A DNA stretch of 64,000 bases from NCBI GenBank assembly GCA_022695795.1, contig MU404057.1:496001-560000 (forward strand), read 5' to 3'. Within the stretch, counting starts at the first letter, position 1. Each line of letters starts with the position of its first letter. Source of the DNA: Biscogniauxia marginata. Lineage: Eukaryota > Ascomycota > Sordariomycetes > Xylariales > Xylariaceae. Position numbers and translations under genes: made by a program. Positions 1-64,000 of this stretch are shown here, piece by piece. The notes under the pieces were generated by a model that was given only the letters and a program-made list of their open reading frames with translations, made no database searches and was not told the origin of the DNA.

Positions 1-1
1 G

Positions 2-2004
2 TTGAATAAACAGATCTCAACTAGTTCCCAACCGGCTCCGGCATCAAAACAAGAATCATTAAATGTTCCCGCTATTGCGAGCGCAGCTGGAGGGTCCAAG
101 AAAAAGAACAAGAAAAAGAAGAAGGGCGGCGCTGCATCCGCCGCAGCCTCCACTGCCCCTAGTGAGACATCAGAGACACCACAACTTTCACCGCTCGAAA
201 GCTCTGATACCGCGGCTCTTAGAGTAGAAGTCACCAAGCTGAAAGACGAGATCGTTCAAAAGGACACTCAAATCGAGCGGCTATCTAAACAAAGGAAGAC
301 CGAGGAAGACCTTCGGGAGGAGATTGAGAATATGCAGGAAAACCTCATCAACATTGGCCAAGATCATGTCGAAGCGAAGGAAAAGATCAAGGGTCTCGAA
401 TCTGAGAAGGCGGTACTTAAGGCTCGAATCATAGAACTGGAAAAGGAGATTGCTTCTTTTGCCTCCAATGCCGATACTGGCTCCAAGCTGAAGACCGAAT
501 TTGACGCGATGAAGGCTGAATTTGACGAGCTCATGATCAAGTCTCAGACCTTGCAGTCGGATTTAGGGGCTTCCCAGCAGCTGGCCCAGACTCGTTATAA
601 GGATCTCACGGACCTACGTGAGATCTTGGCTAAAGCCCAACCCGAGCTCAAGAGCCTCCGTCAAGATTCTGCTTCCCTGAAGGTGACCAGGGAAGAGCTA
701 GCCTCTAAACAGACTGAGCTTCGTAATCTTGAAAAGCGCGAAAAAGAGCTCAAGAACGAGGTGGCTCGTGCTCAGCGTTTGGCTTCCGATCGCGAATCCG
801 AGATCAAGTTGCTCAACGAAAAACTTGCTGCGGAGAAGACAGCGCGTGCCAAAGTTGAGGATGAAAAGCGAATAGCTGGTCGTGATTATCGTCGGGCAGA
901 AGCCGAAAAGGTGGAAATCTCTGCTAAGGCGGAAAAGGTTGCCAGGGAACTCGAATCATTGCAATCTGAATTGACGACAATTCGTCCAAAAGTTAAACAA
1001 TTGGAAGACGAGGTTGCAAAACTACAGAAAGAGAAAGAGGCTATCAAGGAGGATGCAGAGCTCAGGACCCAGCAATATAACAATGCACAAGGTCTGCTAG
1101 GTTCCATGCGCGACCAAACCGCCGAACTATCCGTCCAGCTTAAAGAAGCCCAGAGCCAAGCGGAGAGCTTAGAAGAAGAGCTAGCAGAAGTACAGAAACA
1201 TCTGTCTGAACGAACTCGCGAGGGGGAGACTATGCGTCGGATGCTAGCCGATGTCGATGAACGAGCTGACGCCAAGATCCGGGACATGCGGTCTAGGATG
1301 GAGGCAGCCGTTGAGGAGCGTGACCGCATCGAGGATGAGTCCTCTACCCTAGCTCGCCGGCGTGCGCGTGAAGCCGAGGAGCTCAAGAACAAGGTCCGCG
1401 AGTTGGAGCGGGAAGTTAAGAATCTAACAAATGAGAGGGATGACCTCGAAAGCCGCGAAAAGGAATGGCGTCGTCGGCAAGAAGAGCTTGAACAGATAGA
1501 GGAGAAGACATCAGCCGAAGTAGAGGACATGCGCTCCGCCGTCTCAAACCTCCGCTCTGCACTCGATGCATCCGAGCAACAAGTTCACGATGCAGAGAAA
1601 CAGCGAGCAGACTTACGGAAGCTTCTGGATGAGGCTAGAGCCCGGTATGAGAAGGCAAATAAAGAACTCAAGAGCGTCCAGTCTAGATTCAATCCTGGCA
1701 ACGCATCGAATGTCGCGAGCAATGGGAGATCTAGTAGTGATTCCACAAGGAGCGGCCTTAGTGGTTCGCCTGCTGGCGTAACACCCGACACCATGTATCT
1801 GAAAACAATCTTGCTGCAGTTTCTTGAGGTTAAGGACGACAAGGTTCGCACTCAGCTTGTACCCGTATTGGGCAAGCTTCTCAAATTCGATAGGTAAGGG
1901 TCTATTCTTCACTCGCTGACATTGGCTCACACTGACGATGAAACAGAAACGACGAGCAGAAGTGGATGCAAGCGGTTCAGCACTTGTCGAGATCTGTGAG
2001 GTAG
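2..2004 (+). CDS. GRIP-domain golgin (Imh1-like), 5' partial
   Basis: Exons 2-1893 and 1947-2004, with a 53-nt intron whose GTAAGG donor and AAACAG acceptor restore the frame over the in-frame TAA of exon 1. About 649 residues are visible. The frame is open at the window edge and no upstream ATG is seen, so the N-terminus is missing. A Lys-rich patch lies near residues 33-42, then heptad-type coiled coil from about 70 to 570, rich in Glu, Lys and Arg, then a Ser/Gly linker, and a GRIP domain at about 596-645 (starts DTMYLKTILLQFLE; conserved Tyr, then LVPVLGKLLKFDR across the splice junction). GRIP golgins are recruited by Arl1-type GTPases to the trans-Golgi and tether vesicles; that role is inferred from the family. 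The last 17 residues, coded by exon 2, complete the GRIP fold, which supports the splice. Confidence 0.9.
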
Positions 2005-2391
2005 AGGGCTCCATAGCTAGGAGTGAAGGCCGCCCTTGGCATGTAACGATACTGCATAGCGTGGGAGTCTATTCAGGCTTTGTACAGTAGACGGCTGCTT
2101 TTCTTGTATGAAATTTCCGCCCAATTTCATAATCTGACAATCATGCTCGCAGGCGTGTTCTCCACTGCTCAACGGCATTTCTCTCTGTATAACATTAGAG
2201 TAGGGATCGCGATAGTAAACCATTCGCTGACATTCTCCACCCTTTTACCCCTTGCGAATGGTGTTCAAATTCCTATTCAGATATGGGTAGCCATTTCTCG
2301 GCGGGAAACGCACAGGGAAGACATGCACTAGCGTTGAAATCGTAATTACTTATAGTACAGAGTTCTTTCATGCGAGGAGGACTCCTGGGCA
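2005..2391. other. Convergent intergenic region
   Basis: This is the 3' side of both the golgin and the CoA-transferase gene, which face each other. I see no ORF with family resemblance, repeat or RNA gene; it presumably holds the two 3' UTRs. Confidence 0.6.
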
Positions 2392-3879
2392 TTAGGTTAG
2401 CCATTTAGCCCGATCAGATCCAAGCGGCTTCGGCAACACTTCCCAACCGATCACACAGCCATTGACGTGAGCAGAGTGCTTCAGAAACTTCATCTCCCCG
2501 AAACCCGTCATCCCCGTCTCGAAGAACGATTTATCTAGCTCAGTATCCTCGCATTCGAACCCCGTGCGCCCCTCATACTGTCCCAGGCTCCGCAGATACT
2601 TCATCACCCCAGCCAATGACACGTCCACAACGTAGGATCCCCCTTCAACTTCCCGCTTATACAGCGCCGCGTTTATTCCTGCTGCGAGCAGGTAGCCAGC
2701 CCCGTGGTCGAGCGCCTGACACGGCATCGGACGCGCCACTTCCTTCTCCTGCGCCTGTTCTCCCGTCCTGCCGGTATTATAATGTTCCGCCTCAGAGACG
2801 TTCATCCCCGAGCACGTCTGCACGAGGGAGTCGAAGCCCCTCCGCCCGGCCCACGGTCCCTCTGGCCCAAACGCAGACAAGTTTGCGACGACGATGCCCG
2901 GGTTCGCAGCCGCTAGGTCCTCAGGCGCGAGACCGGTGCGGGACGCCAGGCTACCCGGCCGGTAGCTCTGTACGAAGACGTCACACGTGCGTACGAGCCG
3001 GAGCAGCTCTTCCCTGTCTGCAGGGTCGTCCGCATCCAGCGACACGCTACGCTTGCCCCGGCTAAACTCGACGTCCAGGGCGGGAAGCGCGGGCAGCCTG
3101 GGCGACGTCACCCATAGTACATCGGCGCCGTGCGCGGCGAGCGTCTTCCCCGCCACGGGCGCGGCAATCACGCGGCTTAGCTCTAGGACGCGTAGCCCGT
3201 GGAGACAGCGATCAGCGCCTTCGGGATGTTGTTGACGCGCGGGAGAAAGCCTACGGGGCGCGGTGTTGCCGAGTCGGCGAACGGAGACGGGGATGTCGGG
3301 TAGGGCGCTGGCCTGCGGTAGCACATCCCACTGCTCGTAGGAACGGAGTGCGTATATGGCCAGCTTGTGGTGTTCTACCGCCACCGTCTCGAGCTCAAGT
3401 GCTGTCCAGTTATTTCGCAATTTCTCGGCCACGGCCGCGCGGTCGGAGTCCAGCGGCAGTCCGAGGAGCGCCAGCGCGCCGTCCCGGTGGTTCGGGAACG
3501 AGTCGTGGATACGCACGTGCCCGCCGTCCGCCGTCCGGTGCAGCCCGCCGACCGTGCCCCAGGAGGACACGGGCGGCGCGCCGTCGAACGTGTACAGGCG
3601 CTCAGAGCGAAACTCGGCGATGGCGTGGCGGAGCGGGACGCTGGTCCTCGGGGTGGGGATGTTGTCATGGCCTGAGGAAGAATGCACAAGCGCTGCGGTT
3701 AGGGCGGAGAGGGCAATGGTGCTCTGGGCAAGGTGACCGATCTTGAAGGAGGACGGCGTGCTTGGCCCGTCTTGAGCCCCGGGAAGTGACAGAGATGCGA
3801 GTGCCGAGAGCGGGAGGCCTAGGTGTCCCCATATCTCGCGGACGATGTCTGCCGAGGCGAAGCACTCTCGGGACGGCAT
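2392..3879 (-). CDS. CaiB/BaiF-type class III CoA-transferase
   Basis: Intronless, 495 residues. The open frame runs to 3903, but its first codon is GTG; the first ATG is at 3879-3877 and is taken as the start. The protein has the layout of fungal class III CoA-transferases: an N-terminal region containing DGGHVRIHDSFPNHRDG, then the family core from HGLRVLELSRVIAAPVAGK (about residue 228). The likely catalytic Asp is in QALDHGAGYLLAAG, about residue 391. The family moves CoA between carboxylic acids or racemises 2-methylacyl-CoA; the substrate here cannot be told. The gene is strikingly GC-rich against AT-richer flanks, with GC-rich third positions, so several long but meaningless ORFs appear on the opposite strand. 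It is probably complete; an additional 5' exon cannot be excluded. Confidence 0.85.
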   Translation of the reverse strand: MPSRECFASADIVREIWGHLGLPLSALASLSLPGAQDGPSTPSSFKIGHLAQSTIALSALTAALVHSSSGHDNIPTPRTSVPLRHAIAEFRSERLYTFDGAPPVSSWGTVGGLHRTADGGHVRIHDSFPNHRDGALALLGLPLDSDRAAVAEKLRNNWTALELETVAVEHHKLAIYALRSYEQWDVLPQASALPDIPVSVRRLGNTAPRRLSPARQQHPEGADRCLHGLRVLELSRVIAAPVAGKTLAAHGADVLWVTSPRLPALPALDVEFSRGKRSVSLDADDPADREELLRLVRTCDVFVQSYRPGSLASRTGLAPEDLAAANPGIVVANLSAFGPEGPWAGRRGFDSLVQTCSGMNVSEAEHYNTGRTGEQAQEKEVARPMPCQALDHGAGYLLAAGINAALYKREVEGGSYVVDVSLAGVMKYLRSLGQYEGRTGFECEDTELDKSFFETGMTGFGEMKFLKHSAHVNGCVIGWEVLPKPLGSDRAKWLT

Positions 3880-6011
3880 TTGGCAGTGAGAGAAGCAGGC
3901 CACGCCAGGTTATGATTTGATGTTTGGTGAACCCCCAATATTACGTGTAATATGTGCTGAAAGCTAAGTAGCAGTACCAAATGTCAGCAAGACACTTGTC
4001 GGCTAGGCTCTCACTTTTAGCAGCAAGTGACTTATTTTCCGAAAATTGAACCACCATACACTATGTGATCAAAATTGAGATCGAGGTGTTTCAATCGCCG
4101 CCAATATCCTGTAATCTTGCGTAATCTTGATGCCATTGGGAACGCGCCCGCTACTTGTTTAGGGTTGGGGGGGGGGGAGAAGGAGAACTAAAGTGTCTCG
4201 GGCCGAACCGGACTCTTTACTTTGGAATCTTAGAACTATCAACGCTGTGGTATAATGTGCCCATCGTCCTGGAATAATAGGATGGAACTGCCCAGTCATA
4301 AGCATTACCTATCATGCAGGACCGGAATACCTACTTACCTAGCCGGAATGACCAAAAATTCCGCTGATATTTTAACTTGCTTCAATATAACTAACTGACT
4401 AGCCGATTTCCATTGTAGCCAGTACTACTATCTAAAGCCGCCGGGGTAGTGTAAGAAGATATACAAAGGGGACTTCATTTGTTATCATAACTTATATTCT
4501 GCGATCAAAACGAACCACAACAGTATTTAATTCGGTGTTTATAGACGAGATAAAATAAACCATACTTTCAGTCGAGGGAACTACATCTGAAACATATTGC
4601 AAGTCGTGATTATTGACTCCTGGGCTAATGCCGGGGAGAGTTATAGAGCAAAGCGCCGGCAAAAAGATTCTCGCACCCCGCTTGCTGTGAGGTACTACAT
4701 GAAAGGTCATACGGAAGAGTATAAGTACGTGAGAAACAGTTCAGAGAACTAGGTTCTAAGAGGACTAGCACTGTAATGCCAATAATTAAGTCCTCCAATG
4801 AAATGAACAAAGTCGGCCGGATTGTAACAAAATTACCAGAGAGCTGAGCACAATTCAATTCAGCCTAATGAGACCCAAACCCCTGGAAACCCCAAGGTCA
4901 GGTATAGTGCACACATGTATAGTGTTTTAGTAGTTATTATGTCGCACAACAAAATAGTAATATATTATTACATCAGCGAAACCTGATAGACATATCTTGG
5001 TAGTCAGAACACCGTAGAGGTCTGTTAGTAGCACTCCTGCCTATCCGATTATATGCTTTTGGTTTTGTCGTTATTTTAGGACTGGAGTCACGTAGAACGT
5101 ACCGGCTTGGTTTATCGTACACCATCAAGGGGGCTAGGCGAGCAGATATACCAAGGACGACTGATCCTAAGCGTCCAGTTGAGTCGGATATTCGTAGCGT
5201 GAAGCTAAGGCCCCTGTTTGTTACTGATCTAGTGCCAAGATGTCTCTATCTCTGCTTAGTTGACTAGAGCACGACTTGGCAGACAATATGGTTTGCATCC
5301 TGGCGAAGGATTTTCTTCGTCTCATCTCTCTACAGTCCTGCTTGGAGGATTATTCAAACGTCGGGGAATGTTACGGCAATTTTTCCCTCATTTCCGCCTT
5401 GGCGAAATGAGGTATGGCTTACCTCACGCCGAACTACGAACGACGATTGGTGTGGATGACTAGGCCAAGGCCCTCCGAGTGAAGGTCTGGGCTTCTTGAT
5501 CTGAGAGCCGCTATTCCGAGACTGGGTCAAGAACTGCTTACTAGTAGCAAAAGCTGGATTTCCCCAATACATACCACACGTTGGCGTCAAAAGGTCGTGT
5601 GGAGGACAGGATGCTGTTGCCTGTATGGTAAACGAAGCTAGTTGTATGCCATGGAAAATGCATATATGAAACTAAATCTTTATGTACCTACCTAATAAAC
5701 TTCTCCAAGCTTGTAGGACTAATAAACCAGGACATCAGCTTAGCGCTCTTACCCCAGACCCCATACCCCAGACCCCACATGCATTGCTTAGACGAAGATG
5801 CATAGAGGGTTGGGATATAGGTGATATCGTTAGTTTAGTATGCTACGTTGTAGTGTCTGACCGGAGGTGTAACCGCTCTCCATTCTCGCCGAGGAAGAGG
5901 AGGATTCCTGAGGAATATTTAACATGACATACTCTCGCACCCATGTTCTAATACCATCATTCCCTCTCCTCCTCACGCTCCATTTTCGGTCTAGAACTCC
6001 TACTTTCCAAC
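3880..6011. other. 2.1-kb intergenic region
   Basis: This region holds the upstream sides of the CoA-transferase (-) and the sugar transporter (+). It is AT-rich in its middle, with a run of 11 G at 4167-4177 and a 14-bp unit of the type TACCCCAGACCCCA repeated twice near 5750-5778. Small ORFs at 4492-4858 and 5260-5590 lack family features and are not called. No RNA gene seen. Confidence 0.6.
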
Positions 6012-8257
6012 ATGGTGGTCTTCAAAGGAAAGGCCGAGACGGGCGCTTCAGACCCTATCCTCACCCGCCTCGCGAATGAGGACAAAGTTCCATGGTACAG
6101 GAAACCTAACTTGCGTCTGCTCTATCTGTTGCTCTTCCCAACATGTATGGGAATCGAGTTGACGTCCGGATTCGACTCGCAAATGATCAACGCTCTTCAG
6201 ATTGTACCGTCGTGGAACGAATGTGAGACCAACTGCCCTCGTGGGAATGATATCAGAAGTAGTGGCCGCTGACTTGTCTTTGAACAACAAGACTTTCATG
6301 ATCCAGATGGCCCGCTCAAGGGTATCATCTCTGCAGCTTACTCGCTCGGTGCTATTCTGTCTCTTCCATTCATTGGCATCGTCAACGACAGATTTGGACG
6401 AAGATGGTCTATCGCTGGGGGGTCGATGATCATGGTGATAGGTGCCTTAATCCAGGGCTTCTCCGTGCACGGTAAGCATCTTCAGCCTCCGATATCTAGT
6501 GTAAAGAAAACCTTGCTAACTCTTAATCCCCCAAGCTGGCATGTACGTCGTTGCACGTCTCATCCTTGGATTCGGCATCCCCACGTGTATCGTGTCAGCT
6601 TCCTCGTTAATAGGAGAGCTATCGTATCCGAAAGAACGGCCTGTGCTGACGTCGCTGTTCAACGTCTCATATTTCATTGGCCAGCTTCTTGCCGCCGGTA
6701 TATGCTTCGGGACAAATAGCATTGCGAATAATTATGCTTGGAAAATTCCGTCATGGCTTCAAATGTGCCCGTCTCTTGTGCAGATCAGCATGATATTGTA
6801 AGCTAATTTGTCGCGACCTTTGAGGCTTATCAACCGGGCTGATTTGATATCAAGCTTTATCCCCGAGAGCCCTCGATGGTTAGTCACGCAAGACAGGAAT
6901 GAAGAAGCGTTTGATATTTTGGCAAAATACCATGCCGAGGGTGATCGCGAATCTGAATTCGCAAAGGCCGAATTTGCACAGTTGCAGACGACTATTAACA
7001 TCGAGCTTGAGCATTCGAAGAGGTCTTATATGGATCTTATAGCAACTAGTGGCATGCGACGACGAATGCTCATCAGCGCCATGCTTGGCCTTTTTACACA
7101 GGTGAGCATCAAATCGTTCGTTTGCTATAATATTATATTAGTAGGTGCTAACTATTACCGGAGTGGTCTGGAAACACGCGTATGTGAATATCAGCGATTC
7201 CGTAACATTTTTTATATCTGTGAAGTCACAATCCTGTGCTAGATTTCTTTAGAACAATCTTCTTACGTTCAACCTTCCGCAAGAATCATGACATATCTTT
7301 AGCTATGAGCTACAGAATAAGCTAACAAGGCGAAACGTAGTCATCTCATACTACCTGAGTGATATTCTCGAAATGATCGGCAAGAGCGATTCGGTCTTCA
7401 AGCAACAAATCAACGTCGCCGTATGGAATCTTCCCCCTTCTCTTATAAGTTCTCTCTGGCTATTACTTACTTGGATCTATTTTGATTCGACAATTCTGTC
7501 TCCCGCTAACTCTACATACTGTAGATGGCGGCCTGGAGTTTGATTAGTGGCACAGTAGCATCCCTTCTTGTTACCCGCTTCAAACGCAGGCAGATGTACC
7601 TCGCATGTACGATAAGCTTGTTATTCGTATATATCGGCTGGACGATCAGTATGGAGAGGGCAATTACTGGCCGCTTGTCTGGAAACCCAAACGATGCTGC
7701 GAATGGGCTCGTCCTCTTATTTATATTCCTATATAGCCCTTGCTATAACATCGGGTACAACGCGTTGACCTACAGTAGGTTTTTTCCAGGTTGTTTTGCG
7801 CCAGTTAAGCTGATGGGGGGTTAACACTGAATCTAGCTTTCATGGTTGAACTTTGGCCCTATACTGAACGGTCTCGTGGCATTGCCTTCTTCCAACTATT
7901 CGGCCGGCTCGCAGGGTTTTTCACCACCTTCGTCAACCCAATTGGTCTTGAAAATGCCAGCTGGAAGTATCTTATCTCCTATTGCTGCTTCCTAGCGTTT
8001 GAGATCGCCTTCGTGTACTTTGTGTTCCCGGAGACATTTGGTAGAACACTCGAAGAACTTGCCTTCTGTGAGTTTCCAATGTAAAATGAAACGAAAATTA
8101 GAGGTCTCTTTACTAACTCAGTCACTTCGCGTCAGTATTCGAAGATAAGGCGCTTGCCGAAGAAGCTGTGCGTGCTGTTGAGAAAGTGGTGGGGCACGAG
8201 GAGAATAACGAGAGTGAGTCGAAGATTGGCACAGCAGTGACTAAGGAGCGCATCTAA
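6012..8257 (+). CDS. MFS sugar transporter (hexose/lactose-permease type), nine exons
   Basis: Exons 6012-6222, 6292-6471, 6536-6797, 6855-7101, 7164-7179, 7341-7420, 7525-7774, 7837-8067 and 8136-8257 give 532 residues, the usual size. All introns are GT-AG and the frame closes through every junction. Sugar-porter signatures are in order: GFDSQMINALQ in the first membrane segment, NDRFGRRWSIAGG in the TM2-TM3 loop, PESPRWLV after TM6, WSGNTLISYYLSDILEMIG at TM7, and PETFGRTLEELAFLFED at the C-terminus. The WSGNT sequence is encoded by a 16-nt exon (7164-7179) between introns of 62 and 161 nt. The family imports mono- or disaccharides with protons across the plasma membrane; the substrate is not predictable. 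It is followed in the same direction by guanine deaminase 349 bp downstream, which may be chance. Confidence 0.9.
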
Positions 8258-8606
8258 GCAGAGCACGAGGAGCTTCTCAGCTATATTTTTGGTAACCGAT
8301 TCAATGTAGTTCTAATTCTAAGTAAATGCTTGATAACTTAATTCACTGACTGTGGTACTAAATAATGTTCATAGTTGAACTCCCCACCAAGCCACCTATA
8401 TCGGCATGTATGTGTAGGCATCGGAGAGATAGGGGGGAACTGCGTGTCTGTTGCGCCGGGACAGCTGTGGCCGGACCGCCACGCTATGATAATTCAAACG
8501 GTGATAGGTACGTAGGTTAGGTTCGGTACGTAGAAATTGATCGATTGTGCTCGTGAGGGGTTCATTGTCAGCACGGAATACTGATACAAATACCGTCCCT
8601 TAAAAT
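8258..8606. other. Intergenic, promoter side of guanine deaminase
   Basis: Holds the 3' end of the transporter transcript and the upstream region of the deaminase gene. No ORF, repeat or clear core-promoter motif recognised. Confidence 0.5.
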
Positions 8607-10129
8607 ATGGCTCCGTTCCAAGTCTTTCACGGGACTATCATACATTCGCTTGCACCGGATCAGATAGAAATTATTGACAATGGGGCTATCACCATCGGAC
8701 CACATGGCATCATAACGGCCCTCGATAAGTCCATCTCGCGAGACCTGGTCTATCAACATCTGTCTTCGTCTAGTAAGCTTCCTATCGATGACTTCGATAT
8801 CCATTACCTAGAACCAGGCGAGTTCCTTATCCCGGGGTTCGTTGATACGCACAATCATGCACCACAATGGGCACAGCGCGGCCTAGGACAGAGCAGTAAG
8901 CTAATTTCGGAGTTCTTTATCACCCTTTATAGCCTGTCTCATGAGTAAAACATGCCTATTCTGGCTTGTTGTATGAGTTTTTGCTCCCCACACACATGTT
9001 TCATGGGTTAAAAACAGTCCAAATGTAGCAATTACTGACTCCCTTTTCTGCAGTGCATATCTTAGACTGGTTAGACAAAATTACGTTTCCAAATGAAGCG
9101 CGCTTCAGTGACCCTGAGTATGCAAAGCGCATCTACTCCAGCTGCGTAGACGGCTTTCTCAAACAGGGCATCACAACTGCATCATACTACGGATCTATGC
9201 ATGCCGAAGCCACAAAGATCCTTGCCGATTTGTGCGTCAAGAAAGGACAGCGAGCGTTCGTTGGGAAATGTAATATGAACCGGAATGCCCCTGATTATTA
9301 CCGAGATGCTACGGTTGAGTCTTCGCTCAAAGATACGGAAGACTGTATTGCACATATTCGAGGAATAGACCCCGATGGCAACCTTGTTAAGCACGTACTC
9401 ACGCCCCGGTTTGCCATCACCTGCGATGATGCATTACTCGCCGGGCTGGGTGAAATAGCAAAAACCAACCCCGACCTACCTATCCAGACGCATTTCAACG
9501 AGGCAGAGCAGGAGATGTCCTTCACCAAAGCCCTGTTTCCCAGTTTCACAAATGAAGCTGACCTTTATGAGCACTTTGGTTTACTCACACAACGTTCCAT
9601 ATTGGCGCACTGCTGCTACATGTCTGATTATGAGATGAAGCGGCTCGAAGATGTTGGTTGTGGTGTCGCGCACTGTCCCATCTCTAACATGACGGTTGGT
9701 GGTGGTTTCATGGCCGCACCAGTGCGGGAATTCCTTCGACGTGGTATCAAAGTAGGGCTTGGTACAGACAGCGGTGGCGGATTCTCAAGCAGCATACTGG
9801 ACGCTATGCGACAGGCGCTTGTAGCTTCTAACGCCAAAGAGGTCATGAGTCAAGGTCAGGATAAGGGCTTGACGATTGCAGAGATCTTCTACCTGGCGAC
9901 TCTAGGCGGCGCGAGAGTCTGCTGTTTGGGCGACAAAGTTGGAAACTTCGCGGTCCATAAGGAATTCGATGCCTTACTAGTCAGCTCGAACGATACGTAC
10001 CTAGGCGTCATGACTATGGTCGAGGAGGGTGATTCTGCACGGACTATGTTTGAGAAATTCATTATGACGGGAGATGATCGAAACATCAAACAAGTCTTTG
10101 TACGGGGACGATCTGTTAAGGTTCGTTAG
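8607..10129 (+). CDS. Guanine deaminase (amidohydrolase superfamily)
   Basis: Exons 8607-8895 and 9054-10129, 454 residues. The enzyme hydrolyses guanine to xanthine and ammonia in purine salvage or nitrogen scavenging, in the cytosol. The metal ligands expected for the family are visible: the HxH pair in PGFVDTHNHAPQ (His82, His84), His243 in QTHFNEAEQEM with Glu246 beside it, His282 in ILAHCCYMS, and Asp335 in GLGTDSGGG. GVAHCPISN is also family-typical. The start ATG is followed directly by the small beta-sandwich start typical of these enzymes. Its only intron is the 158-nt introner-like element described separately; splicing joins A to TG as an ATG codon and gives GQSMHILDWLDKITF, which fits the family. 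Retaining the intron would end the protein after about 113 residues. Confidence 0.93.
8896..9053 (+). mobile_element. Introner-like element, copy A (intron of guanine deaminase)
   Basis: A 158-nt GT-AG intron in phase 1 (A, then TG of an ATG codon). Most regular introns in this window are 48-76 nt. It aligns along its whole length with the introns at 12079-12234 and 18609-18453. Shared blocks include GTTTTTGCTCCC with copy C, TAAAAACAGTCCAAAT with copy B, and TAGCAATTACTGACTCC at the branch site with copy C. A CCCA/TGGG stem lies just before the TTAAAAACAG block. The host gene is unrelated to the hosts of the other copies, so common ancestry of the genes cannot explain the match. Confidence 0.85.
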
Positions 10130-11276
10130 AAGGTAGCTCGAGGAGGCGTAATATCCATGGTAGATATTACGCCTGCATAGACACGATATCCAGTCGGAAT
10201 CCATTCATTAGGTATTCTCTTATCGTAAATTTTTGATGACCACAAGGGCTGCTCCTTTCCGCACCCCTGCTTCGTCATAGCAGTATGAGCATAGCTCGAC
10301 TAGCCCGCTTGTCTTGCAATTGAATAGCCGTGACTCATTAAATTCGGCGATCGTGTATGATGCCGATTTCAGAGTTGTTAGGAGGTTTAATCTTCGGCCT
10401 ACACAAGTATAGGGTATTTTAAGCCACGCAATGAGATCAAATAAGAAATGAGCCCGGTGGGGATATGCAGACAGTATAACCGTAGTCCCGGGTAGAGGAC
10501 AAGGATATGTTCATGGCCTAATCATAATAAGAGATTAAGGATAGTGAACGAATCCATTTAGTCATACGACTTGAGAACGAGTCTCCATCTCCTTACCACA
10601 AAGTCAGTGACAAGGGTAAGCTGAACGGGTAGTCCTGGGATAATCCACTCCTACTACCGGACTCTGGGGTTCTAGACAGTATTCCGCGGCTCAAATCGAT
10701 AAAAAAAATTAGGCAGTTCGTTCGTATACACTCATCATATACTATATCCGGCAAGGCGGTCGAGACGCGGCAGGATAACAGACGATTTGTATATATTCAT
10801 TAGGAGGGTCCATGAAACCCCTACTGTCTACGATACCTGAATTATCCTGCGTTCATATCATCACAAACAATTGTTTGATCCATCGCGGCTCGATGAGGTC
10901 GCCTGGGATACTTAACGTAGCTGCTGAACTTTGGTTATTATCGTTAATCATTTTAATTGAGTACTTGAGCAGGAATGAGACCCTCGCAAGTGATCAGTTT
11001 TACCAAATTAGGAAAGTAAGTTTGCATACAACAGCAGTGATGGCTGAACTAAGATAGCTTTGTTGATGTCAAGGTTCATGAAAAGCTTCCTGAAGAACAA
11101 AAGGATATTTCTGGTGGAGCTTTTGGCGAAACCCTATCTCTACGTATTTATTTTCAGTCCATGCCACTCGAACCAGAATTGGCAAAGATGGCATACCATC
11201 AATTCAATTTACACCTTGGAAGGAAATTTCAAATCGAGAACAGCAGCAGCATCTGGCGAGGCACTCTTTTACCATC
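10130..11276. other. 1.1-kb intergenic region
   Basis: Lies between guanine deaminase and the siderophore transporter, both on +. An inverted repeat, GTAATATC / GATATTAC, just after the deaminase stop (about 10148-10171) could help 3'-end formation. The small ORFs at 10812-11057 and 11060-11338 show no family features and overlap the transporter start; not called. Confidence 0.5.
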
Positions 11277-13535
11277 ATGACAAAGTTACCACACGTAAAG
11301 GATACAGACCAGACTACTTCTGCACCAGCTCTGAGTAGTCTCTCAGAATCCCAGCCGATAAATAACGGCTCATGTGCTGAGCACAACAATGTCGATATCG
11401 AGAAGCAAGATAATCCCGAAAAAGGAAATTTCACTACCAACAGCCATGGAATTTGGGGCAAAACGGGTTGGTGGCTTGTTATTACTGGGTAAGCCAAATA
11501 TCACCGCAATACTATATTACTAGTTGCTAACCTCTTACAGGTTATTTCTAATCACAGTCATGTAGTAAGTATCACCCATATACCCAGCTTCTGGAGAGAC
11601 GAGTTAACAATGATATGTAGCGAGATCGACAACGCTACTCTGTACATATACCGCAATTATGCCATGTCAGAATTCCAACAGTTATCGAAACTTGCTACAC
11701 TGATGACGGCAAGCACGATTATCTCTGCCGTTGCAAAACCGCCAATAGCAAAGCTATCTAATGTCATCGGTCGCGGCCAGACCTATTTTATGACCATTTG
11801 CCTCTACATAATATCATATATCATCATGGCTTCCGCAAAGGATTTCAGCACTTATACCGCGGGCTCGTTTTTGTACTCAATAGGACAGTCGGGGACAGGG
11901 GTTATGAATGCTGTCACCGTTGCAGATATTACTACAGCCAAGTGGCGAGCCTTCGGTCTTGGACTGTCGTTCTGGCCATTCCTAGTCACTCCTTGGACGG
12001 CCGGTTTCATTGTTGAGACTGTGACAGCACAGACTGGTATCGGATGGCGCTGGGGTATTGGTATGATGGCAATCCTAAGTGAGTTGATTTTAGAGTTATT
12101 TATTCCCTCCTGTAGCCTACCAAGAGTACAACCTGCCTATGCTGGCTTGTTATATGGGGGTTTCGCCCCCCGAGACATTTTCCACGGGCTAAAAACAGTC
12201 CAAATATAGTAATTACTGACTCATTTTTCTGCAGTGCCTTTCTGTGGTAGTTTCATCACCACCACGCTGTGGTATTACCAGCGGAAGACGAAAAGACTGG
12301 GATCCACACCAGCATGCAACAAGATCTCTGTTCACGAGTTTTGCTCCCAGATTGATCTTGGGGGCATTCTGTTGTTCGCTGGAGGGCTCGGATCGCTCCT
12401 TTTACCACTGACCCTGGCCGCAACGACGCCACAGAGCTGGGGAACACCCTGGATTGGCGCTCTGGTTGCTGTTGGCGCTGTTTTACTCACAATCTTGCCA
12501 TTCTATGAGCATTGTCTAGCGAAGAACCCCTTGGTTCCGCCTCGTTATTTTGCAAATCGCACTATAGCTCTTTGTTTGATGTTGATCTTATGCGACGGCA
12601 TTAGTTACGGGGCCACCCACACCTATACGTAGTAAGTGTCCTCTACCATCTGGCCCCCTGCCCCTATATTTTCATGATACTTGCATGTGCTGAGTTGGTT
12701 GAAATCAAGATTATGTTCATTAAGCTCCAGTAAATCCTTATCATATAGTACGCTCACTAACACTTGTCTTTAGTGCCTGGGCAACGGTCGCTAAAGGCTT
12801 GAGTGCCCGCGATGCTACTTTCTATACATACACCACTTCTGTCACCCAAACACTCATCACCATCATTTCTGGACTGGTCATGGCAAAGACGAGAAGGTAC
12901 AAATGGCTATGTATACTTGGATCTGCTATCCAGCTTATCGGATATGGAGTTATGCTACGACTTAGAGGTGCTGAGAACAGCAGAGTTGAGATATACCTTC
13001 AGCAGGTAGTTCAAGGCCTCGGGGCTGGCACTTTTGCCACATCATTATTGGTCCCGTGCCAAGTTGTGGTTACGCATGCCGAAATGCCTCAGGTTACATC
13101 TCTATTCTTATGCTTTGCATTCGTAGGCGGGAGTATTGGCGCCTGCATCGCGGGAAGTATCTACACGAACACCCTCGAGCCAGCTTTATGGAATTACTTA
13201 GGCAATGAAGCAACGGCAGAAAAAATAACTGCACTAGCAAATTCGGTAACCGGTGCTGTTGCTGCTTGGGGCTCCCCTGAGAGAACGGCCGTCAGCTTTG
13301 CGGTGAGTTAGAAATAATCCCATTGCCTTTGCGGTTTAGTAAAATGCTGACTTCGTAGCAGTTCTCAGGCGTTTTGCACTATATCACCTACGCGGCGGTC
13401 GGCACCGCAGTGATACCTTTCATCAGCTCATTTTTCATGACCAACTACGAGTTGCCGTAAGTTATAATCTGCTGCCATTATTGAAGTGGATGCTGACGCC
13501 TTAGTAGCGAGAAGAATAACCTCGTCGATAAGTGA
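11277..13535 (+). CDS. MFS siderophore-iron transporter (SIT family)
   Basis: Exons 11277-11488, 11541-11564, 11621-12078, 12235-12631, 12774-13302, 13359-13456 and 13505-13535 give 582 residues, the usual SIT length. A polar N-terminal tail of about 65 residues is followed by a 14-segment membrane layout. Family features: YEIDNATLYIYRNYAMSEF after TM1, ADITTAKWRAFGLGLSFWPF, the inter-domain stretch LAKNPLVPPRYFANRTIALC, and YLQQVVQGLGAGTFATSLLV. SIT carriers take up ferric siderophores; the ligand is unknown and no siderophore synthetase is in the window. Exon 2 is only 24 nt. Intron 3 is introner-like element copy B. The acceptor of intron 5 could be 13358 or 13361, differing by one Gln. 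The C-terminus ends ELPSEKNNLVDK. Confidence 0.87.
12079..12234 (+). mobile_element. Introner-like element, copy B (intron of siderophore transporter)
   Basis: A 156-nt phase-1 intron, again A joined to TG to form ATG (AILMPFCGSF across the junction). It shares TAAAAACAGTCCAAAT, GCTGGCTTGTT-like and AATTACTGACTC blocks with copy A, and CCCGAGACAT and CACGGG with copy C. It contains a strong GGGGG/CCCCC hairpin with a TTTCG loop, and the CCCG/CGGG stem that replaces CCCA/TGGG of copy A. Confidence 0.85.
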
Positions 13536-13761
13536 AGGTATCGTAGCGGTTCAAAAGAGGTACTTCCAGGTTTTGTTGCAGTCTATCAATCGTTCTTGTT
13601 TAATTTCCAGAAACATGTAAGTATACTTAAGGGGTGTCATAATAACCCTTACTCGCCATATCATCATAATCTCTACTACTTCATTACGCCCAATTCTGCC
13701 CACCCGTCGACAGTCGGATTGATGATTGTCTGCTGATCTACCTTTGGTGGTAGACTTAGAG

Positions 13762-15913
13762 TCAATATAATCTCGAAGTGAATCGCCAATTCGACTTGGA
13801 CAGTCTCCGAATAGCTATCGCCATCGCGTCCGTTACATTCGCTGGTATTTCATCAAAAGGATAGATGTCTGGCTCACAGGACGTGCTAGGCGCTGGTAAT
13901 GTACCATTCTGGAAGTAAGAATGGATATATCCCGCCGTGCAGGTCGACGCGGCGGATAGAGAAGTATGCTAACCAGTCAGTCTGAGCTCGTAAGTGTGTA
14001 GACCAGAATACACTCACACCGTATGAGTTCTGTACCAAGACCACAGATCCAGGAAACCCCTCGGAATTGTTTCTCGCGCTCACCAGTGGGGTAATATTAT
14101 CGGCTATATTAGCTACATATCTGCGTTGTTGTTAGTCAGTCTAGATGCGTGGACCCCCCTAAGTCGACTTACAGAATGGGGAAACTAGTATTGCCCTCAA
14201 ATGGACCTGGGTTAGTTAGTTAGGTGGCTAGATTCTCTCGTTACATTGCGTAAAATACCTGTAAATCGCCATTTTGGTCTAATTGTTCTGCCGATGCATC
14301 CAAGCCTGTATAGAACATTCGTATCACCGGTGGAGGAACTGATTTTCTTTAGTTGTTCTACGTATGCTCCAAGCTCTTCAACAGTTTCATTGCTTTGTGG
14401 GTGGTCAGCACATGTGATGCCCGAGAAAGCGTCATCATTGCCCTCCTCCAAGCGTGGGACATTGGGCGGGATTGCTTCAACCGCGCAAATAGAGGTGGTG
14501 GAGCCTCCGGAAGTTGTTAATTTATAATACGGCTGGCCATCTTCATTCTCTAAGGCCCTCAACACCTCGGCAAACGGCTTAAAATTTTCTATTGGTCTGT
14601 ACAAAGTGTACAGGATTAGACGTCTTAAATGAGACCACTGGATGAGCTGCGGTATGTCAGGGCCTGAAAGGCCCGGCTCGCCTGCTGGCACGATCACAGG
14701 ATGCTCCCGGATATGCTCAAGCAGATTGTTTAGCCGCTGCTCAATCAGCGCTGGTGTCTCTGCGTAGAAATCACAGTTTGATGGGCCAGATTTATGGCAG
14801 AATTCATAGAATGCCGTCATAACTTTGTCCGAGTCTCGTATAAAGTTGATATATTTGTTGAGATGCCATTCCCGATAATCGACATTACCTAGTATCCATC
14901 AGCTTTGGTGGGATGACTATAGATTGAAACTGGAAAAGGGAAAGAAAAGAAAACCTGTAATTACCATCACTGACAAGCCTTTCAACCTTGTCTGGGTACA
15001 TGGCAGCAAATACGCCGCCCAGGATGGTACCGTAACTAAACCCCCAGTACTTGAGCTTCTCGCCACCCGTTTGATGCAGGATTTCAAGCATGTCTCTAGC
15101 ATGGGAGGCAGTACTTATATGCCTCAACAAGCCCGATTTTTTCATAGTTCGCTCACAGTTCTGAGAAAAAGCGGTCGCTCTGGCATACGCATCATGAAGG
15201 ACACCGGGATGTGCGTCAACAACGCCGACGTCCTGAAGCGACCACCTCCTGGCTTTCTCTGGGGAGTCCCAGCATTGAATTCGAGGTAGCGTGCCGCCTA
15301 TTCCTCGGGGATCGAAAGAGATGAGATCATGGTTCTTGCCGATGATGGTTTGTAGCAATTCGCCACGGTCTTTCATCGCGTAGACGCCGCTTCCACCCGG
15401 CCCTCCCGGATTGAAGAAGACGGGTCCCTTATAGTCATTACGTTCCGTAGCGCGAAGGCGTATCACAGCTAATTCCACTCGGTCGTCGTCAGAAGGATCT
15501 AGCCAGTCCATGGGAACGTCGAGTCTTGCGCAGTCGTACGTATCATCATAGCAGCGATGCCACTGCAACATCCTGCTGGATTGAATGCTGCCCCAGCTCC
15601 ACTCTGGTCGAGTCAAATTACCAGATCTGCTCTGAAATCCATAGAAGATTCTCTCCGCAACACGCGTGCCATCAGCTTGGTGAAATATAAGGGTTATCGT
15701 TAAGAGTCCAAGTATGGCGGCGGCGGCCGGCTGCCAAGACTTCCATCGCGATGTTTTCTTCGGCATCTCCATCGAGAATGAGTTTCCAGATTTGGTGTCT
15801 GACTTAAGCACTTCCTGGAGACTGGGCGACATCGTCGACGAAACTCCCAGGGTCCTTTGCATGCCTCGATATTTAAACGCATATGATGCGACTTGGACGT
15901 AGTGGGACGGCAT
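13762..15913 (-). CDS. Membrane-anchored alpha/beta hydrolase with TAP C-terminal domain
   Basis: Exons 15913-14965, 14888-14259, 14206-14173, 14120-14018 and 13968-13762, 640 residues, similar to tripeptidyl-aminopeptidase-like hydrolases (peptidase S33 type). A hydrophobic segment at about 57-75 (AAAAILGLLTITLIF) looks like a type II signal anchor. Oxyanion loop FFNPGGPGGSG; nucleophile Ser293 in WGFSYGTILG; probable catalytic Asp545 in VANIADNITPL; catalytic His573 as the first codon of the last exon, in NSYGHTSLSAAS. The intron between exons 1 and 2 must end at 14889, because every nearer acceptor leads to a stop; the result, VSDGNVDYREWHLNKY, is family-like. The bacterial and fungal relatives remove N-terminal peptides or act on esters; the substrate here is unknown. 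It converges with the siderophore transporter across 226 bp. Confidence 0.88.
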
Positions 15914-17647
15914 TTACGGCAGGTCACCGACCCTTGGCCATTGGCCATTGGCCATTTCCCTTGGTCTTGGCAATTCCTACCTATTCCAAGGATCCTTATC
16001 TCTCCCACTGCATGTTCTTGTGTTTCTTAAGTGCATTTTGGCACCTGCCAATTGAATTATCCCCTCACTGATAGGTACGTTACATTTGCTATTGGTGCCG
16101 ATTGAGGCACTCCAAGCACAGGGAATTCTCCAATCATGCCAGTCTGTCGGACTCGTAGGAACTCTTTTTATCGTTCAAGATTCAAATTAACAATTTGATC
16201 ACGAGAGTGGATGGTAATATGATTCATATCGTTTTGATTATACTACTTACATCGCATCATAAAGCAAGGTACACAAACGCAAGAGGGAACGTGTGTCACG
16301 ACTATCTTTTTATGTTACTCGCCAGAGCCTATTGAGGATATAATATGCGACAATAAAACAGGATGGCATCTTTCCTATGATGTTGAATTAAGGGTTAGGA
16401 CTTCGCAGAGAACGTTGATAATAGTCTCGAAATTTACTATATGGCTGATATCAAGAAGGTAACTTGTTGAACCTAATATCTATAACAATATTATAAGTCG
16501 ATGAGTGGGGTGACTAATGCACCCAGGATTTAAATGCAAATTTTCGGTAGCTACACTAGATTTCCCTGGACCATCAGAATTACAACCCACGTTCGTTTTC
16601 TTTTGGTTTGCTTCTCCTCATCCAACATCGACAATAATGATTATATTATTAGGTATTAGTACATGGAAGTTTTATTTTGCCGCAAAGTCTGCTTTCTAGC
16701 TAAGGATTGATTACGAGGGTCTCATGAGTAACAATGTATTTCTGTAACCCGGCTATCCCTGTCCTAGCGAAGATCGAAGCCACCTTTAAAGCCGAACATG
16801 ACAATGCTATCAACTAGCCAGTCAAACAAAATCCAGCCACGATACTAGTTAAAGAGTCTTAATTCTGATAATAGTGGCCGGCTACTCAAGAAAAATATAC
16901 ATAATCTCTTTAGGGTTGATTTGTAGTGCAGAATTTGACATGCCTCTAGTTATGCGAGAGAACACTTGTAGAGAGACTTTGATTATGAGGTAAACACCAC
17001 TGTTGCTTAACTGCACATTAAGTTAGACATTTGCATATAAATAGGATAATAAAACTTGTTATACCCGTCTGGGCCCGAGTCTTGGGTAATCCGGGCGGGT
17101 GGACAACGAGAATTTATCAATATCCTAATAGTGACCTTATATATTTCAATTTCCTTTCCGTTTGTTGTCGCGCAACGTCATTCCCGGGACAATTTTCAAC
17201 ATAGAACGAAAGGACGCCAGCTTATGACAGCCAGCTCAGCTTAACACTATCGCTCAGCACGGCACAATGATTATTATTTGGGTAGGTAATTATATGTAAA
17301 CTGAACATTACCCTGGCATTTGTCCCAGAAAGCCCGACGAGATCTAAATGGATGGAATTTCTATATTTATTGTATTAACAAATAATAGAATCATTTGATT
17401 TGCCCTATAAAACAAAATCCCATCCAATTTTCACCTCGCTTCTACACTGTGAAGAAAGATGGGACTCTCTCCCTCTATGTAGGGTCATACTGTCTTCGTA
17501 CCAATCCAGACCGGACCGGAAGTACATGTCAATATGTCTCCTTCGCGACTACACGTGGCTTGGACATATCCAACACCGACAGCGTCAAACGGGGTACTAG
17601 TCTGCCGTTAGCAAGAGGCTTTCAAGAAGAGACGTCAATATCATCGC
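15914..17647. other. 1.7-kb intergenic region
   Basis: Upstream of the hydrolase (-) and downstream of the secreted-protein gene (-). A heptamer GGCCATT is repeated three times in tandem near 15937-15958, close to the hydrolase start. Small ORFs near 16517, 17056 and 17395 are unsupported. Otherwise nothing seen. Confidence 0.5.
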
Positions 17648-18790
17648 TCACGTGTTGCTGCAATTCCAAGTTTGGGTTATCATGAGTATATCTAGTTCTG
17701 TGTCAAAACGGAACGTTGCCATAGTCGTACTCGCCGAGTCACCCTCAATCTCTGACTTGCAAGTCCCGTCGAATGTGCTGTTACTTTGGTTTGCCGACGT
17801 TGAGCAGTCGAAGATGTCGGTATTGGCCATATTTCTCAGCGTGAATGACGGGCCCGTGTCCGATGGCGACGCAGTGGCCGGGCTAGAGGATAGATATCCT
17901 GGGTCTAGTTCGTACTGACGTATCCAGTTTTCGAGCTGCCATGACTGGTATCTCTCTGAGTTATCCGCACAGTCTGATCCGGCATCTAGGCGAGCTGGTG
18001 CAGCTTTGGTGGTGATCACTAGGCTCGAAGTATCATTGTAAGTCGGCAACATACAACTGGTACTGTCATCGGTTTCCTCTGTACAGTTCATATCGAAATG
18101 TATAAACCCTGTCGCCAGTACATCGGTTCTATTGCCGGGATGTTAGTTTAAGCGGGTCATTTGGATTCCTTGCATTACTTTACTCTTCACGAGCGAACAT
18201 TAATATTAGCATGGACTAACAGAACTGATACTTACCCTGGTCTATCCGAGCAGTCGAATGTGTGAGCTATGTATATTGTATGATTCTTCCAGTCCATAGC
18301 AAAAGCAACAGTCGTATCGTATGTAGGTCCGTTTCCAGCCCAGATGCAGTCACTCCAGACGATGTTTTTGTCTTCGTACCATCCAGACCATGGTTCAGGC
18401 CACTCCGCAACGCACTCAAAAAAGGTCGCGTACGTGTTGTTGCCCGGCACGACTACAGAAAAAGGAGTCAGTAATTGCTATGTTTGAACTGAATTTTAAC
18501 CCGTGAACCATGTCTCGGGAGCAAAAACTTATACAACAATCCAGAATAAGCAGGTCCTAACCCTGAGGCAGGTTATGGGAGGCAATTGAGAACTCCAAAA
18601 TTAACTCACTGCTGACGGCCACGGTGGCTGACCCGTTACTTTGGCTTGTGTCCGCGCCATCGTATCTAGCATCACCTACGCGCCACAGGTATGTTGAAGA
18701 TTCGGTCGTGCTATTGCCACATGCTCTGGCAGCATATGCTCCGGACGCGAGCCAGAGCGACGTAGCATAGTAGAGTAGGGCGTTTTGCAT
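17648..18790 (-). CDS. Secreted Cys-containing glycoprotein of unknown function
   Basis: Exons 18790-18610, 18452-18236 and 18128-17648, 292 residues. A signal peptide of about 20 residues ends SGAYA. The mature part holds many N-glycosylation sequons and several Cys, with no transmembrane segment or anchor signal. I do not recognise a named family. The two halves resemble each other: one segment ends TTVAFAMDWKNHTIYIAHTF followed by DCSD, the C-terminal one ends with the same spacing (TTMATFRFDT ... ITQTWNCSN), so it may be a duplicated beta-rich module. Intron 1 (157 nt) is introner-like element copy C; intron 2 is 107 nt. The donor of intron 2 (GTAAGT after CCAGG) and its acceptor are supported by frame only. 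It is divergent from the DUF1996 gene across 0.9 kb. Confidence 0.75.
18453..18609 (-). mobile_element. Introner-like element, copy C (intron of unknown secreted protein)
   Basis: A 157-nt phase-1 intron on the minus strand, splicing A to TC (Ile codon). It aligns end to end with copies A and B: GTGAGTTAATTTTGGAGTTC at the 5' end, a TTATTCTGG block, GTTTTTGCTCCCGAGACATG, CACGGGTTAAAA, and TAGCAATTACTGACTCC before the CTGTAG acceptor. Copies A and C follow the exon bases AGCA. Confidence 0.85.
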
Positions 18791-19692
18791 CGTGAAGAAT
18801 GCCGAGGTTGCTTGAAAGAAACCGTGAATTATGTTTAGGTAAGTTTCACCATCTACTTCATCAGCAAGTGATAGAAGGGATCCAAGAGGCTGCCGGCAAG
18901 TGATCTATCCTAAGTCCTATTAGTTATATCAAATATACATATTAACTGCCGAACTTCCCAAGAGTTACATTTAATATGGAAGTGCAAGTCGGAAGTAGGG
19001 AGCTACCTCTACTTTAACCGTCTAAGAGTAATATAAATACTAGGTTGCACAGTTGGGAACCAAAGATACAATCATTAATTTAGTGATAAGGGAAACAATT
19101 ATCTTCAATATGTGCCTAAATATTAGATCTGTGTGTGTACATTTCATATTCCATTCATAACACTTTGATACTCTAAGAATCTAGCCATGCACCCATTTCT
19201 TAGTTAACTGTAAGAAAAATATCATATCTATTTGTTCGTCGATACTCATGCTAGACTATAATCACTAATCTATGGGGTTTAGAACCTGCATTGATACACG
19301 CCTAGCTAAGTTTTTTGCATCTAGCCTAAATATTTGTTATTTCTTATTACTATCTGCTATCGAAAGGGTGTGGTGGGGATAGAGTAGAGCAGGAGGTTGA
19401 TTGGGAGGAATTTTTACCGGCTGAATCAAATCGCCCTTGGCGATACCTACTATTGGGTGAAGAGGCAAATTTTGTCCGGGTTGTACGTGTAGGAATATGC
19501 CGGCTTCTGTAGTGAATATACGATTAAGCCTGAGAGCTATCGCCCAGATAGATAGTGCTGTCATTATCTTCAGAGTGATAAACTCGTGTATATAGGAATC
19601 ACAGACTAAGATATAATACGAGCAACGTGTAGTTAGGTTGTTTCGCCTCACTCCTTTCTGGCGCAGCTACTAGCAATTGTTTTCGTTTCAAG
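18791..19692. promoter_or_regulatory. Shared divergent upstream region of two secreted-protein genes
   Basis: A 0.9-kb AT-rich region between the start of the unknown secreted protein (-) and the DUF1996 gene (+). It should contain both promoters. I found no convincing TATA box or named binding site; the ORF at 19337-19651 (-) has no support. Confidence 0.4.
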
Positions 19693-21008
19693 ATGCACCG
19701 GAAAGCCCTGGCCCTCGCGCTCTGCGCTCAGATAGTTGCCGCTCAACAGATGATTCGTTTCGGCTGTTCGCAACTCGTCATCGAGCGTCTAGATCCTTTG
19801 GTCAACCCTGGCTCGTTGTCTTCGCCGCACGTCCACCAGATAGTCGGAGGCAACTCCTTCAATACCAGTATGGACCCGGAAATGCATGACCTTGTCCAAG
19901 ATTCCACCTGTACCAGCTGCACATTTTCCGAGGACTTTTCCAACTACTGGACGGCAGTTCTGTATTTCCGAGCCCGTAACGGGACGTACAAGCGTGTGCC
20001 TCAGTTTCCAAACGTTGGCCTCCGTGCCATTGGCGGCATTACTGTGTATTACATCCCTCCGTACGACGGGCGCTCGACAGTAACAGCCTTCAAACCAGGC
20101 TTCCGCATGCTCGTAGGAGACGCTGCGCTACGTACGGCTGAGGGCCAGCAACCTCAATTGTGCCATCGCTGCTATTCGACAGGGGAAAACGGTGAAGCTG
20201 GGGTCAGTGGTGGTGCCCCCTGCACCGGATCGGACACTCAAACCTTGCCTGAGGGCTTCTGCGACGGTGGTATTCGCACCACCATCACATTCCCTACATG
20301 CTGGGATGGCAAAAATCTAGATAGCCCGGACCACAAGAGCCATGTCGCCTATCCTAGCCAGGGATCCTTTGAGTCTTTGGGCTCCTGTCCCGCAAGCCAT
20401 CCTGTGAAGTTACCTCAACTCATGTACGAAGTCATGTGGGACGTGAGTATTATCCATTCCTCTATTCTGGCAAAATTAGGGGCGAGCTGCGGAACCAGCT
20501 TGACAGGACCTTCCGATTTGGCGGCTCCCTTAGCTTCCACCTCGATATCTTGGCTTACACACTGAAGAGAGCCATTTGCTAACACGTACATATTAGACCC
20601 GACCCTTTAATGACCCGGATCTATGGCCCGAGGATGGTTCGCAGCCGTTTGTCTGGAGCACTGGTGATAAGTGAGTCATCCTTACCACGGCTGTTCGGTG
20701 TTTTCTTGGAGCAAGAACTAAAATACAGATCAAAGAAACGGATACTCGCAGCACGGCGACTACGTTTTCGGCTGGAAAGATGACTCCCTGCAGCGTGCCC
20801 TAGATGCCCGCTGCAACAATGCCGTCTGCAAGGAGCTAAAGACCCAGACTTCGGAGGAGGCCATGAAATGCATCAAGGCCCAGACAGCAGTAGAAGACGT
20901 GGACGGATGTAAGCCTTTTATTATTGCTACTTCTAAAAGCGTTGTGGTAAGTAAGCTAACCGCCTCTCAGGGTTTGAGGCGATTCCAGGCAATGTTGTAG
21001 TTGATTAG
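19693..21008 (+). CDS. DUF1996-domain secreted protein
   Basis: Exons 19693-20442, 20597-20670, 20736-20908 and 20971-21008, 344 residues. A signal peptide of about 17 residues (ends IVAA) is followed directly by one DUF1996 domain. Family landmarks: [41 protein letters not shown] near residue 95, [20 protein letters not shown], and [19 protein letters not shown] near the end. The third exon's acceptor is placed at 20735, not at the earlier CAG, because only this keeps STGDKNGYSQ in frame. DUF1996 proteins are common fungal extracellular proteins, sometimes with WSC or carbohydrate-binding modules; none is attached here. Biochemical function unknown. Confidence 0.88.
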
Positions 21009-22788
21009 GTTGGCTTACGTATAATTCTGGGGGCTCATATCATAGGAGCGTGTAGGTGAATATATAGAGGTTTAATAACAAACTAACATTTACACGTATA
21101 TCCTCCTAATTCCGGCCCTAATAACCACGTAATCTACCCTCAAATAGATGAAATATAGCATATTAAAGTTTTCCGGGTATAGACGCTTGTCTTCCTCTTA
21201 AGTTGCAACATGAATAGCCTCCATTTCTAACTATATGTCCTTCACATGATTCTGTGGATAATTTTTATTGCATTATTATTGGACAGCTTGCTGTTACTAT
21301 GATAGAAACATTTATAGTAAAAGAATTGGGTGTTATTTGCCAATTAATTGATTTTACTATAATAAGATAACAGCGATGGACCTCTAACATTCCGGCAATC
21401 TTTTTACACTACCATCCACACATTCTCAAGAAGCCCATCTACACGCATGGGCATACCTTTACCGTCAGCTATTGAAGGTTGTAGCCACTTCTCGATGTTT
21501 GACGTTAGGGTAGGGTATTTTTGAGGATAGTAAGCAGTATTTGATATCCCATCTATCCCCCTTTCGGTACTCTGATGTGTCTCCTTTATGGGTTATCTGT
21601 TTTATTTATGTGGATACCTAGGTACCTACTTATATTCATGTCCCTGGCCCTACGAGCTCACTACTGAAAGCCTGTGAATAACCATTCACTATTCTACACT
21701 AAATAAAGGCAGTACTTTTTAGACATGGTTCTTCGACGGAGGACCCTACCTTGGAATATTTGCTACTAAGGAGTGCTACTTAGCATTGCAACCATCATGC
21801 ACGACATGCATAACTTTAACTGAGTCTAGTTGAAGGTTAATTATTACTCTTAACATGCTCTGTTTAAAACCTGTTTTTAGTTGACTATTGAGATAATTAT
21901 CTAATAACAATGATACTATCTTGATAAGGAATTCATTACTATATCTAGCAGGCAAAGGCTCTTATATGGATTTCTGCGTGATTAATGACATCGACCTGGG
22001 TTCTGAGGCTTTTGAATAAACTGGCTGTGCACTAATATATAACTTTCAATGTTGGTAATGGAATATACTAGTTAATGTTTATTCAGTAATTTTGTGCTCT
22101 TACTGTGGTCAATACCCATGGGCGAGTTAGGATTAGAGATCTACCATTCATTTGACACATCTTGCACGGCACGGAAGATGGTCGCTGCGGGAAACGACCT
22201 ATATAGGTAGTCGTACCCCTGAATTCAATGCGGTGGACGAGCCACCGTACACCTCCTACGAAGCTAAAACGTAAGAAATGTAATTGAAGTCTGACAAGTC
22301 TCTTATAGGTTAAGGTGTATTGCACCTTGTTGTACTGTCCTACGAAACCCCTGTGGTGATTGAGGGAACAGGTTTTGGAAAAGCGACTAAGGAGCAGAAA
22401 TAAATGCACCCCCTAATTGATGAGAACCGATAACAAAAATATTCCAACATCAGTGCCGATCTAGTTCGTATTGTTTTGGTAAGCTTGGTCGTTAAGGGAG
22501 CCAATACGGACGGTGAATGCGTTGATCCCTCGTGGTCGGAAAGCGACCGGCTTCCATCAATAGACTCCCGCGGAAGATCGATCAACGCGATACTCCACCC
22601 TCCCCAATTTGAACTTGGTTGGGGGTAAGCTTTACTGCCGCGTATCGGACGGCACTTGGTTGTCATCTCATGCACCTTGGTGACACCCTTCAACACACGA
22701 GACTGTGAGATGAAGATCTTCATGCGTTACGCATTCAGCTACAGCCCTATCCGCTTCAGAATCGGTAGAAGCATAGGAGGCTCACGTT
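21009..22788. other. 1.8-kb intergenic region
   Basis: AT-rich spacer between the DUF1996 gene and the AA1-like gene. Overlapping minus-strand ORFs at 22083-22723 have no signal peptide, domain or neighbour support and lie in the upstream region of the next gene; not called. Confidence 0.5.
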
Positions 22789-22796
22789 TATAAAAG
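22789..22796 (+). promoter_or_regulatory. TATA box of the AA1-like gene
   Basis: A TATAAAAG match 138 bp before the ATG, followed by a C/T- and A-rich leader typical of highly expressed fungal genes. Inferred from motif and position only. Confidence 0.5.
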
Positions 22797-22933
22797 ACTA
22801 CTCTATCCCATGAGTAAAACATAATTCAGCACCATCATCCTCCTTGCCCTCGATCAACTCACTTTAAATTTAACACTCGCTCATACTATTATCACTACTC
22901 CTTTCCACTCACTTCGAGATTCCAAACACGAAA

Positions 22934-23476
22934 ATGAAGACCCAAACTATCCTCGCCACCCTCGCTGCTGCCGGCAGCGCCTTTGCAGCTGCAATTGATG
23001 CGCGGCAGACAGCTCGATACCCGATCAGCAACTTCAAGGCCAGCTGCACTCCTCGCACCAACATCTGCAGGTGAGCTCACCATCCTAGGAATCTACCTGT
23101 GTATATGTATATAGGAGCACTTGCTGACATGCCTTTGTTCATTAGCTTCTCCTTTGACATGGTTACCGGCATGGATCAGAGCACCACCTGCAAGGGTAAC
23201 TCGGAAAAGGGGATGGGCAACTTCGGTCCGCTCGCCAACACAGGGTGCGAGGACCCCAAGTTCGCATTTTCTGTTGAGCGCACGCCTCCAACCGAGACCG
23301 CGGCAGATGACGCCCCAGTTCTATTGCTCAAGATCAACGTCGACGCAAATCCAAAGAGCGCTGGCACTCATGCCATCTCTAAGTCCGAGATCACAAAAGA
23401 GCAACACGGCGCCGTTTTCGCCGAGAAGTACACCGGGCCCACCTCTTTCGATGTGCAGGTCCTTCCCGTTGTTTAA
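22934..23476 (+). CDS. Small secreted protein, AA1-like (Alt a 1-type fold)
   Basis: Exons 22934-23070 and 23146-23476 (75-nt intron), 155 residues. A clear signal peptide (MKTQTILATLAAAGSAFA) precedes a mature chain of about 137 residues with four Cys (38, 45, 61, 80), a size and composition common in secreted effectors or cell-wall-associated proteins. The stretch YPISNFKASCTPRTNICSF then SFDM follows the pattern V-x2-F-x-A-x-C-x6-C-x-F-x-F seen at the start of AA1-like domains. This is pattern recognition, not a search result. Function unknown; candidate apoplastic or immunomodulatory protein if the fungus is plant-associated. The TATA box and C/T-rich leader suggest strong expression. Confidence 0.8.
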
Positions 23477-25435
23477 ACGAGCAAAACCGTATAGTGTAGA
23501 TTGGAGCCAGCGCTTAGTGGAACGCGAGTTGAATGCAGTTGGGAAGATGGATGTTGACATGTTAGCGGACGAGAGCTGAGCATGGAGGTTGTGATGAGCA
23601 ACTTGGGTTTGAAGATTGACGTTCTTTGACTGTATTTTGACTACAATACCTAATATAATGCATAATTCACATTATAACCCTCGTTTTTCACGAAGCCACT
23701 TGAGCTAGCTATTGATTTAAACCTCCCAGCACTGATTGGACGGAGATCGTCGGTCGAAAGCTTCAAAATACCAGTTATAGCGAATCTACAAGGGTTTTCG
23801 CTGTTCATACCTAATGTATCTGGTTCTGGATGTGGCCTGGTGGCAAAAGTTCTGAACTGAGTGTGGTATGAATAATTATGCACCTCATCGTCGCTTCAGC
23901 AATGCCTCAATGTTAGTTGTTCCTTGTGACTACTACCACAATACATGGGCAGGTAGTTCTTAATTTCAAGGTTATAATCGCCTATCATGAGGCAATCCTA
24001 CTATATTACTAGCTAGCCTCGACCCTTCATTACTCATATAAGTACGAACTATGGTTACTACTATGCGCTGCCGCATATTTCAGCTTAGTATATAGGCTAA
24101 TGGATTGGAAGAGTGCAACACGACTAGAATTGATCTTCCAAGCCACGGTCTTTATCCTAGGCTATGATGATACAGCAATTATACCCGTCAAGATGGTTCT
24201 AAAGGAGCTCTAGAGATTAACCTATGATATATTCAACGTTATTCTTATCTCACCTTGTCTTCCACTCTCCCGCTCCTTTAATTCACTCAAAAACTCGAGC
24301 TTTTAACTGTCCATAGTGTTGAGATTGAAGCTCTTAGGCTTGTATATTAACTAGTAATTGAAGAAGAATAAGTACCATGCAGGGGACCTTAAGCAGGGTA
24401 CTTTAGGTCACGTGCAGTCGTTCTACTTTGTACCTACGATTTCTGGGTAAGCTCAACACATAGTAAAGCTTGATTCTTTTGGCGTTCCATGCCGCATTGA
24501 TGGGAATTCTAGAGTAAGTCTAATCTCATAAGGCTGCACAAACACATTTCCTCTCTTCCTCCTAATTAAATATTCTTCCCGTATTAGCAGCCCTCGTGTT
24601 TGTTTCATAATCTGTCACTTGTCCTTTTCATTATGCCAGTGCTTTATAAACAGCTTTCTGAATTCACTGCAAGCTACTTTAAACAACTAGACCCCTTTTA
24701 ATGTAATTGTCGCTCTTACGTCCCTTTAACATGAATCGATTTCCAATCACTTAGTATCCTTTTTACGACGATTCTCCTAGTCCAACATAACTTGTCCCTA
24801 GTTCTATAAGCACTCAGAGGGGAACGTTTAGTAACACGAAGTCGTTCGACACAACTCTCTTAATGTCACGGACAGGTGGCCCTTGCTTTAGCACGTATAT
24901 AGTACTTAGAGTAGTGGGCGCTGGAGAGGAGCTTTCTCTCTCTAGCGTAATAACAAGTTGTATACCGTACTCTTGCACTTAATCGAGATCGTCCTCACGT
25001 GGTGATGCGTGGGTATATTGCCTAAAATTATATTCCTTAAAGAAACTTCACAGAAGGTTTGTTACCTACCTAGACCAATAGTGAGAGACGTACCAGCCAC
25101 AGTATCTCAACACATCAGAAGCATAGAAAAGTGGAAATGACAAATTTCTGTTGATAATGTATAATGTATATAGATACCTATGTATACCGACCTAGAATCG
25201 TCTGGCAATACACTCTGCCACACTTGGAGACCATGACATCGGATCAAATTCAACCATGGCAGTGAGATAAATTCAAGGTATCATACATAATCATATGTTC
25301 TTGAACTTTTCGTTCAAGTTCGTTATACCCGGTAAGATGAATATGTAAGCCCTTCCTTTTCTTCCATGACTTTGCCCATATTACATCGGAGGAAGAGTGT
25401 GCCAGGATAATTGGTAGGCTAGAAAGAAGCGTGAA
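23477..25435. other. 2-kb intergenic region
   Basis: Lies between the 3' ends of the AA1-like gene (+) and the dioxygenase gene (-). AT-rich; the minus ORF at 23650-23883 is unsupported. No repeat, RNA gene or mobile element recognised. Confidence 0.5.
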
Positions 25436-26683
25436 TTATACTCCATCGTCAAACATGTAATCATTGGTCCATCTCTAGAAGGCTATTAATCGTCAGGTTA
25501 GTTATGACTTATTCGTTCGCACTCACCTCATCATATGGCCTAGAGGAGTCGACGAATCTTAAGTCCGTGCCGAGGCGGATGACGTTGAAAGGACTTTTGT
25601 TGATAGCCGAGGCATGAATCTGGCAGAATAGTCAGCTAGACAAGTAAATACTGGGCTATCTACTCGCATCATACTGTGTACGGCGTATGCAATACCGCGT
25701 CTCCAGCCTCGAACTCGGTCACGAGCCATCGTCTCCCATATGTCTGCGCAAAGGCTTTCGGTCCGTCTGCGAGCAGTCCGCCACTCATCATGTTCTTGTT
25801 AAAAGCATTCTTTGCCTCGTCTTCTGTGAAGCCCGATTCCTGTGCCCGGTCGTAGAAGCTCTTTTCGATCTCTTGGCCGAGTGAATGTCCCTTTTCAAGA
25901 TAGATAAGCCCACCTCCATCTAGGGTGATATCACCCATAGGTACCCATGCCGTCACACTAGAGTCTTCGCCATGTCGGAGAAAAATCTGGTCATAGTGAA
26001 CACCGATCGCCTTATTGCCTGGCGTGTTGTTCCTCAGTAGAGTTCTCCGTAGACTCATTGTGCGTTCCTCCCATCCTGTGAATCTCGCAATGAAGGATAC
26101 CAACGTAGGGTGTTGACAGAAGTCATTCTTGTACCACGACTCGGTGTGTGCTTGCAAGGCAAGGTCCACGAAGAGACCGCCACGGGGTCGTCCATTTGCA
26201 TCGGTCGAACCTGCTCCGCTACTCCTTATCAGTATCTACTGTCTTGCTGCTAGCTACGCCATTGGGCAAATTTGATGACAGTATTTACATACTATGAATG
26301 TATTAGTGTTCATGAATGTGCCCCTACGTCCTTTGAGATATTTGAATGATTGGCAAGTTGATACTTTTGGTCACACTTACCATGCCTGGAAAATCTAGTT
26401 CGTCTTGCGTAGAATCAAACACACCCTCCACCGGTACCGTACCCGGTGAAAGCACCCCGCTTGGGGCGAGAAGCTTGAAATATTCCTCTCGAGCTTTTAA
26501 CACATCACCGCGCGGTAGCACACCTTTGAGAAATAGATAGCCATCATCTTGGTAGCGCTGGCGTAAATTCTCGAGGGGCTCTGTTGGGTATGAAGCCCGT
26601 AGCCACCCGATCTGTCCAGGATCTAGGAGCCCATCGTTGACGAAGAGTGGGGTAGATGGCGGCGGTGTCGTAGCATGGGGCAT
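25436..26683 (-). CDS. Phytanoyl-CoA dioxygenase (PhyH)-family oxygenase
   Basis: Exons 26683-26381, 26235-25675, 25619-25527 and 25474-25436, 331 residues. The Fe(II)/2-oxoglutarate fold is indicated by YQDDGYLFLKGVL near the N-terminus, the metal-binding HxD pair in AIGVHYDQIFLR (His181, Asp183), a distal His in VLHTPYTIHAS (His284 or 290), and a following Arg in NVIRLGTDLRF. The C-terminus RPYDERWTNDYMFDDGV matches the usual tryptophan-rich end and fixes the last two introns. The first intron is less certain: 26380-26236 is the only choice that keeps phase 0, but its acceptor is poor. Substrate unknown; fungal members hydroxylate diverse small molecules. It is divergent from an MFS transporter across 0.7 kb, so co-expression is possible. 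Confidence 0.82.
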
Positions 26684-27366
26684 GATCGTGACCTAGTAGG
26701 GAATCCCGCTTAGTACTGCTGAGAAGAGTTTACGATATGCATAGGGATACAAACTGGGAGATGCCAGAATGGGGATAATTATAAGGGTGTCATCATATCC
26801 CCTCCCCGTGGAGTTCTAAGCCGCTGAGTATTACTATATCTGGATAACAGGGCGACTTGACCGCAGTGCGCCGTTGTCGGTAGTCGGAATGATCCCCGCC
26901 TCGAATACGACATCGGTGCTTAATAGAACGAGGATACTCTTTTCTTCGCTGATCTTAGTGACATTAATCCGTAGGTAAAGACACCCTATCGAGAAGAAGG
27001 ACGAATGAACCCCGCAAGACCTAGAAATTACCTACCGCTATGACTCTATCCCCGGATTTACACTAGAGGATGTAGGGCTTGCCCCGGGAATTACCCCACA
27101 ATTCCCGATCCCCCAGTTGCTCGGTGAGGACCGATACTTTTACCCCAGTATACTGTAAGATAGAGAACCGCAAATTCGACCTCGTCTTCAACCGAACTTA
27201 ACTAGGATACTGATGACACCAAAGCCATGCGGCTTTTCCTAATATATATTACATATCCCCACGCCCCCCCCCCCCCCTTTTTTTTTTCTTTTCTTTTCCC
27301 TCTCTCTTTTTCTTCATGGTTTCATGTTTCCCGTATTTGGTATGAAGGAGACAGACTTTCGGCGGC
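26684..27366. promoter_or_regulatory. Bidirectional upstream region, PhyH enzyme and MFS transporter
   Basis: 683 bp between two divergent start codons. Near the transporter side lies a homopolymer pair of 14 C then 10 T (27264-27287), inside its probable leader. A short ORF at 27227-27418 reads through this tract and is not called. No specific operator recognised. Confidence 0.45.
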
Positions 27367-29025
27367 ATGTTCACGATCAAACAATCAAAACTCATTCGTA
27401 GAAAGACAGGAGATATAGGGACGCGCCCTGCTAATCTTCGATATGTCTACCTGCTTACAGCCTTTGTCTCAATAGGCGCATTGCTGTTCGGCTATGGTAT
27501 GTATCTCGCAAACACACCAGTTCGGTCCATATAGTTAATAAGGTAGGGAAGACCAGGGGGTTATGGGAGTGATCGTAGCTGATGCGCGATGGAATTCCCT
27601 TATGAAACCCGCCAATGGTTGGGTTACAGGAGCTGTTGTGTCTCTCTACGATATCGGATGCCTAGTTGGGGCTATGTCGATTGGTTTCCTTGCCGACCTC
27701 TATGGTCGTGAAAGGACGCTCTCTATCGCGTGTGTGGTCTTCATCATTGGCGCTATTGTGCAATCAGCATCGTATACCATCACGGAAATTACCATCGGCC
27801 GCGTCATCCTAGGGTACGGCGTCGGCGCCTGCGCAGGTGGCTGTCCGTTGTACATGGCAGAAATAGCTCCTGCTAAGTTCCGCGGACGGATAATTGGAAT
27901 CGAACAGATGATCTTGTGCTTTGGGGAGCTAGTGGCTTTCTGGTTGAACTACGGCTTCAACTTCCTAGATACTCCAGATTGGTGGAGAATCCCCCTAGCT
28001 ATCCAAGTCGTGCCGGCTAGTGTGCTAGCTATCGGATGTTGGCTTTGGGTACCTCCAAGTCCCAGATGGCTAGTACAACAGGACCGGCACTCTTGCGCTC
28101 GTGAAGTACTCGCCCGACTGCATGGTGATGAGGCAGCTGACATCCAGATGGCCGCGATTGCTGACGAAGTAGCGTTCGAGAAAGCGGTCACAACGACGGC
28201 AACGTGGGGAGATATGTTTAAACTACCCATATTGAGGGTCACCTTACTCGGCATGAGTGTCCAAGGGTTCCAGCAAATTACCGGGACAAACTCAATCCTT
28301 TATTACACAGTGAGTATCTTGGTATGAGCTATGTAGGATAATGCTAATAAGCCCCTCCCCAGCCGTCCCTCTTCGAACGAGGCGGCATTACAAATCCGAA
28401 GACCGCAAATCTCGCAACCGGTGGAGTCGGTGTCGTTTTATTCATCTTCGCCTGGTTCCCTATCTTCTTTTTCGACCGCTTGGGTCGGAAAACCTGGCTG
28501 CAAATCGGCCTTGTCGGGATGTGTTGTGCTATGATCGGAATCACTGTCCTTCAGTGGCACGCCGAACAACATCCTGGCGACAACGCAAACTATGCTATCT
28601 TGGCGTTTCCCTATCTCTTCTACGTGTTTTTTAACATCAGCTGGGGTGTAGGGAGCTGGACTTATGCCACGGAGATCTTCCCGGTCATGTACAGAGCTAA
28701 AGGGAATGCGCTCTCGACAATGGCATTATGGCTTTCTTGCTACATCGTTGCACAGGCTAGTCCACCTATCGCTAGCGCAATTGGATGGAGATTGTATATC
28801 ATTTACTCTGCAATTTGCGTGGTAGCATTTGTGTTCGTACGATATACCATGGGTAAATATTTACTCTGTCCGCTTACTCACCTAGTGAAATTACTAACGG
28901 GAGCAGTGGAAACAAGGGGTAAGACCCTGGAAGAAATGTCAGCACTTTTTGGCATCGAAAGAACTCTCGCAAAGCGAAAGGGGATGAACATGGATGGCAA
29001 GAGTAGTGGTGTTCAGTACAACTAA
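27367..29025 (+). CDS. MFS sugar transporter
   Basis: Exons 27367-27496, 27552-28309, 28363-28852 and 28907-29025, 498 residues, 12-segment sugar-porter layout. Signatures: LLFGYDQGVMG across the first junction, ADLYGRERTLS in the TM2-TM3 loop, PPSPRWLVQQ after TM6 (Pro replaces the usual Glu of PESPRW), FQQITGTNSILYY at TM7, FDRLGRKTW, and VETRGKTLEEMSALFG at the end. The last intron (54 nt, 28853-28906) is a multiple of three and has no stop, so intron retention would only add 18 residues. Retained, the loop is unlike the family, so splicing is preferred. Substrate unknown. It is the divergent partner of the PhyH gene. Confidence 0.88.
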
Positions 29026-29777
29026 ATGGTTGGAGATAACTAAATGTTTCAATGACGAGATGTCCTCCTCACATCGTTAGCCTTCCAACTTGTTAAGAAC
29101 TTTGGAATATACGTGGCCTTCAGTAAAACATAACGTGTATCACACCTTCAAATATGTGTCATAAAAGCCGATGCTCAGACTATTCCAAAGCTCACTTTGA
29201 GTTATTAGATCCCCACTCACCGCGGCTTCTTCCATCTGGACAACCCAACAAATGAGTCTGGTATTTTCTGATGAACGAGAGAGATCTTTTAGTGTAGAGT
29301 TTATATAGCCTTGGTACTGGTATCATATCCTAGTGGGCCAACGCGGGCTTCCATGTATGTGGTTAAGGTTATATATCTCTGGGGAAGGGCGACGGGTTAG
29401 CGACGGGATGAATGTGGGATTCGGAGTTTTACTGTAAACATCTAGTTTCTTTACGCAGCCTATTTAAGCTAAAATGCTACTATAATATTTAAAAGAAAAG
29501 AACCTCGTGGCTTACAAGATACTTCTTACCTAGTACGCCGAGAACGTTATCTAGTTCTCCACGTCGCAAGTAGTTTCTACGCTCCGCTTCCTACATTCAT
29601 CCTGCCAGGTTTCTGGGCTCCATCGGGGGTTTGAAACAACGACCTTTACCTTAACGGCTCGGCTTCGTACTTCTTCACAGTATCTAGCTCTTGGGTGTCG
29701 TTGTTGGGATGAGACGAAGATATGAGGATAGGGTCAAGTGTATTAGTTTAAGGTAAGTCTGGTAGATGGGCTTCGCC

Positions 29778-29813
<36 letters not shown>

Positions 29814-30693
29814 CAGGTGACCAGGGGTCGTATAGCCCCATACTTCAACAGACTGATCTATGCTACCCTCATGTTTGTGCCAACTAATTATAGCCAACTA
29901 TTCCAGACGATCTAACAAGCCACATCCGTTTCAGTTAGGCAAGTATATCCTTCTAGCTATATATCCTTCAGATTCATTCTCTTCTACCTTGTTCCTTCGG
30001 GTAGGGTCTCGTTGTCACTGAATTCCCCCAGCCTTGCTTTCAGATTTCTTAGCTAGCATCATTCTGCGTCGAAACTGGCTGCCTTCTGTTATTAATTGCA
30101 TTATGGATTTTATTATTTTTCCAATTAATAATGTGAAATATGATAGGCCCAGCCAATCCCATTCATACAGTTAGGTACCTAATTAATGAATAAATAGGTT
30201 GTTATCACAATTAAGCTCTTGTATCATGAGCATTTAAACCCTATTTGTCTATATTGTCGCAGCCGCCGATGGAGCCGGGCGTAATGCTAGGAATTTCGAG
30301 TACGACTTATATATCGTCAAGAACAATAAAGCGATTTCTAATTCTAGATACGACGAGTTGGTTAATTCTTTGACTTACATTACAGTAGTTAGTCTATAGC
30401 AGGACCTAAAATACAGACAATGCCATTTCACATCACCTGAGCTCCGAGTCAAGGCTGCTATAACCAACTAATGCTTCACAATTTAATAGAATTGACCTAT
30501 CGAAAGTAGGTAGGCTCATCTAGAATGGTAAGTCCCGTGCTCTTACTTCATAATGTAGATATTCGAGCTAAGGTGTCTTCGGTTGTGGCGCCAAAAACTA
30601 TTCTCAGAATGTCATTTAAGAATTCCCCGTAGCGTGACATTTACTTTAATTGGTACATGATTATGGTGTATTTGTTCCGTCCCGGGCGTTGAT
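29026..30693. other. 1.7-kb intergenic region with AT microsatellite
   Basis: AT-rich spacer. An (AT)n tract spans about 29781-29809. The sequence around it resembles a second locus near 38,100-38,250 and is listed separately. No gene or RNA recognised. Confidence 0.55.
29713..29860 (+). repeat. Short dispersed repeat, copy 1
   Basis: The order of words here is AAG-AT-TGAGG, AAGTGTATTAG, AGTCTGG-GA, a GGGCTTCGCCC hairpin, an (AT)n tract, then AGGGG and TTCAAC. The same order recurs at 38101-38250 with diverged spacing. Boundaries are approximate. It could be a degenerate MITE or non-autonomous element end. Confidence 0.4.
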
Positions 30694-31269
30694 TTATTTG
30701 GGCTTGCCGGATTGCGTATAGTCATAAGCTCGCTCCGGTGCCTTGCGTTCAGTAGCTAACTCCTCTGCACTGACAGGAATGCGCTCCTCGGCGCCAGGGT
30801 AATCAACGCTATTCTTGCCCCCCTTCACGCCTTTGTATACACCGTCGGGCAGGTCGGCTCCTTTCTGGCGCACGCTGTCGATACCCGCGCTCGCACCAAT
30901 GCCCTCTAGACCTGTACGCTCCTTTTTACGTCGGCCAAGGTGTTCACCGTGTAGCTCGCGACCCTCCTGTCCTTGCATTGGTTTGCCTAATCCTTGGTAG
31001 ACGTCTTGTGATGTAGCGCCGCCTAGAGTGTCGGCTGGGTCGGTAAAGCCCTGTGCTGGAATCTCGCCCTCGGGACGAGGCCGATACGTGTTCTCGCGTG
31101 GTGCGGTCCCAGGCTCATGGGTCTCCACGTGAAATTCGGGGACTCGATCATTGCCTACTTTGACTCCCGGCTTGTGACCCTTGGTGGTGAGAGGCTCAGA
31201 GGGAGGAACACGGCTGTGAAATTCGCCGCCTTGCTGAGCCATGGACTCCGTGTTGCGGTTTGCGGACAT
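30694..31269 (-). CDS. Conserved disordered hydrophilic protein, unknown function
   Basis: Intronless, 191 residues. Very polar, rich in Gly, Pro, Glu, Lys and Arg, with no hydrophobic core, signal peptide or membrane segment, so probably intrinsically disordered. Recognisable phrases are ESMAQQGGEFHSRVPPSEP, LTTKGHKPGVKVGND and DVYQGLGKPMQGQEGRELHG. I believe similar proteins are widespread in filamentous ascomycetes, but I cannot name a domain. The composition recalls stress- or desiccation-related hydrophilins; that is inference only. It stands alone in a gene-poor stretch. Confidence 0.75.
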   Translation of the reverse strand: MSANRNTESMAQQGGEFHSRVPPSEPLTTKGHKPGVKVGNDRVPEFHVETHEPGTAPRENTYRPRPEGEIPAQGFTDPADTLGGATSQDVYQGLGKPMQGQEGRELHGEHLGRRKKERTGLEGIGASAGIDSVRQKGADLPDGVYKGVKGGKNSVDYPGAEERIPVSAEELATERKAPERAYDYTQSGKPK

Positions 31270-31787
31270 TCTTATGGTCGGCTCTGCGGGCTTGTCTTTG
31301 GCAGATGCAGTTGGTTGACTTGAGCTTAGAATAGCAGATTGCTGTGATAGTTATGGTAGTAGGGTTGTAATGTTTCGGTGAAGTTCGTCTTGGGACTGTA
31401 GACAGCGGCAGGAGAACTTCAAATACCTACTCATCCTAGCAGAGGCCTCAAGGTAATTGTAATTATCATTCTATGATGTCAGTCTAGATCAGGAACCAGA
31501 TCGAGAGACGTGACATCACAAGGCTGTAGTGCTCAATCTGATTCCCCATATTATTGGGTTAGAGTGCATGGTAAGAGAAAGTAATCAACCGCGATTCGTG
31601 GGTAGATGGCCGATGGTGCAACTCCTTGCGTTATGTTTGCGTCAATGAAGAGAGTGTTGAATAGTACCTACCTACATGTAGGTATCTGCACATATCACCG
31701 GAGCTTTTGCTACGGACGACACTTAACAATGGAAAGTCAAAAAGTACTTATAATAGGTACCTGGTAATGTGACTTGCCTTATTTCGT

Positions 31788-32095
31788 AGGCACTTATATA
31801 CTTAATTATATGTAGTAATATTAATATATACCGACTTATTTAAATATATATATATATAAACTTAATAAGTAAATATATATAACTTTTAAAAATGAAAAAT
31901 ATAAATAAATAATTTTTTTTATATTATATAAAACGTATAATTAATAAATAATAATAATTAAATACTTTGAAATTTATTAAATTAATTATATTTTTACGTA
32001 TATAATTATAAGTACCACTTATATATAAATATATGCTTATATACCTATATATTTATATAGGCTAAGTATGATTATATATAGTGAGCCTTACTAAG
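31788..32095. repeat. AT island, possible RIP-decayed small transposon
   Basis: About 300 bp of nearly pure A/T between normal-composition flanks. The ends are weakly inverted: it opens AGGCACTTATATA and closes TATATAGTGAGCCT. This fits a RIP-mutated MITE-like element, but no clear target duplication is visible. Confidence 0.35.
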
Positions 32096-33722
32096 ATTAC
32101 AAAGTTTAAGAATCTAAGTACTCTCAAGACGTATGGGAACTTTAAATGTCTAGACGAGTCTCATCTTAAAGCCCTGTTTTCAGTGATGTAACTGGAACCA
32201 ATCCATGACATCACACGTGGCTGCTTGTACGTGCTGCAGCCTCTCTGCACGCCCGGCGGGGTGGAACCTCCAGCTGCATGGAATGGAAGGCTGTTAGGCA
32301 ATTGTGGCTGATGGTGGTAACCTGTCTGCTTGTGGCTGAGAGCCGATTCCATCGAATGGAAGCCATCCCGTCTACCTTGGGTAGTCTCCAGCTGTCCCGA
32401 CATACATAACATTGAATTGATTAATTGCATAGCAGCTACTTGGAGGCATTTGAGGGGCGAATGAGGCGATACAGATCCTTCTGTTTCTTAAGTTTGCTTT
32501 TTATGTAGCTTCTCACTTGTAAGTCGGCCGGTGCTCGCATAGCGTTACCTTAGCATACCTAGTATTTATCAGGGCTTTTTTTTTTCTTTTTTTTTTTTTA
32601 GAGAATTCAAGACTGATAATACCGCGAGTAGCACTGGGAATAGGGCTGGCTATATATACTAAATCTATATTGGAAGTATGCTGATAATTTGGAGGTTGAC
32701 CTTTGATAGGTACAAGTTGGAATAGCTTAGGCGTGTAAAGTGTCAAATGAATGATTACCTTCAGACGTGGCTAAGTAGATAGTAACTCCGACGACTAAAA
32801 CGATGCGGCAGGCCAGGTACTCGGGCAGGCCCCTCTGTTCTTGGCTGGGTATACCAATGCATAGCACACATAGTTGAGGTCCTGGCAAGCCTGGATACAT
32901 CCTCGTGTATAAAGGGGGAAGTATCATATCCGTACGTGGGATCGCTAATTAAGGATGGCGCTAGGACGGGCGTTTTTCATGTACCTCTACGTATTGAAGG
33001 TACATGTATTCATGGTGGTCATACAAAATCTACCTAAAGATAGCCATGCGCAGTAGGTACGGGAAACAAGACGGGGTCGGTGCTAAGTTGGATAGGATTT
33101 CCTTGGAATATCCCGAAAAATCAGCTAGCACCAAGTCTTTGATAGCAGACAGACGATAAAACTCATATCGGTTGATATTCCGTACGTAGGCCAAGCCCCG
33201 GCAGCCCGGTCTTCTACTCCACTAGGTTAAATCGAATGCCCAGACATGGCTCCGCATGGGGGGTTTCTTCAAGGGCGTTTAATGTCTGTAGCCCGCTATA
33301 CTGTGTGTGCACTATACTAAGACGCAGCTTAATAGAGAAAAAAATTTAATGAAAAGAAAAAAAAAGTCAAGAAAGAAGGAAAGCCTTCATAGTGTAGGCT
33401 ATAATCGTCGCTAGGTAAATACCGGAATATAGTTAGTTAGATGGTTGGTTGCTGGGCCAGCTGCTGGATTGCCCTCCCAACCGCGGTCATAGAGTTGCAT
33501 AGTGGCGTCTCATCATCGGCGGTGGGTGGGGGTGGTCTCTGGAGGACCTGACGACAGACGGCCAATTAGCGATCGGGGACGGACAGCAACCGTCTGGAAA
33601 AGGCTTGCGGGGTTTGGAATCTTGCGGTAGCGGAGATCGTCAACAATTAAGATTTCGGTCGATGTCGGGTGTTAGCTCCATATCTACGTATGCATATACC
33701 TGTCTATGTAGGTATTTATAAC

Positions 33723-33867
33723 ATGAAGGAGAAGAGGAGGTGATGGAACAAAGCAGCAAGATGAAAAGAGATGCAGCAAGGGAAAAAAGCAGGAAAAGTT
33801 GGAAGGAGGCGAAAGGAGAGAAAAAAAGGAAAAGGCAACGAAGAGGAAGAGGAAGAATAATAAAATA
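33723..33867 (+). other. Purine-rich, strand-asymmetric tract
   Basis: About 145 bp that is overwhelmingly A and G on the + strand (runs such as GAAGGAGAAGAGGAGG and GAGAAAAAAAGGAAAAGG), roughly 1.1 kb upstream of the GH17 start. It could be nucleosome-excluding or triplex-prone DNA or part of a leader; function inferred, not shown. Confidence 0.5.
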
Positions 33868-34990
33868 CGAATAATGCTAGATCATTTGATTATCATTATC
33901 TCACATGTTCTGATTACTGTGTACTAACTAGGTACCTAGGTACCTACCTATGAGGTAGGCATGTTACTTGCCTTATGGCATGTCTGACCTCTTTGATTCT
34001 TGGCTGCGCCACGGCTAAATTAAGATTCATTTTTATATACCTACATATCTCCAGTAAGTAGATATATGTATTTCCTTGTTTTGTTCTTGTTCCCGTCGCT
34101 TTACTCGTCCAAGCATTTGTCCGAATTGTACATTATAATATCCGCGGGACCTAGTTGACTATCCGAAAAGGGAAGGAGAAAGGCAACACTAGTATCATTG
34201 CTAGTACACTAGAAACAACTAATCAAGCAACATTGCATTGACAGCGCTTGAATATAGGAAAACAAACAGCCCCCTCCCTCCTACCTACGTACACACCCAT
34301 ATCTACATGTACTTGTATACAAAAACGCATGCAGATCAGCCGCCTTGCTCCAGTGCACCAGAATGCGCGGATAGAATACCTAGATGGACAGATGCGACCT
34401 AGCTGCCCAGGTACCATCTCTTGATTACCTACTTGGTTCGCAGCTAACACCCACAAGAAACAACAATCACATTCTGAACACACCCGCATTCTCGTCGACT
34501 CGTGTAAGACGAACAGGCTAGAGACGAAAATACGAGCAACCGAGAGCGCAGCTAGGCTTGTCAGGGAGAGACGATCTCGAGGCGCAGCTGTCGCTTTGTA
34601 CCACCACCCGATTTCTGAATGCCCTGCCAATTCAACTCCCCAGACTGACGGGCACCAGCCATCCAACCATCGACAAAAATACATCAACCCATTGCAAGGA
34701 ACACCAACCACCGCCAATCACGATCACGATCACGATCACCACCACCACCACCACCAACACCAATTATAGCAACAGCAGAATATCTAATCCGTACGAAGTT
34801 ACCCGGTTATTTGGGTGATCACGTTATTTGGTCGTGTTCGGAATACGATACACACTCACACTGCCTACATACCTACCTACTGCTTCTTGTTTTCTTGTTG
34901 CCCTTCCTTGCCGACCCACATCGCATCGGTCACGTCTTGGCTTCGATCTACAAGAAACCAGCCTTGGCTTGTCTCTTGTTTTTTGAAACC

Positions 34991-37303
34991 ATGAGTCGTC
35001 GCTACTCGTTTGACTCGGACCCCAGCGAGCGTGCCCCCCTCGACTATTATTCCAATCATTCCTACCCTAACGCCTATACTTCTCCCTCCTCTCAACCCTC
35101 TCAACCCTCCTCTTCCCCTCGTCGATATCAGCCCCAACTCGAACCCGAACTCGAACCTCAACCTGAGCCTCTCTACCAGGACCATCCTCCGTCCCAGTAC
35201 CAGAATCAGAAGCCGAGACATCATTCTCCAACGAGAACAGGCGCCCCCATTCGCCCGGGTGCCCATCCCGACTCGGCATTCGATCGACTGCGCCAGAACA
35301 GAAGACAAGGCGGGAGCCCTGGAAGATCCGCTGCAGCTGTTGGAGCAGGTATAGGTGCCGTGGCTGGGGGAACCTACGCCTTGGCAGACTCTTCACCCTC
35401 CAGACCGACCAATATAACCCCCGGTGCCGATAACTTTAGTGAGGCTGCCTCGGGTGGTATCCCTGGGCTTGCCATGAACGTCGCGGAACGAAACGCACGA
35501 GAGAGCGGGCTGGGAGCCATGAGGGGCGCTCAACAGTACCAGCAACAACCACCTTACTCCTCTCCGCCGGCCTACCAGCGGTCGCAACCTTCTCAGCCAC
35601 CTTACGATGGCCACCGAGGGTACGGATATGGGTACGACCAAGGCTACGATGGCTCGCAACGATATGGCTCCTACGACCATGCCTCTGGTTCGTCGCCCCA
35701 TCTGACCCCCTCAGCGGCCTCGGGGGCCTCGGGTGCTTCGGGTGCCGCAGGTGCTGCCGCCATCTCAATTGGGAGCGGCACGCCGAGAAGAAGTGTTCAT
35801 AGCTACGCCAGTGATCCCTTTCGGGATCCCCAAATGGCTTACGGCCCACGGATGGACCTCGGCATGGGTCAATTCAATCCTAACGACATTGATGACGACG
35901 GTGACGAGGGTCTCGACTACCGACGCTCCGCTCGGAATAGTATGCTGAGTCTCGGCAACTCGAGCCACCGCGGTAACGGTGGCACAGCCGGGGCTGCCGC
36001 CGCTGTTGGTGGCCCCGCCGCTGTCGGTGGTGTCATTGGCGGCCTGATGGGTAGAAATCGCAACAGCGGCGTTAACTACGATCCAGTACAAAACAACACC
36101 GGCTCGTCATATCAACTAGGCGGCGCCGGCGAAAACGACATAGCTGCTAGGGCCGAAAAGTCTGAGTGGATATCGAAGCAGAACAGTAGCAGGAAGAAGT
36201 GGAAGTGGTGTCTCGGGATCTTCATCGCCCTTATTATTGCTGGTGGCATTGCCGGGGGTGTTGTCGGTGGACTCTTGGGCAATAAGGACAAGGGGAATGG
36301 TGACGGGCAATCAGCAAGTGATGACGCGGCCGCGAACGGTGACCTCGACATCAATTCGTCTGAGATAAAGTCATTGATGAACAACCCGGATCTCCATAAG
36401 GTCTTCCCCGGCGTTGACTACACGCCCATAAATGTCCAATTTCCCGACTGCCTCAAGAACCCTCCTTCGCAAAATAACGTTACGCGCGATGTGGCCGTCC
36501 TTTCACAGCTGACAAATACGATTCGTCTCTACGGTACTGATTGCAACCAGACCGAGATGACTATCCACGCGCTAGACCGGCTGAAGCTCCAGGATGAGAT
36601 CAAAATCTGGCTAGGTGTGTGGCAGGACAGTAATGATACCACCAACAAGCGCCAAATAAGCAAAATGTGGAACATCCTGGATGAGTACGGCGATAAGCCA
36701 TTCAAAGGCTTAATTGTTGGCAACGAGATCCTGTTCCGAGAAGAGATGACGGCTCAAGAGCTTGGCAATTTACTTGAAACAATCCGCTCTAACTTAACCG
36801 ACCACGGTTGGAACCTGCCTGTGGCTACTAGTGACCTTGGTGACAATTGGGATTCGAGTCTAGCACAGATCAGTGATTATATTATGGGCAATATTCACCC
36901 GTTCTTCGCAGGCGTGAATGCCAAGGAGGCGGCCTCGTGGACCTGGTCATTCTGGCACAACAAGGCTAGTAGCTTTTTCAAGTCAGATAATTCGAAGAAC
37001 GTCATATCGGAGATTGGTTGGCCATCTAAGGGTGGTACAAACTGCGGCTCTGATTCGGTCACAGATTGCCCTAATGGCTCCGTGGCAGGCATCGACGAGC
37101 TAAACACGCTCATGGAAGATTGGGTTTGTCAGGCTCTCGCAAATGGTACTAATTATTTCTGGTTCGAGATGTTTGACGAACCCTGGAAAATTTCGTTTAA
37201 TGAGCCTGGAAAGGAGTGGGAAGACCAATGGGGCCTCATGGACGTCAACCGAAAGCTCAAGAATGGTGTCAAGATACCGGATTGCGGTGGCAAGACGGTA
37301 TAA
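34991..37303 (+). CDS. btgC: Membrane-anchored GH17 glucan endo-1,3-beta-glucosidase (BtgC-like)
   Basis: Intronless, 770 residues from the ATG at 34991. The frame is open further upstream to 34811, but MSRRYSFDSDPSERAP is the expected start and no signal sequence is needed. A long Pro/Gln/Ser/Gly-rich cytoplasmic N-terminal region (1-400) contains low-complexity Gly-Ala stretches. One transmembrane segment at about 406-430 (WCLGIFIALIIAGGIAGG) acts as a type II anchor. The extracellular GH17 domain covers about 450-765, with acid/base Glu579 in IVGNEILFREEM and nucleophile Glu674 in VISEIGWPSKGG. The enzyme cuts or remodels cell-wall beta-1,3-glucan at the plasma membrane. It is the last intact gene before the AT-rich block. 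Confidence 0.93.
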   Translation: MSRRYSFDSDPSERAPLDYYSNHSYPNAYTSPSSQPSQPSSSPRRYQPQLEPELEPQPEPLYQDHPPSQYQNQKPRHHSPTRTGAPIRPGAHPDSAFDRLRQNRRQGGSPGRSAAAVGAGIGAVAGGTYALADSSPSRPTNITPGADNFSEAASGGIPGLAMNVAERNARESGLGAMRGAQQYQQQPPYSSPPAYQRSQPSQPPYDGHRGYGYGYDQGYDGSQRYGSYDHASGSSPHLTPSAASGASGASGAAGAAAISIGSGTPRRSVHSYASDPFRDPQMAYGPRMDLGMGQFNPNDIDDDGDEGLDYRRSARNSMLSLGNSSHRGNGGTAGAAAAVGGPAAVGGVIGGLMGRNRNSGVNYDPVQNNTGSSYQLGGAGENDIAARAEKSEWISKQNSSRKKWKWCLGIFIALIIAGGIAGGVVGGLLGNKDKGNGDGQSASDDAAANGDLDINSSEIKSLMNNPDLHKVFPGVDYTPINVQFPDCLKNPPSQNNVTRDVAVLSQLTNTIRLYGTDCNQTEMTIHALDRLKLQDEIKIWLGVWQDSNDTTNKRQISKMWNILDEYGDKPFKGLIVGNEILFREEMTAQELGNLLETIRSNLTDHGWNLPVATSDLGDNWDSSLAQISDYIMGNIHPFFAGVNAKEAASWTWSFWHNKASSFFKSDNSKNVISEIGWPSKGGTNCGSDSVTDCPNGSVAGIDELNTLMEDWVCQALANGTNYFWFEMFDEPWKISFNEPGKEWEDQWGLMDVNRKLKNGVKIPDCGGKTV

Positions 37304-38699
37304 CCCCCCTTTTTGGTTTCTTTTTCTCTTTCTTCTTTTTTTTCTTGGCCGGGAATCGTAGTATGGATGCTATTGAGGCTGTGGGTGGCCATAGTTCATG
37401 GTGCTATGGACATCATGTAAAAGGCTACACAGATGTACGATTGGACGGTGGACCAGTTGGACGACGGTATATTCCTTTGCAATCTGAGGAGAGAATGGCA
37501 AAGGTTTGTAACAAACCATATTACGAGCGATATCGACATGTTGCGATGAGGTCACATCCGTGCTGGTGTTCGGAATGAAATAAGGAGGAGCACATCGGAT
37601 AGATTTTTTTTTCTAGACCTACACGCATCTGGGCTAGGACTACATTGACACACCCTAAAGGCCTGGGTATGGAACTTGAGGATCGGCGCATCGATATGCA
37701 TGAAGGGGTCGGGCGACGGTATGTATACCTAGGAGTTTTTCGGAGTCTTCGATATTGTAAAAATAGGGTGATGAAGCTGTAGATCGCAAAACCAAACGGA
37801 CTACCCAAGATAGGCAATAATATTTACATGCATATCTGATCTATAATTCCTCGAAACCTCTCGTGATTGTCATAATTTCCTCCCCGTGCATAGTTGATTT
37901 ATGTAATTCAGCCTTCGTCATATACAAGATTATGCGCACCTCCGGCCCCCGTAATCAACGATTCCTATGTCAAATGTTCGAAACCAAAGTGGTCCGATCG
38001 AAATACGGTGCAGTAAATGCGTTTGACTGATGCCAGTTATAAAGTATTGGTCCTTGCTGCGTATATAAATTCATGGAAAGGAAAGCAATATTGAGATAGT
38101 ACCAAGATTTGAGGGGAGGACGGGATTAAGTGTATTAGGTAGTCCAAGTGTGAGTCTAGGTGGACGAAGCCCAGCTATACTATATATATATATATATAGT
38201 AGACTATTAGGACCGTCTAGCAGGGGCATAACTATTTCAACCTCAATTTAAGCCTCTGGGGAGGTTTAAGAGGCAACTGTCCCGTCTATTTTATTGCTAC
38301 ATACTGTAACCGCTCTCATGCAGCTTTAACTCTCAATCCTCGCTGGAGGTAGGTCACCGGTCTCCAAAGTTGAGCTAGGTACATTTGATTGTCCCGTCTT
38401 AGATTTAGCGACGACGTACGTCGGGCATTTCATACCGTTGTGGGCTTTGCTTGTGATAGTCTCTGGGCTTGTAATGACGGTACAAGTTGATTATACATAG
38501 GTACCTATTATCAATATAACCACGGCGTGCAACTGGACGAGGGTGGCAGTGGGCGCGCTTTGCACATAAATGATGCTTATCGATATGGGAAGCCTTCAAG
38601 ACTGGAAGTTTTGGGATCGGAAAATGGAGTTTTCCATGCGCACACGCGACCCATAAAATGGGTTGTTCCACGTGACTCTCTCCCCATCAAAATTAGATA
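37304..38699. other. Intergenic region up to the edge of the AT-rich block
   Basis: Normal base composition, 3' side of the GH17 gene. It contains the second copy of the short dispersed repeat. ORFs near 37521-37817 and 38405-38709 are not supported. Confidence 0.55.
38101..38250 (+). repeat. Short dispersed repeat, copy 2
   Basis: Matches copy 1 in word order: AAGATTTGAGG, AAGTGTATTAG, GAGTCTAGG-GGA, CGAAGCCC, a TATATA tract (38181-38198), then AGGGG and TTTCAAC. Divergence is high and ends are not sharp. Confidence 0.4.
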
Positions 38700-39034
38700 T
38701 AATTGTTAAATATAATCGTTTTTAAAGACTTTATATTAAAATAATTAAGCATTATAATGTAATAAAATCGCGTGAAATAATATAATTTTAAAGATGTTAA
38801 TTTTATTTTTTAATAATAATAAGTTATTATAATATTATAAAGTTAAATGTTTTTTAATTAATATATTATATAAGTAAATAAATAAAACAAGCTTATAAAT
38901 AAAATAGTTTCTTATATAAAATCGACTTTTTTAAAAATTTATAACTTTATATGTAAAAATCAAAAAAATCTCGAACTTTTTTTTTAGTTATATAATTATA
39001 TAATTTAATTAAAAAAAAAAGTGAAATGTATAAA
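38700..39034 (+). repeat. Left arm of an older AT-rich inverted repeat
   Basis: The 40 bp at 38908-38947 match the reverse complement of 63700-63739 with a single C/T difference, and 38948-39030 resemble the reverse complement of 48540-48633. Weaker similarity runs outward to about 38,770 (around ATCGCGTGAAAT). With the retroelements removed the right-arm pieces join, so the original locus was a palindromic element. Outer limits uncertain. Confidence 0.6.
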
Positions 39035-39039
39035 GAAAT

Positions 39040-39500
39040 TGTGACGAACCTCCCTGTGTGTTCCTAGTCAGCTGACCTCACAGGTGAGTACGTACTGGGT
39101 TTTCTTGATTTGAAGGTAACAGTGGGTTGAGATTAGTTCAAGTGTTTCACAATGATTATTCGTCAGAGAGGTTTCAAGGTACTCTCACTATAGTATCAAG
39201 GAGTGACTGTAGTCTTAGATTGATAGTTAAAGAACGAATGACTAGATACATGAGAAATCCCCTTCTTTTTATACTCATTCTCCTTGGTACACATTCCCTC
39301 TTTACACTAATTGTTGTATAAGAAGAGTCTGTCCGGATCTGAGATCAACTCAGATCCCATTTGATGTGATTTGAGAGTAATTCAGATCACATCACGTGAC
39401 GTCTCATTATGTTCCAGAAAGGACCATCCTGTACTGATATTCGTGGTTCGTGTCCCAACACCCTTGTAGGAAATCCATCCAACACAGTTGGTTCGTAACA
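39040..39500 (-). repeat. Solo LTR, hardly RIP-mutated, with perfect target duplication
   Basis: 461 bp from TGTGACGAACC to GGTTCGTAACA, flanked on both sides by GAAAT (39035-39039 and 39501-39505). The same family as the LTRs of element 2 over about 250 bp, and the same length as its left LTR. Judged by that match it is in minus orientation. Unlike its surroundings it keeps near-normal GC. Confidence 0.85.
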
Positions 39501-39520
39501 GAAATATATAAAAAGGTTCG

Positions 39521-39626
39521 TATAACGAACCTCTTTATATGTTTTTAGTTAATTGACTTTACAAGTAAATATATACTAGATTTTCTTAATTTTAAAGGTA
39601 ATAATAAATTAAAATTAATTTAAAAG
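39521..39626 (-). repeat. Element 0 left LTR, first part
   Basis: Begins TATAACGAACC, the RIP-altered form of the family terminus. Interrupted after 39626 by element 1; the AAAAG duplication is 39622-39626. Confidence 0.75.
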
Positions 39627-40092
39627 TGTTACGACCCAACCATGGGAAGGGGACATTCAACATGGGTATTAGGGGCACGGACCAGGGATGCCCGCCTTGT
39701 AGGCATGAGTAGGGAATACGATCCTACGTCACGTGATATAAATCCGACTTAATAAGTTGGATCTAAAAGAAGCTATATATAAGGAGATCCAAGTAAATAA
39801 GTCGGATCCAAAGGTATTCAATATACTAAATAAAGAATATATATAAGAAAGAATTTATATAAGAAGAATGGGATTTTTTATATATCTAGTTCTTGATTTT
39901 TTAATTATCAATTTAAAACTATAGTCACTTTTTAATATTATAATAAGAGTATCTTAAAACCTTTTTAACAAACATAATATTATAAATTAATTAAACTAGT
40001 CTTAACTCATTATTACTTTTAAATTAAGAAAACCTAGTACGTATTCACTTTAAAAGTTAATTAACTAGGAATATATAAGGAGGTTCGTTATA
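39627..40092 (+). repeat. Element 1 5' LTR
   Basis: 466 bp. The first half keeps GC-rich words lost in the 3' LTR (for example around GGGATGCCCGCC); its second half is more AT-shifted than the 3' LTR. Confidence 0.9.
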
Positions 40093-43000
40093 TTTTAATA
40101 GCTCTTTAATTAATACTTAATATTGGTTTAAGAGAAGGGACTTTTAATCAAATAATCCTAAGATAAACATGTTTCTTAAGACTAAAGAGTAATAAGAAAA
40201 AAAAAATAAGAAAATAATAATTAATAAGCTCTTAAACGAAAGCTTTAAATCTTTTTACGATATAATAAAAAGGTTTAAAAAAACCAATATAAAAGTCTAT
40301 TATAATTATAGTTAAAGAAGAGTTACAAGAGGACACCTTAAAAGCTCAACACGAAAAATCATTTAAGGAAAAAAAAAAGGAGGAAGAAAAAACACTTAAA
40401 AAAGAAAACAAATAAGTAAAATAACCCCTACCTCCTAAAGATAAGTAACCGAAATTACTTTTAAACGATAACAACCTTAATAACTTAAATGACGAAAATA
40501 ATATAATAACTCTTAACATAAAGAGTTTTAAATTAATTACACTTAGTAAATATAATAAGTCAAGCGATTTAAAAGGATTTTTAATTTAAGCCGAAACCTA
40601 TTTACAATTTTATCATGAAATAATTACTACTAAGGAATAAAAGGTTTTTATAGTATTCTAGCTCCTCGTTAAAACCGTTTTAACCTGGTTTTAACTAGTA
40701 TTAAAGGATTATCTAGAAAATAGATTAAACGCCTAAAAAGATATGAAAAAAGTCTTTAAAAATTATAAGAAATTTAAAAAACAACTTAGGTCTATATTTA
40801 GTAATTTAATTCTTAAATAATAAGTCGAAGCTCGACTTTATAAATTATAATAAGATAAAAAGGCTTTAAATTACGTTATTAAGTTTAAAAAACTCGCAAG
40901 CTAATTATAACTATTTATCAAAAGCTTATATTACTTGTTTTATTAAAAATTAAAAAATTATATAAAGAATAAGCTATATAAAATAAATCTATATAAAAAA
41001 AAGAACCTAGAAAAGTTTAATAACTACGTTATAATGGTAATTACTATTAATAACGAGAACTTCGAACGGTACTTTAAAAAGAAAAAGACAGTATAACGAA
41101 AGAATGGCAATTAACTAAAAAGAGGAAATCATAGAAGCGGTGCCGGAACCAAGAAAGGTACTAAAACTAAGTTAGATCTTATTAAAATTAACGTTATTTA
41201 AAAGGAATAAAAAAAACGAGATAAATTAATTATTAAGTGTTTTAACTATAAAAAGAAAAGATATTATAAAAACGAATATCGAAGTTCTAAGAAATAAGAA
41301 CCAAGAATAAAAGGAATTCCTTAACCCGAGAAAAAAGCCGCCAAAATAAAGATTTAATTCGAAAATAATAAAGAAATAAACCAAGTGTTTATTATCGGCA
41401 TTATTAAAGTAGAAAAAAATGAGGAGGCCCTTGTAAAAGGAGTTTATAGATCTTATTAGGTTAACTATAAAGACTGTTTAAAGAATGATTACTCGTATTT
41501 AAGATATTTTACATTAAAATAAGCTAAATAAGGATATAATAAAGGCGAATTATTATATAAATACGATAATTATAAGCTAAGATACGACTTAAGAATTGAA
41601 TTAAACTATAATAATTTATATTAAAGTTATTATAATAATAATAAATGCGAAACCTATTAAGGAAAAAGCTAGTATAATAGCTTAAATTGGAGGTTTTATA
41701 TAAATGATAGTTATAATGTTTATTAAAGCTTAAGGGAATATATATCGTTATATTGAAGCTTTTATATTAACGATATTTGTTAAGTACATAAAAGTTTTAA
41801 GGATAAAGCCGGTTATTATTCTCAAGAACTAGAAAGTAATGACATAAAAGAAAATAAGTGTATTTACGATAACGTCTCACGATAGTTACATTACTTTAAA
41901 GCATATTATCTTTATTTAAGTTCCGAAAGAAGTAACAAAATAATTACTAAAGGTTATATATATTATATTTTAGTATTATGCGATATATACAATTTACTTG
42001 AAATAGGTTTCGAAGAAAACGAGATTAAAGAAGAATTATGGAAATTATAAAGGGGATTGTATTTTTTATAATGGCTCAAAGAACGAACCGAATACGACAC
42101 CGGTTTATTCGGCTTTATAGGAAAACACTTAATAAAGCAATAAACAGAAACACGTGTAACTAAACGAGGCTATAAACGAATCATTAAAATATACCTCAAG
42201 AAAAAAGGAAAGCTTTTAGAAATTAATATAAACCTAAAGGGAAACATCGAGATACCTCTAATAAGCAAACTTAAGAATTATTCTTTTTATTCGAGGATAA
42301 TTTAGAACTTTAAAAAATTCCGAGTTAATAAAATAAACTTAGGTTATAAAAAGGCTCTCGAAAAAGAATTAAAGTTTTAATATATAAAGTTTTATATAAA
42401 GAATAAACCTTTTACCCTTTATTATATAAAGGGTAATTAAAAAAACTATTTAAATAATGATTATTAGAAACACGCTTTTATAAAAGCTTAAAAATAGAAG
42501 GATATCCAGGTTACAGCAACTTAAAGAAACCTAAAAGAAAAGGGACGTGGAAAACCAAAAAACGATAAAGGCTCTCGCTAGTAAGGCAGCAAGAAGCCAT
42601 AGATAGTAAGTCTTTATATAAAGTCTAGTCGGGACTTAATAACATTATTAAAACTAGAGTTAGGTATAATGGAAAAAAGTATAAAGCCTTTATAAACTCA
42701 GGAGTAAATAAAAACTATATCTCAATTGAAATAGCTTAAAAAAACAAAATACTATAAATATATAAATAAAATTCATACTAATTACGAAACTTCGAAGGAT
42801 ATATATTTAATTACGAAAATAATAAAGTGTTGAGAGAGACAGTTCCTTTTTTGGTGATTATTTAAGGACACCTCGAGCAAGTTATTTTTAATATTGTATA
42901 TATATTAAATCACGACATGATACTAGGGATGAATTGGCTTAGAAAAAGTAATTCACAAATAAATTTCGAGATAAACACGCTTTATTGGGATTAAAAATAG

Positions 43001-46000
43001 GAGGAGTTAATCATTACGGGTTATGAAATAAGTACTACAAATAACTCTAGAGAAATAGATATAAAAACGAAGCATATCGCTTATATAATTCGAGTAACTA
43101 AATTTAAAGATTTAATAAAAAGAGTATTACGTAAGTATTTCCGTTTTTATAAATTATTTAAAGATAAAACAAAAAAAGAATTACTAAAATATAATTAGTG
43201 AAATCACTAAATTCATTTTAAGAAAGGAAAATAACTAAAATTATTTTTAATATATTTTATAAATTAAGAAAAATAAAGGGCATTATAGAAAGGAATTTAA
43301 GAGGATCTAAATAAAGAATATATTTAAGAATTAAAATTCTCGTTAAAATACCTAGTAATTATAGTATTTAAAATTAACAAAAACGGGAAGTAACGTGTCG
43401 ATAAAAAAGGAAACTTAGTATAATAACGAGTAATTAATTATTAACACCTTAATAAAATAACCAAGAAAAACGGATACTTATTACCATTAATAAAACTCAT
43501 AAAAGAACAAATCAATAAGGCTTAAATCTTTATAGTACTAAACCTTCGTAATAAATATTATATAATTAGAATAACTAAAGAATATAAATAATATATAGAT
43601 ATTATAAGTATAAAATTATGCCATTTAGACTTATTAACGTACTTGCTATATTTTAATATATAATTATAATAGTTCTTCGTAAGTTTCTAGATAAATTTGT
43701 ATTTATTTACTTAAACGATATCTTAATTTATTTAAAAAACGAGAAGAAGTATAAAAAATATGTAGAGCAAGTGTTAAAAACCCTGGAAAAAGCGAACTTA
43801 CTTGTCCATTCGATTAAAAGTGAATAATATATTAAAAAACTAAATTATTTAAGGTTTATAATAAATCTAGGAGAAATCCGTATTTAAAAAGGAAAAATAA
43901 TAATAATTAAGGATTAGTTAAAACCCAAAAGTATTATAAACGTATACGCATTTCTTGGCTTTGTTAATTATATTAAATAACTTATTAAAGATTTTAGGCG
44001 TATCGCTAAACCATTAATAGAATTAATTACCTTAACGAAAATAAAAAAGGCTTTTTATTTCATTAAAGAAGCTAAATAGGCTTTTTAATAACTAAAAGAA
44101 GTTATAATTAGTAAGGTTATATATAAACTTCTAAACGAAAATAAAAAGAAACGACTAAAAACAAACGCTTTAGATTTCGTTATTAAAGCAGTTCTAGAGC
44201 AATTAAAAAATAATGAGAAATGGTACTTAGTTACGTACCTATTTAAAGCATTATATAGTGCTAAATTAAATTATTAGATTTATAATAAGGAATTATTAAC
44301 AGTTATTAAAGCATTAAAGAAATGAGAATCATAGCTTAGTAGAATTAAAGAATCTATTAATATTTATTTAAATTATAAAAACTTTATACGATTTATAATA
44401 ATATAAACGCTTAATTAAAAACATAAGCGTTAAATGATTTTCTTATTTAAATTTAATTTTAAAATTTAATATATTAAAGGAAAGGAAAATATTTAAGTAG
44501 ATCTTTTTAGTAGAAAAGGAGATTATAAATTAAAAATCAATAAAAGAAATGTTTAAATGTTTAAATAACAAAATAATAAATTAATATAAGAGACTAGAAA
44601 TAACGTTTTAAAGAAAATTATAGTTAAAAAGAAAAATAATTACAGTTTTAACAAGGATTTAACGACGAACTTCTCTCGTATAAAGAAAAGGTATACATAC
44701 TAAAACGAGTATAAGACAAATTCGTTAAAGAATTTCACAAATATTTTCTATATAGCCATCAAGGGATTTTCAAAATAATAAAACAATTTTAAAAAGAATT
44801 TAACTTTCCAGGAATATAATAAACAATTAAAAGAATTATGAAGAATTATAACATTTATAATAAGGCTAAAGCATCACGATATAAACCATACGGATTATTA
44901 TAATTAACCTAAATACCTAATAAAGCGTGGTATATAATTTTATGGGATTTTATAGTGAAACTCCCAGAGTTAAAAGATCTTATTATAAGAGTACTTTATA
45001 ACAGTATATAGGTAATTATTAATAAACTCACGAAATACGTCTACTTCTTACTATTCAACGAATCAAGTATAATAAAACAGTTAGCTTTTAGTTTCTTAAA
45101 AAAGTACGTTAATAAACATGGGTTATTAAAACGCGTTATTTTAAATAGAAATAAATTATTTACGTTAAAATTTTGGATTAGCTTAATAAAACGAATGGGA
45201 ATTAAGTAAAAATTATTTATAATGTATTACCCCTAAATAAATAAGTAAATAAAGAGATTAAACTAAATAGTGGAATAGTATTTACGAAACTATATTAATT
45301 AAGAAATAAATAACTAGGTAAAATTATTATTAATAGCTTAAATAATATATAATACTTCGATTAACGAAAATATAAAGATATTACTACACGAGGTAGTATA
45401 TAGGTAAAAAGCGGAAGTTTAAAAATAACTAATTAAACTCATAAAAGCACTAAAAGTCGAAATAAAGGCCCCGAGAACAGAAGTACTATCCGAAAAGATT
45501 TAGGTAATATAATAACAACTATAAAAAGAATTATAATTTATTTAAGATAAAATGATAAAGTATTATAATAAAAAAAGAATTAAAGGATTAATTCTTAGGA
45601 GAAGAAATATGGTTTATTTATTTTGTTAATAATAAAGCGTAATATTAAAAACACCTTAAATTAAAATAAAGCGACCTAGCGAAAAACTTAAATTTAAGAA
45701 ATTAGGATTATATAGGATTAAAAAAGTTATTTTAAAAATTAATTATAAGTTAATATTATTAAAAAAAATTAAAATACATTTTATATTTTATGTTTCGCTT
45801 TTAGAATTAATATTAAATAACGCTATACTAAAAAACTAACTAGAATTTAAAGAAAACCTTAATAAATATAAAATAAAGAAAATACTAGATTTAAAACAAA
45901 TTAGGAGTTAGTTATAATATTTTATTAAATAGGAAGGTTATTTACCCGAGGAAAATACTTAAGAACTTTTTAAGCACTTGAAGAACTTGACGAAAGAACT

Positions 46001-46705
46001 TGCGAATTTTCACCGATAAAACCCGGATCGGCTAAGAGGGCTTGAAATTCAGGGTCCTGATCTAGGAAGGATAGATCGAAGGAGGGGACGACCTTGGAAG
46101 CAACTCTAGCCTACTTGGCTAAAAATTATTGTTCGACCTGGAAACGTTTTTATTCCTCTTTTAGACGCTTTTACTTTTTTAGTTTATCCAGGTTTTAAAA
46201 ATTACGTTATAATATTTTTAAACCTTTTTCCTTTAATAACGCCTTTTAAAAGCGAACGCGTTTTATTCGAGAAATAAACTTAGTTATTTCGGATTGGATT
46301 TAAGAAAAAATGAAAATTATTTTAAATTATAAACGGAAAAGGGATTCTTCGGCCTGTTATTCTTAAAAAGATAATCGCTTTTTTTTATTATTTAAACGAT
46401 TAAAGAAATTTAAAAGGATTCTTAAATTATTATATTAAGCCTTTTAACGAATATATTTATTATATTTTCTTAACTCTTTAATAATTATAACACATTTTAG
46501 TTAATAATTAAAATAATACGAATAAAGCATAATATCGATATTAACGCTGTAGTTTTCAATATAACGAGTAAAGGCGTCGCGTTTCTTTTTTTGATTTATA
46601 CGAAAGCGCTTAAAAACTTGATTATTAAACATATTAAAGGAGGTAAATAAAAAGAAATACTTATAAATAATCTTTAGAACAAAGAATTCTAAAGAGGAGA
46701 AATAG
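40093..46705 (+). pseudogene. Element 1 gag-pol remnant
   Basis: Domain order can still be followed despite RIP stops: gag up to about 41,200; a CCHC zinc-knuckle remnant at about 41238-41279; an aspartic protease remnant around 42690-42730, where the catalytic Asp codon now reads Asn; reverse transcriptase with a YLNDILIYL remnant at about 43693-43731 (Asp to Asn, fitting G to A); RNase H near 44155-44250; integrase about 44640-45300; a chromodomain remnant about 45885-45985. Protease-RT-RNase H-integrase-chromodomain order is that of fungal chromoviruses. Not functional. Confidence 0.8.
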
Positions 46706-47171
46706 TGTTACGACTTAACCATAAGAAAGGGATATTTAACATGGGTATTAAAGGCACGAATTAAGGATGCCCGCCTTGTGAGCATAAATAAGAAATACGA
46801 TTTTACGTCACGTGATATAAATCCGACTTAATAAGTTAGATTTAAAAAAAGCTATATATAAAGAGATCTAAATGGATAAGTCGGATTTAAAGGTATCTAA
46901 CATACTAAATAAAGAATATATATAAGAAAGAATTTATATAAAAAAAATAGGATTTTTTATGTATTTAGTTCTTAATTCTTTAGTTATTAATTTAAGACTA
47001 TAGTTACTTTTTGATACTATAATGAGAGTACCTTAAAACCTTTTTAACGAACATAACATTGTGAATTAATTAAACTAGTTTTAACCCATTATTACCTTTA
47101 AATCAAGAAAACCTAGTACGTACTCACCTTGGAAGTTAGCTGACTAGGAATACATAGGGAGGTTCGTTATA
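46706..47171 (+). repeat. Element 1 3' LTR
   Basis: 466 bp, mirror of the 5' LTR in RIP pattern: its left half is heavily mutated, its right half (CACCTTGGAAGTTAGCTGAC) is much better preserved. Confidence 0.9.
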
Positions 47172-47176
47172 AAAAG

Positions 47177-47502
47177 GTTTATAATGCTTTATTCGTTAAA
47201 GAGATTTTAAGGTATTTTCATTATAATATTAAAGAATAACTATAATCTTAAATTAATAATTAAAAAACTAAAATGAATAATTAAATACATAAGAAATCCC
47301 GTTTTTTTTATATTTGTTTATTTTGTTTTTTATTTTTTATAAATAATATGTTAAATACCTTTAAATAAATCTCATTTATACTTATTTATATTACGTAATA
47401 ATAAGTCGCTTTTTTTTTTAAGATTTATATTTAATATAAACATAAAAAAAGTGGAAATAATACCTTTATTATTTAATTATTTACCTTAATTAATTCGTAA
47501 TA
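47177..47502 (-). repeat. Element 0 left LTR, second part
   Basis: Continues the LTR interrupted at 39626 and ends TTCGTAATA, the same end as the LTR at 48166-48485. Heavily RIP-mutated. Confidence 0.75.
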
Positions 47503-48165
47503 TTATTTCTTTTTTTTTTAAATTTTTGTTTTTAAAGATTATTTAATAAGTCTTTTTTTTATTATGTTTATTAATTATAATATTAAGCTTTGTCGTGAAA
47601 ATTAAAAGTAAAAATGTGAAAAGCTTATTAATTAAATTAACCGAATAAATTTTAATATTAATATTATACCTTATTTTTATTGTTTTAATTATAATTTAAA
47701 GTATATAATATCATTTAAAATATCGAGGAAATGTAATAAATGCGTTTTTTATTATTATTAATATAATAAAATAGGAATTTTTTTTAGTTCTTTTCGAAAT
47801 TTAAACTATGAAAAAAAGTAGTTATTTTTATAAAAACGTTAAACCGAGGAAACTTTAAAATGACTTTATTATGAAATAATTAAAATTATAACTCGAATGA
47901 AACGGCTTCGTCGTTAAAAGGAGTTATTAAAAAGGAAAGGTTTAAAAATGTTTTAACGTAGTTTTTAAAACTTAAATAAACTAAAGAAATAAAAACGTTA
48001 AAAAAGGAGTAAAAACGTCTTTAAATTAAATAATAATCTCTAGTTAAGTAAACTAAAGTTACTTTCAAGGTTATTTCTTTTTTTAACTTGTTTTTTATTA
48101 AGTCGTTTTATTTTAATTTAAGGCGTTTTTATTATCGCGCTTTATTATTAACAAAATAAGTAAAT

Positions 48166-48485
48166 TATAACGAACCTTTTTATATGTTTCTAATTAACTA
48201 ACTTTATAAGTAAGTACATATAACTATAGTTTTAAATTAATAATTAAAGAATTAAAATGAATAACTAAATACATAAGAAATTCCGTTTTTTTATACTTGT
48301 TTATTCTGTTTTTTATTCTTTATAAATGGTATATTAAATACCTTTGGATAAGTCTTATTTATACTCATTTATATCACGTGATAATAGGTCGCTTTCCCTT
48401 CCAGGATTCATGTTCGGTACGGACGTAAGAAGAGTAAGAATAATACCCCTGTTATTTAATTGCTTACCCTGGTTAATTCGTAATA
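48166..48485 (-). repeat. Element 0 right LTR
   Basis: Starts TATAACGAACC and ends TTCGTAATA, followed by the GTTCG duplication. An internal segment is missing. Its right half (for example TTCATGTTCGGTACGG) is far less mutated than the same part of the left LTR. Confidence 0.75.
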
Positions 48486-48490
48486 GTTCG

Positions 48491-48633
48491 TATGTTTTAT
48501 TTTAATTTTAGTTTTTACGCGTTTTCTTTTCGCGTTTCTTAAAATTAATTTTTTCGATTTTATTTTTAGTTAAACCTTATAATTATATAATTAACAAAAA
48601 AAAATTGAGATTTTTACGATTTTTACGCGTAAA
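48491..48633 (-). repeat. Right arm of the older inverted repeat, inner piece
   Basis: Reverse-complement similarity to 38948-39034 (TGTAAAAATC, TTTTTTTTT, TATAATTATATAA blocks in the same order). Continues at 63702 after element 3. Confidence 0.55.
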
Positions 48634-48937
48634 TGTTACGAATTTAACTTGTTTAAGGGGTTTTTTACAAGGGTGTCGAGACACGGATTATAAGGATGTT
48701 AATAAGATGAAGGATTTCTATATAACATTACATAACATAAATCACTATAAATAAAATGATCTAAATGTATTTATTTAGTAGTATAAAATAGATTACTTTA
48801 AATAAGGTGATTTAAAGGTATTTAACATATAAAAAGAGAAATAAATTACTTTAAATAAAGTAATTTAAAGATATTTAACATATTAAAACGGAAATTATAT
48901 ATAAGAAAAAAACAAGTATAAAAAAAAAGGAATTTTT
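48634..48937 (+). repeat. Element 3 5' LTR, first part
   Basis: Begins TGTTACGAATTTAAC. Contains a roughly 52-bp unit (ATTACTTTAAATAA ... ATTTAACATAT) twice, at about 48790-48842 and 48843-48893; the 3' LTR has it once. Interrupted by element 2. Confidence 0.8.
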
Positions 48938-49398
48938 TGTGACGAACCTCCCTGTGTGTTCCTAGTCAACTGACTTCACAAGTGAATACGTACTAGGTTT
49001 TTCTTGATTTAAAGGTAATAATAAGTTAAGATTAATTTAATTAATTTATAATGTTATATTCGTTAAAGAGGTTTTAAGGTACTTTCATTATAGTATTAAA
49101 AAGTAACTATAATCTTAAATTAATAGCTAAAAAACGAAAGATTAATTACATAAGAAATTCTAGTTTATTTATACTTATTACTTCTTTTTTATAGTATGTT
49201 AAATACTATTAAACCTGGATAAGTTAATAAACTAACTTAAACTTACTATGTTGGGTTTATCTTAGTTAACTAACTAATATAGGTTTAATATTACGTGATA
49301 TTATATAGAATATGTGCTGTCCCCACTATTTCACACATTTTTAGTTCTTATTCCGATATCCTTATTAAGGTTCCTTTTAATAAAGCTAATTTATAATA
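48938..49398 (-). repeat. Element 2 left LTR (3' LTR in element orientation)
   Basis: Left half well preserved (CCTCCCTGTGTGTTCCTAGT), right half RIP-mutated. Confidence 0.87.
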
Positions 49399-52300
49399 TT
49401 ATTTCTTTTTTCTTTAAATCTTTATTTTAAAAATTTCGAGTAAGTTCTTTCTTTTTTATTCTTTATAATGTTTAATATTTCGAAATTACTTACGAAACCT
49501 CGTAAAAATAAATAAGAGTCCCGGGATTTTTCTGTTATATATATTTAGTTTTCTAGTTTTAAAGTATTTCTTTATTTTAATTATTTTAGGATTAACTTGT
49601 TTTGTTTTATAGTTCCTAAATTTAAAACCTATTTTAATTATATAGTTAAAACTCGTTATTATTATGACGATTTAAGTATTAAGATATTTAACTTATTTAA
49701 CATAAATCGAGAACGCGAGAAATTAGCGGTTAAGCGTCGTAAAACAAAGGAGGAACTTTAATTCTTTAATAATTAATTATAAACCCTCGTAAAATGATTA
49801 ATTCGTATTTGCAAATAAAAGGAGTTTCTTTAAAAGCGAGGTTTAGAAATGTTAAAACGCGGTTTTATTATTATTAAAGAAATAGAGAAGGTAAAGGAGG
49901 AAAAACAAAAGCGTTTAAGGGAGAAGCAAGCTAAATTGGCGGCCGAATAGCGTTTATTAGCCGAGTAGATTAATACTGTTTTTACGGCCGTCCCCTCCTT
50001 CGACCTGTCTTTTCTAGATTAGGACCCTGATTTTCGGGCCCTTTTAGCCGATCTGGGTTCTGGCGGTGAAAGTTCTTAAGTTCGTTTATTAAGTTCCTTA
50101 AGTGCTTAAGAGGTTCCTAAGTATTTTTTTTTAGTAAATAGCTTTTTTATTTAATAAAATATTATAGTTAATTTTTAACTTATTTTAAATTTAATATCTT
50201 TTTTACTTCGTATTTATTAGGGTTTTCTTTAAATTCTAATTGGTTTTTTTGTATAACGTTATTTAATATTAATTTTAAAAGTGAAATATGAAATATAAGA
50301 TGTATTTTAGATCTTTTTAGTAGTATTAACTTATAATTAATTTTCGAAATAACCTTTTTAATTCTATATAGTTTTAATTTCTTAAATTTAAGTTTTTTAT
50401 TAGGTCGTTTTATTTTAATTTAAGGTGTTTTTAATGTTATACTTTGTCGTTAGCGGAGTAAGTAAATTATGTCTCCTTTTTTAAGAATTAGTCCTTTAAT
50501 TCTTTTTTTATTATAGTACTTTGTTATTTTATCTTGAATGAATTATAGTTTTTTTTGTAGTTGTTATTGTATTATTTAGACCTTTTTAAATAATACTTCT
50601 ACTTTTAGGGCCTTTATTTCGACTCTTGGTGTTTTCATGCGTTTGATTAGTTGTGTTTAGATTTCCGCTTTTTACCTGTATACTGCCTCGTGTAGTAACA
50701 TCTTTATATCCTCGTTAATCGAAGTATTATATACTATTTAAGTTATTAATAATAATTCTACTTAATTATTTATTTCTTAGTTAACATAGCTTCGTAAATA
50801 TTGTTTTATTATTTAGTTTAATCTCTTTATTTGTTCGTTTATTTAGGGATAATACATTATAAATAACTTTTATTTAATTCTTATTTGTTTTATTAAGTTT
50901 ATCCAAAATTTTAAAGTAAATAACTTATCTTTATTTAAAATAATACGTTTTAATAATTTATATTTATTAATATATTCTTTTAAGAAATTAAAAGCTAGTT
51001 ATTTTGCTATATTTAATTCGTTAAATAGTAGGAAGTAGACATATTTCGTGAGTTTATTAACGATTACCTATATGTTATTATAAAGTACTCTTATGGTAAG
51101 ATCTTTTAATTTTAAGAGTTTTACTACGAAATCCCATGTAATTATATATTATACTTTATTAAGTATTTGGGTTAACTGTAGTAATTTATATGGTTTATGT
51201 CGTGATGTTTTAGCCTTATTATAAATGTTATAATTCTTTATAATTCTTTTAATTGTTTATCGTATTTCTAGAAAGTTAAATTCTTTTTAAAGTCGTTTTA
51301 TTATTTTGAAGATTCCTTAATAGCCGTGTAAAGGGTGTTCGTGAAATTCTTTAACGAATTCGTTTTATACTTATTTTAGTATATATACCTTTTCTTTATA
51401 CGAGAGAAGTTCGTTGCTAAATCCTTATTAAAATTATAATTATTTTTCCTTTTAATTGTAATTTACCTTAAAACGTTATTTTTAGTTTCTTATATTAATT
51501 CGTATATAAGTTAATATAACTAATTTGTTATTTTGTCGTTTAAACATCTAGATATCTCTTTTATTGATTTTTAATTTATAATCTCCTTTTCTATTAAAAA
51601 GATCTACTTAGATATTTTCCTTTCTTTTAATGTACTAGATTTTAAAATTAAATTTAAACAAGAAAATCATTTAACGCTTATATCTTTAATTAAGCGTTTA
51701 TATTATCATGAATTATATAAGGTTCTTGTAATTTAAATAGATATTAATAGGTTCCTTAATTTTGCTAAGCCATAGTTCCTATTTCTTTAGTGCTTTAATG
51801 ACTATTAACAGTTCCTTATTATAAATCTAATAATTTAGTTTAGCACTATATAGTGTTTTAAATAGGTACGCGACTAGGTACTATTTCCCATTATCTTTTA
51901 GTTACTTTAAAACTGCTTTAATGGCAAAATCTAAGGCGTTTATCCTTAATCGTTTCTTTTTATTTTCGTTTAAAAGTTTATATATAACCTCACTAGTTAT
52001 AACTTCTTTTAACTGCTAAAAAGCCTATTTAGCTTCTTTAGTAAAATGGAAAACCTTTCTTGTTTTTGTTAAGGTAATTAATTCCGTTAATAGTTTAGCG
52101 ATACGCTTAAAATCCCTAATAAGTTGTTTAACATAGTTAATAAAACCAAGAAATGCGTATATGTTTATAACACTTTTAGGTTCTAGTTAATTCTTAATTG
52201 TTACTATTTTCCCTTTTTAAATGCGGATTTCTCCTAGACTTATTATAAATCCTAGATAATCTAGTTTTTTAATATACTATTTACTTTTAATTGAATAAAT

Positions 52301-55300
52301 AAATAGGCTTACTTTTTCTAGGGTTTTCAATACTTGTTTTATATGTTTTTTATGTTTTTTCTCGCTTTTTAAGTAAATTAGTATATCGTTTAAATAAACA
52401 AATACAAATTTATCTAGAAACTTGTAAAGGATTATTATAATTATATGTTAAAATGTAGTAAGTACGTTAATAAGTCTAAATGGCATAACCTTATATTTAT
52501 AGTGTTTATATATCGTTCGAAATGCGGTATACTATTTATGTCTTTTAGCCATTTTAATTATATAATATCCATTGCGAAGGTTTAATGTTATAAAGATTTA
52601 AACCTTATTAATTTATCTTTTTATGAGTTTCATTAGTAATAACGAGTATTTATTTTTCTTGGTTATTTTATTGAGATGTTAATAGTTAATTACTCGTCGC
52701 CATACTAAATTTTCTTCTTTATTAATACGTTGCTTTTTGTCTTTATCAACTTTAAGTACCATGATTGCCGGGTATCTTAACAAGGACTTTAATTTTTGAA
52801 TATATCTTTTATTAAATTCCTTTTAAATTCCTTTTTATAATGCTTTTTATTTTTCTTGATTTATAAGATATATTAAAAATAGTTTTAGCTATTTTTCTTC
52901 TTTAAAGTAAATTTAGTGATCTTATTAATTATGTTTTAGTAATTCTTTTTTTATTTTATCTCTAAATAATTTATAGAAACGGAAGTACTTACGTGGTACT
53001 CTTTTCGTTAGATTTTTAGGTTTAGTTACTCGAATTATATAAGTGATATATTTCGTTTTTATATTCGTTTCTTTAAAGTCATTTACGGTACTTATTTCAT
53101 AACTTGTAATAGTTAATTCTTCTTGGTTTTAATCTTAATAAAGCGTGTTTATCTCGAAATTTATTTGTGGATTACTTTTTTTAAGCTAATTTATTTCTAG
53201 TATTATGTTGTGACTTAATATATATATAATATTAAAAATGACTTACTCGGGATATCCTTAAATGGTTACTAAAAAAGGAACTATCTCTTTTAACACTTTA
53301 TCATTTTCGTAACTAAATATATATTCTTCGAAGTTTTATAGTTAATATGAATTTTATTTATATATTTATAGTATTTTGTTTTTTTAAGCTATTTTAGCTA
53401 AGATATAACTTTTATTTGCTTTTAAGTTTATAAAGGCTTTATACTTCCTTTTATTATATTTAACTCTAGTTATAATAGTATTATTAAGTCCTAATTAGAC
53501 TTTATATAAGAACTTGCTATTTATGGCTTCTCGTTGCCTTACTAGCGAGAGCCTTTATCGTTTTTTGGTTTTCCACGCCTTTTCTTTTTTAGGTTTCTTT
53601 AAGTTATTATAACCCGGATGTCTTTTTATTCTTAGACTTTCATAAAAACATGTTTCTAGCAATCATTATTTAAATAGTTCTTTTAACTATTCTTTACGTA
53701 ATAAGGGGTAAAAGGTTTATTTTTTATATAAAACTTTATACATTAAAACTTTAATTCTTTTTCGAGGGCCCTTTTATAACTTAAATCTATTTTTCTATTA
53801 ACTCGAAATTTCCTAAGATTTTAAATTATTCTTAAATAAAGTATATAGTCCTTAAATTCGTTTATTAAAAGTAACTCAATATTTCCTTATAAGTTTATAT
53901 TAACTTCTAAAAACTTCCTCTTTTTCTTAAGATATACCTTAACGATTTATTTGCAGCCTAGTTTAATTACACGTATTTTTACTTATTATTTTATTAAATG
54001 CTTTTTTATTAAACCAAACAAATTAATGTTATACTTAGCACGTTCTTCGAGCCATTATAGAAAATATAGTCCTTTCCATAATTCTCATAACTCGTCCTTA
54101 ACTTCGTCTTCTTTAAAACCCGCTCCGAGTAAGTCATATACGTCGCATAATACTAAAATGTAATATATATAACCTTTAATAATTACTTCGTTACTTCTTT
54201 TAAAACTCGGGTAAAAATAACATGCTTTAAAGTAATATAGCCATCGTGGGATATTATCATAAATACACTCATTTTCTTTTGTGTCATTATTCTCTAGTTT
54301 TTAAAGATAATAACTAGCTTCATCCTTAAAACTTTTATATATTTAACAAGCGTCGTTAATATAAAAGCTTCAATGTAACGATATATGTTCCTTTAAGTTT
54401 TAATAGACATCGCAACTATTATTTATACAAAACCTTTAATTTAGGTTATTATGTTGGCTTTTTCCCTAGTGAGTTTTACACTTGTCGTCGTTATAATGGC
54501 TCTAGTGTAACTTATTATAGTTTAATTTAATTCCTAAGTTGTATTCTAATTTATAGTTATTATACTCGTATAATAATTCGTTTTCGTTATATCCTTATTT
54601 AGCTTGTTTTAATATAAAATATTCTAAGTATAAATAATTATTCTTTAAATAGTCTTTATAGTTAACTTAATAATATCTATAAACTTCTTTTATAAGGATT
54701 TCCTTGTTTTCCTTTACCTTAATAGTGGTAATAATAAATACTTAATTTACTTCTTTATTATTTTCGAAATAAATTCTCGCTTTAAAAGTTCTTTTTTCAG
54801 GTTAAGAAATCCCTTTTATTTTTAGTTCCTATTTCTTAAAACTTCGGTACTTGTTTTTATAATGTCCTTTTTTTTTATAATTAAAACATTTAATAGTTAA
54901 TTTATCTCGTTTCTTTTATTTCTTTTAAGTAGCGTTAATTTTAATAAGGTTTAATTTGGTTTTAGTGCCTTTCTTAGTTTCGGCACCGCTTTTATGATTT
55001 CCTCTTTTCAGTTAATTATCATTCCTTCGTTATACCGTTTTTTTCTTTTTAAGGTATCGTTCGAAGTTTTCATTATTAATAGCAATTACTATTATAACAT
55101 AATTATTAAACTTTCCTAAGTTTCTTTCTTTATATAGGTTTATTTTATATAACTTATCCTTTACATGGTTTTTTAGCCCTTAATAAAATAAGTAATATAG
55201 GCTCTTAATAAGTAGTTATAATTAGCTTACAAATTTCTTGAACTTAATAGCGTAATTTAAAGCCTTTTTATTTTATCGTAGTTTATAAAGTCGAGCTTTG

Positions 55301-56035
55301 GCTTACTACTTAAGAATTAAATTGCCGAATATAGTCTTAAGTTGTTTTTTAAATTTCTTATAATTTTTAAAGATTTTCTTTATATCTTCTTAAGCGTTTG
55401 GCCCGTTTTCTAGATAATCTTTTAACACTAGTTAAAACCAGGTTAAAGCAGTTCCGACGAGGAGCTAGGATATTATAAAAACCTTTTATTTCTTAGTGGT
55501 AATCATTCCATAATAAAATCGTAAATAAGTTCCGGCCTAAATTAAAAATCCTTTTAAATCGCTTAACTTATTATATTTATTAAATGTAATTAGTTTAAAA
55601 CCCTTCATATCGAGAGTTATTATATTATTTTCGTCGTTTGAATTATTAAGGTCACTATCGTTTAAAAGGGGTTTTAATTACTTATTTCTAGGAGGTAAAG
55701 GTTATTTTACCTATTTATTTTCTTTTTTAGGTGTTTTTTCCTCCTCCTTTTCTTCTTCTTTAAATGCTTTTTCTTGCTGAACTTTCGAGGTATCCTCTTA
55801 TAACTCTTTTTTAACTATAATTATAATTAACTTTTATATTGGTTTTTTTAAACCTTTTTATTATACCGTAAAAGAATTTAAAGCTTTTATTTAAAAGCTT
55901 ATTAATTGTTATTCTCTTATTTGTTTCTTTTTTTGTTACCTTCTAGTTTTAAGAGGCATATTTATCTTGAAATTATTTAATCGAAAGTCCCTCCTCTTAA
56001 ACCAATATTAAGTACTAATTAAGGAGCTATTAAAA
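49399..56035 (-). pseudogene. Element 2 gag-pol remnant
   Basis: Reads in reverse order of element 1: chromodomain remnant about 50085-50205, integrase about 50450-51450, reverse transcriptase remnant around 52370-52430, protease about 53400-53450, zinc-knuckle about 54860-54905, gag up to about 55,700. Full of stops from RIP. The short + ORF at 53951-54163 is an accidental frame on the non-coding strand. Confidence 0.78.
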
Positions 56036-56477
56036 TGTAACGAACCTCCCTATATATTCCTAATTAATTAACTTCACAAATAAATACGTACTGGGTTTTT
56101 CTTAATTTAAAAGTAATAATAAGTTCAGATTAATTTAATTAATTTATAATATTATGTTCATTAAAGAGGTTTCAAGGTACTCTCACTATAGTATTAAATT
56201 AATAATTAAAAAACGAAAGACTAATTATATAGGAAATTCCAGTTTACTTATATTCATTACTTCTTCCTTGTGGTATGTTAAATACCGTTAAACCTGGATA
56301 GGTCGATAGACCAACTTAGACTCACCATGTTGGGTCTGTTCCAATCAACTAACTAATACAGGTTCAACATCACGTGATGTTACATAGAATGTATGCTGTC
56401 CCTACTATTTCGCACATTCTTGGTTCCTGTTCCGACATCCCTGTTGGGGTTCCTTCCAACAGAGCTGATTTGTAACA
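56036..56477 (-). repeat. Element 2 right LTR (5' LTR in element orientation)
   Basis: Right half well preserved (CACCATGTTGGGTCTGTTCC and CATCCCTGTTGGGGTTCC), left half RIP-mutated; the opposite of the left LTR. Confidence 0.87.
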
Positions 56478-56482
56478 TTTTT

Positions 56483-56684
56483 TTTGTTTTTAATTATTCA
56501 TTTAAAGTTCTTTAGTTATTAATTTAAGATTATAATAAAAATACTTTAAAATCTCTTTAACAAATAAAGCATTATAAATCTTTTGAATTAATCTTAATTT
56601 ATTATTACCTTTAAATTAAGAAAACTTAATACGTATTTACTTGTGAAGTTAATTAACTAGGAATATATAAGGAGGTTCGTTACA
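56483..56684 (+). repeat. Element 3 5' LTR, second part
   Basis: Completes the LTR and ends GGAGGTTCGTTACA, followed by the same post-LTR sequence (TTTTAATAGCTCTTTAATTA) as element 1, the probable primer-binding side. Confidence 0.8.
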
Positions 56685-59600
56685 TTTTAATAGCTCTTTA
56701 ATTAGTACTTAATATTGGTTTAAAAGAAGGAACTCTCGGTTAGACCGTTTTAAAATAAATATACCCCTTAAGACTAAAGAATAATAAAAAAACAAATAAA
56801 AGAATAATAGTTAATAAACTTTTAAACGAAAGCTTTAGATTTTTTTACGGTATAATAAAAAGGTTTAAAAAAACTAACGTAAGAGTTAATTATAATTGTA
56901 ATTAAAAAAGAGCTTTAAAAGAACATCTTTAAAGCTTAATAAAAAGAATTATTTAAGGAAAAAAAAAGGAAAAGGAAGAAATACTTAAAAAAGAAAACAA
57001 ATAAGTAAAATAACCTTTACTTTTTAAAAACAAATAATCGAAACTATTTTTAAACGATAATGACCCTAATAACTTAAACGACGAAAATAACATAATAACT
57101 CTCGATATAAAAGGTTTTAAATTAATTACACTTAATAAGTATAATAAGTCGAGCGATTTAAAAGGATTTTTAATTTAAGTCGAAATTTATTTATAATTTT
57201 ATTATAAAATAATTATTACTAAGGAATAAAAAGTTTTTACGGTATTTTAGCTCCTTATCGAAACTGCTTTAACCTGGTTTTAATCGATATTAAAAGATTA
57301 TTTGGAAAATGGACTAAACACCTAAAAAGACATAAAAAAGGTCTTTAAAATTATAAAGAGTTTAAAAAATAATTAAGGTTTATATTTAATAACTTAATTC
57401 TTAAGTAACAAGCTGAAGCTTAACTTTATAAATTATAATAAAATAAAAAAGCTTTAAATTACGTTATTAAGTTTAAAAAATTTATAAGCTAATTATAATT
57501 ATTTATTAAAAGTTTATATTACTTGTTTTATTAAGAACTAAAAAACTATATAAAGAATAGGTTATATAAAACAAATTTATATAAAAAAAGGAACCTAAAA
57601 AAGTTTAATAACGAAAACTTTAAACGATACCTTAAAAAAAAAGATAATATAACGAAGGAACGGCGATTAATAAAAAGGAGGAAATTATAAAAGTGGTGTT
57701 AAAACAAGGAAAAGCACTAAAACTAAATTAAACCCTATTAAAATTAACATTACTTAAAAGGAGCAAAAAAACAAAACAAATCAATTATTAAGTGTTTTAA
57801 TTACGAAAAAAAAAGATATTATAAAAACGAGTGTTAAAACCCTAAAAAACAAAAACCAAAAATAAAAAAGATTTCTTAACCCGAGAAAAGAATTTCCGAA
57901 GTAAGGGTTTATTTCAAAAATAATAAAGAGGTAAATTAAGTATTTATTATTACTATTATTAAAGTAAAGAAAAACAAGAAAGTTTTTATAAAAAGAAATT
58001 ATAAATATTATTAAGTCGAATATAAAGATTATTTAAAGTACTTTATATTAAAACAAGCTAAATAAGGATATAACGAAAACGAATTACCGTACGAATATAA
58101 TATTTATAAATTAGGATATAACTTAGGAATTAAGTTAAATTATAATAAGCTATATTAAAGCCATTATAATAACGACAAATACGAAATACATTAAAGAAGA
58201 AATAAGTATAATAACTTAAACTAGAAGTTTTATATAAATAATAATTACTATGTTTATTAAAGCTTAAATAATGTTAACTAGCTTAATAGGTTATTAAGTA
58301 AAAAACTTAAAACAAAGTTAAAAATGGAAAAACAACTAAAAAAGGAATATATATCGTTATATTAAAGCTCTTATATTAACGACGTTTATTAAATATATAG
58401 AAGTTTTAAAAATAAAGCTAGTTATTATTCTTAAAAACTAGAAAGTAATAACGCGGAAGAAAACGAGTGTATTTATAATAATATCCCACGATGGCTATAC
58501 TATTTTAAAGCATATTATTTTTACTTAAGTTTTAAAAGAAGTAATAAAGTAATTATTAAGGGTTATATATGTTATATCTTAGTACTATGCGATATACACG
58601 ATTTATTCGAAGCGGGTTTCGAAAAAGATGAAATTAAGGAAAAACTATAGAAATTATAAAAAAGACTACATTTTTTATATTAACTCGAAGAACGAGTTAA
58701 GTATAACATAAGTTTATTTAAATTCGTAAAAAAACACTTAATAAAATAATAAGCGAAAATACATGCGATTAAACTAAGTTATAAACGAATTATTAAGGTA
58801 TATTTTAAGAAAAAGGGAAAGTTTCTAGAAATTTATATAAACCTATAAAGAGATATCGAGTTACTTTTAATAAATAAATCTAAGAATTATGCCTTTTATT
58901 TGAAAATAATTTAAAACTTTAAAAGATTTCGAATTAATAGAAAAACAGACTTAGGCTATAAAAAGGCCCTCGAAAAAGAATTAAAGTTTTAATATATAAG
59001 GTTTTATATAAAAGATAAACCTTTTATCCTTTATTACTTAAAAAGTAGTTAAAAAGATTATTTAAATAACGATTACTAGAAATACGTTCTTATAAAAACC
59101 TAAGAATAGAAAGACATTAGGGCCATAACGACTTAAAGAAACTTAAAAGAGAAGGGACCTAGAAAACTAAAAAAAAAACAGTAAAGGCTCTCGCTAGTAA
59201 GGCAGCGAGAAGCCAAGGATAATAAGTCTTTATACGAAGTCTAATTAAGACTTAATAATACCATTATAATTAAAATTAAGTATAATAAAAAGGAGTATAA
59301 AACCCTTATAAACTTAGGAGTAAATAAAAATTATGTTTTAATTAAAATAACTTAAAAAGATAATATATTATAAGTATATAAATAAAGTTCATATTAATTA
59401 CGGAATTTTAAAGGATATATGTTTAATTATAAAAATAATAAAATATTAAGAGAAATAGTTTTTTTTTTAATAATTATTTAAAAACATTTTAAGTAAGTTA
59501 TTTTTAATATTATATATATATTAAGTCACGATATGATCTTAAGAATGAATTAACTTAAAAGAAGTAATTTACGAATAAATTTCGAGATAAACACGCTTTA

Positions 59601-62600
59601 TTAAGATTAAAATTAAAAGGAGTTAATTATTACGAGTTATAAAATAAGTATTACAAATAACACTAAAAAAACGAATATAAAAACGAAACATATCGCCTAT
59701 ATAATTCAAGTAACTAAGCTTAAAAATTTAACAAAAAGAGTATTACGCGAGTATTTTCGTTTTTATAAATTATTTAGAAATAAGACAAAAAAATAATTAC
59801 TAAAATATAGCTAATAAAATTATTAAATCCATTTTAAGGAAAGAAAGTAACTAAAACTATTCCTAGTGTATCTTATAAATTAAGAAAAATAAAAAGCATT
59901 ATAAAAAGGAATTTAAAAGGATCTTAATAAAGGATATATTCGAGAATCGGAATTCTTATTAAAATACCTAATAATTATAATATTAAAGGTCGATAAAAAC
60001 GGAAAGTAATATATTAATAAAAAAGGAAATTTAATGTGATAACGAGTAATCGACTATTAATACCTTAATAAAATAATAAAAAAGAACGAATACTTATTAC
60101 TACTAATAAAACTCATAAAAAACAAATTAATAAAGCTTAGGTTTTTATAGTATTAAACCTTCGCGATGGTTATTATATAATTAAAATAGTTAAAAGGTAT
60201 AAATAATACACCGCTTTTTAAACGATATATAAATATTATAAGTATAAAGTTATGCTATTTAGACTTATTAACGCACTTACCACATTTTAACATATAATTA
60301 TAAAAGTCCTTTATAAGTTTTTAAATAAATTTGTATTTGTTTATTTAAACAATATATTAATTTACTTAAAAAGCGAGAAAGAGTATAAGGAATATGTAAA
60401 ACAAGTGTTAAAAGCCCTAAAGAAAATAAACTTACCTGTTTATTTAACTAAAAATAAATAGCATGTTAAAAAACTAAACTATTTAAGGTTTATAATAAGT
60501 TTAAGGGAAATCCGTATTTAAAAGGGAAAAATAGTAGTAATTAAAGATTAGCTAAAACTTAAAAGTGTTATAAATATACGCGCATTTCTTAGCTTTATTA
60601 ACTACGTTAAATAACTTATTTAAGATTTTAAGCGAATTATTAAATCATTAATAGAATTAATTATTTTAGCGAAAAAGCTAAATAAGCTTTTTAATAGTTA
60701 AAAGAAGTAATAACTAGCGAGGTTATATATAAACTTTTAAACGAAAACAAAAAGAAACGACTAAAGATAAACGCCTTAAATTTCGCTATCGAAATAGTTT
60801 TAAAGCAATTAGAAAACAATAAAAAATGGTACTTAGTCGCGTACTTATTTAAGGCATTATACGGTGCTAAATTGAATTATTAATAGTTATTAAAGCATTA
60901 AAGGAATAAGAATTATAACTTAATAAAATTAAGGAACTTATTAATATTTATTTAAATTATAAAAACCTTACACGATTTATAATAATATAAACGCTTAATT
61001 AAAAATATAAGTGTTAAATAATTTTTTTGTTTAAGTTTAATTTTAAGATTTATTATATTAAAGAAAAGGAAAACATTTAAATAAATCTTTTTAATAAGAG
61101 AAAAGATTATAAATTAAAAATTAACAAAAGAGATATTTAAATGTTTAAATAACAAAATAATAAATTAATATAAAAAACTAGAAATAACGTTTTAAAGAAA
61201 ATTATAATTAAAAAGAAAAGTAATTATAGTTTTAATAAGAATCTAGTAACGAACTTTTCTCGTATAAAGAAAAGGTTTACGTATTAAAACGAGTATAAAA
61301 CGAATTCGTTAAAAAATTCCATAAATACCCCTTATACGGTTACTAGGGAATTTTCAAAACGTTAAAACGACTTTAAAAAGAATTCGACTTTCTAGAAATG
61401 CAATAAACAGTCAAAAGAATTATAAAGAATTATAACGTTTATAATAAGGTTAAAACATTATAATATAAATTATTATAACTAATTTAAATACCTAACAAAG
61501 TGTGGTATATAATTATATAAGATTTTGTAGTGAAATTTCTTAAGTTAAAAGATTTTATTATAGAAGTATTTTATAACAATATATAAGTAATCGTTAATAA
61601 ATTTACGAAATATGCTTACTTCTTACCGTTTAATAAGTCAAATATAGTAAAATAGTTAGTTTTTAATTTTTTAAGAAAGTATATTAATAAATATAGGTTA
61701 TTAAAACACATTGTTTTAAATAAAGACAAGTTATTTACGTTAAAGTTTAAAATAGTTTAATAAAACGAATAAAAGTTAAATAAAAATTATTTATAATATA
61801 TTATCCTTAAATAAACGAACAAATAATAAAATTAAATTAAATAATAAAATAATATTTACAAAGTTATATCAACTAAGAAATAAATAACTAAATAAAACTA
61901 CTATTAATAACTTAAATAGTATATAACACTTTAATTAACAAAGATATAAAGATGTTACTATATAAAGTAATATACAGTTAAAAAGCAAAAATCCAAAAAC
62001 AACTAATTAAATTCATAGAAGTATTAAAAGTTAAAATAAAAGCCTTAAAAGTAAAGATATTATCCGAGAAAGTCTAAATAATATAACGACAGCTATAAAA
62101 AGAATTATAATTTATTTAAAATAGAATAATAAAGTATTATAACAAAAAAAGAATTAAAGGATTAATTTTTAAGAAAGAAGATATAATTTACTTACTTTGT
62201 TAACAATAAAGCGTAATAACAAAAACGCCTTAAATTAAAATAAAACGGCCTAATAAGAAACTTAAATTTAAAAATTAAAATTATATAAAATCGAGAAAGT
62301 TATTTCGAATATTAATTATAAATTAAAACTATTAAAGGAATCTAAAATATATCTAGTTTTTTATATATTATTATTAAAACTAACACTAAAAAATGCCTCG
62401 TTAAAAACCTGGAATAAGATTAAAGAAAAACCGAATAAATATAAAGTAAAAAAGATTAATAATTAATTATAATAATTAATTAAATAAGAAGGATATTTAT
62501 TAAAGAAAAATATATAAGAACTATTTAAGCACTTAATAAACTTAAAAGATATACTTAACGAGTTTTATAAACGAAATCCGGACTAGCTAGAAAAACCTAA

Positions 62601-63224
62601 AAATCGAGATCTTAACTTAAAAAGGATAAGTCGAAAAAGGGGATAGCCTCGGAAGTAACTTTAGTTTATCTAGCTAAAGACTATTATTTAATTTAAAGAT
62701 GTTTTTGTTTTGTTTTAAGTCGTTTTTGCTTTTTTAACTTATTTAGATTTTAAAGATTTCGTTATAACATTTTTAAACCCTTTTTATAAAGAAAGTCACG
62801 TTATTAACGTAACTTAAGAATACGCGTAATAAATTTATTTATTTCGGATTAAAGTTTAAGGAGCGCCGCCTCTATTTAACGTTTTTAAAAAAGTAAACGA
62901 TCTTTTTTAATATTTAACCGCTTAAAGGAATTTAAAGGAATTTTTATATTATTATAAGAACGACCACGACGAATATATTTATTATATTTCTTTAATTTAC
63001 TTTTAACGATAACGCATTTTAATTTTCAATCGAAGTAAAAAGAGTAAAACATAATATCGACGTATATACTTAACTTATAAATATATTAAGAAAGTTTTTC
63101 GCGTTTAAACTTCTAATTATTACGACGACGTTTAGTTACTCGATTATTAGATATAATGAAAATAAAGAAGAAAAGGAACTTATAAATTATTTTTAGAATA
63201 AAGATTTTGAGAGGAGAAAAGTAA
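56685..63224 (+). pseudogene. Element 3 gag-pol remnant
   Basis: Collinear with element 1 but more decayed: zinc-knuckle remnant about 57790-57835, protease about 59285-59345, reverse transcriptase about 60330-60380 (both Asp codons of the active site now read Asn), RNase H about 60765-60860, integrase about 61255-61900, chromodomain about 62450-62545, polypurine tract at 63210-63224. No usable frame. Confidence 0.78.
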
Positions 63225-63696
63225 TATTACGAATTTAACCTGTTTAAAGGGTTTTTTATAAGGGTGTCGAGACATGGATTATAAGGATGTTAATAAAATA
63301 AAGAATTTCTATATAATATTACGTAATATAAATCACTATAAATAAAGTGATCTAAGTGTATTTATTTAGTAATATAAAATAAATCACTTTAAATAAAGTA
63401 ATTTAAAAGTATTTAACATATTAAAACGGAAATTATATATAAAAAGAAAACGAGTATAAAAAAAAAGGAATTTCCTTTATTTTTAGTTATTTATTCGAAG
63501 TTTTTTAGCTATTAATTTAAGATTATAATTACTTCTTAATATTATAATGAAAGTACCTTGAAATTTCTTTAACGAACAAAGCATTATAAATCTCTTGAAC
63601 TAATTTTAATTTATTGTTACCTTTAAATCAAGAAAACCTAGTACGTACTTACTTGTGAAGTTAGTTGACTAGGAACACACAAGGAGGTTCGTCATA
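63225..63696 (+). repeat. Element 3 3' LTR
   Basis: 472 bp, starts TATTACG (RIP-altered TGTTACG) and ends GTTCGTCATA. Its right half (CTTGTGAAGTTAGTTGACT) is better preserved than the matching part of the 5' LTR. Confidence 0.82.
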
Positions 63697-63701
63697 GCGA
63701 A

Positions 63702-64000
63702 GTTATAAGTTTTTAAAAAAGTCGATTTTATATAAGAAATTAAGTGGCTTACTTATTTATATAGCTTACTCGCTTATAATTAACTTAGTTATAATAATTT
63801 ATTTTTAAATAATATCGTTTATATTTAATTATATAAATTATTTAAGTTTTTATTAATATTATTACTTTTTAAAATATATAAATTAAAAATTTTTTAAAAA
63901 TTATATAAATATAATTTTACGCGTTTTAATATTAATAATAAATATATTATTTATAAATTAATTAACTTAAATTATACGTTAAAAAACTAAATATTTAATA
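63702..64000 (-). repeat. Right arm of the older inverted repeat, outer piece
   Basis: Near-perfect inverted match to 38908-38947 at its start, then weaker similarity (TTATTTATA-AGCTT, ATTT-ACGCG-TTT words) running to the window end. The outer boundary lies beyond the window. Confidence 0.55.

Follow-up and report, generated by a model that had tools for sequence, protein, structure and literature searches.

A family of introner-like elements in Biscogniauxia marginata inserted at a YR^TS motif

The origin of new spliceosomal introns is a question of long standing, and the mechanism by which introners spread in fungi is contested. The introner-like elements (ILEs) of Dothideomycetes have been described as preferring AG/GY insertion sites and a particular codon phase (van der Burgt et al. 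2012, as cited in PMC8469720) and as having a predicted stable structure (as cited in PMC8469720), and ILE families that are probably active have copies with 98-99% identity (Collemare et al. 2015, PMC4457414). Reverse splicing was argued for fungal introners by earlier authors, who are cited for the AG/GY preference (PMC8469720). For the sister (stw)introns of Hypoxylaceae, Fekete et al. 2021 (PMC8469720) describe no exon-border pattern and no phase bias; they suggest that the internal symmetry of these introns is needed for movement, and they proposed capture at DNA breaks. In the survey of Gozashti et al. 2022 (PMC9860276), target duplications were found in 49 of 130 families and terminal inverted repeats in 72 of 177, and the ascomycete introner families are described there as having neither.

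The stretch analyzed here (the window, 64,000 nucleotides) corresponds to C3:496001-560000 of a 45.3-Mb assembly in 229 contigs. It contains three related introns, I1 to I3, which lie with their host reading frames as follows.

8607..8895, + strand: guanine deaminase exon upstream of I1, beginning with ATG
8896..9053, + strand: I1, introner copy of A-type, 158 nt, in the guanine deaminase gene; site A^TG; branch-site A at 9038
9054..10129, + strand: guanine deaminase exon downstream of I1, ending with TAG
11493..12078, + strand: open frame running into I2, with an MFS_1 match (piece L031:915-1499)
12079..12234, + strand: I2, introner copy of B-type, 156 nt, in the MFS-type transporter gene; site A^TG; branch-site A at 12219
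12235..12629, + strand: open frame past I2, with a TRI12 match (piece L031:1659-2051)
18235..18450, - strand: open frame downstream of I3, 72 codons, not joined to the upstream piece
18453..18609, - strand: I3, introner copy of B-type, 157 nt; site A^TC; branch-site A at 18468
18611..18904, - strand: open frame upstream of I3, 98 codons, phase 1, not joined to the downstream piece

The preliminary description of this DNA had placed three homologous introns at exactly these coordinates, and their end-to-end homology (75-78%), their lengths within 2 nt of each other and both exact shared runs that it quoted were all recovered. In pairwise blastn comparisons, I1 and I3 are 78.0% identical over 159 columns (E 4.5e-31), I1 and I2 75.9% over 158 columns (E 2.8e-27), and I2 and I3 75.5% over 159 columns (E 1.8e-23). 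Each of the three starts with GT, ends with CAG or TAG, and is inserted at A^T followed by S. They are homologous end to end with a similarity far beyond chance, since patterns from the 5', 3' and central parts had 52, 50 and 43 genome matches while the reversed patterns had none. The hosts of the first two are unrelated, as had been claimed: an amidohydrolase (guanine deaminase) for I1 and an MFS-type transporter, with MFS_1 before and TRI12 after the intron, for I2. The statement that these introns are two to three times as long as most introns nearby was a little high, the median of 53 ordinary-intron candidates being 87 nt when candidates are sought at 42-120 nt only. Conceptual translation with I1 kept in stops the guanine deaminase at 113 residues, and its removal gives a protein of 454 residues, in whose alignment with the known guanine deaminase structures 2uz9 and 3e0l no gap lies around junction residue 97. 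No Rfam family matched in window positions 8000-19500.

A whole-genome search, which had been proposed as a check on the three introns, brought further copies. When the results of DNA queries, patterns and one divergent copy were merged, the family comprised at least 74 distinct copies, 73 of them complete, and all copy counts given here are lower bounds. Two DNA queries had 40 and 33 genome matches. The three patterns named above were a 30-nt 5' pattern (allowing at most 3 mismatches), a 27-nt 3' pattern and a 34-nt central pattern; two additional patterns, with 19 and 30 genome matches, gave no new place beyond the 74, and reversed-pattern controls had no match in any of the five pattern searches. 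The divergent copy, spotted in a fetched flank, matched only itself when used as a query, and two exact introner patterns had no match in viral contigs. The 74 copies are divided between the strands as 42 and 32. In the copy at C71:45451 only model positions 1-63 are matched, and it was left out of the flank counts (n=73). By donor sequence the copies form two groups, one with GTRAGC (n=45; median divergence from its own consensus 7.7%) and one with other donors (n=28; 9.6%).

Several copies depart from the usual length. Those at L094, L095, L096, L097 and L104 measure from 172 to about 200 nt, some of them stretched by homopolymer runs and by short repeats along the element; this lengthening could be either real decay or assembly noise. 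The copy at L098 (C7:601274) measures 126 nt and has lost model positions 69-117; both ends are present, and it forms a shortened intron with intact splice signals. At L012:1332-1396, a low-scoring match (16.8 bits) to positions 36-100 of the model lies some 100 nt upstream of a full-length copy and is perhaps an old, decayed introner.

The element of about 156 nt carries its own donor (GTRAG), branch site (CTRAY) and acceptor (CAG). All 73 complete copies start with GT; the acceptors are CAG in 65, TAG in six and AAG in two, the final AG of all 73 being partly by construction, as the 3' end was placed by seeking AG in five copies (the second copy of L085, L097, L098, L104 and L108). CTRAY occurs within the final 40 nt in 70 of 73 copies, and in 58 of 73 the distance from the end of the last CTRA to the intron end is 15 nt. 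An alignment of 55 copies shows no variation at the GT, at the AG of positions 4-5, at the branch-site T and A, or at the terminal AG. Similarity among copies covers the whole intron from GT to AG. This extent and the unrelated hosts and flanks speak against the reading that these are not mobile introns at all, and are either repeats inside older introns or introns common by descent among related genes, which we find hardly credible.

No pair among the 73 copies has similar flanks (150-nt flanks, blastn E 1e-4), and the insertions therefore look independent. By codon score, the coding signal around the element is best in the sense orientation for 66 of the 73 copies, best in antisense for five and in neither for two, compared with 25.6% sense-best among 3000 random positions (window 1-40000); it is positive on both sides in 57 of 73 copies only. 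At least 30 open codons on both sides are found in sense for 66 of 73 copies and in antisense for 38 of 73, compared with 27% of random positions. The sequences are consistent with 73 separate insertions, nearly always into genes and in sense. The proposal that the introns themselves had multiplied as introner-like elements is upheld by the number of copies, the lack of flank-similar pairs and the sense coding context.

Seamlessness was assessed in several ways. Target-site duplications of 2-8 bp, sought at every offset, never occurred in more than one of the 73 copies, and exonic duplications were no more frequent than expected by chance. For 15 host genes, the pieces before and after the element were scanned apart against Pfam, some matches being under the curated cut-off (e.g. 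one OPT, both L024 pieces). The same domain was found on both sides in nine (alpha-amylase, glutamine synthetase, sugar transporter, two SDRs, MFS at L073, OPT, amidase and GGT), different domains in two (the I2 transporter and an oxygenase), a domain on one side only in three (guanine deaminase, a DNA methylase and an aminotransferase), and no domain on either side in one (L105). Profile numbering, when run to the junction, is exact in four cases (GGT, OPT and both SDRs) and off by one in alpha-amylase, glutamine synthetase, the sugar transporter and the amidase, whose matches do not reach the junction; for the MFS gene at L073 it cannot be judged. Distant paralogues of guanine deaminase (C20:425829, 43% identity) and GGT (C1:1188673, 55% identity) have a frame that is unbroken over the site, without an intron. 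Two other readings of the junctions were rejected. A ‘YAGT...CAGT’ repeat across them would cost the spliced gene one base, against the guanine deaminase alignment and the Pfam numbering, and an extra codon carried in by the element is ruled out by the ungapped guanine deaminase junction.

Assignment to the fungal-type introner-like elements is supported at the level of sequence, because similar introns occur in unrelated genes, the similarity extends to both splice sites, and the insertions appear seamless and lie in sense within coding sequence, these being the clearly testable features of ILEs. Like the Dothideomycete ILEs as described, the Biscogniauxia family consists of highly similar putative spliceosomal introns in unrelated genes, apparently with two copies in some of them. 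With the Hypoxylaceae sister introns, as characterized in PMC8469720, it shares seamless insertion into coding exons, predicted function on the coding strand, the lack of a target duplication and, as far as its consensus goes, internal symmetry; however, the 10-nt Hypoxylaceae palindrome TTTCTAGAAA is exact in none of the 73 copies and present within 2 mismatches in two. Like the introners of algae and other eukaryotes described in PMC9860276, some families of which carry both splice sites, it is element-derived and gene-enriched, but unlike many of those it has no duplication; it does have an imperfect internal inverted repeat.

The flanks of the 73 copies define an insertion-site motif, Y-R^T-S, which is a new result and was absent from the preliminary description. 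Position -2 is Y in 60 of 73 copies; position -1 is R in 64 and A in 48; position +1 is T in 70 and C in the remaining three; positions +2 and +3 are S in 71 and 58, respectively. The junction is A^T in 45 of 73 copies. R-T-S is found at 61 of 73 sites compared with 6.0% of coding positions (P 3e-62), and Y-R-T-S at 53 of 73 compared with 3.1% (P 2e-63). The motif is common to both donor groups, with T at +1 in 43 of 45 and 27 of 28 copies. The base at +1, where the motif is most strictly kept, is attached to the 3' end of the element, and this joining step may be the one that reads the site.

If the excised intron were simply reverse-spliced into proto-splice sites (AG/G), as argued for the Dothideomycete ILEs, seamless insertion, sense orientation and exact intron ends would all follow, and this mechanism was proposed for an element of the same class. 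Nevertheless, AG precedes the junction in only one of 73 copies and G follows it in none, the site being YR^TS instead, and we consider this mechanism improbable for the present family. A motif this sharp and this unlike a splice site is not what plain reverse splicing would be expected to give; it would be in keeping with an endonuclease or a transposase.

Still less probable, in our estimate, is a survivor effect, in which insertion is random (e.g. by break repair, as proposed for Hypoxylaceae) and copies persist only where flanking YR and TS let them splice efficiently enough. According to PMC9860276, introners are indeed filtered by selection on splicing. However, ordinary introns seem to do without the motif: among the 53 ordinary-intron candidates from the same DNA, a heuristic set chosen by internal signals and an open frame that may hold false introns, T at +1 occurs in 14, A at -1 in 12 and S at +2 in 19. 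The difference from the introners at +1 corresponds to P 3e-17.

The motif also explains the distribution of intron phases. Among the 62 copies that have 50 or more open codons, 12, 39 and 11 are in phases 0, 1 and 2, respectively, which is uneven (p 5e-6). From the YATS sites of the same coding sequence, 11.4, 34.8 and 15.8 would be expected, in agreement with the observed numbers (p 0.38), and the expectation from YRTS sites fits as well (p 0.55). The phase-1 excess is accounted for by the target motif alone. Accordingly, target choice by itself can yield an intron-phase bias. Unlike the Dothideomycete ILEs, for which AG/GY is cited, the Biscogniauxia family uses YR^TS, avoids AG/G, and has a phase bias that follows its motif; unlike the Hypoxylaceae sister introns as reported (PMC8469720), it has both a strong exon-border pattern and a strong phase bias. 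YR^TS thus sets it apart from the fungal families that PMC4457414, PMC9860276 and PMC8469720 describe as AG/GY-preferring or motif-free.

The family consensus is predicted to fold into a long imperfect hairpin that starts at the donor and stops a little short of the branch site, with positions 1-2 paired with 138-137 and the branch A and the last G unpaired. Its folding energy is -41 kcal/mol compared with -28.4 (sd 3.7) for shuffles (z -3.4). Single copies fold little better than their shuffles (median z -1.7, 36% below -2, 72 copies; z -0.11 for I1 alone), and covariation of base pairs among 55 copies does not exceed that of shuffles (90.8% vs 90.5% paired). Ongoing selection on the hairpin is thus unsupported in these 55 copies. 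Because single copies have decayed and show no covariation, the modeled symmetry is likely ancestral; it was perhaps needed for movement and not for splicing.

A further reading is transposition at the DNA level: an enzyme would move a foldback element as DNA, cutting and joining at R^T with no host bases duplicated, and any copy that landed elsewhere than in a sense exon would be lost or selected away. The sharp target motif and the imperfect inverted repeat with its consensus hairpin would both fit, and Gozashti et al. (PMC9860276) concluded that movement as DNA applies to most introners from outside the ascomycetes. We nevertheless regard this route as rather unlikely here. There is no target duplication, and the boundaries of the element are precisely the splice sites. 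A DNA element should also be able to persist outside genes, and yet the great majority of the copies are sense-coding. The two DNA-query genome searches, moreover, returned no longer element with these ends. Helitrons insert at A^T targets and have TC...CTRR ends. Although A^T is found at 45 of 73 junctions, neither a TC start nor a CTRR end occurs in any of the 73 copies on either strand, and a Helitron was rejected as the source. A search for Helitron domains had no match, but its controls were equally silent, so that it says little.

We favor a transcript-linked route because of the sense coding bias, the exact intron ends and the lack of duplication: the family probably represents non-autonomous mobile introns, with seamless insertion of the excised intron at sites chosen by another activity. 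The hairpin intron, carrying its own donor, branch site and acceptor, would be excised from a transcript, and the intron RNA would then meet transcribed coding strands, or transcripts that are later copied to DNA. Its site would be picked by a nicking or joining activity with a YR^TS preference and not by spliceosomal exon recognition of AG/G, and the new copy would enter a coding exon in sense, duplicating no host bases, and would then be spliceable. Counter to this explanation are the sharp motif that does not resemble a splice site, the seven of 73 copies that are not sense-best, the fact that only 57 of 73 have a positive score on both sides, the six of 15 scanned genes without the same domain on both sides, and the weak folding of single copies, whose base pairs show no covariation beyond shuffles. 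More tentatively, we suggest a dedicated integration activity that reads YR^TS without spliceosomal exon recognition and joins the excised hairpin intron, or a copy of it, into coding strands without duplication. Such a mode of intron transposition is absent from the descriptions given in PMC4457414, PMC9860276 and PMC8469720, as far as these accounts extend.

These 73 insertions, which look independent, lie at a sharp non-splice motif, lack duplications and have phases explained by that motif, help to tell models of intron gain apart: capture at random breaks should leave no motif, and reverse splicing into proto-splice sites should leave a different one. The YR^TS motif provides a sequence signature for seeking the responsible activity, and a mobile intron family bound to a motif offers a new way into the question of intron gain.

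With regard to age, the identity of each copy to its nearest neighbor has a median of 0.891 and a maximum of 0.955. The preliminary description had proposed that the family was active fairly recently; an identity of at most 95.5% falls below the 98-99% given for probably active ILE families in PMC4457414 and lends that proposal no support. A local insertion bias, also proposed, is borne out in part. There are eight copy pairs within 10 kb compared with 1.2 expected (P 0.0004), and three within 1 kb compared with 0.12 expected; the 10-kb excess is weaker when insertion is taken to be restricted to a fraction of the genome (P 0.0016 at 60%; P 0.014 at 40%, with 3.0 expected). The closest relatives of the three window copies are on contigs C1, C115 and C89, and we therefore rejected the view that the trio are local copies of one another.

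Same-strand introner pairs 450-702 nt apart were observed at L027 (C193:30414 and 31116), L018 (C89:92191 and 92641) and L085 (C2:238654 and 239199). The C193 pair lies inside one open frame that is polyketide-synthase-like by eye. None of the introner flanks is AT-rich, the lowest flank GC being 0.45 (n=73). The window itself includes an AT-rich block (40000-64000, 22% GC), with the drop in GC beginning at about 38500. In this block TpA/ApT is 1.32, compared with 0.86-0.96 in the first 40 kb, and (CpA+TpG)/(ApC+GpT) is 0.43, compared with 1.07-1.16, a signature that resembles repeat-induced point mutation.
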